DNA of 64,000 nt from the NCBI GenBank assembly GCA_948567375.1, contig OX419761.1, positions 38,416,243 to 38,480,242 of the forward strand, in the 5' to 3' direction. Shown here piece by piece: positions 1-64,000 of this stretch. Made by a program: the position numbers and the translations under genes. This stretch comes from Lunularia cruciata. Its lineage: Eukaryota; Streptophyta; Marchantiopsida; Lunulariales; Lunulariaceae. Numbering within the stretch: the stretch's first letter is position 1; each line of letters begins with the position of its first letter. Under the pieces are notes generated by a model, which worked only from the letters and a program-made list of their open reading frames with translations, was not told where the DNA came from and ran no database searches.

Positions 1-291
1 TGCATTACCTACAACATAAACAAAAATGGACACACTCAATTAAGCAATTACTGATTGGGAGAAGAGAGATAATATTGTCAAGGCAGCACTTTAGGACTGT
101 TGTTCAAGGGACATATTCAACCATGTCCAAGAATCCAAGACTTCACACAAAATTTGGGAAAGGTTGAAAGACACCTATACCTTTAGGAAGTCCTTAAAGA
201 AATGTGCTTAAAGGAGAAATTCCTTTACATGAAAGTGAGCCACGGCAAGCTTGTTACCCTAGACATCTCCTACTTTTGCAGCCTCCTAGTT
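1..291 (+). mobile_element. Ty1/copia element 1, left part (gag region)
   Basis: This is the 5' part of a copia-type retrotransposon that begins outside the window. The + strand encodes a broken gag-like stretch, with WERLKDTYTF-like and KEKFLYMKVSHGKLV segments. The region stops abruptly at the gypsy insertion at 292. Its reading frame (…SLLV at 283-291) resumes on the far side at 5877 with HLQNTRVDIAKK, so 1-291 and 5872 onward are one element. Stop codons and frameshifts show it is dead. The family assignment rests on the integrase and RT further right. Confidence 0.75.
287..291. repeat. Target-site duplication of gypsy 1, left copy (TAGTT)
   Basis: TAGTT directly abuts the left LTR. The same five bases follow the right LTR at 5872-5876. 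A 5-bp duplication is the normal footprint of Ty3/gypsy integrase. Confidence 0.9.
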
Positions 292-650
292 TGTAAAAGA
301 CCAAGACCAAGGAGAGAAATAGGAGAATGGAAACTCACATTGGGACATTTGAATGAGAGAAAACTCCAAATGCCTAGCATGACTTTGGCTTTGGTATTTA
401 TAGGTAGCATACAAGGCCCTTGAGAAGCTTCTCAAGAAGCTTCCTTTTATAAGCCACCTACTTGGCGTGCAAGCTAAGCTAGTTAGAAGCTCCTAGAAGC
501 TTCCTTTGAAGCTACCTGCTTGGAGTGCAAGTTAACTAGTCGGGAAGCTTCCCAAGAAGCTTCCTAGATGCTTCTAGAATATTCTAGGCTAATTTGGTTT
601 ATTCTCTACTTTGTTAGACTTATTACGTCGCTAAACTCCATATTGATACA
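292..650 (-). repeat. Gypsy 1 3' LTR (left), 359 bp
   Basis: This is a direct repeat of 5447-5871, ending TG…CA on each side. It carries three tandem units built on GAAGCTTC (from 424, 486 and 544), against four in the partner LTR. That missing unit accounts for the 66-bp length difference. It includes the perfect module TTCTAGAATATTC at 572-584 and a TATA box (- strand CTATAAATA) at 395-403. Confidence 0.92.
424..584. promoter_or_regulatory. Heat-shock-element array in gypsy 1 left LTR
   Basis: GAAnnTTC occurs at 424-431, 436-443, 496-503, 544-551, 556-563 and 577-584. The block 486-503 is a four-module HSE with one mismatch, and 572-584 is a perfect three-module HSE (TTC-GAA-TTC at 2-bp spacing). 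A TATA box lies 20 bp away in the direction of element transcription. HSEs are the binding sites of heat-shock factors; binding here is inferred. Confidence 0.7.
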
Positions 651-662
651 TATTCCCCCACC
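651..662 (-). other. Polypurine tract of gypsy 1
   Basis: On the - strand this reads GGTGGGGGAATA, immediately before the 3' LTR. It is the expected primer for plus-strand DNA synthesis. The identical 12-mer is at 14886-14897 in gypsy 2. Confidence 0.8.
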
Positions 663-669
663 GCTAGTT

Positions 670-930
670 GGTGATGTCCTTGTCGCCATTCAAGCTTCAA
701 AGTCCTAGATGGTCATCTGTGCATTCTAGAGGTGAGAAAGAGGTTCCCATGTGGCATCATGAAGGGGATATCCTTTCCAAAGAACCTTTTACTCCGAATG
801 TTGATGGCGTCCTTGTTGGATGTGGCAACGTGCAAGGGTATGATCAACTTCGTACTCCTCATGATCATTGATAGGGATAGGGGGAGGAGGAGGTTGGACT
901 CGAGAGGAGAAAGAAGAGGGTTAGGAACAA
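670..930 (-). pseudogene. C-terminal tail of gypsy 1 integrase, possible chromodomain remnant
   Basis: This stretch lies between the integrase core and the polypurine tract. The - strand has coding-like residues (including MRSTKLIIPLHV and ending near WRQGHHQL before a stop) in the position where chromoviruses carry a chromodomain followed by a short tail. The similarity is too weak to be sure. Several stops interrupt it. Confidence 0.35.
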
Positions 931-936
931 AGGGTT

Positions 937-2188
937 TCAACTTGGAAACATGAGAGATAGGATGGATTTGCATATGACAAGGCAAGGCAAGGCAAGTAGA
1001 TAAGCAATAAGAGAGACAATTTGGGTGACATCAAAAGGTCCAATCCAATTAGGGGCAATCTTACAAACTTGGGTATCAAGTGGGAAGGGGTAGATTACTA
1101 GAGGATAGCATAACTTTATCACCAACTTCAAAGGTGAGATCACAATGATGGTGGTCCACATATTGTTTTTGACAATTCTGAGCAACAAGGAGGTAAGATT
1201 TGGCCAATTGGAGAGATTTGGATATGTCAAGAAGGTTGAAGTATGAGGGACTTGAGATGGAAGAGTAGCAAGAAGAGAACCTGAACAAGCAGATATTGGC
1301 CAAAATTGAGAAAGAAAGGAGAGAATCTGGTGCTTGCCTATTTAGAATTGTTGTATGCAAACTCCGCAACTACAAGACATTCACCCCAATTAGTATGATG
1401 AATGTTGACGCACAAAGCATATCTTCCAAGGTGCAATGCGCATGTTCAATTTATCCATCAATTTGAGGATGATAGGCTATGGACAAAGCAAGCTTGGTGG
1501 CAAGTATCTTGAATAGGGCTTGCCAAAACTTTCTGGTGAATCAACGATCACAGTTGGAGATGAGTACACGTGGCATCCAATGATGTTTGAATACATTATT
1601 GAAGTAGAGTTGCGCCAAGGTTGGAGCATCCATAGTATCAATTGTTGGTGCCAAATGGATTTGCTTACTAAGCTTATCCACAAACACCACAATTGTTGTG
1701 TGACCTTGTTGTGTCCAGGGCAAGGAGGTGATGAGATCTAAGCTCACATGTTCCCAATGAGTAGTTGGAATGGGAAGTGGTTGAAGGAGTCCACTCGGCT
1801 TTTGGTTATTGGCCTTGTTGCGTTGATAACTCTTACACAATTGGACAAACTCCCAAACATCTTGTGTCATGTTGGGCCATCACCATTGGCGTTGGAGGGT
1901 ACCCAAGGTCTTATCCACCCCCATGTGACCAGCTATTGGTACATCATGGGCTTCCTGAAGGCACATAAGTTGGAGATCAACTTTGGTTGGAACATAGATC
2001 CGATCCGCATGGAATAGAAGGCCTTCCTTGAAGGAGAAGGTGTTGTACTCCTTGTCGCATGTTGTTAGACTACCATGTACCATTTGGAAGAAGGGATCTT
2101 GTTGTAGAGCTGACCAAAACTCGTTATGGACCTTGGGGTCAATTGACACCGTTGTAATTGCCACCGTGATGAAAGGAAGAGACTTCAA
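937..2188 (-). pseudogene. Gypsy 1 integrase (broken)
   Basis: The - strand shows the integrase H2C2 region, with HMGVDKTLGTLQ near 1900 and then VQLCKSYQRNK near 1830. In the latter the second Cys of the usual CxxC is Tyr. The catalytic core follows, with SLDLITSLP and VVFVDKLSKQIHLAP around 1650-1760, then NCDR in place of the usual SDRD near 1541. Pieces toward 937 match the rest of the core. At least three stops or frameshifts separate the pieces. The enzyme would insert element cDNA into the chromosome, but this copy is inactive. Confidence 0.85.
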
Positions 2189-2199
2189 TTCAGGTCATT

Positions 2200-2870
2200 G
2201 TGATAGAGCATCAGGGATGACATGGAATTGACCTGGTTTGTACTCAAGTTTGATGTCAAAACATTGGAGTTGCTCTTCCTATTGATGATGTCGACTCTTC
2301 ATATGTTCCAAGTGTAAGGTTTGCAACAATGGCTTGTGTTCAATTTGCATGACCACTTGTTTCCCCAAGAGGTAATGCCTCCATACCTTGGTGGTATATA
2401 CCATTGCAAGTTGTTCTTGATCTCAAGCAAAGTAATTTCTTTTAGTTGTATTTAGTCGGCAAGACACAAAGGCAATGGGATGTAGTCCATCAAGGAATTT
2501 TTGTTGCAACAAAGCTCCAATTGCAAAGTTAAAAGCATCAAAATCAACCACACAAGATAATTGAGGATCATATGGTTGAAGAATATGTCTTGAAGATACC
2601 ATATGCTTTAAATTTTGGAATGTTTCTTCATGCTTGGTGGTCCACTAGAAACTTGAGTTCTTTCCCAAGAGGTTAGTCAATGGTGCAACTACATGAGCAT
2701 AATGGTGGATGAACCGTCGGTAAAAGCTGGCCAATCCATTGGATGCCCGTACTTCTATAGCTTCCTTTGGGGTAGGCCAATCAGTAATAGCCTTGATATT
2801 CTCTTCTTCCATCTTGATCCACTCTAATGAGATCTTATGACCCAAGAAGGTAACCTTCTTCTGCCAAAAA
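2200..2870 (-). pseudogene. Gypsy 1 RNase H and connection region (broken)
   Basis: The - strand encodes ASFYRRFIHHYAHVVAPLTNLL at 2645-2735, the RT-RNase H connection typical of gypsy elements. It continues through an RNase H-like region (LNTTKRNYFA, LAMVYTTKVWRHYLLGKQV, HKPLL) to about 2290. Catalytic residues are partly altered (DFDAF where a TDAS motif is expected). Stops at several points make it a pseudogene. It is continuous with RT on the right and integrase on the left. Confidence 0.8.
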
Positions 2871-3500
2871 GCACACTTTGACTTCTTGCAATAGAATTTC
2901 CATTGTCGTAGTCGTCTTAGGACTTCTCACACATGATTCATGTGTTCTGCCTATGTCTTGCTATAGATAAAGATATCATCCAAGAACACTACTACGGACC
3001 AATCCAATATTCCCTCCAACACTCGATGCATCTGATCCATGAAGACTGCTAGAGCATTAGTGAGTCCGAAAGGTAGAACTCTTCACTCAAAATGCTTGTA
3101 CCTTGTGCTAAAGGCAGTCTTTTTCACATCCTCTCTCTCAATAGGAATTTGCCAATAGCCGCTATGAAGATCTAGCTTGGAAAAGTAACGTGCTTCACTT
3201 AGTTGATCAAGAAGGCCATCGATCCAAGGCAAGGGATATGCATTCTTCACAATTTCTTTATTGAGCCTACGGTAATCAATACATAAACGAAGTCCTCCAT
3301 CCTTCTTTGGAACAAATAGTACCGGTGCTTCCCAAGGAGAGATATTATGTCATATGAAATCCTTCTCCAACAACTCTGTAAGTGTTATTCACAACTCCTC
3401 CAACTTCTTTGGTGAGAGCCAATAGATTGGTCTACTCATTGGAGTACTCCGTGGCAATAACTTGATCTTGAAGGGCATACCTCAATTGGAGGGTAATCCC
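2870..3500 (-). pseudogene. Gypsy 1 reverse transcriptase (broken)
   Basis: The - strand contains the RT fingers and palm. LPFGLTNA lies near 3060 and the catalytic motif VFLDDI near 2970-2990, the gypsy form of YLDD, with both aspartates kept. [14 protein letters not shown] near 3140-3190 carries the first catalytic Asp. Upstream, [15 protein letters not shown]-like residues lie near 3270-3320. Frameshifts and stops occur, so no full ORF remains. The family copies RNA to cDNA in virus-like particles. Confidence 0.88.
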
Positions 3501-3639
3501 TTTGCTAGATCATCCGGAAACACGTCCGCAAACTCTTGAACTATCCGATAACCATTGCTTGATGAGGCTCTTAGCCCTCCTCAGATTGTTCTTGTGCAAT
3601 CGGCTTGATCCACACCGCAAATACAGACTTATCTTCCTC

Positions 3640-3815
3640 CAAAGCTTGCTCTATGGTTGCTTTACTAACAAACTTCCCTTCTAGGGACTCATCTCTCTTC
3701 CAAGCTTGCTCCATGGTTGCCTTCTTGGCAAATTTTCCATCTTGGGACTCATTTCCCTTCCAAATTTTCTCTATGGCTACCTTCTCGACAAACTTCCCAT
3801 CTTGGGACAGACTAT
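3640..3815. repeat. Short tandem array in the protease-RT linker of gypsy 1
   Basis: About three imperfect copies, each around 60 bp, share CTTGCTC-ATGGTTGC, CAAACTTCCC and TTGGGACTCAT segments. The duplications multiply one small linker segment of the polyprotein. Gypsy 2 has a single such unit near 18270-18310, so the expansion is specific to element 1. Confidence 0.6.
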
Positions 3816-3897
3816 TCTTAGGTGTCTTACTCAGAGGTGCTAGACAACCTAATCAAAAATTCATACCTTGGTGTTGTACTTGAATTTGTCGTCGGGT

Positions 3898-4194
3898 CTA
3901 ATCGAATTGAACCTTATGACATTCAAGCCAAGGTAGACCCACAATGATATTGTAGTGTAGAGGTGCCACTACAAACCTCATACACTCCAAAGACTCCTTC
4001 CTAATCTTGAAGGTAACATGATGTGAGGTGCGGAATGCAAAACCCTTTCTACCATCCGCCATCATCAAACTACTTCCAAACACTAGCTTGCTAAGAATAC
4101 CCAATTCTTTTGCTACTTGCATAAACATGCAATTCTTTGAACTTCCAAAATCAACCAAAATCCTACAGCCCCAATTAGATATCGTACCTTGCAA
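3898..4194 (-). pseudogene. Gypsy 1 aspartic protease
   Basis: A 98-residue open stretch on the - strand with RILVDFGSSKNCM and, 60 residues on, IIVGLPWLE. It matches a retropepsin-like domain. The catalytic triad normally reads D-S/T-G; here it is DFG, a likely inactivating change. The region lies between the gag zinc knuckle and RT, the expected place for cleaving the polyprotein. 3500-3897 is the poorly conserved linker to RT and contains three imperfect copies of a roughly 60-bp unit (CTTCCCATCTTGGGAC-like). Confidence 0.82.
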
Positions 4195-4329
4195 GTGAAG
4201 CTAACTTACATAAGTCAAGCCTTCAATCCCATTGGAACTAATCAAGCTCCCATTAGGCGGCTCAAAATCTCCTATTGGGATTCCTTGTTGCCTTGATCAT
4301 TTTGTTCCACAATCTCCATATGGGCAACT

Positions 4330-5175
4330 TGTCGAGGTTGCTCATTCCTAAGTGGGCATTCAGCAATGCGATGTCCAACTGGCAACAATAAAAACAACCT
4401 CTATTTTGTCATAATCTTTCTCTATCCGCTATACCAAGTGGTCTCTGTTGGATAGCATCAATCTCCATTTGTGTTGGTTCTTCCACCGGTGCATAGTGTG
4501 CTGGTAGGCCTTGTGTAGGTTGAGGGCAAGACCAAGTTGTTACAACCAAGGAATCAAAGCACTCAGCTAATTGCATGGCTTCTTCTACGTTTTGTGGTTC
4601 CCGCATGGTCACCTCCATTTGGTTCATGACTTCAGTCCCCGCACAAATTGATCTAGAACTTCACCTTCTTGTATATTTGGAACTTGCATGATGATGTTTT
4701 TAAATTATGTGATGTAGCTCCTTACTGAGCCAACTTGCTTCAACTCTGCCAATTTATCTTGTGTGGCGCAGGTGGCATTTATAGTTTGAAAGTGATCCAA
4801 TATTGCATCCTTGAACTCTGCCCATGTAAAAATTGGTGCAACAATCTGTCGTTCAGCTCGCTCTACTTGAAATCGCTACCAAAGTTTTGCCACACCATCT
4901 AATTGGCTAGAGGCCAAAAGAATTTATTTCCATTCATCTTAAAGATTGGTGGCTTCAAAGTAATGTTTGCAGTCAAACACAAAATTTTCCACTGTGCCCG
5001 GAAAATTCTTACCTTCAAACACCTTGGGTTTTGGAAATTGAATGTGATTTTCTCCATCTTGAATTGGCGCTCTCTCTATATATTCTCATTGTTATTGATC
5101 TCGTTCATCTAGTACTTGAGTCAAGTGCTCGATTTGTTGCTACATTGCAAGGATGACGTCCGGTATTGCCGCCAT
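4330..5175 (-). pseudogene. Gypsy 1 gag with zinc knuckle (broken)
   Basis: The - strand gag starts at an ATG near 5175 (MAAIPDVILAM) and runs left through conserved segments such as FPKPKVFEGKNF and AEFKDAILDHFQ. A capsid-like C-terminus follows at 4409-4627. Near 4340-4400 a CCHC zinc knuckle (CFYC…HRIAEC) can be read only across a one-base frameshift. Gag would form the particle and bind RNA. Stops in the N-terminal half confirm decay. Confidence 0.78.
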
Positions 5176-5430
5176 AGCTACTACTCTATTCCACTACTCC
5201 CACTTTATCTAATTGATTAACACATAGATGCAGCACGTCCACCGTTCTCCATAAGTTACAATTGGAAGTATCAAGGGTTCCTCAAATACAGTGATCATAT
5301 GTAGAAAATCTTGCCCAAAGTGCAAGGTGATGAATTGTGTGAAATGATGCTTGGGTGATATCTGGACATGAAAATCCCAATAATTTGGCGGAAGTGGATT
5401 TGGTGGTCCATAAATTCCATCCATCACATT
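5176..5430 (-). other. Gypsy 1 5' leader
   Basis: The untranslated leader between the primer-binding site and the gag ATG. The open frames in it resemble no protein. A homologous leader is in gypsy 2 at about 19685-19930. Confidence 0.55.
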
Positions 5431-5446
5431 CCTGCTCTGATACCAA
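5431..5446 (-). other. Primer-binding site (initiator-Met tRNA) of gypsy 1
   Basis: On the - strand, directly after the 5' LTR end TTTACA, the sequence reads TTGGTATCAGAGCAGG. TGGTATCAGAGC is the complement of the plant initiator-Met tRNA 3' end, the usual primer for plant LTR elements. Confidence 0.9.
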
Positions 5447-5871
5447 TGTAAAAGACCAAGACCAAGGAGAGAAATAGGAGAATGGAAACTCACATTGGGA
5501 CACTTGAATAAGAGAAAAATCCAAATGCCTAGCATGACTTTGACTTTAGCATTTATAGGTAGCATACAAGGCCCTTGAGAAGCTTCTCAAGAAAGCTTCC
5601 TTGAGTCACTTTCTTAAAGTGCAAGCTTAGTTAACTAGGAAGCTTCTCAAGAAGCTTCCTTCTAGAAGCCGCCTACTTGGCATGCAAACTAAGTTAGTTA
5701 GAAGCTTCTAGAAGCTTCCTTCTAGAAGCTACCTACTTGGAGCGCAAGTTAACTAATTGGGAAGCTTCCCAAGAAGCTACCTAGATGCTTTTGGAATATT
5801 CTAGGCTAATTTGGCTTATTCTCTACTTAATTAGCCTTACTAATTACATCGCTAGACTCCATATTGTTACA
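5447..5871 (-). repeat. Gypsy 1 5' LTR (right), 425 bp
   Basis: Direct repeat of 292-650. In element sense, U3 starts at 5871, followed by four tandem units of about 60 bp built on GAAGCTTC (5761, 5701, 5639, 5579). The TATA box (CTATAAAT) is at 5551-5558, then R/U5 to 5447. The TG…CA ends are intact. This LTR would have driven transcription leftward. Confidence 0.93.
5579..5801. promoter_or_regulatory. Heat-shock-element array in gypsy 1 5' LTR
   Basis: GAAnnTTC modules lie at 5579-5586, 5639-5646, 5651-5658, 5701-5708, 5711-5718, 5761-5768 and 5794-5801. Positions 5701-5718 form a perfect four-module HSE, GAAGCTTCTAGAAGCTTC. Further TTCtaGAA pairs are at 5660-5667 and 5720-5727. Seven 6-base-specified modules in 425 bp is far above the roughly 0.1 expected by chance. 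The array ends 20 bp upstream of the TATA box in element sense. Heat-factor binding is inferred. Confidence 0.75.
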
Positions 5872-5876
5872 TAGTT
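5872..5876. repeat. Target-site duplication of gypsy 1, right copy (TAGTT)
   Basis: Matches 287-291 exactly and directly abuts the right LTR. Confidence 0.9.
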
Positions 5877-6518
5877 CATTTACAAAATACTAGAGTTGAC
5901 ATAGCCAAAAAGGAATAAGCTATGACTATGAGAAGCTGCATTAAAACTCTATGAAAAGCTAGAACCATTACTTTTCAAGAGATCATTACATCACTCCTAT
6001 ATGAGGAAATTGAGATGAAACCTGAAAGCTCCAAAGCAGTGCCCCATTTACCCACCATAACAAATTCAAAGGACATTCAAAAAATACAAAACTTTGATAA
6101 GAATTTTACTAGTGGACAAGAACAAGATAAGAAATGGAAAACCTCTATCTAAGTGCACTATTTGTGGAAATAGGTTTCATTGGGCACTATTTGCATGAAT
6201 AATCCTAAAAAGAACAACTCAAAGAAATTTTCACATAACTCTAAGGCTTCTATAGCCAACAACACGAACAAAGACAATTTGAAAAAGAACCAGGCTGAGG
6301 AGGAGTTAACCCCAAATCTTTATGCAAACTTTTACAATACACTCACCTTTTCTTTAAAGATAGCACCTTGGCCAGGCCAAAAGAAGGATCAACATTGGTA
6401 TATTGATACCGGTGCCATCCATTATCTCTTATTTAATATCCATCAATTTCTTGAGTTTACACATTTTAGCAATGGTTACACAAACAAGATTTACCTAAGA
6501 CCTCTTTCCCTAAACTAG
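5877..6518 (+). pseudogene. Copia 1 gag tail and protease (broken)
   Basis: After the gag remnant (TSLLYEEIEMKPES near 5990) comes a knuckle-like CTICGNRFHW at about 6152. A basic, Asn/Lys-rich linker follows (6180-6310), then the protease motif WYIDTGAIHYLL at about 6396-6431. The catalytic D-T-G is preserved. The frame closes at 6518, well short of a full protease. Protease would process the copia polyprotein. Confidence 0.7.
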
Positions 6519-7249
6519 GAATTGGAACAATGTAGTTATCCCTACCCATTGTAGCAAAATTGACCCTTATAGGAGTTTACCCTTAGAGTGTACGTCATAT
6601 TACTGCACTAGAATCTCTTCTTTGTAAGTGACTTTGATAAAAAAAAAAAAAAAAGGAGGCAAAATAGTGATACAACATCAAAACTGCATTTTATTTGACA
6701 AGAAAATTCAGCTTTAGCTAAGTGCACTCTGCATGATAAAATTACCTACTCAAAATAGCAAAACTAGAGTCCACTCAAACCATAAAGAAATTTTGGATGA
6801 AGGTCCTCTTTGTATTGTCAATATCCAAGCCAAGGCAAAAATCAAACTTAGAAGGGGAACTCATCTTACGTGACCCTACCACTACCCAAAAACTCCTCAA
6901 CAAGGCCATACAGTGGACTGACCATTGCCACCTCAAAGGCTACTCCATCTTGATAGTGTTTTGACAAGAAGAAAATTCAGAATTGCTGGTATTGGCCAAC
7001 CATAACCCCACTACAGCCCTTGCAGCTTGCTACAATCAAACTTTGAGAATCACCTAGCCGTGCATTGGCATTGGCATCTCCCCAACTTCCCTTTCAATGT
7101 GGTTTCCACATAATAGGCCAACAAATTCTTTGGATTTGTTGAATCTAGTACAAGATACTTATTGCAAGCCTACTTAAAGTAGGTATCTTACTATACCATG
7201 CATAAAATTTCCACTTTTTTGTCTCCAAGTGTATTATTAACCATTTAGG

Positions 7250-7996
7250 GCAAGAATGCCTATCTTTGGCACCATAGTTTGGATCACATCAGCACCCAAA
7301 GAATGAAACAACTAACAAGCACTAGATTTTTCAAGGAGCTTAACCTTCAAAAAGTCATGCATCACACTTGCTGTACTTGCCCATCGGGTAAACACACCCA
7401 AACTAAATTTCCTAAGCAGGTTATGTCTAGAGCAACTAAACCTCTAGAACTTGTACACTTTGATCTTAATGGTCGGATTGCACAAACTAGATTGTCTGGT
7501 TTTGAGTATTTTGTGACCTTTATTGATGATTACTCCCATATGCAGTTGTCCATTTGTTGTGACATAAGAGTGATTGTTTAGAGATGTTTCAGAAATATCA
7601 TGTGTGGGCAGAATGTCAAACCAAGAGGAAGATTAAAGTTCTATGGTTGGTCAAAGGTGGTGAGTACCTTAGTGGCAACTTCAGATCCTATATGAAGCAA
7701 CACGGCATTCAATGGCAGCTTATGACAGTCTCACATTGCAGAAAAATGGCTTTGAACACAAAAGTAGGACTTTGTTCAACATAGTATGTTGTATGTGCTT
7801 TGAAGCAAAGTTGTCCAAGCCTTGTTGGGGTGAAGCTATCATGTGTGCTACTTATTTACAGAATAGATGTCCTACAAAAGCCACCCCACAAGGGAAAACT
7901 CCATTTGAGTTATGGATAAAGCATAAGCTAATATTTCTTACTTCTAAATTTTGGCTCTATATGTTTTGCAAAAATTCTGAAGGAGCTATGAGGTAA
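7250..7996 (+). pseudogene. Copia 1 integrase (broken)
   Basis: DHISTQRMKQL at 7279 and CPSGKHTQTKFP near 7380 form the pre-integrase zinc region. VHFDLNGRI and FVTFIDDYSH (7450-7545) carry the two aspartates of the core. The rest of the core lies in other frames: GGEYLSGNFRSYMKQHGI near 7655-7710, and CWGEAIMCATYLQNRCPTK near 7825-7880. At least three frameshifts occur. The enzyme would integrate cDNA; this copy cannot. Confidence 0.82.
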
Positions 7997-8845
7997 GCTT
8001 GATGGTTGACCATTGAAATGCAGGCTACTTGACTATGATGCCAAAAGCAAAAGTTACAAGGTGCAAAAAAACAGAAATAAACATGTTTTTGCATCTTCTA
8101 ATCTTGTGTTCTAAGAGGAAACCCTTCTGAACACAACCTTTTTTGCCTTCTTGAGGACCAATAGACATAGAGCTCCAATTGAATCTAACACTACCATAGG
8201 TAGATGTCATCTTCCAGCACCAAATGTACTTGTAGCACTAGTATAGCTCCCTATACCTTCAGTACCAACACATCTCCCCACGCCATCTTGTGTTAGTTCA
8301 AGTCCTCTATTGCCTCTTACTTTTATTCCAAATAGACATATAGTTTTTTGTCTATCTAAGCAAGGGCCTGATTTAGTAGTCTCTATAGCAACTCCACCAG
8401 GTCTTTAGGATCTATTGTCGTCACCCATTGGAGTACCTTCTAGAGTTTCTAAGCTCTGATGGGTGTGACAATACCAAAGGCATGGATATGTTTCAAGATC
8501 AGCTGTTCCATAACCCCTCTAACCAATATATTATTGATCTGGCTTCTAGACTCAGCCTTATGTGGCACCTCGATAGACACTCATTGTCTCTTCATCATTC
8601 ATTTGAAGCAATTCCCTCTTCTCCTACTAGAAGACAAGCTATTATGGCATAGAGAGAGATGGTGACAAACTTGGGCAGCCATCTCCACCAACAACATCTA
8701 TCCTCACCACCAGAGTTGGACCTGCCCATTCCTTTGATTGACCTTCAAGCGGAACCCTTCACCAGTCTAGCCTCCACCACCAAAAACATGATAGTCTAAA
8801 GAGGCAAATAAGGGATTACCACCTTGGCATGACCCCCAAGAGGGC

Positions 8846-9740
8846 ATGGTGTACTTGTCTTGGTACCCAAGACACACAAGGAAGAGTGCTTTTGTAATGA
8901 TCTCACTTGGTCTTCCAACGGAGCCAAAAGTTCCACAATGGCAAGCTACCATTGAGGACAAGCTCAACTCCCATGTTGCTAATGGCACTCGGACCTTCAA
9001 CATTGTACATGCTGGCAGATCCACAGTCACATGTAAGTGGGTGTTTAAGTTGAAGCTCAAGCTTGACAAAACCATTGCCAAATTCAAGGCCTGCTTGGTA
9101 GCCAAAAACTTCACTCAGATTGAGTGCGCTGACTAGACCAAAATCTACTCTCCAGTAGTTTTCATCCAATCTGTGAGACTCATCTTGGCCCTAGCTGTGC
9201 AATTGGGACTTTGTGTCCATCAGTTGAATGTGAAAACTGCATTCTTGAATGGTTTTCTTAGTGAGGAGATTTACATGACGGTGTCAAAAGGAGCCTCTGC
9301 ACCAAAGAAAGGTCTATTGTGTTGACTGCTAAAGACACTTTATGGCCTCACACAGTCCTCCGGCAAATAGTTCAAGGTAATCTATGCTTTTTTGCTCTCA
9401 TTGGGCTTCACTAGTTCTGAAGCGGACAGAAATGTATACTACATGGACATTCCAATGAGTTTGCAATGACATTTATGTCAATAACATTTTAATTGCAAGC
9501 AACAGTTTGGGCTTAATGAGTCGCATTAAGGCAAATTCAGCTCTCAGTTTCAGATGACTGATCTCCACAAAGTACATCAGCTACTCAGCCTCCAAGTGAC
9601 ATACAATAGAGTTCAAGGCTGGCTGCAAATTTTGCAGCCACTCTACTTTCAACAAAACTTGTTGAGTATGGTTTCCAGGATTCTAGACCTGTTTCAACTC
9701 CAATGCTTCCAAGCCTACAACTTCAGCTGCAGATGACCCC
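8846..9740 (+). pseudogene. Copia 1 reverse transcriptase (broken)
   Basis: The + strand encodes KWVFKLKLKLDKTIAKFKA, LVAKNFTQIE, then YSPVV and LNVKTAFLNGFLSEEIYM, standard copia RT blocks at 9030-9280. The catalytic YVDD has become YVNN (DIYVNNILIASNS, near 9470-9505), so the active site is lost. Stops lie at 9134 and beyond. Confidence 0.85.
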
Positions 9741-9829
9741 AAGACTCCTGAAGAAGCAGCTGAATGCACTAAGTTTGCTTATGCTAATGCATTGGTTCTC
9801 TTAACTTGCCTTGCATTTGTACGAGATCA

Positions 9830-10260
9830 GACATGGCATTTGCTGTCAACACTCTTGCTCAACACATGCAAAACCCAGGCCTTACTCACATTCAGGCATG
9901 TAAGCATGCATTTTGGTATCTGAAAGGCTCCACCAACTACTATATTGAGTATTGACGGGATAGCATCCCTTGACTGGGCTGGAGAGATTGATCAGCAAAA
10001 GTCTACATCCGGTTATTGTTTCATTTTGTCTCACAATGTCATGAGTTGGGGATCTTCTCAACAGAAGTTCTTCAGCTTTATCCAGCACCAAGTCAGAATA
10101 CATGGCGATGACCAATGCGGCTTCTGAAGTGATTTGGATTCATCACTTGTTACACAACTTGAAGCTTATGTCAATGCCGACAATCATAGACAACCAATCA
10201 ACGATTGTTCTTGTGGACTCTACGAAGTTCCACGCGCATACTAAACATATAATTGTCAGG
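9830..10260 (+). pseudogene. Copia 1 RNase H (broken)
   Basis: Residues MAFAVNTLAQHMQNP, AFWYLKGSTNYYIEY, DWAGEIDQQKSTSGYCF and VMSWGSSQQKF, with a final DNQSTIVLVDS and HTKHIIV near 10185-10255, match the copia RNase H domain, including the STSGYCF block. Two or more stops interrupt it. Confidence 0.8.
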
Positions 10261-10428
10261 TTTCATTAACACTAATAACTAAATTAAATTCCTTTACTGT
10301 CTTGAGATAGAGATGTGTGCAAACATCTTTCTAAAGTACTCTCATGCCCTAAACTTGCCAGCCATTCACCATTACTTGGCCATTTTGGAGGAGATTAAGG
10401 GCTTAGATATTATTCACTTCAGAGGAAG

Positions 10429-10714
10429 TGTAAGAAAAAGATTGTAAGTTAACTGGTTAAGTATCATAAGTCTAGCCTTATCTCTAGTTCTATTTAACCT
10501 GAGAGCTAGGTTATCATAGTTACCTCAGAATAACTGCCTATAGCAGTTGAGCGCTCCATGACAGAGCAGAACATTCATGTACAGACATTGAGCAACAAGG
10601 CTCAGACATTGTATTCTAATACTAAGTAAAGAGTTGGTGCCTATAAATTTATAAATTGTAGACTCCCCTCAACCTCTGAGCACAGAACTTTCCTTTATCT
10701 TGATCTTAAGACCA
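10429..10714 (+). repeat. Probable 3' LTR of copia 1
   Basis: It starts TGTAAG directly after the purine tract AGAGGAAG. It ends by about 10714 (…GACCA), because at 10715 coding sequence of a different copia RT (CTA AAT GGT GAT GTT, LNGDV) begins in mid-domain. The partner LTR lies outside the window, so the exact end is a guess. Confidence 0.5.
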
Positions 10715-11395
10715 CTAAATGGTGATGTTAAAGAAGAGGTGTTCATGGAGCAACGTCGGGGCTTTGACAGAAAGGGGGAGATATGCAGGTATGTAAGCTT
10801 CAAATAACACTCTATAGTCTCCGCCAGGCTCCTATCGTACGGTATGAAAAGATCGGCAAATGTCTAACCATTCATGGTGTGCAACAGAAGCATCTCTGAT
10901 CATAATCTTTATACTTGTTGGTCAGAAGATAAATTTTCCATTCTAATATTTGAATGATGTATGTAGACGAGCTTTTGCTCATTGCCGGTGACACAAGAAC
11001 AAGTCAAGATGATCTCACATCAACTACAATACACATTTGAAATGATAGATTTGGGTACAATGAAAAAGTATCTTCAGATCGAGTTCATTGAGACGCTGAT
11101 AGATTTTTCTTAGCACAACATTTTATTTTTTTTGAAATGGTCAAGGAAGCAGGTATGGCTGACTATAATCCTGTCTCGACTCCTATGGTTGAGTGGTAAT
11201 CCACATACAAACCCACTACTCTATTGCCGGTTGATATTCGCAAGAGCAGTTTTATGGCATTGTAGGCTCCTGTGTCAATGTCATGTATATAATGAACCTA
11301 CCGATGTAGGCAGCAAGCATCAAGCCCTGTTTTCTTTTATCATTATTATTCCTAGATTTTGATCTAGATTTGATCATGACAGATCAAACTTCCGC
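10715..11395 (+). pseudogene. Second Ty1/copia relic (RT fragment)
   Basis: The fragment begins abruptly inside RT with LNGDVKEEVFMEQ. It continues to MYVDELLLIAGD at about 10957 (YVDD changed to YVDE), FEMIDLGTMKKYLQIEF near 11037-11090 and YNPVSTPMVE near 11165-11200. Several frameshifts occur. The abrupt start where copia 1's LTR should end suggests copia 1 was inserted into this older element, whose left part would be outside the window. Confidence 0.72.
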
Positions 11396-13500
11396 ATGCC
11401 TCAGTGAAGAACAAGTTACTAGCAAGTGTGATAATTTTCCAATTCAGTACAAGCCTAGACAACGCTTGCAGTTAATTAGTTTGAACATTTTACATCGGAT
11501 TCTCATATATATTATATACAACCACATCTCGGGATAGAAACATCTGCATAGACAATGATGTTTCCGCACTGGTATCAAGGGAAAAAGGTTTAATGTGGTA
11601 CGCCAACCGACATGCACACTTTCTAGTCAAAGACAGTCATTACAATTAGCAAGCAAATGAGAATCTATACTCTGGAAAAATCGCCTCTTGAGAATGTATA
11701 TGTGTGACCAGAATGCGGGAACTTCGAGGTTAGGAGACAGTCGTTAAGTGACCTTGGCTTGAGTGTGAAAACTGACAGGCTTTGCTGCATTATGAGTGTC
11801 AAGTTACGAAGAACAACGAGAGAGTCATTGCAACGCGTTGTGCACAAAGAGGAGCGTAGAATGCGTGTATTTCAGCATCCTCTCCGCTACTCGAGCTCTT
11901 GAGACATGATCTGTATCAGATTCTTCATGTATCCATCTAGAAGTTCTGAATAATCTTGTGTTTCCCTGTCAACAAAGCAACGAGTAAGATCTGCCTGGTA
12001 GAGGGAGTGTAAGCAAGAAGAACTTCTGAATTGTTCCCCAATCGTATGCATGATCATGAATCAAGTATCCGTTTAATTATCGGCTGCGTTATTGGCACTC
12101 AAGCGTAAATCACTTTATAGTAATTGTTACTTATCTGAAACGCTCCAGCGAGAAGTATTTGATGGGAACTCTCACATCACATCGATTACGTTGTTAAGTA
12201 CAATGTCATATCTAGATATTTTCACAGTAGTATTTGCTACCATTTGAAAGAGCTACATTTTTATTTTCCGCGATGAGACAAGAAAAGTAATGGTGGGACT
12301 CGACTTATGAGGAAGAACTTTAGCTATATGTATATATATACCATCAAGGTCCAAGGTTGATAGAGCGATGCACGTGCCACCAGGAGTGTGTCTTCAAGGT
12401 TGCTTTATCGTGCGTGGATTTCTTTATCTTGACAGTTACAATATGAACGACTTAAGTGAGTTAATGTCAGAATAGTTGGCACTACTACATGTGCTTAACA
12501 GCGTCCTGGACTTCTCATAAACTTGTCCGTTGACTTTAAAGGGGCCACAAGGCAGAGTAAACATGAAGTTAAATTCGTAGTATAGTTAGTTCCTTCTTGT
12601 TATCCTACGTCCCCCTGCCTGGGTGTAACACCCGCCTTTGACGAGGTTTCTTCGTAGTGACAGATGAAGACCTTCGACTTTGCGTCGACTGACAACATAG
12701 TCAATGTATTATACTTCCAGTAGCAAACGCTCGGGCGTGGAAAGTCCCAATTGCAACAATCAAAGGGTTACTTGAATGAAGTCATAACTCTGATCTTTGT
12801 AATCGCCGCCAATACTAGATAGAGGATTATCTCAGAAGGCTTCTTCCTGGGATACAACTCATGTAATCCTGGTCCGTTCGAAGTGTTACTGACAGATCGA
12901 CAGCACTGCAGATATCTGCGGTGCTGTCAAATCGACAAGTCTACATGCACGTTCCATGCTAATAGACAACATCTGCAAAGGACTATTGTAGATTGACAGA
13001 GAATCTGTAAAACTTGTACAAGTTTAGATTATCTTATCATATACATCTGTGTATCTATCTCTTCTAACGAACCTGATAGAATCATCAGTTTATACTTTAC
13101 TCGGACTTGAGTCACATGTCTCTTTTGCTGGAGTGCTTTCCTTTTGTTGAAGGTCTGTCCCAAGAAGTCCAAAGTTTAGATGATTCTATCTACACATGCC
13201 CTTCGCTAGAACGTTCTTATTCGATTCTCATTCAAACAAACAAATAAGATCTGTACTTTGTAACTGATATTCTTTCATGTCACTGGTTTTCTATAATAAG
13301 GTTAATTTACGAAGAGGCGACAATCCTACACAGCTTTGAATAAGTAGAAAAATTACATTTAGCCATCGTAGCTGCAGTAAATGGTGACCGTCGTACATCT
13401 CTAAAGCACAAAAACCTACTTTTAGAAGCCGTGAAATACTATCGGTAATTCGTATCTCGGTAATGAACGATACTCACTGGAGTACACTCCAAGCTTTCAC
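11396..13500. other. No gene recognised
   Basis: About 2.1 kb with short open frames only and no recognisable protein similarity. It contains a 30-bp near-perfect palindrome at 12899-12928. Confidence 0.5.
12899..12928. repeat. 30-bp near-perfect palindrome
   Basis: Arms GACAGCACTGCAGAT and ATCTGCGGTGCTGTC pair over 15 bp with no loop. Fourteen pairs are Watson-Crick and one is G:T. Confidence 0.85.
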
Positions 13501-14242
13501 ATTTATTCAAAGTGTTGGATGATTGAGTTGAAAAGGTTCATCCAAATAACTATAAGCGTAATCACTCTGCATAAATTGAACATCACATCATGTGAGTTTA
13601 TTAGATGTGAATCTGAATATAGTAGAAGAATATTGGAGATGGTCAATTACGCTTTTAGTATTTATCCAGTTTTAGAGTTATATGGGATTAACAAGATTGT
13701 ACGGAATGGTATAATACTAGTAAAAGAGTGTACCCAAACTTACTATGAGCGAAATGTTTTAATTTTTCAAGATATCGTTTTATTATACTCTATGATATAG
13801 AGCATAGCTCACTAAAAGGAAAAAGAAAGCAATTGCATCAATTCACAAGAAAATATTAATACTCAAATTAGGTGTTTCCCTGTTACGCCATTAAATATAC
13901 AGGTCATATTTTAGATAATAAAGATCATCAAAATAATTATAAGTTCTAGTCCTATTTTATATGACCCACTAGGATCATACATTGTGTATGTTTTATAAAG
14001 ATAATCTCCTTTTTTTCTTTTTTCTTTTCAATTCTAGTTAAGGCACTAACTGTAATTAAAATAATGTTTTATGTGGCAATTTCCTATAAAATCATGGTTA
14101 TGATTATCTAAATATATATTAAATATGTATCAAATTAAATAAATATTCATGGTTTAAATGCAGAAATACACATATGCGCATGGAGATTACTAATTTCAAA
14201 AAATCTTGATATATATTCTCAATTTTGATATATATTTAAATT
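13501..14242. other. AT-rich intergenic DNA
   Basis: One 93-codon open frame at 13519-13800 (+) has no recognisable motif and an AT-rich composition like its surroundings. I do not call it a gene. The rest is AT-rich with short runs of T and A. Confidence 0.5.
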
Positions 14243-14414
14243 CATGTCATAAACTAGATTAAGTTAAAGTATATTTTATTTTTCTCTTAAAGTCTCTATA
14301 AAAGACCAAGGATAGAATTAAAAGAATGCATGTCATAAACTAAATCAAGTTAAAGTATATTTTAATTTGCTCTGAAAGTCTCTATAAAAGACCAAGGATA
14401 GAATTAAAAGAATG
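14243..14414. repeat. 86-bp tandem duplication across the gypsy 2 LTR boundary
   Basis: 14243-14328 and 14329-14414 are about 93% alike (CATGTCATAAACTA… …AGAATTAAAAGAATG). Each copy contains about 55 bp of flank followed by the first 30 or so bp of the LTR. The duplication therefore postdates the gypsy 2 insertion. Confidence 0.85.
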
Positions 14415-14885
14415 GAAGATCAAAGTGAAAATCATGTTGTAACTCTTGAATGAAGGAAACTCCGATTGCCTAGCATGAGCTTGGGCTTTAGTATTTATAG
14501 AGAACATATAAAGCTCTTGAGAAGCTTCTTAGGAAGTTTTCTAAAAACCTCCTTATAGTGCAAGCTAAATTAATCTAATAGTCTCTTGAGAAGCTTTCTT
14601 CTAGAAGTAGCCTACTTAGCATGCAAGCTCAGCTAGTGGGGAAACTTTCCAAGAAGTTTCTTTTTGGAAACCACCTACTTGGCATGCAAGTTAAACTAGC
14701 CAAGAAGCTTCCTAAGAAGTTTTCTCCTAGAAGTTACCACTTGGCATACATGTTCCTTGATACTAAGGAGGTACCAAGAAGCTTCCTAGATGCTTCTAGA
14801 ATATTCTTATAACTCTTGGCTAATTTGGCCTATTTTCTACTTTGTATATCTTGACTAACTTGGCAATAAACTCCAGATTGTTACA
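14383..14885 (-). repeat. Gypsy 2 3' LTR (left), 503 bp
   Basis: It matches the other family LTRs, with TATA (- strand CTATAAATA) at 14492-14500. It has more GAAGCTTC-type units than either gypsy 1 LTR, several with drift. The first bases are TATAAAAG instead of TGTAAAAG. The end …TTGTTACA at 14885 abuts the polypurine tract. Confidence 0.85.
14521..14806. promoter_or_regulatory. Heat-shock-element array in gypsy 2 left LTR
   Basis: GAAnnTTC lies at 14521-14528, 14653-14660, 14704-14711, 14778-14785 and 14799-14806. TTCtaGAA is at 14599-14606. The perfect three-module HSE TTCTAGAATATTC is at 14794-14806, the same relative place as in gypsy 1 (572-584). The first module is again 20 bp from the TATA box. 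Several intermediate modules have decayed by single bases. Confidence 0.65.
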
Positions 14886-14897
14886 TATTCCCCCACC
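14886..14897 (-). other. Polypurine tract of gypsy 2
   Basis: On the - strand this reads GGTGGGGGAATA, identical to gypsy 1 and adjacent to the 3' LTR. Confidence 0.8.
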
Positions 14898-15997
14898 ACT
14901 TGTTGGTGACATCCTCGTCACCATGGAAGCTTCAAACTCCTAGATGATCATTTATGCATTGTGGAGATGAAAAAGAGACTCCTAGATGACATCATGAAGG
15001 GGATACCCTTTCCAAGGACTTTGCATGTTGTTTGATGGCCATGTTGAATGTGACAACGTGCAAGGATACAATCAACTTCATACTCCTAATGATTGTTGAT
15101 GGGGACAAGAGGAAGAGGGGTTTTGATGCAAGTAGAAAAGGAAGATGGATTAGAAACAAAGGGTTTCAACTTGGAAATGTAAAAGATAGGGTGGATTTTC
15201 ATATGGCAAGGCAAGGCAAGTAGATAAGCGATAGGAGAAATGATTTGGGTGATATCAAATGGACCTATTCAATTAGGAGCAAGTTTACGGACTTGAGTAC
15301 CAAGTGGGAGTGGTAGGTTACTAGGTGAAAGCATGACCTTATTACCAAGTTGAAAGGTGAAATCCCAGCAATGTTGATCCTCATATTCCTTTTGATGATT
15401 TTGAGCAACAAGGATATGAGATTTGGCTTGTTATAAGGAGTAGGCTATTGTGATCAAGGGTGGAAGTATAAGGAACATGAGGTGAAGGAGTAGCAAGAAA
15501 ATAATCTGGAACAAATGGATCTTGGCCAAACTTAAGGAAGAAGGGAGAGATTCTGATGATCCTTTACTTGGAATTATTGTAGATAAATTCAACAACCACA
15601 AGGTATTCATCCCAATTGGTATGGTGAATGTTGACAAAGGCACAAAGCATATCCTCTAAGGTGCAATTTTCATGCTCAATTTTTCCATCAATTTGAGGAT
15701 GATAGACCATGGACAAAGCAATCTTGGTGCTGAGTAGCTTGACGAATGCTTGCCAAAATTTACTTATGAATCAAGGATCACAATCAAAATGAGTACATGA
15801 GGCATCCTACGATGCTTAAAGACATTATCAAAGTAGATCTAGGCCAATGTTGGAGCATCCAATGTATCAAATTTTAGTGCCAAATGGATTTACTTACTAA
15901 GCTTATCAACAAACACCACAAGTGCTATATGACCTTACTTTGTCTTTGGCAAGGATGTGATGAGATCTAAGCTCACATGTTCCCATCAAGCAGATAG

Positions 15998-16402
15998 GAT
16001 GGTGTAATGTTCCAAGGACAAGAGAACCTCTAAGAGAAACACAAGAAAATAAATACAAGAGAAACATAAGGCTTCATCTCCTTAATACTCCAATGCCCCA
16101 AAGGAGCTCCTTGTCTTTATTATATAGCAAAGAGGATCCAATCAAAGGGAGATCCACCCTTGGATCAAATACATGGGTTGGTGATATGTCAATGAGCTCC
16201 ACCCTTAGATTACTTGTATGGATTGGTGACATGTTGATCTTTGTCCTATCTGGTTGGTCAAAAAAGTTTAACTAGAGGAAATCTTTAGGGTATCTTCTTG
16301 TAGGAATCTCAAAACAACATAGGTGAGGTACCATTTGAATGTTCTCAATGAAATAAAATTGGATGTGCTCCAACATCCAATTAATCTAGGTGCTACAAAT
16401 GG
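15998..16402. repeat. Flanking duplication of solo LTR (GATGG / AATGG)
   Basis: GATGG at 15998-16002 and AATGG at 16398-16402 bracket the solo LTR and differ by one base. Gypsy 1 lacks the insert at the equivalent position (about 1770), so the empty site is known. Confidence 0.7.
16003..16397 (+). mobile_element. Solo LTR (family B) inserted in gypsy 2
   Basis: A 395-bp segment TGTAATG…GCTACA is absent from the orthologous position of gypsy 1. The TG…CA ends and 5-bp flanks (4 of 5 identical) fit an LTR left by recombination. It contains an internal imperfect duplication of about 45 bp (TTGGATCAAATACATGG… and TTAGATTACTTGTATGG…). A second copy of this family, in the other orientation, is at about 46960-47787. 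No coding sequence is inside. Confidence 0.78.
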
Positions 16403-16799
16403 CATGACATGTTGAAGGATTCCACTTGGCTTCTAATTATTGGTCTTGTTGCATTAGTAGCTCCCACAAGATCAGAAAAAATCTTGAACCTCACACCATG
16501 TTGGGCTTCTACTATTGGCATTGTAGGGTACCCAAGGTCTTGTGCATGCCTATGTGATCAATGGTTAGTAAGTCATGGGCTCCTTGAAGGTGCATAAGTC
16601 GTAGATCACCCTAGGTTGGAACATAGATCCAATTCTCACAAAATAGAAGATCTTCCTTGGAAAAGAAGAAGGTGTTGTATTCTTTGGTGTGTGATGCAAG
16701 ATGACCTTGTACCATTTGGAAGAAAGGGTCTTGTAATAAAGTGATCCTAAACTCAAGTTTGAGTCAATTGATATTGTCATAATTACTACAATGATGAGA

Positions 16800-18380
16800 G
16801 GTTCAAGAAGTGTCTTTAAATTAGGTTATCATGATAGGGCATCAAGGATGACATTGAATTTTGATGTCAAAAAACTATAGTTATTCTTCTCATTGATGAT
16901 TTTGACTTTCCATGTGCTCCAAAAGTAATGTTTGCAACAAAGGTTTGTGATCAATTTGCATGATCTCTTGTTTCTCCAAGATTATGCCTCCATACTTTGG
17001 TGACATATACCATTGCTAGTTTTTCTTGATCTCAAGTAGGGTAAATTTTTTTTGTGATGTTTAGTCAATGAGACACAAAGGCAATGGGATGTAATCCATG
17101 TGGAAACTCTTGTTGCAACATAGCTCCAATGGAAAAGTTAGAAGCATCAAAATCAAACACAAAAGGTAGTTGAGGATCATATGGTTGAAGAATGGGTCTT
17201 GAAGACACCATATGCCTTTAGCCTCTTGAATGCTCCTTCATGCTTGGTATTCCACTAAAAGATTGAGGTCTTTTCTAAGAGATTGGTCAATGGTGCAACC
17301 ACATGAGCATAGTAGTGGATAAATTGTTGGTAAAAAACTTGCCAATCCATTAAATCCTTGCACTTCTATGGCATCCTTTAGAGTAGACCAATCAATGATG
17401 GCTTTGATTTTCTCCTCTTCCATCTTGATCTCCTTTGATGAGACCTTATGATCCAAGAAGGGGACTTCCTTCTACCAAAAGGCACACTTTGACTTCTTGC
17501 AATAAAACTTTCATTGACGTAGTTGTCTTTGGACTTCTTGTATGTGATTGGTGTGTTCTACCTCCATCTTGATTAAAATTAAAATAAATTAATAGATTAA
17601 AATATCATCCAATAACACCACCAGGTACTGATCCAATAACCCATCCAACACTCAATGCATCTAATAAATGAAGACTGCCAGAGCATTAGTGAGCTCAAAG
17701 GTTAAACTCTGCATTCAAAATGCCCATGCTTTGTGCAAAAGGTGATCTTTTGCACATCTTCTCTATCAATGGGAATCAACCGATAGTTGCTTCAAAGATC
17801 CAACTTGGAGAAGTATCATACTCCGCTCAATTGATCTAGCAAGTCATCACTTTGAGGTAAAAGATATGCATTCTTCACTATTTGTTTATTCAGAACACGA
17901 TAACCAATACAAAAGCAAAGTACTATATCCTTCTTTGGGACAAATAGTACTGGTGCTCTCCAAGGAGATGTATTATGCCATATGAAATCCTTCTCCAATA
18001 AATTTTTCAATGTTTTTCAAAGCTCTTCCAACTCCTAAGGTGAGAGTTGATAGTGGTCTACTCATTGGAGTACTTCTTGGCAATAACTTGATCTTGAAGT
18101 ACATACCACAATCAAAGGGTAACCCTTTTGGCAGATCACTCCAAAACACATCTATAAACTCCTAAACTTTATTATCAACTAGTGCTTGATGAGGCTTCTA
18201 GCCCTCATCATAATCTCCATGTGCAGTTGACTTGATCCACATTGCAAAATAGGAATATTTTCCTCCAAAACTTGCTCTATAGCTACTTTATTGACAAACT
18301 TCCCATCTTGGGTTTTACTATTCTCAGATGTATCATTCAAATGCACCAAACAACCTAATTGATAATTATTACCTTGGTGT
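16800..18380 (-). pseudogene. Gypsy 2 reverse transcriptase and RNase H (broken)
   Basis: Aligns with gypsy 1 at 2200-3890. Readable pieces include the RT N-terminal part at 17816-18010, with [16 protein letters not shown]-like and VPKKD segments. The connection region follows at 17238-17456. The catalytic VFLDD region near 17590-17610 is disrupted by a small AT-rich change. Many stops are present. Confidence 0.78.
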
Positions 18381-18394
18381 TGTACTTGAATTTG

Positions 18395-18724
18395 TCATTG
18401 AGTCCAATCAAATTGAATCTTATGATATCCAAGCCAAGGTAAACCTAGAATGATATCATAGTATAAAGGTGTTACTACAAACTTCATACATTCCAAATAC
18501 TCCCTCTCAATCTTGAATATAACTAGATGTGAAGTATGGAATGCAAAACCCTTTTTACCATCCACCATCATTAATCTACTTCTAATTATTGGCTTGATAG
18601 GAATGCCTGATTCCTTTGTTAATTTTATGGACACGTAATTCTCTAAACTTCCAAACTCATCCAAAATCCTACAACCACGATCAAATATCATACCTTGCAA
18701 GTGAAGCAAACTTGCATAGATCAA
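18395..18724 (-). pseudogene. Gypsy 2 aspartic protease
   Basis: A 109-residue open stretch, co-linear with gypsy 1 at 3898-4194. The catalytic region reads RILDEFGSLENYV, where LVDSGS-type is expected, so the D-S-G triad is destroyed. The C-terminal motif IILGLPWLGYHK is retained. It remains open more by chance than by selection. Confidence 0.78.
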
Positions 18725-18766
18725 TCCTTCAATCCATTGAAACTAATCAAGTTTCCAATAGGTGGC

Positions 18767-19685
18767 TCAAACTCTCTTATTGGGATTCTTTGTTTCCTTG
18801 ATCATCATGCTCCACGAATTCCATGTTGGCAATTTGTTTGGGTTATCCATTCTTGAGTGGAAATTCAACAATGCAATGTCCAATTTGGTAATAATAAAAG
18901 TAACCACTATTTTTTCATAGTCTTTCCTGATTTGTAGTGCCAAGTGGTCTCCATTGGACAACATAAATCTCCATGGTGCCGGCTCCTCCACTTGTGTGGA
19001 GTGTGTTGGCAGGTTCTTTGAAGGTTGATATTGAGACCAAGTTGTTGCAACCAAGAAATCAAAATGCTCAGCCAACTACATGGCTTCCTCCAAGTATTTG
19101 GGCTCTCACATGGTTACTTCCAATTTGGTGCATGACTTCAAGCTCCTCACAAATTGATCCAAAGCTTCACCTTCTAGTATATCTAGAGTTATCATTATGT
19201 TGTTCTAATATTGAGTGATGTAGCTTCACACAAAACCAATCTGCTTCAATTTTGCCAATCTATCTTGTGTGGCTCATACAACATTTATAGCTTGGAATCT
19301 CTCAATTATTGTGTTCTTGAATTCTTCCCATGTTGAGATTTGCATAAAAACTGCCATTTAGCTTGCTCCAATCAAAGTCAGCACTATAGTTTTGTTACTC
19401 CATCCAATTGGCTTGAAGCCAAGAGAATCTATCTTTGTTCATCTTGAAGATTTGTAGTTTCAAAATAACATTCACAATCAAACACAAAATTCTCCACTAT
19501 GCTCAAGAGATTCTTGCATTCAAACACCTTGGGCTTTGGAAATTGGATTTGCTCTTCTCCTTCTTAAAATGTTGCTCTCTCTCTACAGCTCTTATGTTGA
19601 TGGTCTCTTCTTTCTAACAACCAAGGAAGGTGCTTGATACGTTACTACATAATAATTATAACTTTGGGCATTACCACCATGGCTA
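18767..19685 (-). pseudogene. Gypsy 2 gag (broken)
   Basis: Co-linear with gypsy 1 gag at 4330-5175. MAEHFDFLVATTWSQYQP at 19075 corresponds to LAECFDSLVVTTWSCPQP of element 1. The zinc-knuckle region near 18830-18910 has lost its cysteines. Numerous stops. Confidence 0.72.
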
Positions 19686-19930
19686 CTACTCTACCAAACT
19701 ACCTACAAACATCTAAGTTAACATGTAGATGCAACACTTCCATCGTTCTCCATAAGTTACAATAGGAAGTATCAACTATTCATTGGACAAGGTGATTGCA
19801 TTAAAAAAATTCTACCCAAAGCGTGAGATGATGAACTACATGAAATGATACTTGGGTAGTACATGGATATGACAATTCTAATGTTTTGGAGGAAATGATT
19901 TGGTAATCCATAAATTCCATCCATTCCATT

Positions 19931-19946
19931 CCTACTCTAATACCAA
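19931..19946 (-). other. Mutated primer-binding site of gypsy 2
   Basis: On the - strand this reads TTGGTATTAGAGTAGG, two changes from gypsy 1, adjoining the 5' LTR. Confidence 0.75.
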
Positions 19947-20404
19947 TGTGAAAAATCAAAGAGAGAAATAAGAGAATATAAGATTGGAATGAAGATCACA
20001 TTGGGATTCTTGAATGAAGAAAACTACAAATGCCTAGCATGAACTTGGGCTTTTGTATTTTCAAGGAACATACAAAGCTCTTGAGAAGCTTCCTAAAAGT
20101 TGCCTTCTTAGAGTGCAAGCTAAGTTGACGGGGAAGCTTCTTGAGAAGCTTCCTTCTAGAAGCCGCCTACTTAGCGTGCAAGCTAAGCTATTTGAGAAAC
20201 TTCCAAAGAAGTTATTTTCTAGAAGTCACCTACTTGGTATGCAAGCTAAGCTAGATGTTTCTACTTCGTATACTTAGATACTTTGAAGGTATCAAGAAGA
20301 TTCCTAGATGCTTATAGAATATTCTTATAACTCTTTGGCTAATTGGGCCTATTTGTTATTTTGTTAGTCTTGACTAACTCATCTATAAATTCCATATTGT
20401 TACA
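19947..20404 (-). repeat. Gypsy 2 5' LTR (right), 458 bp
   Basis: Ends TGTGAA…GTTACA. It aligns with 14383-14885 with many substitutions. The TATA box found in the other three LTRs is changed to TATTTTCAAG at about 20056-20065, so this promoter is probably dead even though several HSE modules remain. Confidence 0.85.
20085..20324. promoter_or_regulatory. Heat-shock-element array in gypsy 2 right LTR
   Basis: GAAnnTTC lies at 20085-20092, 20133-20140, 20145-20152 and 20317-20324, and TTCtaGAA at 20154-20161. The three-module site is reduced to TTATAGAATATTC by one change. The array is weaker than in gypsy 1. Confidence 0.55.
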
Positions 20405-23400
20405 ATCTCCTATATAACGTAATGCTCTTCTATGCATCAATTTAATATATAACTAAATATAACTTTTATGATTACCATTGTCATTAGAACTTAATTGACT
20501 TAACTTTAGTGTCAATTGATTTATAGAGTAAAGTTTGAAATGTGAGAATCTATTTTCCCTTAAATACTGGAAATTTTGTACTCAACACAAAAAGACAAAT
20601 TGATAACAAAGCTTTTTGGAATTACCTTAAAATTTCTAGAATATCTATAATACGATGCCCTAAGAATGACATAAAATATAACATCCCACTTTTGAATTGA
20701 TATTTAACTTTTCATGATATCTACTATGAGTTCAAATTTACTATTCACAGAGCAAAATAGATTTTAGAAATAACATGAATTATATGCACAACCTTTAGTT
20801 AATTGCTTTTTCATACACACTACGGTGATGTATTGTAATTATTAAATATAATTCATATTTTAGACTCATGATTCTGTTACTATTAAATACTCATATTTAA
20901 CTTTGATTTACTACATACTTTATAGACTCAAGTATAAAGGTCTTAATTGTGATATGAAACTTTATTATAAAGACTAGTAAGTTCAAGGATCACTAAACTA
21001 GCTTAAATATAAAAGTCTTAGTATTATTCAACACAAGGTTTAAAATGCTAATCAGAATCATTTATTCTACATAAACCTATAATTGAGAGTATTTCAAAAT
21101 TTCTCTAAATGAATCCCACAAGTAAGATATAGTAAGTTCATTTGTCACTTCTTTATATAGTCAAGCTAGCATAGAAGCTAATCATCTTTACTCCTAATAC
21201 ATAAGAAAAAATTGATAACTAATACATATGATTCATCCACTAATCAAGATTTAATTTAAAATTTCCCTTACTAGCTTATTATTTCAAGATTTATTTTCCA
21301 TAAATCTTCAAAATTATGCGTGAATTTATCCACAAATTTTCACCAACTAATTTAATGGGTAATATACTTAAATAGGTAAAGATTCTAACTTTAACTGTCA
21401 TTAGTCAAAGATAGTTATAAAAGCCGTACATTTGCTTATATTATACTTATGAAACATATAGCATTAGCTATATGACCTGAAACTGAAGTTTCGTGTATTT
21501 TATATGATGTAACTTGCCCTATATGCTATGCGTTATGTCTCACTTTGCCTCGTTATGTCCCAGAGCCGCCTTAGGCTTCTAACCAAACACATCATATAGG
21601 GATCATAATTTTTTTAAGTTTGGTTTACTATTATCTATGATAAATATGATAACTACTATATAAATCATAGTAATATTTATTAAATATTTTATTTAACACT
21701 AAAAACATATTTTAAATTATTAATAAGTGCAAAAAATAATAATATATTTTAAATATATTGATATTCCAATAAGGATATCAATATCACTTTTATCTTATAC
21801 AGCCTCAAATGACTAATGAGAAAGGTAATTATTATGTGACATATTATAATAAAATGATTAGCATGCAAAAAAACACCTTGTAACCAACCCTTGAGCTAAG
21901 AACGATTCTAAGCCCCAATAATAACTCATAGAAAGAACTAAAGAGTTGAAAGAGAAATTATTAAAAAATATTCTTGTGCTGAAAAGCACAGGTTTCTAAT
22001 GTTTTAGTATCTCCAAAATTGAGTTGGTATACTTACTTGAGATGGATCTCTGCAAAATCCTCTGCTCTATAGTGAGTTCAAACTACATCAAATTGATATA
22101 TTGAAACATAATAATCCGAAGTCCATGAACACAAACTAATCTAGATGGAAAAACGCAACCGCGTGGGAAAACAAGAAGGATGGAAAACCCCATCAAGCCG
22201 TACAGGGAAGAGACATGGGGTAAAATGGAGCTTAGCCCCAACTAATCTAGATAGTATTGATGAATGTTTTCTAAACGCGCTATTTTCCTCAACTTTTGAC
22301 ATTAGTCAATAGGTATGGATATATATTCAATTTACATTGTCAATTGAATAATAGTGAAAAGGATTTTACCGAAAATAGTTTCCTTCGAGCATTTTCAAAC
22401 CCATCTTGCAACAACTGAACCTCTATTATCGAGTTTAATATCATATTTAATTTGTTGTTACATAACTTATCCATATCACAACTATGAATAAGAATATGAC
22501 ATTAATAAGTAATTTTCTGCAGTTGAGTATACCACTCGAAATATTACACTCTATAATCGAAACAGTAGTTTCTGACTTTGTTCTGGATAGCACCATATTT
22601 TGCTAACAACAAATTCTCACAAAGCCGGAATGTACATGAAAGGAGAGATAAATTTATTTATTTATTCTTTCAATCATATTCCAAAGGTCGAGTTGTAATT
22701 CTCATAGATACTACAAAGTTGATAACCATGTACAGTAGAGTGTAGTTAGAAACTTAAGGGTAAATTACTTCCTCTCGAAAAGGACATTCTTTAAGAATCT
22801 AGAATTTCGAAAATGCAATCCACAGATTTCATGAAAAATTGCTAAATACCAAGATCATACAAGGTCCTAATACCCTATGTCAGTCCACTTAATCTATTGG
22901 TAACTGTTCCAAATTGATAACTTCAGAAACAACCATTATTATTTTTCTTTACTTGAGTCTTGTAACTTTAAACTTTACTTTTTTATCCACTTTCTCCTCC
23001 TTTGTCATAGTACAATGATAAATAAAAGATAAACTTACTAAAGTGTATTTACTTTCGAGTTAATATATAGAACGTAAAAATCACTCCATCGTCATCCCAG
23101 AGGAATGTTCACGTGATTAGAATTTCGTTGCCATTAAAAGAAGAAAATGGATTCCTCTATTCTGGTAAAAGTATTTAAGATTTATTTACTCTAAATTTCT
23201 TTTTAAAATATAAGTTTCCTACAATCATAAGATTTATTTATTCAACATTCATAACCGAATTAATTTCTTCACGAAGAAGACATAAGATACACAAAGTCCT
23301 CCTTTGACCTCCCCCATATGTTCTTTGAACCACAGCCTCTCCGTCTTAATATTTTATAATTTTATAATATTTTTTATTTACTTTAGAGTACAACCTTTGC
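20405..23400. other. AT-rich, gene-free DNA
   Basis: About 3 kb with no open frame of note and no recognisable domain. The only structured element is the short SINE-like insert at 22147-22239. Confidence 0.6.
22134..22252 (+). mobile_element. SINE-like short insert with 13-bp direct repeats
   Basis: A 93-bp segment (22147-22239) with GGATGGAAAACCCCATCAAG and GACATGGGGTAAAATGG is bracketed by AACTAATCTAGAT at 22134-22146 and 22240-22252. A related segment occurs at 61993-62118, also between direct repeats. Length and flanks fit a small target-primed retroposon. There is no poly(A) tail, and I see no clear pol III A and B boxes, so the class is uncertain. Confidence 0.55.
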
Positions 23401-23459
23401 TAGGATGCGTTACATCTCAAAAGATATAAATAGAAATATGATATTTCCACCACCATCTT

Positions 23460-25062
23460 TTGTGCATGTGCATGTGCAGGTTACATCATTTTATGCCCCA
23501 AAATAAAAAGCAGAAATTGGATAAATATGATATCTCATATCATCCAGACCGACGCGTTAAGTGTGCAGAATCCGGCCAGCCGGCGGTCCATGCAGATCAG
23601 AATCTCTCGTCGGGAGTAAGTCGTCGCGACTCCCGGGGAATCAAGAGAAGGAACTGGATACTGTACTGCAACAGGACTCATTGCCTCCGTAATGATTGTG
23701 AGACTCCGTGCTCACTTTGATAGTTGCGAAGTCAAGCCACAATCGTGAGGATAGATGCGACGACTCACCGCGTCCCCAGCAATCGAAGTTGCTAACGTCT
23801 CCCGACGAGAGATGCTCTCTACGGGACCCCGCCAGGGTCGTCGTGACTTTACCATGTACGCAACCATAGCAGTAGACTTTACCCCAACCAGACCTCCAGG
23901 CAGAGAGTAAAATGTACCACCACGCCGGTAGATTCATCACTCGATTCTAGGCTCCCTTTGAAGGGAAACCTCCGTGGCTTGTTCGGTTGTACGTTTCTGA
24001 GAGGGGGATTCAAGTTTTCCTGACTGGTAACCTGCGCGGCGGGTCTGGGTAAGGGAATCTCCTTTGTCACGACGGGTTTGCTTCTGCAGCTGCGACTTTG
24101 GTGTGACGTCGCGGAGAAGGGATCCATCGAAGGTCGCGTAAGAAAAGTAATCCACGAGCAGAGCTGACGATATATGATAGTGGGGCCGCGGCTTTGAAGG
24201 AGGAGTTTGAAGGTGGCGCGATGGATTTGGATGGCGAAAAGAAAGCCATGAGATTGGCGGATGCTGGATAGAAGGGAGAATAAATTGAAATTGAGCTTTG
24301 GATCGGACGAGAATGTGAGGAAGACGACGAATGGAGAGTGGAACAGAAGCGAATGAGAGAGGAGAATCTGCGGAGGGCAACTGTTGCAGACTTACGCTCC
24401 GTCTGTCTTTCTCTGGTAAATGATCCACAAGCATACGTCGCTTTATTCTCCAAGCCAAGTTATCTAGCTGCGGCGCCATAGCCGTAGCTACGTATCCACA
24501 TACTTTCGTTCGCTTTGTTCTTTGCTGTACATACGAGCTTAGCTTGTAAGCACAGCACCTCCGTTGCTCTCCACATGTAGAAAGCGGTTTCATGCTCATT
24601 GGACCGTTACCTTCTAACTTTGCGTCGCGTCTATTCAGGGCTCCAGGTGGTTTGGATGCCTTGAGATTCTTCTTCCAGTTCAAAGATGAATTAAATAGCG
24701 TTCAAGTACGAAGGCTTGGTGGGTTGCTGCTAATTCAATTTTCACCGTGGTTTATAGGGAAGCTCCCAGTCGCTACTCTTCACGAGTTTGTATTCCAGTG
24801 GTGAATTGATTTACTGGGTAGACTCGACACTGTGCTATAGACTTGTGGAACATAAGAAGATTTGAAGAAAGAGAAACTGTTAGTACCTGAGGGGTAGACA
24901 GTCAATGATGGATTAGAAGGAGGAGCTTGTGTTTGTGCACATGTCAGGGCTTGAACCAGAGGGCATGGCGTATGCAGGGCATGCAGCTTAGTTGCCTGCC
25001 GGTGTGGAGGAAGCCAAGAGAATTGACGTACAAGTTGCTCCATGATTGAGAAGTTGTAGGAG
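23460..25062. other. Upstream region of the ORANGE gene
   Basis: This region is GC-richer than the retroelement block to the left. It has several long open frames on the - strand (23937-24683, 248 codons; 24067-24453, 128 codons), Ser/Pro/Arg-rich and without recognisable domains, most likely by chance in GC-rich promoter/5'UTR DNA. It contains a 15-bp inverted repeat (23602-23616 / 23799-23813). A divergent transcript cannot be excluded. Confidence 0.45.
23602..23813. repeat. 15-bp perfect inverted repeat, 182 bp apart
   Basis: ATCTCTCGTCGGGAG at 23602-23616 is the exact reverse complement of 23799-23813. Nearby GTCGTCGCGAC and GCGACGAC words add further self-complementarity. Confidence 0.75.
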
Positions 25063-28000
25063 ATGAGCTTTGTAATGGCCTCTCAGATGCTTTGCAGCTG
25101 CTCTGCTGCCCATGGGCTGCGAGCTAAGCCATGGACAGGTTTGCAGAGGTCCAGGTCTCCAGCGCTTGGCGCAAATTCCAGACCGTTGAGCCTGCAACTG
25201 TTTCGGACGCAGGAGGGGTGCAATGCTTTAGCAGGTGATTCGACAATAGGTGGTAGCGGTAGCAGCTCCGATTCAGCTAATGCTGCGTACACGAGTTCAA
25301 GGTGCGTGATTTGAAGTACCTGTAATTCGTATGGAATGTGGACGTGTAATTTGAACCATGGTAGCAGTTAAACTGCAAGAGTTCTAGGAATTGTATCTTG
25401 AAGTCTGGATGTCTTTCGCAAAGCTAAAGAAGTCACACAAGGTGTTCCTCGATTCAGGTCAAACCTGAGTCGAGGAACTTGTGTATGTAACTTGGTGCCA
25501 GTAGTGCATTCCAACACATAATTTCCTGGTGAATAGAGGCCTTTACAATTAAGTAGTTGGGTTATAAGGGATTGATGTAGATTGCAGGACACCCCTAAGA
25601 GTTTACTATGAGAGAGCATTTTCCGTCGCATAGTTAAGGAGGGAAAAGAGGCCGAAAGGAAACCTTGTGCGTGCGGTGATTTAATTTGGGAACTAAGAAT
25701 CATAGCATTTGGGCAGGTGAAAGCTGGATAGTTAAGTACTTACTTGTAGTTGAGGATATAGTCTCCATTGCCAGTCCTGGTTGCCGTCACCGAGTTAAAC
25801 TCGGTCAAGCTCTTAAAATCAGCAGTTTTACCTAGACGGGGAAGGAGAGGAAGGATCGGCCGAATCTTAAGAGCTTTTCTGTGATTACGAGAAGCCTAAT
25901 TTGTTCTGGTTGATTAAAAGGACTACTTATACCTTGCCGAAAGATATGTCCTTTGCAGTTGAAATTAAATAGTAGGTGTCACTACAAAGATACAGCCACA
26001 TCCTCGAACAAATTATTATTGTGGCATTTGGCCAGCTTGTATAGCAAGCTATTCGGTACTTCGTGGGGCACTGATGAAGTCGTGTCTGCTTCCGTGCACG
26101 CTTACTATGACAGTCTGACTGCTTCCTTCTAGTATTTAGTGGTTTGGGACTAATGCGCTCATAAAGCATGCTGTGATATACACTATGTCCTCATGTCCTC
26201 ATATCCAGTCCTGTCGCACTTCTCTCAAGCCCAGCCATCGTCCACTAACTCTATGCTTTCCTCCTTGTTCAATGCTTTCCCTTTGATTTCAATGAATCTT
26301 CCTACTCGCTCGATGGTTTCCTCTGCTTTCACTTCCAGAAGTGTCCTCTGTTCCTGCTGGAAAGGGCTCGCGTCCTTTCTTACAGGGATGCTGCTCATGT
26401 TCAGTGCGGATGCTGCTCATGGAATGTATTAAATTTTGCTTCTGCTTAATAACGATTTCGCTCAGGTTCCATTCTGTATTCACTTGCTTAGATCACCTTC
26501 CCTTCATTTCGCATCCCTTTCTCGCTTGCATTGGCTGCTTTCATACGCATGTTTCCTGTTCGGTCCTAAGTGAGTTCTGGATCCCCCGTTCGGAGAACGG
26601 CTTCTGCTCCCGTTTCTCAAATATTATTATCATGGGTAGAAGAAAAGGACGGCAACCGGAGATTGACACAACATCTTTGTTAACCTTCAAGAACCAACGT
26701 GTAATCCCTTGGAAGAACCTGATGCAGAAATTTTGTAGCTGCTGTTACTTTTGTTAGTATATCAAGACGCAACTTGTAAATTAGACTTTTGACATGCTTG
26801 TTCGTCTTATAATCCCTTTTTGGAAGCATTGTACTCAGCAGTATGGATAGCTGCATGTCCCGGGGAACATTGAACCCACTCTTTCCCTAGTATGTTATTT
26901 CCCCTTCTAAAGATGGTCGTAGTGTTTCAGCGCTAGTTTAATTAGCTCTTATCTGAGTGTGCAGAGGAGACGACGGGCCGTCGAGTGACAGCAGCTTTTG
27001 CATCATTGAGGGTCGTGATACAGTCCTGGATTTTGCACCTATGCAGCTTCAAGAGATTCGTGATCATATCAACATGAGACGGAACAAGATCTTTTTGCTC
27101 ATGGAAGAGGTATTTCTCGCCTCATCTTCTGTATGCGACAAGATATTGGCACTTCGAACTGTGGGTTCCTTCGAAAGGTGTCGGTGATAAACCAAATGTA
27201 TAAAGTAGGACATTCACTATACGTTTGTCCTGAGTTGTTGATTACTAGTTTGTCCTGAGTTGCGTTGAGACCATTTTCGTGGCCACTGCGACATCGTCAG
27301 GTGAGGAGATTAAGAATTCAGCAGCGAATCAAGAATGCAGATCAAGGGAATGTTTTGGATGAAGAGGAAGAGGACGAATCGCCCGAGTTTCCATCCTCCA
27401 TTCCTTTCCTTCCTCCTCTGGTAAGTAATGGTTCATTCATACGTTGCTACAATTTCAGACGTCTTACTTACCATTTGGCGTGAAAGTAGCCATTCAGTGC
27501 GCGCATCATTGAGACTTATCAGTTCAACGAGCTTGATACAGAACCTGTGCTTCCCTTACAACGCAGAGCTGCCATGATTTATTGTCAGCTTCCCTAGTTG
27601 AGCTGAGAGCACGACAATTGTGTCTCTGAGAGTGTAGTTAATTTTGTTCACACGTTGATGTCTTACTTGGGAAGCTCTTGACTTAGTTGACTGATAATGC
27701 TTCTTGCTATTTTTTCAGACGTCAGCAACACTGAAGCAGTACTATGCTACCTGCTTCGCTTTGATTACTGGAATCATGCTCTTTGCTGGCTTGCTATCGC
27801 CAATTGTGAGATCCATTTCCTGACCAAAAGTTACTAGTGTGCCACGACCAAAACAATAAATTATTAGCGAAATAAGAAACAACTTACATGGACAACTAAG
27901 ATGAAGTCTAGTGCGCCTGTGGCCATCTCCCTTATCGTTATTCACCAATCTGCGTTGTCATTGATAAATTTTCGCAGGGGAGTATTACCTCGTTAAGGAA

Positions 28001-29211
28001 GTCAATAAGTAACACCGTCCTTTGGCACATGCGCAGCTAGAGCTGAAGCTGGGAATTGGTGGCACGTCGTATGAAGATTTTATTCGTGGCATGCACTTGC
28101 CTCTGCAGTTAAGGTATGATGCTGTTTGTTGACCACACTAGTCCAGGCGTTGTGATCTGTGGCTACTTGGGTAGGACAAGCATCTAACGCTTAGACAAGC
28201 TCTCAGCACATGCTTTGGTTTGTAAGATCCGGTCGCAAGCGAGTTTCGCGGTCTGACCTCTATGTTTACAGAACTTTCTAACGTGATTTGCTTCCGTGAT
28301 GTTTGCAGTGAGGTAGATCCCATCGTAGCATCCTTCTCCGGTGGAGCAGTAGGTGTTATAACGTCATTAATGGTTGTGGAGATCAACAATGTGAAGCAGC
28401 AAGAGCAGAAGCGTTGCAGATACTGTCATGGAACAGGTATGATACACGTCCTTACAAACGTGTGTACTCACTCTCAAAGCTGGTTCATTTTAGTTCCCTA
28501 CTTAGAAAACTCTAAATCATAAAGACGAAAATATCAGCAATGGAGGTAGTGTTCTAACGTATCAGCCACCTCCCGTTGGTTTTCCAGGGTACTTGGCTTG
28601 TGCGCGGTGCTCGGGCTCTGGATCGCTTATAGTTGCAGAGCCTCTCATATCCGCTAATGCGCATACGGAGAGAGGACTACAGGTCCCAACCTCTAAAAGG
28701 TGTTCAACATGTGCAGGGGCTGCCAAGGTAAAGTATTTTTCCCAATCACTTCTTGATAGGTTCTGGACTGGCTGTTCTTCTAAGACCAGTAACAAAGGCA
28801 AAACATATGAATATTCATTTGGCCTACGGCGTTCAGTGGCAATTGTCTGACTACCAGGACTCTATTGCTGTGGTTAGCAGTAAAGATATCATGCATATTT
28901 GCAAAGTGTTGTGGGCTGCGGGTTCCCAGACCGACCTTATGTACGCTATGTTTAGATTGTCATCTCGTGCTCTGTCTTATGACGTCTTGTGATTAGATTT
29001 GTTAAGAAATACAAGTTAGAAAGTCAGTATATCTCACGAGATTTCCAATTACGCTTATGCCCTCCAACTATTATGAGACTTTACTTGCGTACACCTTTAC
29101 ATCTTTATTACATGTTTCCTGCATTGATTCCAGGTAATGTGTCCTACCTGCCTCTGCACCGGCATGGAGTTGGCTAGTGAGCACGATCCTAGAATTGATC
29201 CTTTCGATTAA
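25063..29211 (+). CDS. OR: ORANGE (OR) plastid DnaJ-type zinc-finger protein, 8 exons, 337 aa
   Basis: OR proteins act in plastids, where they stabilise phytoene synthase and promote carotenoid storage (known for the family). Exons: 25063-25301, 26965-27109, 27301-27420, 27719-27805, 28037-28113, 28309-28436, 28588-28727, 29134-29211. Every junction is GT-AG and keeps frame. Residues 1 to about 60 are Ser/Arg-rich, a plastid transit peptide. FCIIEG is at 91-96, LRIQQRIKN at 132-140, membrane segments at about 176-197 and 228-248. A Cys-rich domain carries four motifs: CRYCHGTG (259), CARCSGSG (270), CSTCAGAA (304), CPTCLCTG (315). The C-terminus EHDPRIDPFD matches higher-plant OR. An in-frame TAG lies 6 bp before the ATG. 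The paired Arg of MRRNKIF (118-119) lie where the melon 'golden' Arg-to-His change maps. The third Cys motif ends in Ala not Gly. Confidence 0.95.
25444..25478. repeat. 35-bp foldback in OR intron 1
   Basis: Arms GTTCCTCGATTCAGGT and ACCTGAGTCGAGGAAC pair over 16 bp with one mismatch and a 3-base loop (CAA). Confidence 0.85.
25789..25805. repeat. 17-bp palindrome in OR intron 1
   Basis: ACCGAGTT-A-AACTCGGT, a perfect 8-bp stem. Confidence 0.8.
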
Positions 29212-31457
29212 AATGGCGAAATGTCCAGAGAAGATAGGATATCATCTAACATATACTAGGGGGCCGTGTTGCGGTCGAATATTTATTATTGTAACAGTAC
29301 TAGAACTCAGCTCCGATTTCTATTCTGAGGGTCGCAATACTTCCGCTCCAGTAGCTCTCGAGCGTGTGAGTTTCAAGCGCTAGAAGTTTGTTCCTTGTAT
29401 CAGTATGCTATTCAAACACCGTAAGGGCACTAGTACTGAAAAGTACTATTGATGGTTTCTTCGTCCTTGCGCAAGTATTGTCGAACCTGCTTCAATCTTG
29501 TCCCACGTGATAGATAGCTATTGATGGTTTTAACATCTTGGAGTAGAGAGGAACATCGTCTCTGGACACCGTGCAGTGGATGATTTTTACGAGTCACCCC
29601 GAGGTCAAACGACTACCATCGATCGTGTGGGAATGTTCTTGAGTACCTGTTGATCTCAGGTATTTACCTGGGAATTGTCAACCCGAACTCCCTGTATGGG
29701 AATGTGCGATTTAGACACAAGTGCATGCAATGCTATTTATTGTGACTGCCATGATTACTGGTAGGTGACACCAAGTTTATCGTTCGGAGATTAGTCCCGC
29801 CTCTAAAGTCAGAACTAAAGAATGTTTGTCGTCACAGAAGTTATGAGATTATCCCGCTATTAGATTACACTATCACAACAAAACCGTGACGAATAAGTAA
29901 TGATTGGTTTGAACTGAATCATCAGTACACCAAGAGGTTTGCGGGTCATGTAACGTCGATGATACACGAATCGTGAAAGCAGTTAATGCATCGGCGAGTT
30001 CCGTGGACGGGTTTAATTGAGGGTATTGTGCACTGCTAACAGAAGGTGAGTACATGAAGAGGACAAGTGCGAAAAATTCTCACCGAGTACAGAGTGAAAT
30101 AACTGGCCCACGACATATGTATGTGATGCACAAACACTGTTAAGCAAACAAGGAATGGTCCCGTGGACCGTCCTCTCGTAAGTGTCAATGAAATGATTGA
30201 TAATCGTCAATTATGCTGCTCGCGTTCATAGTTACGATCCTTGGACATTTCGTCCACATGATCATCAAATGAGTGGGTTACGCAGCGGTGATGATCATGC
30301 TGGATACGGATTATCATGACAACCGGATTTGAATCCGATCAGGATCCATGATCAACAACCTCTGTTTCATTTGGCCTCATCGACAAAAGAGAAAGAAGCA
30401 TGATTTGTTCGACGCCGAGACATGTTGTGATGGCAAGAGCCACAATGGCCGGCCAAGTGGAACAGTATGAAGCTTGTGGAGAATCGCCTGCGTTTCGGGA
30501 TGCTTCTAATTGGGTGTATCCAACACAATAACCAGGAAACTTTGTACCACTATGGCCTCATAACCATATCGAGGATCTTTCCCTGATGTAAAACCGTTGT
30601 TCTTGGATTGCCCCCTACTCAAATTTTGATTCATTATTGTTGTTTCTGCCTATCCCTTAAAAAGTCGCAGTACGACTCTTCCTGCCGGCCCATTATATCT
30701 CTAAGCCCAAGAAGAAAGCAGATTAGAGAGAAAACGTGCGTCAAGACCCAATCTGAACTCCATCTGACTGATGCGTGGTTGAGTGACAAAGCAAAGGGTG
30801 ACCACATAGAACAGAAGACTTCCTCTTATTAACGAAAGTTACTACCAAATAAGAATTCTAACCCTGCAAAGCAGTGTAGCGATGCAATTGTAGATCCTAG
30901 ATGTCTCCCTGAATCCACATGTTAAGGACATCTAGCATGAAACTTCCGGTTCACTCATAGGGAAATACGACTTATCTTGTTGGAAAGACTTCCCCGTAGA
31001 TTTAATAATCGTTCCGCTGACTGCCTGTCAGCGGCTGCTGCATACGAGAAGCTGCCTCCCTGAAGCTTATGGTGAATCACATTCTGCTAGTTGTAATAGT
31101 AATAATACATGCATAAATTTGGAGGAGAACACTTGCACTCTGTCAATATCTTCAATGGATCCATCAGGAAACTCCAAATGATGCCGTTCAGGACAAGATG
31201 CCACGATGATAGACTAGGGTAGCTACCTTCGACATTCTAGATATGAGCCCTGTTGTGCACGGGGAACTGTAACATACCGGTGAGCCAGGCCCAGCCTTGC
31301 AGTCAAGGGTAGAATCTCAGGATCATGCGACAATTCTGCCATATTCAGAAGTCTCTGCTTTTCTTGAGAGACGGCAGCAATTGACTCGAGGAAGTTAAGA
31401 GCTTCTCATCACACGAGGAAAGCACCAGACTAGCCACATAAAGTGCGAAGCAATCTG

Positions 31458-31491
31458 AAAGCGAGCACATAATATATTCTGTGCTCGCTTT
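31458..31491. repeat. Hairpin, 12-bp perfect stem and 10-base loop
   Basis: AAAGCGAGCACA and TGTGCTCGCTTT flank TAATATATTC. The trailing T run would suit an intrinsic or pol III terminator, but no associated transcript is evident. Confidence 0.8.
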
Positions 31492-33543
31492 TATTTACAG
31501 GGAAGAACCTTCTTCGATTAAGTTGGTTAGTTGGTGGACTACTTTTAGTCGTTATACTATGATGGGGTCTTCCCATCCTTCGTGTTTTCTGCGCGGTCGC
31601 CCTTTCTCTATACAACTGAAATACATTTACTGTAGTATAGTATAGTGACAAGTAATACGTGCGCTATTGCACATGTAGACACAAGTGCACAGTACCATCA
31701 TCAATCTAACGAAGGATGTAGGACGATGTCGCATGTCTAGACTCTGGGCGGTTAGGTTTCCAAGAAAAGCTCGGTAAATTGTTTCGTGCACTGCAGTGAA
31801 AGGAGAGACCTTCTGTAATTTCAGCTGTGCCGTGGACTCTGCAGCTCGCATGGCTCTGAGAACGATATTCCTCTGTTGGAGCTTGAAGACACAAGTGTGT
31901 CTCCAAGTTGAGTTATAACTTCTGAAAAGGATTATATAGCTGTAACGGGAGAGTGAAAAGCAGTTCAACAAAAGAGAAACCGAAAGCGCAAGAGCAAGTT
32001 TAGAATGACCGGAAATTCGGTGTAGACTCTGTTCTCCTCAGCTCTATCCTACCAGACACATTATTCTCAACAACCCTGGTCCGAAAGTCTTCTTGAACGA
32101 TCAACTTCGAGGCGGATATCATATGTGCTTTTAAGTTCAATAACCCCAATTGTGTTTCAAACATTAATCAGAGAGAAGAGAGCGTGCTACACTTTTGTCC
32201 TTTCTGACCGTCGTTCCTCAAACATGAAACTTTACAACTCATCATGCACAAGCAAAGCCGCATGCGATAGGGAGCCATCGCATTTGTCTTCCAGCCGATT
32301 CCTTATTAGAGCAGCGTAGATGCCTGCCAATTGTCGCTTGGTTCAGCAACACTCCAATCTATGCAGGCAGGACTGGTACTTGCACCATCAGTCTAGGTCG
32401 AAGTTCTCCATGCCGATGGCACTGTAAAATTACTCTGAATAATAACAAATAGTTCATGGGAACCAAACGTTTGAACGAAATTCTGTGCTTGTCTCAACTT
32501 ACTGCTCTACTTTCCCACATTACATTAGTTCCAACTAATAGAGCGGTGATTCTACCTTAAAATCAGTCTCTTAACGGAAAATGCTTCGACATCCCCTTCT
32601 GAACATCTGTGTACAGAGGGTGTTTGGCGGTAGCTCTTCTTTTCACAGTGTCCTCCAGTCACACTTACAAGAATCCTCGAAGGCAGCTTTATTCCAGTTA
32701 CAGACAGTACAGCTCTCCACTCTCACCTCTTCTTCAACCTTGCCTCTAGAACCATTTTCGCACGAGCGGACGGATGCAAGGATGTCACAATGTACAGGTT
32801 CATCAGATTAATGACCCTGAATGTGGTCCACACTTTAAATTGTGTTGTTATTTCAACGTGTCGTATACCTGGCGGTTAAGACTACATGTACAGACATAGA
32901 CATGTGCTATTAGTGTTGGACCAAATACGGCTGTTTCCATACTTTACCCCAAACACATGGACTGAGACTCACCAGTTACAGCAACTAAGTATATGAGTCA
33001 CAGTTTCTAGTCTACAAGAACAAAGAGAAATCCAGTGAATGATGGCACGCCGTCGCAGTGAAGATACAGTCAAGCTTCAACATTTCACGTGGCAATTCCT
33101 TTTCAATGAAATCTAAGACCCTTGTTAACTTGGTCATATCCTCTAGTGAGAGAACCGCTGCAATCTGCTTCGACATTGTTTACGGAACAGCACTGGGTTA
33201 TACCTCAAGTGCGACCGCCTGAAGCGGGCAATAAGGTAAGGGTAACAACTGAAACATCTTGAAGACAAATGATACATTTTACATGAATGCAAGACTTAAA
33301 ACATTCTTGTAGCGGAAAGAAAGAAACTCCCTCTCCGTTTCGAATTCTGGGGAAAAACCTAGTTCCATGCGAAAGTGCGAGCACCTGCAGAGTGATGGAC
33401 CGCAGGCATCAGAGCGCAGGAAATATATGTCGCTTACCACTCCACTCTGCCCTCACTCCCTTTAGTTGACTAATCTGTACATGTTCACCGCAGAAGCCCA
33501 TAAGGTATGAATGAAGATCTGTTAGGGTTTGTGAATTTTCTCC

Positions 33544-33996
33544 ATGTACATGTGTTCATGTCCTCTCTATCCCAGGTCCAAAGGTGAAGACCCGCATCGG
33601 TACACTTCCGAAACATTCCCCCCCTCTTCTCACTCCCCTACTCCCATTTCTAAACCCTCACTTCACAGTCATCCCAATCCCACTACTTTCTTAAGTCCTC
33701 ACCGTCTCACACTACTTCACAAGCATGCCCTGCAGAGGGCTTTCAGTGCTATACGACAGAGGTCGAGTAGTTTCCCTATGTACATCCTCAGAGGTAGCTC
33801 CTTAGTGGAGAAGAGATGGCGATCTCTCTCTACAGGGAAATTTGAGACCCCGCAGAAGACCTCTATTATCCGTTTTCTCATCATTTCTGCTCTGCTCGGG
33901 TTCCACCACTTGTACCGCTCTTGGTTCTTTCTGAAGGTCCAAACGGAGCTGGAGTCGTATCCGCTCCCTTCGCAGCCACCGGTCTCAGCTCTGTAA
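33544..33996 (+). other. 150-codon open frame, function unknown
   Basis: The first 60 residues are Ser/Pro/His-rich. The middle (RAFSAIRQRSSSF, LVEKRWRSLSTG) is basic, and a hydrophobic stretch (IIRFLIISALLGFHHLY) follows. It could be a small membrane protein with a targeting peptide, or an open frame by chance. I see no known motif and no conserved splice context. Confidence 0.2.
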
Positions 33997-34121
33997 TAAC
34001 TCGCGAAATAAGTCCCTTCTTCCAGAATGGCTTAATAGAACCTTTGAGTTCCTAGACAGATCTACCAAGTGACCGCCTCGTTGAAGTCAATAACCTGTAT
34101 TACGATAGCAAGGATGTGGGA

Positions 34122-34907
34122 TCACAAGGAAGAGATGAACTTGCGGAGGTGCCGGATGTACTCGGGATAGTACTCCAGATTGCAATGACCGCCACCTTTC
34201 AACCATAAGGGCTCATACTTCACTTCACACAGATCCCAGAGCTGCTTCCCATGTGTCCATTCTACAACCTCGTCCGCTGTTCCGTGCATCACGAGCACAG
34301 GGCACTTGACAAATTTAATCTTGTCAATATTCTTAAAGATGTCACACCAGTACGTCCTCTTAACGGGGTACATCACTCGCAGACCTGAGAGAATAGGGCT
34401 ATGCAATATTACCGCACGCAGGTCCTGATGCTTCATTGCAAGATCTAATGTGGGACCGCTTCCCACGGATTGTCCGTAGAGGACTACATTTTCTGGCTTA
34501 GTACCATAATCCCGATCCAAGCATTCAAATGCCGCCCTGATGTCGGCATATGTGTTCTCCTCACTTGGCTTCCCAGTAGAGGCTCCATAACCCGAATAGT
34601 CATAACCGAGAACATTAACCCGTAAATGAGCACTCAGTTCGACAAAAAGTTCGTGCATCTGCCCCAAATCGGCAGCGTTTCCATGAGAATAGAGCAAGGT
34701 AAGATTTGCGGTAGGACAGCGTACATAAAGTGCTACAATATCCTGTTTTCGATCAGTACGCAACCACTTCACTTCCACATTTTCTCTAGGATTGACATCA
34801 GACAGGCAAAACTTGCCAGTCTGATCATCTTTGATTACTTTGTAAGAAGGCGGCGTCGGAGGAAAAAAAGCGAATCTAGCTGCAACCGATGAAGTCACCG
34901 CTCCCAT
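34122..34907 (-). CDS. ABHD17/WAV2-like alpha/beta hydrolase, single exon, 261 aa
   Basis: A serine hydrolase of the ABHD17 family; animal members remove palmitate from proteins at membranes, and plant relatives include the root-waving protein WAV2. The nucleophile elbow GQSVG gives Ser147, with Asp212 in HGTADEVV and His241 in GGGHCNLE, so the triad is complete. [11 protein letters not shown] (74-84) and [15 protein letters not shown] (101-115) are family signatures. The N-terminus MGAVTSS has Gly2 and Ser6, suitable for N-myristoylation (inference). The whole fold is in one exon, whereas related plant genes as I recall them have several. The protein stops 8 residues after EYIRHL, lacking the basic Ser-rich tail (about 60-100 residues) of many angiosperm homologues. 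The start codon has G at +4. Confidence 0.94.
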
Positions 34908-36230
34908 CGATCACCTCCTGGTATCCCCTAAAACTGGCAGCTATGTGTATGATCAAACTAAAGATGGTAAGCAACTCGAGTGTCGACACGCGCAAGTAAT
35001 CTCCTTGAGCAAATTCCTACCAATATGATTCTTCACCCCGCGGTTCCACCACCATCGCCTGGCTGAACCTAAAAACGGTAAGACTACCGATCGACCTCAA
35101 CAGACCGATACGACTTACCCAAATGGTCTACTCTCCCTCGTACATGTTCTTTGAAACATAAACTGCGTCTCCTATCTACTCCGCCTGCTCGCTGCTCTAA
35201 TCTTCCTCCACCAAGACCAAGACCGCTCTCTCTTCCCGTCAGTCAAGACCACAGACACACATCAAACCTGCTTCTCCAGACGACAGTTGCAACCCCTCGA
35301 CTCGTACATCTTCTCCTCCAGTAAGTTCCCTGCCCTTCCCTTGATACCACCAGCGCCTGGCGAGCGCAACCAACTACAGGAAGTTCCCTCCGGGGTCGGT
35401 CGTTCGTGGGAACTTTGCAACTGTAAGTTGGAAAAATGAGAGACCGGATTGACCGAACGATGAAACTAGGCACGAAACTAAAGACAGTTGCAAACTCTGG
35501 CCTCGTGCAAAGCTTCTGAATCAGAACTGAGCAGAGATAACAACAAAGCCAATTGCAAAAGTAGCTTCTTCTTAGCTCGAACCTTTTACCCCTCTCCCTC
35601 ATCTCACTTCACTCCGACTCGACTCAACCCGACCCAACCATCACCTCCTGCCATGGTATTCTACCCGCAATGCCTGGCTGTCCGCCTTGCCCTTCCTACT
35701 GTCCTTCGTAGCTTGACTTTTGCTGGGCTGGGCTGGGCTGGGCTTGGCTTGGCGTGGCAGAAAAGATGGTGGAGGACGAAGGAGAGGAATCATAGCAGAC
35801 GGAAAGCGGAGAGAGAACGACGATTGAGGCGAGCAAACTCACCGTGTGAACCCTAGCAGAAATGGTCTCATCGCACTCGCTCCACATTAAGAAGGGATTT
35901 CCCCTTTCCGCTCCTCGATGTGCCCGCCCGGGAGCCAATGCACTTTCAGCTCCTCCTCCTACTTGTAGATATCAGAAGAGGGTCTCCTCCGGTCGGTCCT
36001 TTTGTCAGGCCAGTGGGTCGTGCCGTCGTCGGTCGTTGTGGTGACTACTTCTAGGAACCACGACACCCCGCCACTTTCAAATCCGTTCTTCTCCCTCGGT
36101 TACTTGTGCCGTTCGTCCGAGATGCTACATACTGTGCATCGTACTGCTGCCTCCTTCATTAGGATCGAGAGATCTCTCGACTTTGCATGACGTCTGGTGA
36201 CGCGTGTCAGTGCATGACCGGATGTTGCGA
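34908..36230. other. 5' flank of the hydrolase gene, GC-rich
   Basis: Upstream of the - strand hydrolase start. Pyrimidine-rich tracts and several overlapping open frames on both strands show no recognisable domain; I take this as promoter and 5'UTR DNA. A (GCTGG)n-like microsatellite lies at 35721-35752. Confidence 0.5.
35721..35752. repeat. Pentanucleotide microsatellite (GGGCT/GGCTT)n
   Basis: About six tandem copies of a 5-base unit: TGCTGGGCTGGGCTGGG, followed by GGCTTGGCTTGGC. Confidence 0.85.
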
Positions 36231-39200
36231 TTCAAAGCTTCCTCCGGCCGTAAGACGTCAAATCAACGTCTTGCGGCACATGATAAACTGCGCTGGAAAA
36301 CCATTTCAGGAACCTGTAAACCTGTAAACTGTGCTGGCTAACGCCTTGACGTGCAGGTTTCTCTCCAGTAATGTCGGCATTTTGAAATGTTTTCCGTTTT
36401 CGCGGGTGTTCCCCGGAATCCTCAGGGAAAGATTTATCTTTTTCATGTCGCAAATGGTCCAAACTGTGCCATGAGAACTGCGCTATGGCTGTCGCCGGTT
36501 CTTCGACCACTACCGCACTGGGATTGTCTCAGAAGATCAGGCTATCATAAAGGCTTAAATGGTAGGTCGCAGCCAAATTCGCGCCTTTTGTATGTTGCGC
36601 TCAGCAAAGCAAGGATAAATGAGCACTCCTAGATTCCCATTGCCTCCTACTTCACGCCGAATTGGATGTTTAGCGACTTCCTCTTGTCGTCGTTCTCAGT
36701 TGGACCTACGGTACCATACCAACACAGCGGTCAAGGAGGGTCTACTTTACTCCGTCATTTCTACACTTCCCGCCATACCCACAGTCATCAGCAGACGTCC
36801 GTGGCGACCAGCTTTTACCACTGGTAAAAGCTGGACAAACTACGAGGACAAACTGTCCTTGACACCGTCGGAGAAAAAGTACAGCCCGTCGCAGTTTGTC
36901 AGCTGGGTTCCCCCTCACCGTCTTTTATTGAACGGCCGTAAACGAAATGAGCGCGTCTTTGGTCTCGGAGTGCGCTGGTTCACACTGCTTTTGGTGTCAG
37001 TTGAACTGCAAACCGTACACAAACTCTGCGCCGTCTAATATGTGACGGCCTTGGGACATCGACCGTCAACTTAGTTGTCATTATCACCCAGTCAATGTGC
37101 AAACGCTCTTTGCAACTACTGATGATACAATCGAACCTCCCAGCTGGTGTAAATCTTTCCTTCCAGTATCAGTCTTCTGGACTTTGACATGCTATTCACG
37201 AGAAAGGGACAACTGGCCACCCCTCGCCTGTCGGCACTTCTGTATTGCGACGCGACGGGAATGACGTTTGCCTAACTATGGTCGTTCTTCTGTCTGCCTG
37301 AACCCTAATATAGTATACTTACTGGCTTTTCCCCTCCTTACGTTCTGTCAGCCTTTCTGGCATGAGCCTATCTCTGCTTCGAGTCTTTCCTCCTCCGCTT
37401 CTGTTCAGAATTGCAGTTCTGCTGGTCTCCAGCTCCTTTCACATTGGGGTAACTCTCTACATTTTATCCGGCGATTGTCGGTGACTTCTCCACCTCGCTG
37501 TAGTTTTTGAAAGGAACACGAATAGCTAGTATATCGCTGAGACTCCCATGCGCGAGGCTTTGAAGTGTTCTTTTAGGGACGAGAACTACTTAGCTTTTAA
37601 GTTATGAGCTGGAGAGCATCCAAATTCAGTATGATTTAAGGAACAAATGCACGCGGACATTAGAGCTGACATGGTTAATCTCTGTCAATACAGTTTATAA
37701 TCGAACTCGTGTCCAACCTGTGGAGCCTACACTGTCTGCGTGGTCTATCCAGTGTTATGTTCAACGACTGACCCTGACCTTGGAGCATTCACCACGTTTA
37801 GTCGCAAGATATCTAAAGTATTGTAAAACGTACTTGCTGTGCCTCCTACGCCATGTGTTAAAGAGGAAAGGAGCTGTACGTGCTTTAGGTTCCAGTAGAA
37901 ATGTTGCAGCAGCTGTTTTATGTTCCGTCATTCTCTTAATATTGCCGACGTTATATTCAGAAAAATGAGGCGAGGAAACATCATCAGCTGCATAAAGATC
38001 CTGCAGGCCATCATGTGAACAACCGAAGGTTGAGTAGCAATCGCCCTTTCAGTTTCATGGTTTTTACCACTTATTATTAAAAAAGGTTACAGTTTGCCCT
38101 TTGGCCTGTTACACTGAGCTACAAGTTCTCCAAATGTCTCATCGGATCGGATCGCAAGTGTGTGAGACGCTACTTTGAGGACGCTTGCGTCTCTCGCGCG
38201 TTTCCGAGGAGAGGTGGCTCGATTCTGGCTGACTTAAGACCATGAATCATTGAGCAGCTGGGACCCTCCCACCTCACTAAGTAAAGATAGACCTGTTTAC
38301 CTTAACAGACATTTCATTTCACCGACGAAAATGACTAGAGACAAGCGAGCAGCTGAAGCAAACAGAATGCACAAACGAGCATAGATGACATAGCAACCGC
38401 AACTATAACTAGTCAAGTGCTACTTTGTACATCCTTAAATTCCGTGCTAGACGCTCTCCCTATTTACTGTATAAGGCTTCCAAAACCTTTATCGGAGCTA
38501 ACATCTATTGATGTGGCTCTTGCGCAATGTATTTTACTTCGACATAAAACTGCACCTCGTACACGAGGATTTATGCACTTATGTTTATGCAGTTACTTTC
38601 TACAGTAGAAGGCAAGTGAAATAAATGTAACCAGTGGGAAGTCCGTCACCAAAACTTTTACTTGTCATCAAAAAGTTTGAACTTGACTGGAGTAAAAACT
38701 ATCAAGATGAAGCAGCGAATACTTTTAGTTCCTCTAACGGACAAGGTAGCGATTACAGTCGAGCTTGAAGGAAGAACAGATGATAAACCGGGGATCTAGG
38801 GAAAGAACATTACTGCGAACTTAACATTACGTCATATCATAATGCTGGACAGGTGTTGCGCAGTTTACAGGGTCGCGAGGCCAAAAACAACTCTTAGGTT
38901 TGCTCCTTCGATCATGTGATTCATGTCCACTGCTGGAACATATATCCATATTCCTCTTTGTCTCGCTCTCATTCAGACCAACTGCTGACAAGCTTTCATC
39001 CCTGTCTTTCCAGTAGGGAGAACAAGGCTTACACGAACTACTCTATCCTCGAAATTTATGAACTGAAGGTAGAAACCCCCAATATAACTGATACTACTCA
39101 CTACAAGCACAAGTTAAGTGCAACAGGATGCAACTCTCTCGTAGACTTACACTGACCTCCACTAGAACTATCCGCTTCCTGCGTCTATAGAAGAAGACGT

Positions 39201-40043
39201 GTGGCGAGCGCAATGAAAATATTGAGAATACAAACCCAAAAAACTTAACAAACACGGAGTATCATACATGATTTTACTCGAAAGTCTCTCAAAAGCAAAG
39301 ACTCACCTATCAGCATACCCAGTGCTCATGCCCCCAAAATTTCTTTGACAGTAACCGCGGTCCTCCACCTCAAAGTGGGATGAAACTGGGATCGCATCAC
39401 GAGTCGACTTCAACAAACACGAAACATAACAACCAGCGTCATCTGATGCCACAAGAATGCTACGCAGACGAATCAGTGCGTCAAAACAATGTACAGTTTT
39501 CATATACATCTGCGGAAAAAACTGTTCATGGGTGTCTCCATTGATTATTATACAATATAAAGGGAGCACCGGCATAAACACTGCTCCCTTGAATGTTCTA
39601 AACAATATAACGGTGATGCAGACTAAATTCTTACAGACTATATGCTTCGACCGTTTCATATTTAAGAATTTTGCTAACTCTACAATGTACGTTCCTTCAC
39701 TCATCTTCGACAACGCTTGTTCTCGAGGTCGTTTGATCAATTTGTAGAACCCTGCTCGGGGAGTCCTCACTTCTCTGCAGCTATAGCATGACAGAAATGG
39801 AAACTGCCCACTAGTGCATTTACAATTTCCTACCCCTCATACCCGAAGACTCGGTTTCATCGGGGATCCAATTCCTCGTAAACAGTGTGCAGCTTGACGC
39901 AACCCCCGTGGTCTGATTGATGAATAAACGAACCCATTTCCACGAGTACTGCTTCAGAAAGCAATTCTTCGTCTCATCCGGAAGTAACCTACAAAACTTC
40001 GACTTGGCTGAGATTGATCTACACCATCAATCCACTAAAATTC
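36231..40043. other. Intergenic region, no gene recognised
   Basis: Contains a 27-bp perfect palindrome at 36808-36834. Open frames of 139 codons (36619-37038, +) and 155 codons (39303-39770, -) have no recognisable motif. The latter ends about 270 bp beyond the stop codon of the next gene and may fall partly in its 3'UTR. (A)n and pyrimidine-rich patches only. Confidence 0.45.
36808..36834. repeat. 27-bp perfect palindrome
   Basis: CCAGCTTTTACCA-C-TGGTAAAAGCTGG: 13-bp arms, one central base, no mismatch. Confidence 0.9.
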
Positions 40044-42251
40044 TCAAAAGAAGCCTTTTCTCAATGATTTCGTGGTCGCTTGATATGTGCGCACCATCAA
40101 GCCCACTCCTATGCCAACGCCAAGGCACATGCCAAGGCCGACGCCAACTCCTACCCTCACCCCAGCATTGAACCAAGACAGGTCGCCATCTTCATTCTCT
40201 GCGTATCCTCCGTTGTCAATGTAATACTTTTCTAATCCAGCCACTGTCCTGTCACTGCTATCTTTATACACCGGCCTTTTCGATACATCCTGCAATTCAA
40301 GGACCGAAGGCTTTGGTGAGAAACTTATGTGGCGAGAACTATCGACAGATGAGGCAGAAGAAACGGAAGCGCAAAGACCAATAGGGCGGCGACCTAGTCA
40401 ATCACAACTGAACTATCCTGAGTGACGAGTCGGGTGTGATGGTAAAGGAACTCCATGTCAAACCAACCCTCGAAGTTCAATTACTGTCATGAACAAGTTC
40501 TGCTACTGCAACACACGCTCCAGACTTTGGAACAAGAACAAAGTGCACGTTTTCATATATAAATCTGCAGGTTCACGGGTTAAAATATGAAAATATGAAA
40601 ATATGTATATATATATATATATATATACAAGGTTCTAACTGTAGCGAGCACAACCCTTGCACACTTACTTGGCCATAGAGCACAGCCAAAGATCTCTCTT
40701 GGTGCGACTTTTCGCTTTCATCTCCTTCAGGAATAGCATCCAACACACCACGTCGCACCGTTCTTCGTCGAGCAGTCAGCTGCACGGTTTGGGTCAATAT
40801 GACAGGGAAGCCAGAATATCTTCCGACGACGCAAACTTCCATAGATGAAGGCGAGCCTGTGAAAAGATCTTGTCTCCCTTTAAGAAAAATGCACCCCTGA
40901 GGACCGACTGAGCAACTACAATCCATGTTCCAGCCAAGCTTAAGAGTCTTTGATTGCGTGCTAGCGGAACTGGTACTGTCATAGGAGTCGAGAGGATCGA
41001 GCGTTGGCTCTGATCGTTCTAAACAACCACGGAGTAGCGATTCCCCTCTATGACATACTTCGAATGAGACGGAGCCACTTGTGCGAAAACTTGCTGTACT
41101 GACGTAAGTAACTTCAGAAGAGCCAGTATCAACCCTATCCCTACGGAGCTTGACAACTACTTCCTCCGACGGAGCAATTCTTGCACCATTTACCTCCAGA
41201 GCTGCTGTTATTCCTCTTGGAGGATACCGCATCCTCAAGTGTTCAGGAGCCTCTATTGAAGGACATGAGCTCACTCTCACATAGAAAACTCGCACATCAA
41301 ACCACGAAGGTATCTGCGTCGTAGTACTGAAACCGTAGTTGTCGACCCCTTTCTCGCTATATGAGTATGCCTCAAAGCCATCGGCCCCTAGCAAGGAACC
41401 ACCAACTTCTTCGTTCGTGCACATCCCTGAAAACCTTCCAATTTCACTGAGATACAAGAATATCGTCGTAATAGTTATCAGATTTAAATGAACGTTGTTA
41501 CCAGAAGTAGAATGTGCCGTCAACCGTCCAAATCTACTTTCCTCAGAGACTAGGTTCGAGCCAGTACTGGATTCCAAGTAAAATTCACCAAGGTGGATCT
41601 CTGACCGAGAAAAGACCAGACTTCTTCGTTATCAATGGCTGGGGTCCATGCGAAAATCAGCCCCGAAATTGGAGACCCAGATCCCCTGTAAAAATCCGTG
41701 ATTGCAGAAAAGTTGTCTAGTTGTCAACTCGTGTCCTTCCAGACACCACAATGCAGCCAAACAGGCGTTGCATATACAATACGCTGTATTTTCACCGATC
41801 CAAAAACAGAAGACGAAGGGAGAGAAATCTGAGGGGTCCAACCCTCGCTATTGCTAAGCTTAGCCGTTCAACCGAAGGATGGTACCCAATCTCAATAACT
41901 AGAGAGACTCTCTGCGGAGATCTTTTGTCTGTAGAGAATCTCACAAAGCTCTGCGCTAATGAGAAAGTCAAAATCCAACAACCGAGGGAACTACAAAACA
42001 GATCTTCCACACTCTTTCAAGTAACGCCGCCGGTAAGAGCAATACGTAGCTTCCTCCGATGATAAAAACCGTAAGGAAGAATCCACTTGTGCAAAAGCCA
42101 TAAACTCTATACCAACTACAACGGCGCAATGCACATAGCACGCACGATGCCGCTGCATGTTCAACCACCTACCCCTCGACTCACAGCGCTCCCAGACGAC
42201 CTGCATTCCTAGAGTGAAAATGCGCCCGATAGAAGCCTCGACTGCACTCAT
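40044..42251 (-). CDS. Conserved plant membrane-anchored protein ('erythronate-4-phosphate dehydrogenase family'), 4 exons, 393 aa
   Basis: Exons on the - strand: 42251-42173, 41600-41502, 41426-40669, 40289-40044, all GT-AG with matching phases. I recognise the family from LLGADGFEAYS (near 71), STTTQIPSWF (93-102), EAPEHLRMRYPP (118-129), ITAALEVNGARI (132-143), SGFPVILTQTVQL (264-276), LDAIPEGDE (288-296) and the C-terminal SWFNAGVRVGVG. Residues about 354-377 form a Gly/Val-rich membrane helix with GxGxG spacing, followed by a short basic tail. Plant members carry the dehydrogenase label, but I see no dinucleotide-binding or hydroxyacid-dehydrogenase motif, so the function is unknown. Exons 2 to 4 are firm. 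Exon 1 (26 residues) is chosen because its donor phase joins exactly to EIHLGEF; it is less certain. Confidence 0.85.
40604..40627. repeat. (TA)n microsatellite in intron 3
   Basis: About 12 TA repeats, preceded by three copies of AAAATATG. It lies in the 379-bp intron (40290-40668) of the conserved membrane-protein gene. Confidence 0.9.
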
Positions 42252-42974
42252 AACACTACCCTCAACACCATCCCTCCTCGTGATCACAGTATGGCCGAAG
42301 TACTAAAAGGCATCTACCAATGTTGCTCTGCTAACAGTGCAGTAGATGTCAGCAACGCGCCGAAAATAGTCGCTGTCTCGGCAACCTAGAAAAGACTCGA
42401 TGCATAGAGTCCATTGACATAGCTGTCTCAGCACAGAGAATCCCGACCTACTCACGTCTCAATTTTAGTTAGAATCAGATTCCAAGGAAATCGCAATAAA
42501 ACAATCCCCCAACAAAAACTGCGATCTTGAAAACTATCTTTCAGGGCCACTTCCCCCTCCCCGTGCTGCCGTCTTCACGTCCTGCCACGCTCTCCCCACC
42601 CATGTCGCCCGCATCTAACAACCTTGTCCTGTAGGGGGACAGTAAAACCGGGTTAAGTCAAACTTGATTACATTTGCTTAAACACATTTGTTATCTCTGT
42701 TTTGCTGTTGTTTGCTGTTGTTTTCCTTCGTCCATTATCTTGGGACTTCTTTTCTTTCGCACTTGGTTGTGCCTTGTACTCCTTTCCCCTTTCCTTTGCG
42801 TACTATTCATATATATATATGCTCATCTTTCATCTGTAATGGATAAATGGTTCGATGTTGAAGCGGGCGAAACCTGACGATAGCAGTTTCTTCAGATTGT
42901 CTATTGTAGAACGGGATAATCGTTCATGGAGCACGGTTCGGCTTTCCATGTAGAAACGCTTTTTTGACCCCAAA

Positions 42975-43017
42975 CGTTTCTCGGATAAGTTGCTCGCAGC
43001 AACTTAGCCGAGAAACG
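42975..43017. repeat. 43-bp foldback, 20-bp arms, 3-base loop
   Basis: CGTTTCTCGGATAAGTTGCT and AGCAACTTAGCCGAGAAACG pair with one mismatch around CGC. Confidence 0.9.
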
Positions 43018-44822
43018 GTTCACCTTGTTCCGAGACAACAAGTTCCACAGTACATCATGTTTAAGGTCAGTAAGGATGGGAATCCGTCTTCTGAGTTGAG
43101 AAGTCCTTCTGGACTTGTTTAAAACAAATTCGATGTCGAAGATTACAGTCAGAATTCTGACTCCTATATACAGTATTTGAATTTCACGAGTTGTTATTAC
43201 TAGCAATGTTTTTGTCAACTCACCACATGTTCTTGAACCTCTATTCTGCGTTGTTTGTAGTCCTTGGTGTCGAAAAGAATGATATGACTATTTGATGGTT
43301 ATCTTTTTCCAGTCCTTCATCACAGTGAGCGACTGACAAACGCGAAGGATGAAACGAGAAATGCCCACCTTGGTGCGATGAGTAGATTATGTTTATGGGA
43401 AGTGCAAGCAGAATGTCTCTAATGGAGAATAGTATTTAATCAGCTCTGCACATATCATATATTTAAAACGGCATTGTTTAGTAATTTAACACAAAGAGTA
43501 GTATATTTCATCTTTAAAGGGGCTTGATACCTTGTTCTCTCTTATTGTCAGTAAAGTAGTGGGAACATATATATATATATGGAAGTGTTAATGTGGATTT
43601 CAAGATCAAGAACGTCACCATTGCATTGACGACGATACTTCAAAGAGAACAAAAAAGACGACGATAGAACATTCTTCCTGCAACCTCATAATTACACATA
43701 AATGATACATACAGACAAAAAATAAGCAAAAGGAAATTAACTTCAAGGAACAATACCTATAATTGTGCTTTTCCGTTTCTGTCTTTATTTTCCTCCACCT
43801 CCTAGGAATTGGTGAGCATTTATATGCTGTCAACCTCGAAAAAATCAATTCATATACTTTATCCATACAATATGGGTATTGGAAGCAACCTTCAAGTGAA
43901 CAGATCATTTAATCATGCTTCCAATACCACCCGCTACTCCACACCAAGGCAAAAAGACTCAACATATTCAGCAAAGTAACCTCAATCTGCAATTCATGAG
44001 TGCTCTCAACCAACCTTCATTATAGTCCCATAACTACTGAAATAGGATAATGTAATTCTCACTGCATATGATTAACCCCAACCCCTACAGTAATTCCCAA
44101 TTGAAGAACTTCAGGCCATGCGATATATCACCAATGTTGGTACATTATATCGCGAGAGCAAAAGGATATTCATCAAAAGGAAGTTTCGCCCAATCCCTCA
44201 CAACCAAATCCAATTGCCAAATATCTGACTCAAGAAAGATTGCGTTGTTATCACGACTGCAAGCAGACAACAGGCCACCTGGATTCCCGCACCTCTCATT
44301 GCCAGGTTGACTGTCACCATTGACACCGAGAGACCCACGGTCTCCGTCGTCTGTGAGAATTTTTCCGCCAGTTTGAACCGTGCGATCGAAATCGGACAGG
44401 AAGGAAGACGATCAAACTGCTCTTCTTTCAAATTTCTCCCCTCCCTACAGTAGCGGATGGCAACCAAGTACCCGCGCTGGGGCCTACCGACATGGCCGAA
44501 GCCAGTGAGTTGCAGACTTTGGATGGATAGGCACGTGTCCGATGTTATGCATTTCTGGTGCATGCTCCAAAAGCAGACATGCGGCCATAAATAGCAGATG
44601 TCACCACTCCACTGCGGTTACCGCATACTCACCATATCGCATAAACGCACATTCGAAATGGTCTTTCCACCCCTCGTATACTGCTCCGGACCAGAAGATA
44701 AAACCGCATTCGAAAACGAACTTTCGTCCTTGTCATTTAGATCGAAACATTTTAAGGGGCACCGTTGAATCCATTCACAGATCCTGGTTCTCGTCGATGG
44801 GGAAACTACAGGCCTCAGGACT

Positions 44823-44867
44823 GTTCCCAACGTCGTAGGCATCGTAGACACCTTCGACGTTGGGAAC
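44823..44867. repeat. Hairpin, 13-bp perfect stem, 19-base loop
   Basis: GTTCCCAACGTCG at 44823-44835 pairs with CGACGTTGGGAAC at 44855-44867. Confidence 0.88.
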
Positions 44868-45190
44868 GAGGGGCTGTGCTACGCTGTAGAGACATGCAAC
44901 TGCGTCACCGCGAAGGAACGTTCGACATTTGGGTCGCCACAAACCCATCGTTGCTTGGTCTCTTCTATTCACCGTATACGTCCACCAGCTTGAATTACTC
45001 AGTCTAAGGTGGACTTTCTATCCTCACCATGGAATATATCGCAGTTTCTGGTTGAGGTTCAATGCGAACGTCCGTTCACGCGTTTGTGACGAATATAATA
45101 ATACTAATAAGGTTGTAGCACCTTATCCTATCAGAAGTACAGAAGGTGTCGTGCATAATCATATTTCCATTGTTTTCTAAATTGCAATTT

Positions 45191-46954
45191 TAGAAAGGAG
45201 AAAGGTAGAGCTGGTAGTCTTTTGTCAAATTGAAGCTTGAGTTTGAATTTGTGAATGTGGGGCTTAGTCTTATTTTACCTCTTATGTTTTATCCTTGTGT
45301 GTTTGTCTTTTTTCTTTTAATTTTTTATATTATTGTTTCCATTTATTTCGAGATCTTGTGTTATCACATCCAAAATAAAGCTGTTTTGCAAGAACAAAAG
45401 GTCTTAGATTTGACTTTTATGGATTTCCCAAGAGTATGGTGAAAATAAGAGGCGGAATTACTGTATACTGTTCGGTAAGAAAATTGTAATTTTAAGATTG
45501 TAATAATATACTCGAAAGGGCTAACTAATGGGTTCATACACCAATAACTTGTTGAACTTAGCTTAACAACATACATATATCTTGATCATGAATTTTCAAT
45601 TGGTATTATGGAGTTCGGTTTTGAGCATCTACTTGATTTTCTCTTACCAAACAAGCCAGATTTTGGTTCCCTCCTGCTCTTTACTTTCAGTCAGCATATT
45701 GCTTCAGGTTTACTACCCTTGGAGTTACTCATTTGTTGGGTGCATCCCCATCTCCTTATTCTTCCAAAGAAGACATCCTGTGTTTGTCTCATTGTATGGG
45801 GATGTTTTCCTATGTTTAGTTTCATGTATTATTTGTTTACAATATTTTGATTCATTTTGTCTTTATATCAATTTAGTTTGGCTATTCCAAAGTGGTTGCA
45901 AGATTGTTATTTTTTTATTCAAGCTTCCTTGGACATCCATCCCAATTGGGTGATTTTCTAAGTTGATATCTCAAATATCTTCAATACTATTTTTTGCACA
46001 ACTTTGGTTTTTGCTCTTTCTCGGCAAGGATCAAATCCTCTCCTTATCCCATTTATGCTCATTTTCTATAGTATAAAGTTACCTTTATTATATAGCCACT
46101 ATACTACCACAAGGTGCTTCACATAATTGGCATATGCCAAGAAGATCTCTTAAGGGGTCTCTATGTGCCAAAAGTCACTTCACAACTTTGTTGGAAGTTA
46201 TAGCAACTTTTACATCATGTCTCTTTGATAACCTTTAAATTGTACCTATATGTTACACACTTTGGAGGATGTAGTTTGTCTACTTTTATATTATGTCTAG
46301 AGGCATTGAGGTTACAAGTCCAAACTTGTAAATGCAAGTTTTGGAGTCCATGAGTGGTCTTCACTCCCTTGGACCAATTTCCAATTTCCAAAAGAGGTTT
46401 GCAGGTTTTGGGCTGTCCTTTAAAAGAAGTGTTTGTAGCTCATTTGTCCAAAATATATTGGTCCATGATACATTATATAATCATTTAATCACTTGGTTGA
46501 GGAAACACCAGTATCCTATTTCACTCTATCAAGTAACTATGTCCATAGAGTATGCTCCTCCAACTATTAAGGGAGTGGTAGCTCTTCCCATAACTATAAA
46601 GGATGTGGACTCATATTGCAAGAGGCTATTACACCCAACAACTTATTTAGGAGCATGGGCTTTAGTGGCCTATGCCCCCTACTAGCAACTAGGTTCTTAC
46701 ACATGGTTGCACTTTTCATTATCATCGTATATGATTCAAGCACTTATGATTTCCAACCATATCTTTGTTTATGCCTCCTTTTTTGGCTCAAAAGCTATAA
46801 CCAAGCTTTACATGCATAGCACTCCTTGCATCTATTGACCTTGTATCTCCAGCCCTATGAAGATTCAAGGCGGATCTTTATGTGTATGCACATCCACACC
46901 TTAACCAACATCCTCATTGATGTGTTGTTACTTAACAGAGCTACAATTCTTTAT
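45191..46954. other. AT-rich repeat-like DNA, no gene recognised
   Basis: Composition shifts here from gene-region DNA to the AT-rich, T-biased style of the repeat blocks. Overlapping hydrophobic open frames (45582-45953 and 45608-45850, +) reflect T-richness and lack motifs. The 46332-46685 frame (117 codons) is likewise unrecognised. Confidence 0.45.
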
Positions 46955-47792
46955 TGTGGTGTGAAAGGCACTAGAGATTTGCTTTGGAGCTACGCACCAT
47001 GCTTCCCCTTTGATTGAGTAATTTTGCTTCACATTCGAGGATTGCATCTTGCTTGCATTTGGGATACCATATCTAGCAAGTTTAGGGCTACAAAACCACT
47101 ATGCTTGTAGATCTTCATATGACACACCTGATATACACATTTTATGTTGTGCTATAAGTGGAGAGCACACTAGAGTTCATGATGCTATCCAATATATAAT
47201 GGCATAGATCCTATTATATACATTGTCTCATGTACAAATTGAGTGTTGGTGTAATACCATTAGCTAGACAGATTATCTAAAGGTGTAAACTGGCTTGGTA
47301 ATATCTTTATATATTCTATATTAGATTTTCTTAGTACTTCAGATAGAGGTGTCACCAAAATCATACTTCCACTAATAGGGTAGAGGCCAAAAGCACCCTA
47401 AAAACTTCAAAGCCAATTTTGAAGGCCTAAATAGATGTATTATGCCTCAAAACTTGAAAGTCTTCTTATTTAGTGGAATAATCATTTCCTTCTTCTTCTC
47501 TTGCTTGTCTCATTGAGAGCTCTCCAATGGGACCTTACCCATCTGTTTTGAGCTTCATATAAAGAGATTCCCTAAAGATTCTCTTTGATCAAACTTGTTT
47601 GACTAACCAAATAGAACAAAGATCCAACATGTCACCAATCCATGTATTTGATCCAAGTGTGTAGCTCACTTTGAGTATATCCTCTTTGCTATATAATAAA
47701 GAAAAAGTACTCCTTTGGGACATCGAAGCATTGAGGAATGAACCCTTGTGTTTCTCTTGGAGTTTCTCCTATCATCGAAACATTACATGTGG
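46955..47792 (-). mobile_element. Probable solo LTR (family B), - strand
   Basis: 47500-47787 read in reverse matches the solo LTR at 16003. Both start TGTAATGTT and share AGAGAAACACAAG, TTATTATATAGCAAAGAGG, TTGGATCAAATACATGG and an AATCTTTAGGG segment. The pentamer TGTGG at 47788-47792 recurs at 46955-46959, just before a TG, giving an 828-bp LTR (46960-47787) whose end resembles that of the short copy. The right end is firm; the left end rests on the 5-bp match. No internal coding region is present. Confidence 0.55.
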
Positions 47793-50700
47793 TTGGATCT
47801 ACCTAGACCAACTCCTTGGGATGTAAAGTACATATGGTAACATTCATAGATGTACAATGTACCTTGTTTGATAATGTGGTTGTTACCTCCTACAAGTAGT
47901 GTCATTGGCATGAGCTTGCATTGAGGCAAGAGAAGCAACGATCATCACCACTAGAAGGAGGAGGACCATTACACAACATGGCTATCCTTAGATATCGTTG
48001 TACCTTTGGGTGTAGAGATTTTGGGTATCTTCATCAACAATTTTATGATCTCCTTTGAGATGCAACATGAGGTTCGTTTCAAGGGAAAGGAGCCTTGGTT
48101 GTCTTTCTAGCCATGCTCACTTTATATTTTAGGCACAGAGTCTATATCACTTTATAGCATTCTCAAAAATTAAGCATTGGGCCTCCATAGATGAGTAGCG
48201 GCAATAGGAGCATAATCAATAGGAGCACACTCCTTCCAGTCCCACCTCCCATCTTCCATTTACCATATGTGGTGTCAGATGACCCATATCACATAGTTTA
48301 GTTTCCTATTTTTGGTTGTGTGCCTTAGTTTGTCATCAATTTTTAGCTCTTCTTCTTTAGGTCTTGTGCTTGCTATCTCTTTTTACATTTTTTGTTCCAT
48401 GTATTCCTTTCTCTTTTTCCTTTGTGGTATACTACTTGGCCTTGTGTGCCAAACCCATCGTGCAAAGCAAGAAAACAACCCAATAAAGATGTCAATTATT
48501 GAAGTTTCATTTCAAATGGTACATGTGGTATGTGATAGTTGAGTTGGGTATAACTATTATCATATAGTGATAGAAGTTATGGTTTGCACAAAGCACCTTG
48601 CTTCCGTGCTAGTTAGAGTTAGAGCACCCAATGTCTATATATAGGTCTTACCTTGAAGTGTGAAGAGTTCCATTCCAATCCAGATTCAAGGTTGGTTTAA
48701 GAGAGGCAAGGACAAGCAACACGTCCCTGTGTTCCATTAGTTTTGAACCGCATACTAGCTTGGAGGTAATCTATTCCTCGTTTCATATGACTAGATTTGT
48801 AATAAGAGGAAATGTTTTGAGTATCTTTTTGTGCTCTTTATATTTTTTAACTGATGTGCAGAATTGCATCAGTTTGACAACAATTTTAAAGAACCATGTC
48901 ATACGGGAATGCAGTATGACTTCATCGAATAACTCTCGAGAAATAACAGGCTTCCAGTATTTCGTCGCGGGTCTCTGTTCATGTTGTCAAGACGGGGTTC
49001 CAAAGTCTCAACATAAATATATATTTAAGCTGTCTCAAACCATCACGCAAAAGCCTTGTGTGAAGAACAAATGTCAAAAGAGAGCACGAGTTCAAAGCAT
49101 CTAATACACGAACATCCGCCCACAATAGGCATTTATCCAGTCATGTTTTGAAAATAAGAGCTGTAAATAGGATCTAGAACGCGGGTAGAACAGTGCCGAT
49201 GAAAGCAGTCTATGGTGCTAAAAAAAGAGGTAAGACTAGCCACAAAAGCATAACATGCACAGAAACACAATGTTGGGAACTTGGAATAAACTGAAAGAAA
49301 CAACTGTAAATAATGAGATAAGGGATACCCATAGTCACAAGCATCTATGCATTCATCTTGACTCAGTCCAGACATTTTTTTTCCTTTCTCATGATTCTCG
49401 ACTTATATTGGTGACTCTAGCCTAATCACCTTTTGTGTTGAGTGGATATTGTAACCTACACTTGGACATTGCTTTCTTCTCTAACCTCTTACAGTGGCCG
49501 AACCTTGATTTTATCATATAAGCACTAATATGTGACATCGAGGTAAGAACGACATCAAGGCGTGGATGCACTTAAGGGGTATCAGTTTTTCGTTGGCGCA
49601 ATCTTATTTAACAATCTATCGATTCTGGACACGTATACTTAATGGAATCAACTCGAGTATTATTATATAGATTGACATAGGACTGCTAGTCACTTTCAAT
49701 GTATTATGTTTATTTTTGAGACTATTAAACACATGCTGGTCGTCAAGAAATTATTCAACACTTTGATATGGTTAATGTTGAGATAAGATAGAAAGTTGTT
49801 AAGCCAACTTAACTTCTCAATAATGTTTCTCACTGGTCCCTGGTCCCGTTGATTTGAAATGTATTTGAATATTATTGTGTCAACAGCCCCCACTGATACA
49901 CTTTATTGAAATTTAACTTATATTTCCAGACCTCCTTTCACACATATTTTACGGGCATAAAACTTAATATCCGCATTCAATCTTTTATGAGTATTCTATG
50001 AGGAATTCTGAGACTCTATCAAACGGAACTGAAAACCCTAACGTACCTCTTGGGTATCTAAGCATGAATCATGACCTCATTTTTTAAAGAGCGATAGGAC
50101 TATTGTCCTAATTAGTCATAAGCACTTAATAAATGAAAACATGGCGTATGTAAGAAAGAGTAACGTCAGTAGCAGTAAATGAATAGTTCAGGTAACGGTC
50201 AAGGGCGAGAGGAACCAACACGACAATAGCATTGGCAAGTCACAAAATGAACAGACATGCTTACAAACTATCTATTGTCATCAGTGCTGCATAAAAGTAG
50301 AGCAAGTTATAGTGGAAATCTTAAAGACTTTCCTGCATATTCAAATACGGATACATGTCGATTACTCCACTCCCCACCAACTCTCACTTGACAATAAGAA
50401 ATCCACCAACTTTCAACCTACATGAGAAAAAACCTCATGATTACCCACGTATAAAGTATGAAACATAGGACGAGAATGCAATCGATGCTGTCCTAACCTC
50501 TTTTCAAGAAGGCTTGTCCTGTGCCAATCATTTTAAGAACAAACTAAAAATTAGTTTCAAAGTGTTTCAGCATTGGGTGGATTATACATAGTTCAACGTC
50601 ATCGGAGAAATGTGGGAGAAGGTATTCAACACTCCTCAACATAGATCACAATTGGGCGGATACTGTTTGTCATTAGATTAACTTTACTATTTTATTTCCG

Positions 50701-53700
50701 GCAAGAACTCCATGCAGCAAGATTGAGCTTTACATGCTGCCCATAATAAAGAGACAACGTTACTGCTGGTTGGGTATGCCTAGCCATGCAGTTGTGCTGA
50801 TCTGGTTGGAAGCCGTTTAAATTGCTTTGTTTCTTGGGTGTATTATAAGATTCGTGGCCTCTCATCCAAACGACCAGAACTATAGAGGCAAGATGCACAA
50901 CACAAATTATTGAAGAAAACCAATTCAAAATTTGAACCATCCCACGAACCTTTACTTTTATATGTTACTTCTAGTTCTGCCCCCAGATCTTTTGGTTTAG
51001 ATAATCATTACAGCCCAGCATGCAACACTTTTGGTGGCAGATGACCCGAAGATCACGAGCATGGGCTGGGTCGAGTTGGTGCCTTTTGGAGATTACGCTC
51101 TAGAAGACATCGGGGCTCGTACAGTACCTCATATTTGTCGTCTATTTCATGTGGTGCGAGAGAGTAGGGAGGAGATTTAAGGTCATGAGAGTCGCACCTG
51201 ATTTGATTAATCAAATAGAATCGGAGAAAGTGCCGAAAGAAGAATCACTTACATGTTGTAATATGTCTCATACAAAGGCACTAGCACTCTCGGAGGGGGA
51301 TCTACATTCTTAGACATGACAATTCCTGTGATTATGGGAGAATTAGTCTGTGAGAAGTATTCGTTTAGAATAACATAAAGCTCTTTGTATTCTTTTACTT
51401 TTATTTCAGTTTGTTCTTTATGTCAGACACATTCAGGCTCAAACTGTAAAAATGATTCTTTATGTAAAGTTTTAATTGTCTGCCCTTGAATGAGATATAC
51501 GGTCGTAGTTTACAAATTGAGGCCACTCTATGGTTTCGATTATCTGTTCAATCTGTTTACCAAATGGATGCTACCTACGACAGGCACACCAGATGGAAAG
51601 TGAACAAAAGATAATTCAGAAAGTTCACTTACAATGAGGAGAAATCTCATTAGCACCACCACGTGTTATACGTAGCACTGCCTTCCAGGCGTCTGCTTAG
51701 ACAAATCTGCTTTGAGAAGAAAACAGATCATCAAATTCGTCTGCATGCTCTTTGTTTCCCGAGACGAATATCACCATATTGTAAAGGTGGGCACTGCTAC
51801 TCCGTACTCTACGGATTAGGAATATCAGCAATGGACAGCAAAGGTCTTTCTCTCTCTCCACTTTTCTCCACTCCTTCTCAAAGGATAGACCGTACTTCTA
51901 GAGTCGATTCTCCACAGATTTCTCAAGCAAATTCATTCTTTATATCTCAGAACATGCCTATCGCAGAGGATGTATCCACACAATAAATACACCACCAAAA
52001 CACAATAAAATCCAAAGCTCTCATAGTCCCTGAGAGAGGACAGTCCTCCCTCAGTCGGACCACTTGCTGAATTGGTGCAAGTGCTTAGGAAAGTCGCAAG
52101 TCCTCTCTTGAGTAGACGTCTCAGCGAAAAGAACCTCATAATTGTACTTGAGCTGAAGAAAATCTATGCAGTAGAGGACAGTACGGGAAAGTCTCTCGTC
52201 GTCCTTCTTGCTGAGTCGACTGGCTGAAGAGGAGCTTTCGACGGCAGCTAAAATCGAACGGTTGTCGTTGCTGACTGAGCTTCGATCCAGAGCTAGACTA
52301 ATGCTGGAAAACGAAACGAAACGGTCGTCGTTGCGGAGTGAGCATCGATTGAAACCTAGAAACCGGATTTCAACTCGGGCCGATGGGAACTGCAAGACAT
52401 GCTGACAAGCCAACAGCCCGCCACATGGACGATGTACCCAGCTCCCGGTCACCGTATTGTGCTCATAACAGTCGGGACAGAAGAGATGACGTAGTACTGT
52501 AGTGCTGACTATTCATCGCTGATGGGTATTGCAAGTCAGCAACTACGTTCTTTAACCAAGTTCATTCCTGCTGACTCATTTATAGTTTGGGAAGTTTGAC
52601 AACTTTAGACAAACCAAACTTTATGCGTGAGAATAACGCCTTTCTCTAATGGGTGTTTTCCACCGAAGTATATTGACTATCACGACTTTCCACAAGCTTG
52701 CATTTGGAAGTGAGTAGATATCTCCTATTATGGTAACGTCTAGAATCTATCTGCTATCCATCCTTAAAATGAATTTTGTTTGACATTTTGCCATCAAAGT
52801 TCTACCTGCAAGAGCTATTTCAGGGACTTCGTTGGGAAGATACTGTTATTTGATGCCACAATTTTAAAGTGACTTTCATGTTCTCTTCTGCCTTATTATG
52901 GCATACATAGCATTCCACCACTGTTTTTCAATTTTGCAGTGCAATAAAATAATACGAAAATTTATTTCGCAAACCGCTCCGACAAAGGTTGGATTCACAG
53001 GAATGAATGATCTTATTTCTTCTTTGTTAATCTGATTAAACCCAACATGCATAAAAGGTTCAAGCAACCTCGTATATGCACTGCAAATTCAGGACTCTCT
53101 TATATTGGCTGGTTATAGTAGACAATTCCGCCATGAAAACAGGCTTATTAATAGGAATGAATTGAACTTGGACTTGGTTTCCATGTAAATGATAATTAGC
53201 TTATACTTCTTGTAATTATGAACTCCTTGAACAGTATATGCGTAGATGATAGGCTACAGGTTGCTGAGCAAGTAAGGTAAGTTCTTTAGCATTCAGGGTA
53301 TGTTAGATATCTCAATTCGAGTAAATTTAAACACTGTAGCATTTAGATGATGTAATAGCAAAGGCTCTGGCCTGTATAATAATTCGATAACATTCTACTG
53401 ATATCTAAATAATAAAATTCTCTCTCTTTAGTATTATGTTAGGTACATTTTACAGATATCTTTTTTATAGATTAGATATCCATTACTTCACCCTATGTAA
53501 ACTTCAACATGCTGGGGTTTTAACGTTTATATAGGATATCCAGATAAATAAGTTAATGTATATTCATATAAAGCATCCAGGCAATTAAGTTCCCGCAAAT
53601 GATGATCCTAACCATCAAATGAGGAAGCGCCATTGGAACCTTACTCATCACTATAATTTGTAAAATCTTTGGTTCTATGATATTATTCAAATTGAACATG

Positions 53701-54600
53701 GATACATTTAGAAAGTTTTATTTTGTGAAATAGCTACGAAAAAAAATGGCCGCCGTAAATAATAATGGAAAATTGATAACAAAAAACTCTCGTTTCATAC
53801 ATTTTATTATGAAAAATCCCAAAAATATAAACTCAATAATTAACAAAAAAATTTATAAAATTTATGAAAATTTTCAATAAAGTTTTACACGCCCACTCAA
53901 AGCTAATTTTCTAGTTTTTACCAAGGGAAGTTTTAATTTACCATTAAATTCACCCCTTTGCCACAAATATTGTTTCCACAGGAAAATTATACTCTCTTGC
54001 TGGATATCTTTTAAAGATAGAACATCTTCTTTCCTTTTTCTTCGATTGGAAACTTTGAAAACATCAAATTGCGTGGAAGCAAGGCACTGACAACTGCACT
54101 TCTAACAACCTGAAATGAAAGATGAGCGTCAAAGCGTATTTTGTTGTCGTAGTGATCAAGCTATTTCCATCGAGCACATGATTAAGAAATGATAATATAT
54201 TTTTCATTTTGGAAGTTCTCGTTAGTTATATACTTATGAATGTAACATTTTGACTTTGCACGGGTGAAGGCATGAATTCGAGGTGCGCGCAGAGGAGGAT
54301 ATAAGCAATACCTCAAAATTGTGAGCAAGGCGTTAAATATCCATGTCATCTAAGCATAACTCATTACCTTCACCTGACAATATCTATAGTAACATTAGAT
54401 CCTTCCCATCCTTCTTGTTGTCCTATGCGTGTGGCTTTCTTTTGAGTATATTTATAATAATGTTATCACCAATTAGAAAGTTCATAAGAACAGGCACTAG
54501 TAAATATAAATGATCGGAAAATATAGTTTATCCCTTAGAAAACTTACATGACACGGTCATTCAACAAGGCATTCCGGTTACTATTCTGCAAAATCTAAAC
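47793..54600. other. Gene-poor DNA
   Basis: No recognisable gene or retroelement domain. 51600-52500 is a GC-richer island with overlapping open frames on both strands (51663-51986 +, 52051-52452 -) and a 63-bp-spaced direct repeat. The rest is AT-rich. I cannot exclude a lineage-specific gene. Confidence 0.4.
52258..52349. repeat. Direct repeat with 63-bp period
   Basis: ACGGTTGTCGTTGCTGAC… at 52258-52286 and ACGGTCGTCGTTGCGGAG… at 52321-52349 match at 25 of 29 bases. The 63-base period is 21 codons, so an overlapping frame would stay open. Confidence 0.7.
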
Positions 54601-57600
54601 GTAAAATGTAAAATCTAAATGTTAGAATATAAACGTAAAGATTCTATCTTTTTTTGAGTTTGGTATCTCTTAATGAGTCGGTGAATGCAATGGTATATAT
54701 GGTATGTAATGGTATATATATGTATAAAATCAAGAAAATAAAACAAAATCATGCCAAAAAGCACACCAAGGAAATATTTTCCTAACAATACATAATGAAG
54801 AAGGTAGTTATTCTTGAATTGTATGATAGAGGTACTCCAATGGTATGTTTGGTAAGTGGGGAGGGAGGATTCTAGTTGTGCTAGTTGTTCCTATTATTGA
54901 TGCTCATCATGAAGACCCAAAGTGTGAGCACATTGTAAAGTGATTGATACATACTATTGATAGTAATAGTAGAATGTCAGCATAGCTAGAGAGATAACAA
55001 ATGCCCCTCTCTTTTACAAGGAACCTCATGTTGCCTCCTTGAGTAGATTGTCAAAGTAATGATGAAGGTGTACAAAATTCTCAATTGCAAGAGGGGCAAA
55101 GGTATTAAAGGATAACTAGGATGTGTAATGGTCGTCTTGGCCCTAGAGGCAATGGTTGCTGCTGCTCCCACCTATATACCAACCTATGCTAATGACTCTA
55201 CTCATAGGGGGTTTGGAACCACCATATCATGCAAGGTACGACAACCATCCATGAAAGTAACAATATCCGCTCGCACCCAACAAATAGGTGGTCTTTGTAG
55301 ATCCAACCATTACCCAATGTTAACATGGGCCAATGTAGCTTGTAGATATCAGCCATTGTAGTGCAAATAATATCATGGACTCTTGTCTGCACTCCACCTA
55401 CTAAAAATTTTAAAATTTGTATGCTTTGTATGTTGTATGGGCCACATGGACACAACCACATGCACATTGGTTTGGAACCACTACAAGAGTTGGATGTGGG
55501 AGACCAACCTCAATTGTAGAGCTATATAAACTCCTCAAAAGTAAATTGGAAGTCCTTGATCAAGGAAGAGACCTAGAGCCAAGCTCCATAGCCTTTCCTA
55601 CATCAATAGAGAATCCTAGCTTTGTCAAGAAACGGCGCATCAATGATAATATGGAATAGGCCATTTGGTTATTCCCAACCAGATTATGTGAAGGTAATGT
55701 GTGCTTCTTAAAAACATTTGAACAATAAGAATATTTATTTGACTATGAGCAAGTTAATTTAAGAAGCACAGGAAACCATAAAGAAAGAATTTTCAATTTA
55801 TCATCTAAGAGCACAAACTATAGTCACCAAACACAAGTGTATCATGAAAATTATTATCATTTGAATAAGAAGCTTCATTTATTAAAATTTTACTGTTATT
55901 AATACACTTGCAGTTTTTATGACTATTATCAAAGTAAAATTGAAGAGCCTCATTCAGACATGGGTTTCTTTGTGAAATGTGTTATTCAAAAATCATAACT
56001 AATTTTCATGCTATGGTACTCTTAAAACATAGAGAGTTGAGTTTTCAAATTCTATATTCTTGCATATCATTTTATGTTGGCCCTAAAAAATAGAAGGAAT
56101 TATGTTAACCTTGATATAGTTATTGTATGGGTAGCAGCCTTTTTTTTAAATCTTGATTTCTGAGATAATATCATCCAATAGGATATGGATAATAAATATA
56201 ATATCTCTAGCTTTATATATTATAAATAGTCATGAAACCAATTGGATCTACAGCACCTTATGCATGTGTGTGGTATTGTGATATTTAGCTTAGTACTTGA
56301 GAGATATTATTTATATAGATATATGATGGTTCTACATTCGTCATGATTAGCTAAATTTAGTCATAGCTAAGATAGAATGGACTTTACTTTAGAGGAAGTG
56401 AAAAAGATGAGCACCACTATTTTGAATTCTAATGTGTTGACTTGGTATTATTCCTAGGTGTTTGGCTTTGAGGAAAGAGTGGAGAACTCTGGGCCTGCAA
56501 ACCTTTTTGTTTTGGATTCTTCTATAGTCAAAGGATAGCCCATGTGAAGGAATCCTTGACTTAGTTGTGGATCAAGATACAATCATATGCTTAGTGGAAT
56601 ATGCCCAATGGATGGATATTCCTTTATACTTTTGACTTTACTTGACTTTTAGCCTAGTAGCTTGAGTTACTTTGGTAAATAGTAACTTTAGTGCGTAACT
56701 ATTTCACAAGTATATAAACAAGGGATGAAGAGGTACTCATTATCCTTTCATTTGTAACTATCTCTCTCTCATTGAGTTCTCTAGTGAACAATGTCTTGAG
56801 TCTTGGAGTGTTGGCCTTGGCGGAGTATGATGGAGTTGAGGTTCTTTGCCTTCTTAGTCTATGGTGTGCTACCATAATAGCCATCAGAGGTTCATCTTGA
56901 GTGAGAGACATGCCGGCTCATAGATCTCTAATATGAAAATTTGAAGATAATAATAATTATATATATGTATATTATACACACTTAATTAGGAACTTAGGCA
57001 TCCTTTTCCTTGATTTTTTAAATATTTGTAAATATGATGTACTTTATCGATAAGAAACCCATTTGGAAATACACAAACATTGTCTATCAACCTATGCATT
57101 GCAATCCACATTTAGATCTATAAACCATATTGCATTAGTGACTTGATAACATGCTTTGGTTATAGTGTGACCAATAAAAAAATTCTCAAGCTCTAGATTT
57201 GTTTCTCATACTCACTCAAAAGGTTTGCATCCTATTCAACTCTTGAACTTTTTACACATTGGTTTTCTTGTCTAAATTGCAAAGTCTACTTCTACAAGTT
57301 GGTGATAGTACTTGGAATGAGGTTCAAGTACTCATCCAAATTTATTTTTTGGAATTAACATCACTTAGAAGATAGATACCAAGTTAGAAGAAGTGAATTA
57401 TCAATCACCATGGTTGTTCTTGGAAGCTTGACTACTAAATCATTAAGTCTTTTTTGCAATTATTTTGCTTTCTCCTTTGTGTGTATTGATTTCACAATCA
57501 TCCAATCTACAAGTCTACAAGTATCTTGTTTACCTACTTCATTTGTAAAATTACATGCATGTTCATGTGCTTTCTATGCTAATTTCTATTAATTTGCATT

Positions 57601-58800
57601 AAGATCATTGATCTAATTAATTCAAATTGAAGTCTCAACTTCTCTTGTTGCAATATACTCTTAAGTATATTGATTTGGCTCTAAGCTTCAATACTAGTAT
57701 TTCTTCTTTGTACCTCTCTACCACTATTTTGATTTCACTTCTATGATTATAATTCATCCCCAAGTATATAAAAAACATCCTAAGATATAATCCAAGATAG
57801 AGACTTTATTTTCCATGTAAGTATGTTCCATTTCACTCCATAATCAATAAATCCAAATGAGAGGTTTGCACAATTCTAGTTCATGTGGAAGAGTGTTGCT
57901 AGAGGTTACTCCAAATTTGGATTTTTTCCAGAGACTAAGGTTTTCCTTAAGACTTCATTGGTTGGCAAAAGTAAGACTTCACTTTCCTTAAGACACTAAT
58001 ACTTCATTATATAAATTGATGTTCCTCTCCTCTCCATTAAAATTCCACATGCAATAAATTCCAAGTCTTCATTGGTTGGCAAACATAAGATTCTCTTATT
58101 AAGTTTAGGGTTTTTGATTAATAAACCTACTCTCAACCATAGGAGTAGATTTAAACAACAAATTACCCAAATTATTTTTAATTAATCAACAATAGCACAA
58201 GGGGAATTAAAAATAGATTTGGACCTCATGTATGCAAAGACTTCAAAACATAGGTAGTACTTGAAATCTAAAAGATAAAAAATATTTGATACCTAAAGTA
58301 TTATCTTAAGTAATTTGTATTTCGCCTTATGTATTGATGATAAATTTGAATAAGTTTGAATTCAAACCCTACAATTTATAGCATAAATTTTGATACTTAA
58401 TAATGATCCCTAAGACTACAAAAAGTATGAAAATTTAGTATCATACACTTTGCATCATATTAGCAAGAAAAAAATTCATTACAACAAAGATACTACTAAA
58501 AAATTAGATAGAATTATTTTTTCTTCTTTAGAATCCTACGCCAAAGATTACAAAACTAAGAAGATATGTACAACTACATAGAATCTTCATTCAATGAAGG
58601 ATTCTTTGTACTACTTCAATAAAAAACTATAATTTTTTGCTTATAGCATTTCCAAGGAGATTTTTAGTTCTCTCCATTAGCTTGTAATTTATAGTACTAC
58701 TATATGTTTTCTAAAGCGTTCTTGCTTTCTTTCTTTTTGTGTGCCCTTATCTTCAAGACATGTGTGCTAACTTTGGATCTTTGTATAATAGATCCTTGAG
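54601..58800. other. AT-rich repeat relic block
   Basis: No intact ORF. 55128-55660 (+) has short open frames of repeat-like composition. 56543 to about 56900 resembles an LTR (see separate entry). 57000-58800 has nothing I recognise. Confidence 0.4.
56543..56910 (+). repeat. Possible copia-type LTR remnant
   Basis: Starts TGTGAAGGAATCC and contains a TATA-like TATATAAACAAGGG at 56710-56723, followed by a CT-rich leader, an organisation typical of plant LTRs. I could not find the partner LTR, a clear CA end or a target duplication, so the boundaries are approximate. Confidence 0.3.
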
Positions 58801-58879
58801 AGTTTAAGCATTCAACTTGACCTCATGAATCTTTACCTTTGTAAGTTTACCTATTGCAATTTCTTTTTGGAGCTCTAGC

Positions 58880-60300
58880 ATCAAGTCTCTAATCCCCTCT
58901 AAGTCCTCAGTAATCTTAACCATTTCTTCCTTTGAATAATTATATCCCACTGAGTTCACTTGTCATTTTGTCCATCATCCTTGCTTTTATGGCAGCTCAA
59001 CCATCTTTCTCCTTTTGTAGCTCTTTTTGCAAGGCCTCAAGCTGGATTGCTACTTCTTTCCAATACTCAACCACCTACAATTTGAAAGAGAGAATGTTGA
59101 CTTTCTCATTTGCAAACTGTCATTGGATGAGTGTCTTCTCCTCTTCTATTCTTGTTGCCTTTGCTTTCCTTCTATCCAAAGAGCTCTCAACTTGCCTTGC
59201 ATTCTTTGAATATCCTCTTTGTATGTCTTTTGTTCTGCCAAGAAATGAGGTATTTTGCTTCTTGATTTCATGATTCTAATGCACCAAGGAATTTATCTTC
59301 TTGCACTCATCTTTGTACAAGCCTCATAATTTCAACAAATCTTCATTACATTTGGCTATCTTTGCCTTTTCTGCATACTCATTTGTGTGCAAGCACTTCA
59401 CTAGCAAAATTAGTCCCCTTCATTGGACCATTTTTCTTTGTACTGAGCATGAGATCATCTCTAGGAATCTAAGAGTTGGTTCCATTGAATTCACTATGAA
59501 GTCTGCTCAATCCACTATAGGTGGTGCTAAAACTACTTTTGTGAAGAAAATTTGTTCTCCATCTTTTTCTTGGTGAGGTGCATTTGAATGCTCTACTACT
59601 TGGCTTCCATGTCCACCTGGTCTTTGTCCTAAAATTTTTTGCTTGGTTCTACCTGAGTTTGACTTGTAAATTCTTTGGACTGAAGATCTTCTTGATCTGC
59701 TTGCTTTTTGACCATAAATATCTCCATTTCAAGCTGAACTTCTTCTTGAGGAGTTGACTCCACTTTTGGATGATCATCTTCTTCATCCTTCAAATTTAAT
59801 TTGGTCCCTTGTAAAATAAGCTCTTCTTTTTCTATGTCTTCCTCAATGTCTTCTTTGGTTTCTTCATCCTCACTTTATTCTCATCTGCATTTGAAAAAAA
59901 TTTGATCACTTGAGGATTTTTCCTTGCTCACTTTGGCTTCTTCTTTCTAGCTTCATTTGTAGATGGTTACTTCTTCTTCTTGGAGGTGATTTTTACAATC
60001 ACTTCACTCACCTCCAAAAATTCTCCTAAATATAAAAACTTAGTACCTACTTCCTGATGGTTCTTGGTCATGGATGATCTTTTAGGTTGGGCCAAGAAAT
60101 ACTACTCTGACATTAAATGTGTGCCAAATTTCCCCCCTCATCTTCACTCAATAGATTCAACACTCTATAGAAGTGAATTACAAATGGAGCAAGATAAGTA
60201 GCTCATGGGGAAAGCTTGCTAACAAAACATGTATGCCTAATTAAAAGGTTCTCCTCTAAATAATTGCTCAGAGAATATTGCTTGGTTGATTGTCAAATAG
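58880..60300 (-). pseudogene. Broken copy of an unrecognised coiled-coil protein family
   Basis: Around 60138-60290 the - strand encodes residues (NQAIF, ATYLAPFVIHFY, LNLLSEDE) that align with QAIFYWYM, ATYLALFVIHFC and LNLLTKEE of the + strand frame at 63435. Further left it continues as Lys/Glu-rich sequence, including LEVSEVIVKITSKKKK near 59970-60010. A long coiled coil follows (KCNEDLLKL, EIKKQNTSFLAEQK, LEALQKELQKEKDG) down to about 58900. Many stops and frameshifts. A repeat-encoded gene is likely. Confidence 0.5.
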
Positions 60301-61980
60301 ATAGGTCACTTTGAGCAAAACAGCCTCATCATATAGTGAAAAATTTATATGTGAGCAATGTCCTTGCAAGTATGAACCTTCCAAGAGTTACTCTTTGACC
60401 TATTCTTTACAAAGGAATACTTGATGGTTATATTCAAATCTACTCCAATTTTCCCAAATTTAGTATCTATTATCATCACTCCTAGAGGACTCGAATCCCT
60501 CCTAATCTCCTCCTAGCACCATTTTCTAGTGCTCCTTTACCCAACTATAAGGATTTCACCAAAGATCTCAAGTTGTTCTTTCACTTCTTCTATGCATCTC
60601 TTGAATGACTGAAGGTGTCCCCATTCTCAATTCTAGAGAAAAAACATTAATTGCTTGTTTTGGAGTAGATCACTCTTAGCTCTTCTTGCTCATTTATTAA
60701 TTCATGGGGATCAAAGGATCACTTACAAGACTTTCCTAAGAGCTTTCTTTGCTCTAGCTCTTGCTAATATTCGTAATGGCTTCTTTGCTTTTATTACAAG
60801 GAAGCTAGCAACTAAGAGAAAGGACTACTCAAAATGCTCTTCAAAAAAGCTATTGCAAAAATATATTGGCAAAGTGTAAATTACTTATCTATCATTTGGT
60901 TTTATAGCCAAGGACTCTTTGGTAATGGTACTCAATGGGAGAGTCGTCACTATCCACGCATGAGAATTCCCCAATTGGCATCATCAAGTCTAGGCAGAAG
61001 TTCTTTATCCTATTGATGATGTAAATCAAAATTTGCATTCAATCTTTGACTCCAAAAATTCTTTGTACTTGGCCCTTCTTTGGACTTGACTTATTTGTAC
61101 TTGAACAAGTCTTTAGTGATATCTTCTTTGCCTCCAAATATATACATAGATGAACTCTAGAGAATATTCATAAAAGAAGTTTCTCCCCTAAACATAAAAT
61201 AGGCTAACTATCCTTTTATCAAAAAGAAGTTAAATGAAGCCAGAATGCAACTTTTGCAAAAATGTGTGTACATAACAACCAAACAAGGATGAAGTGAGAT
61301 CTTTGATATGACTCCTAAAGTACTATCCTTTGTGGTGACTCATAATACCAAATTAGAAAATAGGAAAGAGAGGAAACCAAAATGACCATGATCTATTACC
61401 ATGTTTTCTTGAAGTATAGGACGGAGTAGAAATTTAGTTTTAACATAACACATCATAATAAATATATCACACTTTTGAGATTCATTTCTCTTGTCTCTCA
61501 AATCTAGATGATTGAATGAAAATAAATTCATGACCATTTATTCCAAATGTCAAGATTGAATAATACGGAATATTCATATAGAAAATTTATTGGTGTATTC
61601 CTTGACTAGAGTACTACACTTTCCTTTGTTTTTGCTAGTATTTTGTGAAGTTTATATGGTAAGTATTGAAAGTATGCCTTATAAATAAGACTCATTATAT
61701 TTGATAAGGTTTTATAATAAACTTTCTTAAGAACTTGGAGTTATTACTTGCAATATAAGTATGGTATTTGAATGAAGACCAAAATTCAAAACTAAATTTT
61801 GTTTTTATTTGAGATGAAATGTGAAAATATTTGATAGCTTGGTGCAGTGGCCCAAATACAAACTCTCCTAAAAATAGATGACCTAAGTTGTAGGTTGTTA
61901 AATGGATATGTAACTTATAGAGTCATAAAGACTATTTTCAATTGTCTATACCAAGATTGGAATATGAATATCAAAACTAT
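60301..61980. other. AT-rich DNA, possibly the N-terminal part of the same repeat
   Basis: No intact frame. By position, some of it may be the upstream coding region of the - strand pseudogene, but I cannot align it. 61100-61980 holds nothing I recognise. Confidence 0.35.
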
Positions 61981-61983
61981 TAT

Positions 61984-62127
61984 CCAAATAAGAAGGAATG
62001 CGACCACGTAGAAAAAACAAAGGATGGAAAAACCCCATCAAGCCCTACAAGGGAGAGACAAAAAAGGTAAAATGGGGCTAAGCTATATGAGTCTATATGA
62101 GAAATCTGCCCCACCGCACCAAATAAG
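61984..62127 (+). mobile_element. SINE-like short insert, second copy
   Basis: CCAAATAAG at 61984-61992 and at 62119-62127 brackets a 126-bp segment. It contains GCGACCACGTAG, GGATGGAAAAACCCCATCAA, GGGAGAGAC and GGTAAAATGGGGCTAAG, which align with the 22147-22239 insert. It extends about 35 bp further (…GAAATCTGCCCCACCGCA). Same strand as the first copy. Confidence 0.55.
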
Positions 62128-63240
62128 GAGACATGAGATCTGCTTTATGGAATATAATTATAAACTCTAAAAGTGAAATATATAAAGTGAAGATAAGAAA
62201 ATCTTATCATATTAATATACTAAGTAATAATTCTAGAGTATAGTCATCTTATTATGTCTACTTTTGCATCAAAAGATTTTGAATTTTGCTTAGGCCTTGA
62301 TATTGATGATTCATTCAAACATTGCATTTGTTTGAAAATAAGGAGAAAAAAGTGCAAAGGATGAGGATAATTTAGTCAAGAAGTAAAGATTTAGTATGGA
62401 TGAACTGAAAGTATGTGTGGTGCACATATTTTTACAAAATCTATTCTTTTTGTCCAATTCATTCTTGTTTGTAAAGATGTGACCGAATAACTTATTTTTT
62501 AGGAGTGTAAACTCCTCAATAGGAGTATCTATTTGGGCAAACGTAAAAATTGAAGAAGCCCAAAGCCAAAGGCATTTTGAAGGAAGAATGACAACTTAGA
62601 TAAGTAAGAAAGATGAGAAAAAAAAGGATACAAGTACAAAGAACTTTGACCCAAATACCTTTGGCCTGAACATTGTTGCATCTAAAGATTGTACAGAAAA
62701 TTGAATGCAGCACCACTTGGTTAAAGAACTATCGTGAAGACCGTTCACATTCAAGGAAGATTGTTTGTATTGGGCAACAACCTTGCATGTAGGAGAGTGA
62801 TTGGTCAAGGTATTGTTTTTCATGTGTGGAGAAGGATTCCTCACCGAGTGCCTAGCATGTGCAGAGAAGGATTGCTCAACCACCTCATAGCCACTTGAGG
62901 AATTTTCCTATAAGATTGAGTGCACATTGATCAATTTCACTTTTTGCAAATCAATTTTAATCTTAGATATGAGCAAGCTTAGAATTCCCAAGCCTTTGTA
63001 ACTCTTACTAACTTCATAGTTGTATGTTCTTTATCTTTGGACCCAACCTCAAATTTGATATGCAACATGGTGTTTGTCCAAAAACCATGAGAAAGATCCT
63101 TGAAGCCATCCTTTGTAGACCGATAGGCAACAAATGTGCATTCATTGTAGAAGTGAGGTGATCCAAAGCAAGCATTTTGGATCCTTATTCTTGAACTAGG
63201 AAGTGAGTTTGAGATGATCCACATGTTGAGGTAGAGGAAC
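62128..63240. other. AT-rich intergenic DNA
   Basis: Short open frames only (62596-62883 and 62979-63224, both -), with no recognisable domain. Confidence 0.4.
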
Positions 63241-64000
63241 GATAGATCAAATGAGGACTTGAAAGGAAATTCACATAATTGGAAAAGGAGAATTGGATTG
63301 GATGTTGAGGTTCAACAAGAGACAAAGTTTGTAGACAATGCACTAATCAACAATGTCAAAGCAACCTTCTCCAACAAGAGGTAAAAGAACAATGGGATGA
63401 CCGGGTTAGGAGTTACAAGGATCTGACCTAAAGAGTGATCATGGAAGCGGTTATGAAGCATAAGTGGATGACCTACCTCACAAATAGCCAAGCCATTTTC
63501 TATTGGTACATGTTACAACAAGAACCTATCAATAAGGCAAACATGTTCTACATTCAAGCAAGGAGTCTACACAAAGAGTTTGAGGAAGATGGTGGAGCAA
63601 CTTACCTGGCCCTCTTTGTAATCCATTTCTGCATGGAGCTCAATTTACTAACAAAAGAGGAGTGCAAGAAGTACCCAAGCCATTTCCATATGGTGGTGAA
63701 ATTTTCCTTACAACCCAAAGACAAATCATTGACCAAGAAGTATTGGGAAGTGGATGCAAAGTATGCAATAATAGGTGAATTCATGCTAATGGAGCATGAA
63801 GTGGCCACCACAAAGGTGAAGACAAAGCAAAACACTCCAATAAATTCTTTGAAACCATCTAGGAGACCAAGGGAAGAATCATCAAGTGATTGAAGTACCT
63901 TTGGAAGAGGAGATTGAAGACTCTGAAGAAGAGGAGGAGGAACAAGAGCATGATTCTTTCAAGGAATTGAGGAGCAATATGAAGACGCCCTATCTGTGTT
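63241..64000 (+). pseudogene. Copy of the unrecognised protein family, + strand, runs off the window
   Basis: An open frame of 152 codons (63435-63893) includes QAIFYWYMLQQEPINKAN, SLHKEFEEDGG, ATYLALFVIHFCMELNLL and SLTKKYWEVDAKYAIIGEF, ending EESSSD. Upstream coding-like sequence (DVEVQQETKFVDNALINN) ends at TAA near 63380. EQWDDRVRSYKDL lies in yet another register and meets TAA near 63430, so at least one frameshift and a stop separate the parts. After the TGA a different frame encodes an acidic stretch (IEVPLEEEIEDSEEEEEEQE). The inverted homologue at 60.1 kb shows this is repeat-borne. Function unknown. Confidence 0.5.

Follow-up and report, generated by a model that had tools for sequence, protein, structure and literature searches.

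The window, a 64,000-nt stretch of the Lunularia cruciata genome (G000:C11:38416243-38480242), contains near its left end an LTR retrotransposon in minus orientation, here called element 1 (Table 1). TG..CA LTR ends, a PBS, a polypurine tract and a 5-bp TSD were all present. A Pfam search, in which the reading frames were taken with X at stops, placed the domains on the minus strand in the order Retrotrans_gag, RVT_1, RT_RNaseH and Integrase_H2C2, and a chromodomain followed downstream of the integrase (Chromo, 2.6e-06, 27.7 bits with a cut-off of 25.1). Since the integrase comes after RT/RNase H, this is the gypsy order, and the Ty3/gypsy identity proposed in a preliminary description of this DNA was borne out by gag, RT, RNase H, integrase and chromodomain. 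Element 1 is not a member of ONSEN (COPIA78), because the integrase lies after RT, a chromodomain is present and the Ty1/copia order was not found. We take the PBS TTGGTATCAGAGC to be of the initiator-methionine tRNA type. The RT/RNase H piece was scored against the 7986 candidates that had the most words in common with it and a length of 0.55-1.75 times that of the query. The relatives among the best 120 listed came from algae, fungi, flowering plants and environmental contigs and were only 37-62% identical, so no close named relative was identified among these 120 matches. Element 1 is an old, decayed copy, as 28 of the 359 aligned sites differ between its two LTRs and the perfect four-module heat shock element (HSE) described below is gone from the 3' LTR.

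Table 1. Retrotransposon features in the window, numbered from its first nucleotide.
Feature	Position	Strand	Basis or remark
Element 1, Ty3/gypsy chromovirus-type LTR retrotransposon	292..5871	-	LTR repeats, ends and TSD by direct reading, Pfam domains
TSD of element 1, 5 bp, TAGTT	287-291 and 5872-5876		direct reading
5' LTR of element 1, 425 bp	5447..5871	-	repeat comparison, direct reading
3' LTR of element 1, 359 bp	292..650	-	repeat comparison, direct reading
PBS TTGGTATCAGAGC	5434..5446	-	direct reading
Polypurine tract TGGGGGAATA, adjoins 3' LTR	651..660	-	direct reading
gag (Retrotrans_gag / Ty3_capsid)	4585..5031	-	Pfam
Reverse transcriptase domain (RVT_1), broken copy	2831..3313	-	Pfam
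RNase H domain	2258..2644	-	Pfam
Integrase zinc-binding domain	1811..1978	-	Pfam
Chromodomain	696..851	-	Pfam
U3 dyad array, GAAnnTTC at 5579, 5639, 5651, 5701, 5711, 5761, 5794	5579..5801	-	
Perfect four-module HSE GAAGCTTCTAGAAGCTTC, 4P type	5701..5718	-	motif scan, direct reading
TATA box CTATAAAT	5551..5558	-	direct reading
Remnant of distal HSE, GAATATTC kept, third module gone	5786..5801	-	three modules complete in other copies
Distal three-module HSE, element sense GAATATTCTAGAA, intact in 3' LTR	572..584	-	
3' LTR homologue of four-module HSE, one base changed	486..503	-	
Element 2, older relative, approximate ends	14405..20406	-	LTRs about 14405-14886 and 19949-20406

Directly to the left of element 1, at positions 2-289, lies a copia-type gag remnant (Retrotran_gag_2, 1.3e-08), and element 1 may be nested inside an old copia element; no Pfam domain was matched on its right flank. 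The left end of element 2 carries an 86-bp direct tandem duplication (14239-14410, 93% alike). A gene at 34122-34907 was 86% identical to its counterpart in Marchantia polymorpha, 84-85% to those of two Riccia species and about 70-75% to those of flowering plants among the best 120 matches.

HSEs were defined as contiguous nGAAn modules, and in the naming of Pietzenuk et al. 3P denotes three adjacent modules and 4P denotes four, according to the accessible text of PMC5059998. The preliminary description had seen in the 5' LTR the layout of a heat-inducible promoter, with a dense HSE array of seven modules that included a perfect four-module HSE and ended 20 bp from a TATA box. Reading of the letters confirmed all seven GAAnnTTC sites, the 18-bp GAAGCTTCTAGAAGCTTC and the minus-strand CTATAAAT, and 20 bp indeed separate the lower end of the array (5579) from the TATA box. 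The four-module HSE lies 142 bp upstream of this box. The seven sites are, however, dyads, and at least three contiguous modules were found at 5701-5718 only. The other dyads of the 5' LTR are either single or form pairs at 12-bp spacing, two bases off the HSE phase. The dyads are thus real, but to call them a dense array of HSEs was an overstatement because most of the pairs are out of phase. The array is built of repeat units of about 60 bp. The HSE content of the 5' LTR is not due to chance, since dinucleotide shuffles of this LTR, 5000 in all, contained 0.17 dyads on average and never more than 3; a three-module HSE turned up in 30 of them and a four-module HSE in none. In element 2, a distal three-module HSE was found at 14794 in one LTR and the four-module HSE was absent.

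Motifs were then counted in the whole assembly of 565,766,749 bases and 74 contigs, where eight contigs of 60-85 Mb each (C1, C2, C6, C7, C8, C10, C11 and C12) make up 558 of the 566 Mb. The exact 18-mer four-module HSE occurred 5213 times, compared to 0 for the reversed control, and a generic four-module HSE 7083 times, compared to 117, so the site extends through the family. An exact HSE followed by the exact TATA box at 122-150 bp gave 3843 matches (1963 + 1880; control 0), and the exact LTR/PBS junction 2274 (1128 + 1146). A promoter layout in which an HSE precedes the TATA box is thus present and kept across the family, and since the two lie in register in 3843 matches, the four-module site is not explained by a minisatellite whose HSE spacing varies between copies. 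Extended by two bases to GAATATTCTAGAAGC, the distal three-module HSE was found 3766 times (1885 + 1881; control 0). Pairs of GAAGCTTC dyads at 12-bp spacing numbered 25128 (control 1), and a hand count of 100 listed dyad pairs gave 78 at 12 bp, 20 at 10 bp and 2 at other spacings.

Twenty generic four-module sites on one chromosome were hand-picked from 50 listed, with several apparent LTR pairs skipped, and 18 of them sit in this gypsy LTR. Together with the generic count of 7083 versus 117, this means that one retrotransposon family holds most of the four-module HSEs of this genome. The remaining two sampled sites, L109 and L110, do not match the gypsy LTR. The four-module HSE at L110, GAATTTTCAAGAATGTTC, lies outside the LTR family, has other spacer bases and is possibly a host site. 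Three of the HSE-TATA matches, at G000:C1:5805824, 5834980 and 5864134, are spaced by 29,156 and 29,154 bp and are identical over the 80 bases shown, which suggests that a segment of about 29 kb was recently triplicated in tandem.

Individual LTRs were collected in three sets. Thirty 5' LTRs, all on C1, were chosen solely by the exact LTR/PBS junction; an HSE of three or four modules was present in 26 of these, with four modules in 17. The other sets, 30 loci that were the best matches to the window LTR and 12 that were the best matches to an element 2 LTR, are biased because they were picked by similarity to these LTRs.

Dating by LTR divergence covered 21 of the 30 C1 elements, the other nine lacking a 3' LTR within the retrieved sequence, and the youngest LTR pair had a single difference in 423 sites. 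All eight elements with a divergence of at most 0.03 had the four-module HSE in the 5' LTR, compared to 4 of 13 older elements (Fisher p 0.005), where the 13 include L052 (divergence 0.22, probably mispairing) and the four-module HSE counted in L058 sits at the distal place and not at the usual one. This trend would be expected of a family whose active copies have the HSE and whose old copies decay. The 3' LTRs showed no age trend, with the four-module HSE in 5 of 8 young and 7 of 13 older elements (p 1.0), and that it is no commoner in the young elements leaves doubt about heat induction. When either LTR was counted, the site was present in 8 of 8 young and 8 of 13 older elements, and all 16 LTRs of the eight young elements carried at least a three-module HSE.

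Ninety-five LTRs were placed in a tree, printed without support values, and the four-module HSE occurs in each of the three main-family groups. Among the best-match copies that surround element 1, which are not a clean clade, 25 of 29 had it; another group contains most of the young elements, and there is a third. In element 1's own group the third module of the distal HSE was mostly lost and the four-module site kept. Among the older relatives of the element 2 type, none of 14 LTRs carried the four-module HSE, 6 of 14 kept the distal three-module HSE, and many dyads were present as 12-bp pairs. Because the older relatives have no four-module site and their dyads often stand in 12-bp pairs, the site seems to have arisen in place, via the shortening of one inter-dyad gap, while the distal HSE, which these relatives already have, looks older. 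The comparison with the older relatives gave no sign of a capture from a host promoter. The 'independent capture' put forward earlier found no support and was set aside, as the dyads are common to these relatives, which point instead to an in-place origin out of a U3 repeat rich in dyads.

In five elements that were read directly, a 14-bp unit consisting of CTTCTAGAAG plus GAAG was present in one, two or three copies, giving LTRs of 409, 423 and 437 bp, respectively. At the same place, the HSE has three modules in the 409-bp form and four in the 423-bp form. The two LTRs of L064 (divergence 0.007) were one unit apart (423 and 409 bp), as were those of L041 (423 and 437 bp), and those of L063 differed by 64 bp with the 14-bp unit included. 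In L063 and L064 the length difference toggles the site between a three- and a four-module HSE. These differences suggest slippage after insertion or during reverse transcription, and slippage by 14 bp seems to convert between the two forms.

A U3 that slips in this manner might also produce an HSE to no purpose. The four-module HSE would then be a by-product of a minisatellite of palindromic GAAGCTTC units, where slippage and small deletions set two dyads in HSE phase by chance, and the LTR would have no special heat-inducibility. We consider this explanation unlikely, but several observations speak for it, among them the repeat units of about 60 bp, the unit-length differences within the LTR pairs of L064, L041 and L063 and the missing age trend in the 3' LTRs. 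The 12-bp pairs, which are not an HSE, were also nearly five times as numerous as the 10-bp form (25128 versus 5213), and this counts against a role in the heat response. Furthermore, a simpler conservation test that compared HSE core and spacer columns over the LTR set gave mixed results, and in these LTR column tests the core columns were not consistently better conserved than their own spacers. Against a by-product stands the position of the 10-bp form. All three groups, as well as the youngest 5' LTRs, have it at an equivalent point of the LTR, and the TATA box lies in register with it in 3843 matches. The second HSE, GAATATTCTAGAA, also lies outside the GAAGCTTC pairs and is common to the older relatives.

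Conservation of the dyads between subfamilies was measured by column in 58 main-family and 13 older-relative LTRs, with L036, L050, all 3' LTRs and the left LTR of element 2 omitted. Outside the four-module site, 36 of 42 dyad-core columns and 232 of 236 other U3 columns could be scored. None of the former was fixed for a difference between the main family and the older relatives, compared to 25 of the latter. The mean net divergence was 0.008 in these dyad-core columns and 0.102 in the other U3 columns, and the two classes differed in a Mann-Whitney test (p 0.0008), in the rotation control (0.003) and in Fisher's test (0.03). When the four-module columns were included, the comparison between the main family and the older relatives was not significant (permutation 0.08, rotation 0.15), and the same pooled test among the main groups gave permutation p values from 0.09 to 0.001. 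By these column tests, the dyads outside the four-module site are conserved between subfamilies, with the proviso that the alignment may favour dyads, these being repeats.

The two central bases of the dyads were equally conserved, which indicates a constraint on the octamers and not specifically on HSF contacts. Conservation of the whole octamer could mean that the dyads are the target of a dimeric transcription factor other than HSF, whose functional spacing would be the one of 12 bp, with the likeness to an HSE a coincidental similarity of half-sites. The spacing points in the same direction, as it stays constant although the four intervening bases are variable (78 of 100 pairs; 25128 versus 1). 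We find this explanation improbable, since the derived 10-bp form matches an HSE exactly and the distal GAATATTCTAGAA, whose spacer bases differ, is an HSE as well. We know of no dimeric transcription factor for GAAGCTTC.

On the host side, an exon-wise search found two loci with an HSF DNA-binding domain in the genome. One of them (L065, G000:C14:50658-51116) is on contig C14, outside the eight large contigs. In Marchantia, MpHSFB1 binds an HSE in vitro, according to the accessible text of PMC12445474. Upstream regions were inspected for 12 of 28 HSP20 matches, and no strict three-module HSE was present in the 700 bp upstream of the examined exon, a negative that carries less weight because the start was unlocated in nine. 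The HSP20 promoters thus lend the heat reading no clear support. Near-HSEs with at most two mismatches in 1500 bp were found in 11 of these 12, compared to 39 of 200 in a window background of unmatched composition.

In its HSE content the family resembles the Ty1/copia elements ONSEN (COPIA78), TERESTRA, COPIA37 and ROMANIAT5 of the Brassicaceae, for which a heat response was shown. Here as in the ONSEN group, the LTR has a 4P HSE, and three- and four-module forms both occur (PMC5059998, accessible text). In the liverwort family, a three- or four-module HSE lies upstream of a TATA box in U3 and is common to the family members. The same source describes an induction by heat of up to thousand-fold for Brassicaceae copia LTRs with predicted 4P HREs and up to hundred-fold for those with 3P. 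It also describes how the 4P of ONSEN evolved within the family from a dyad (proto-HRE), whereas the liverwort 4P seemingly arose by gap shortening and slippage in a repeat and not by duplication of a proto-HRE. The copy numbers differ as well, with 24 and 55 ONSEN copies reported there for two Arabidopsis species and thousands of HSE-bearing LTRs in the liverwort family. ONSEN is a copia element, whereas the liverwort family is a Ty3/gypsy chromovirus with a putative heat response, and the best reading would be an LTR similar to ONSEN in its logic that represents an independent gypsy case.

A heat response of gypsy elements is in itself already known. In the moss Physcomitrium patens, the accessible text of PMC7466625 describes a strong induction of the gypsy family RLG2 by heat stress and ABA, with transcription in the youngest copies only, and a repression by heat of RLG1, also gypsy. 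RLG2 is thus likewise a bryophyte gypsy family, and HSEs are not mentioned in that part of the paper. The LTR promoters of the Ty3/gypsy elements PHRE1 and PHRE2 of moso bamboo are heat-responsive (PMC9780303, PMC8656106; accessible text), and the accessible text of the latter paper mentions neither HSE, heat shock element nor HSF. The LTRs of TCN12 and TCN3 in Cryptococcus, temperature-responsive elements of a fungal host, contain putative HSEs; mobilisation at 37 C was observed, and a role for the HSEs was proposed (PMC12810828, accessible text). In Caenorhabditis, Helitrons contributed 46.2% of the C. elegans HSEs in a cross-species scan, and binding of HSF-1 was shown (PMC6927752, accessible text). 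Helitrons are DNA transposons, whereas here a single LTR family accounts for 18 of 20 sampled four-module HSEs. A literature search, with most subscription journals outside its scope, returned no heat-responsive LTR element in a liverwort. As far as these searches show, what is new is that a chromovirus family of a liverwort has fixed a four-module HSE and carries it in so many copies.

Taken as a whole, we regard it as somewhat probable that the LTR of this chromovirus family is a heat-inducible promoter driven by the host HSF. The four-module HSE would be occupied by HSF trimers, as would the distal three-module HSE in many copies, and the flanking GAAGCTTC dyads might aid the binding. With HSF bound, the TATA box, which lies about 140 bp further downstream, would drive more transcription, so that heat would lead to genomic RNA and then to new copies. 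A function of the LTR in the HSF response has the better chance of being correct because the anatomy is present in young copies. From it we infer binding of HSF in vivo, induction by heat and a part in the bursts of the element.

If this is true, the use of HSF by LTR retrotransposons is not confined to the copia elements of flowering plants and arose independently in a liverwort gypsy chromovirus, at thousands of sites. In the accessible text of Linde et al. (2023; PMC9985172), the Lunularia cruciata genome was first assembled at 580 Mb, and bursts of Ty3/gypsy elements are said to explain its doubled size; a heat-inducible LTR would offer a testable cause for these bursts. More speculatively, and in our view rather doubtfully, the gain of the 4P site in place may have led to heat-driven bursts that enlarged the Lunularia genome and planted most of the roughly 7000 four-module HSEs, with a rewiring of genes or a titration of HSF as the outcome. 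On that reading, the HSEs would be numerous enough to rewire nearby genes or to titrate HSF in a host in which two HSF loci were found. If the LTR is indeed heat-inducible, it would also provide a natural experiment, with thousands of strong HSF sites in a plant that seemingly has very few HSF genes.
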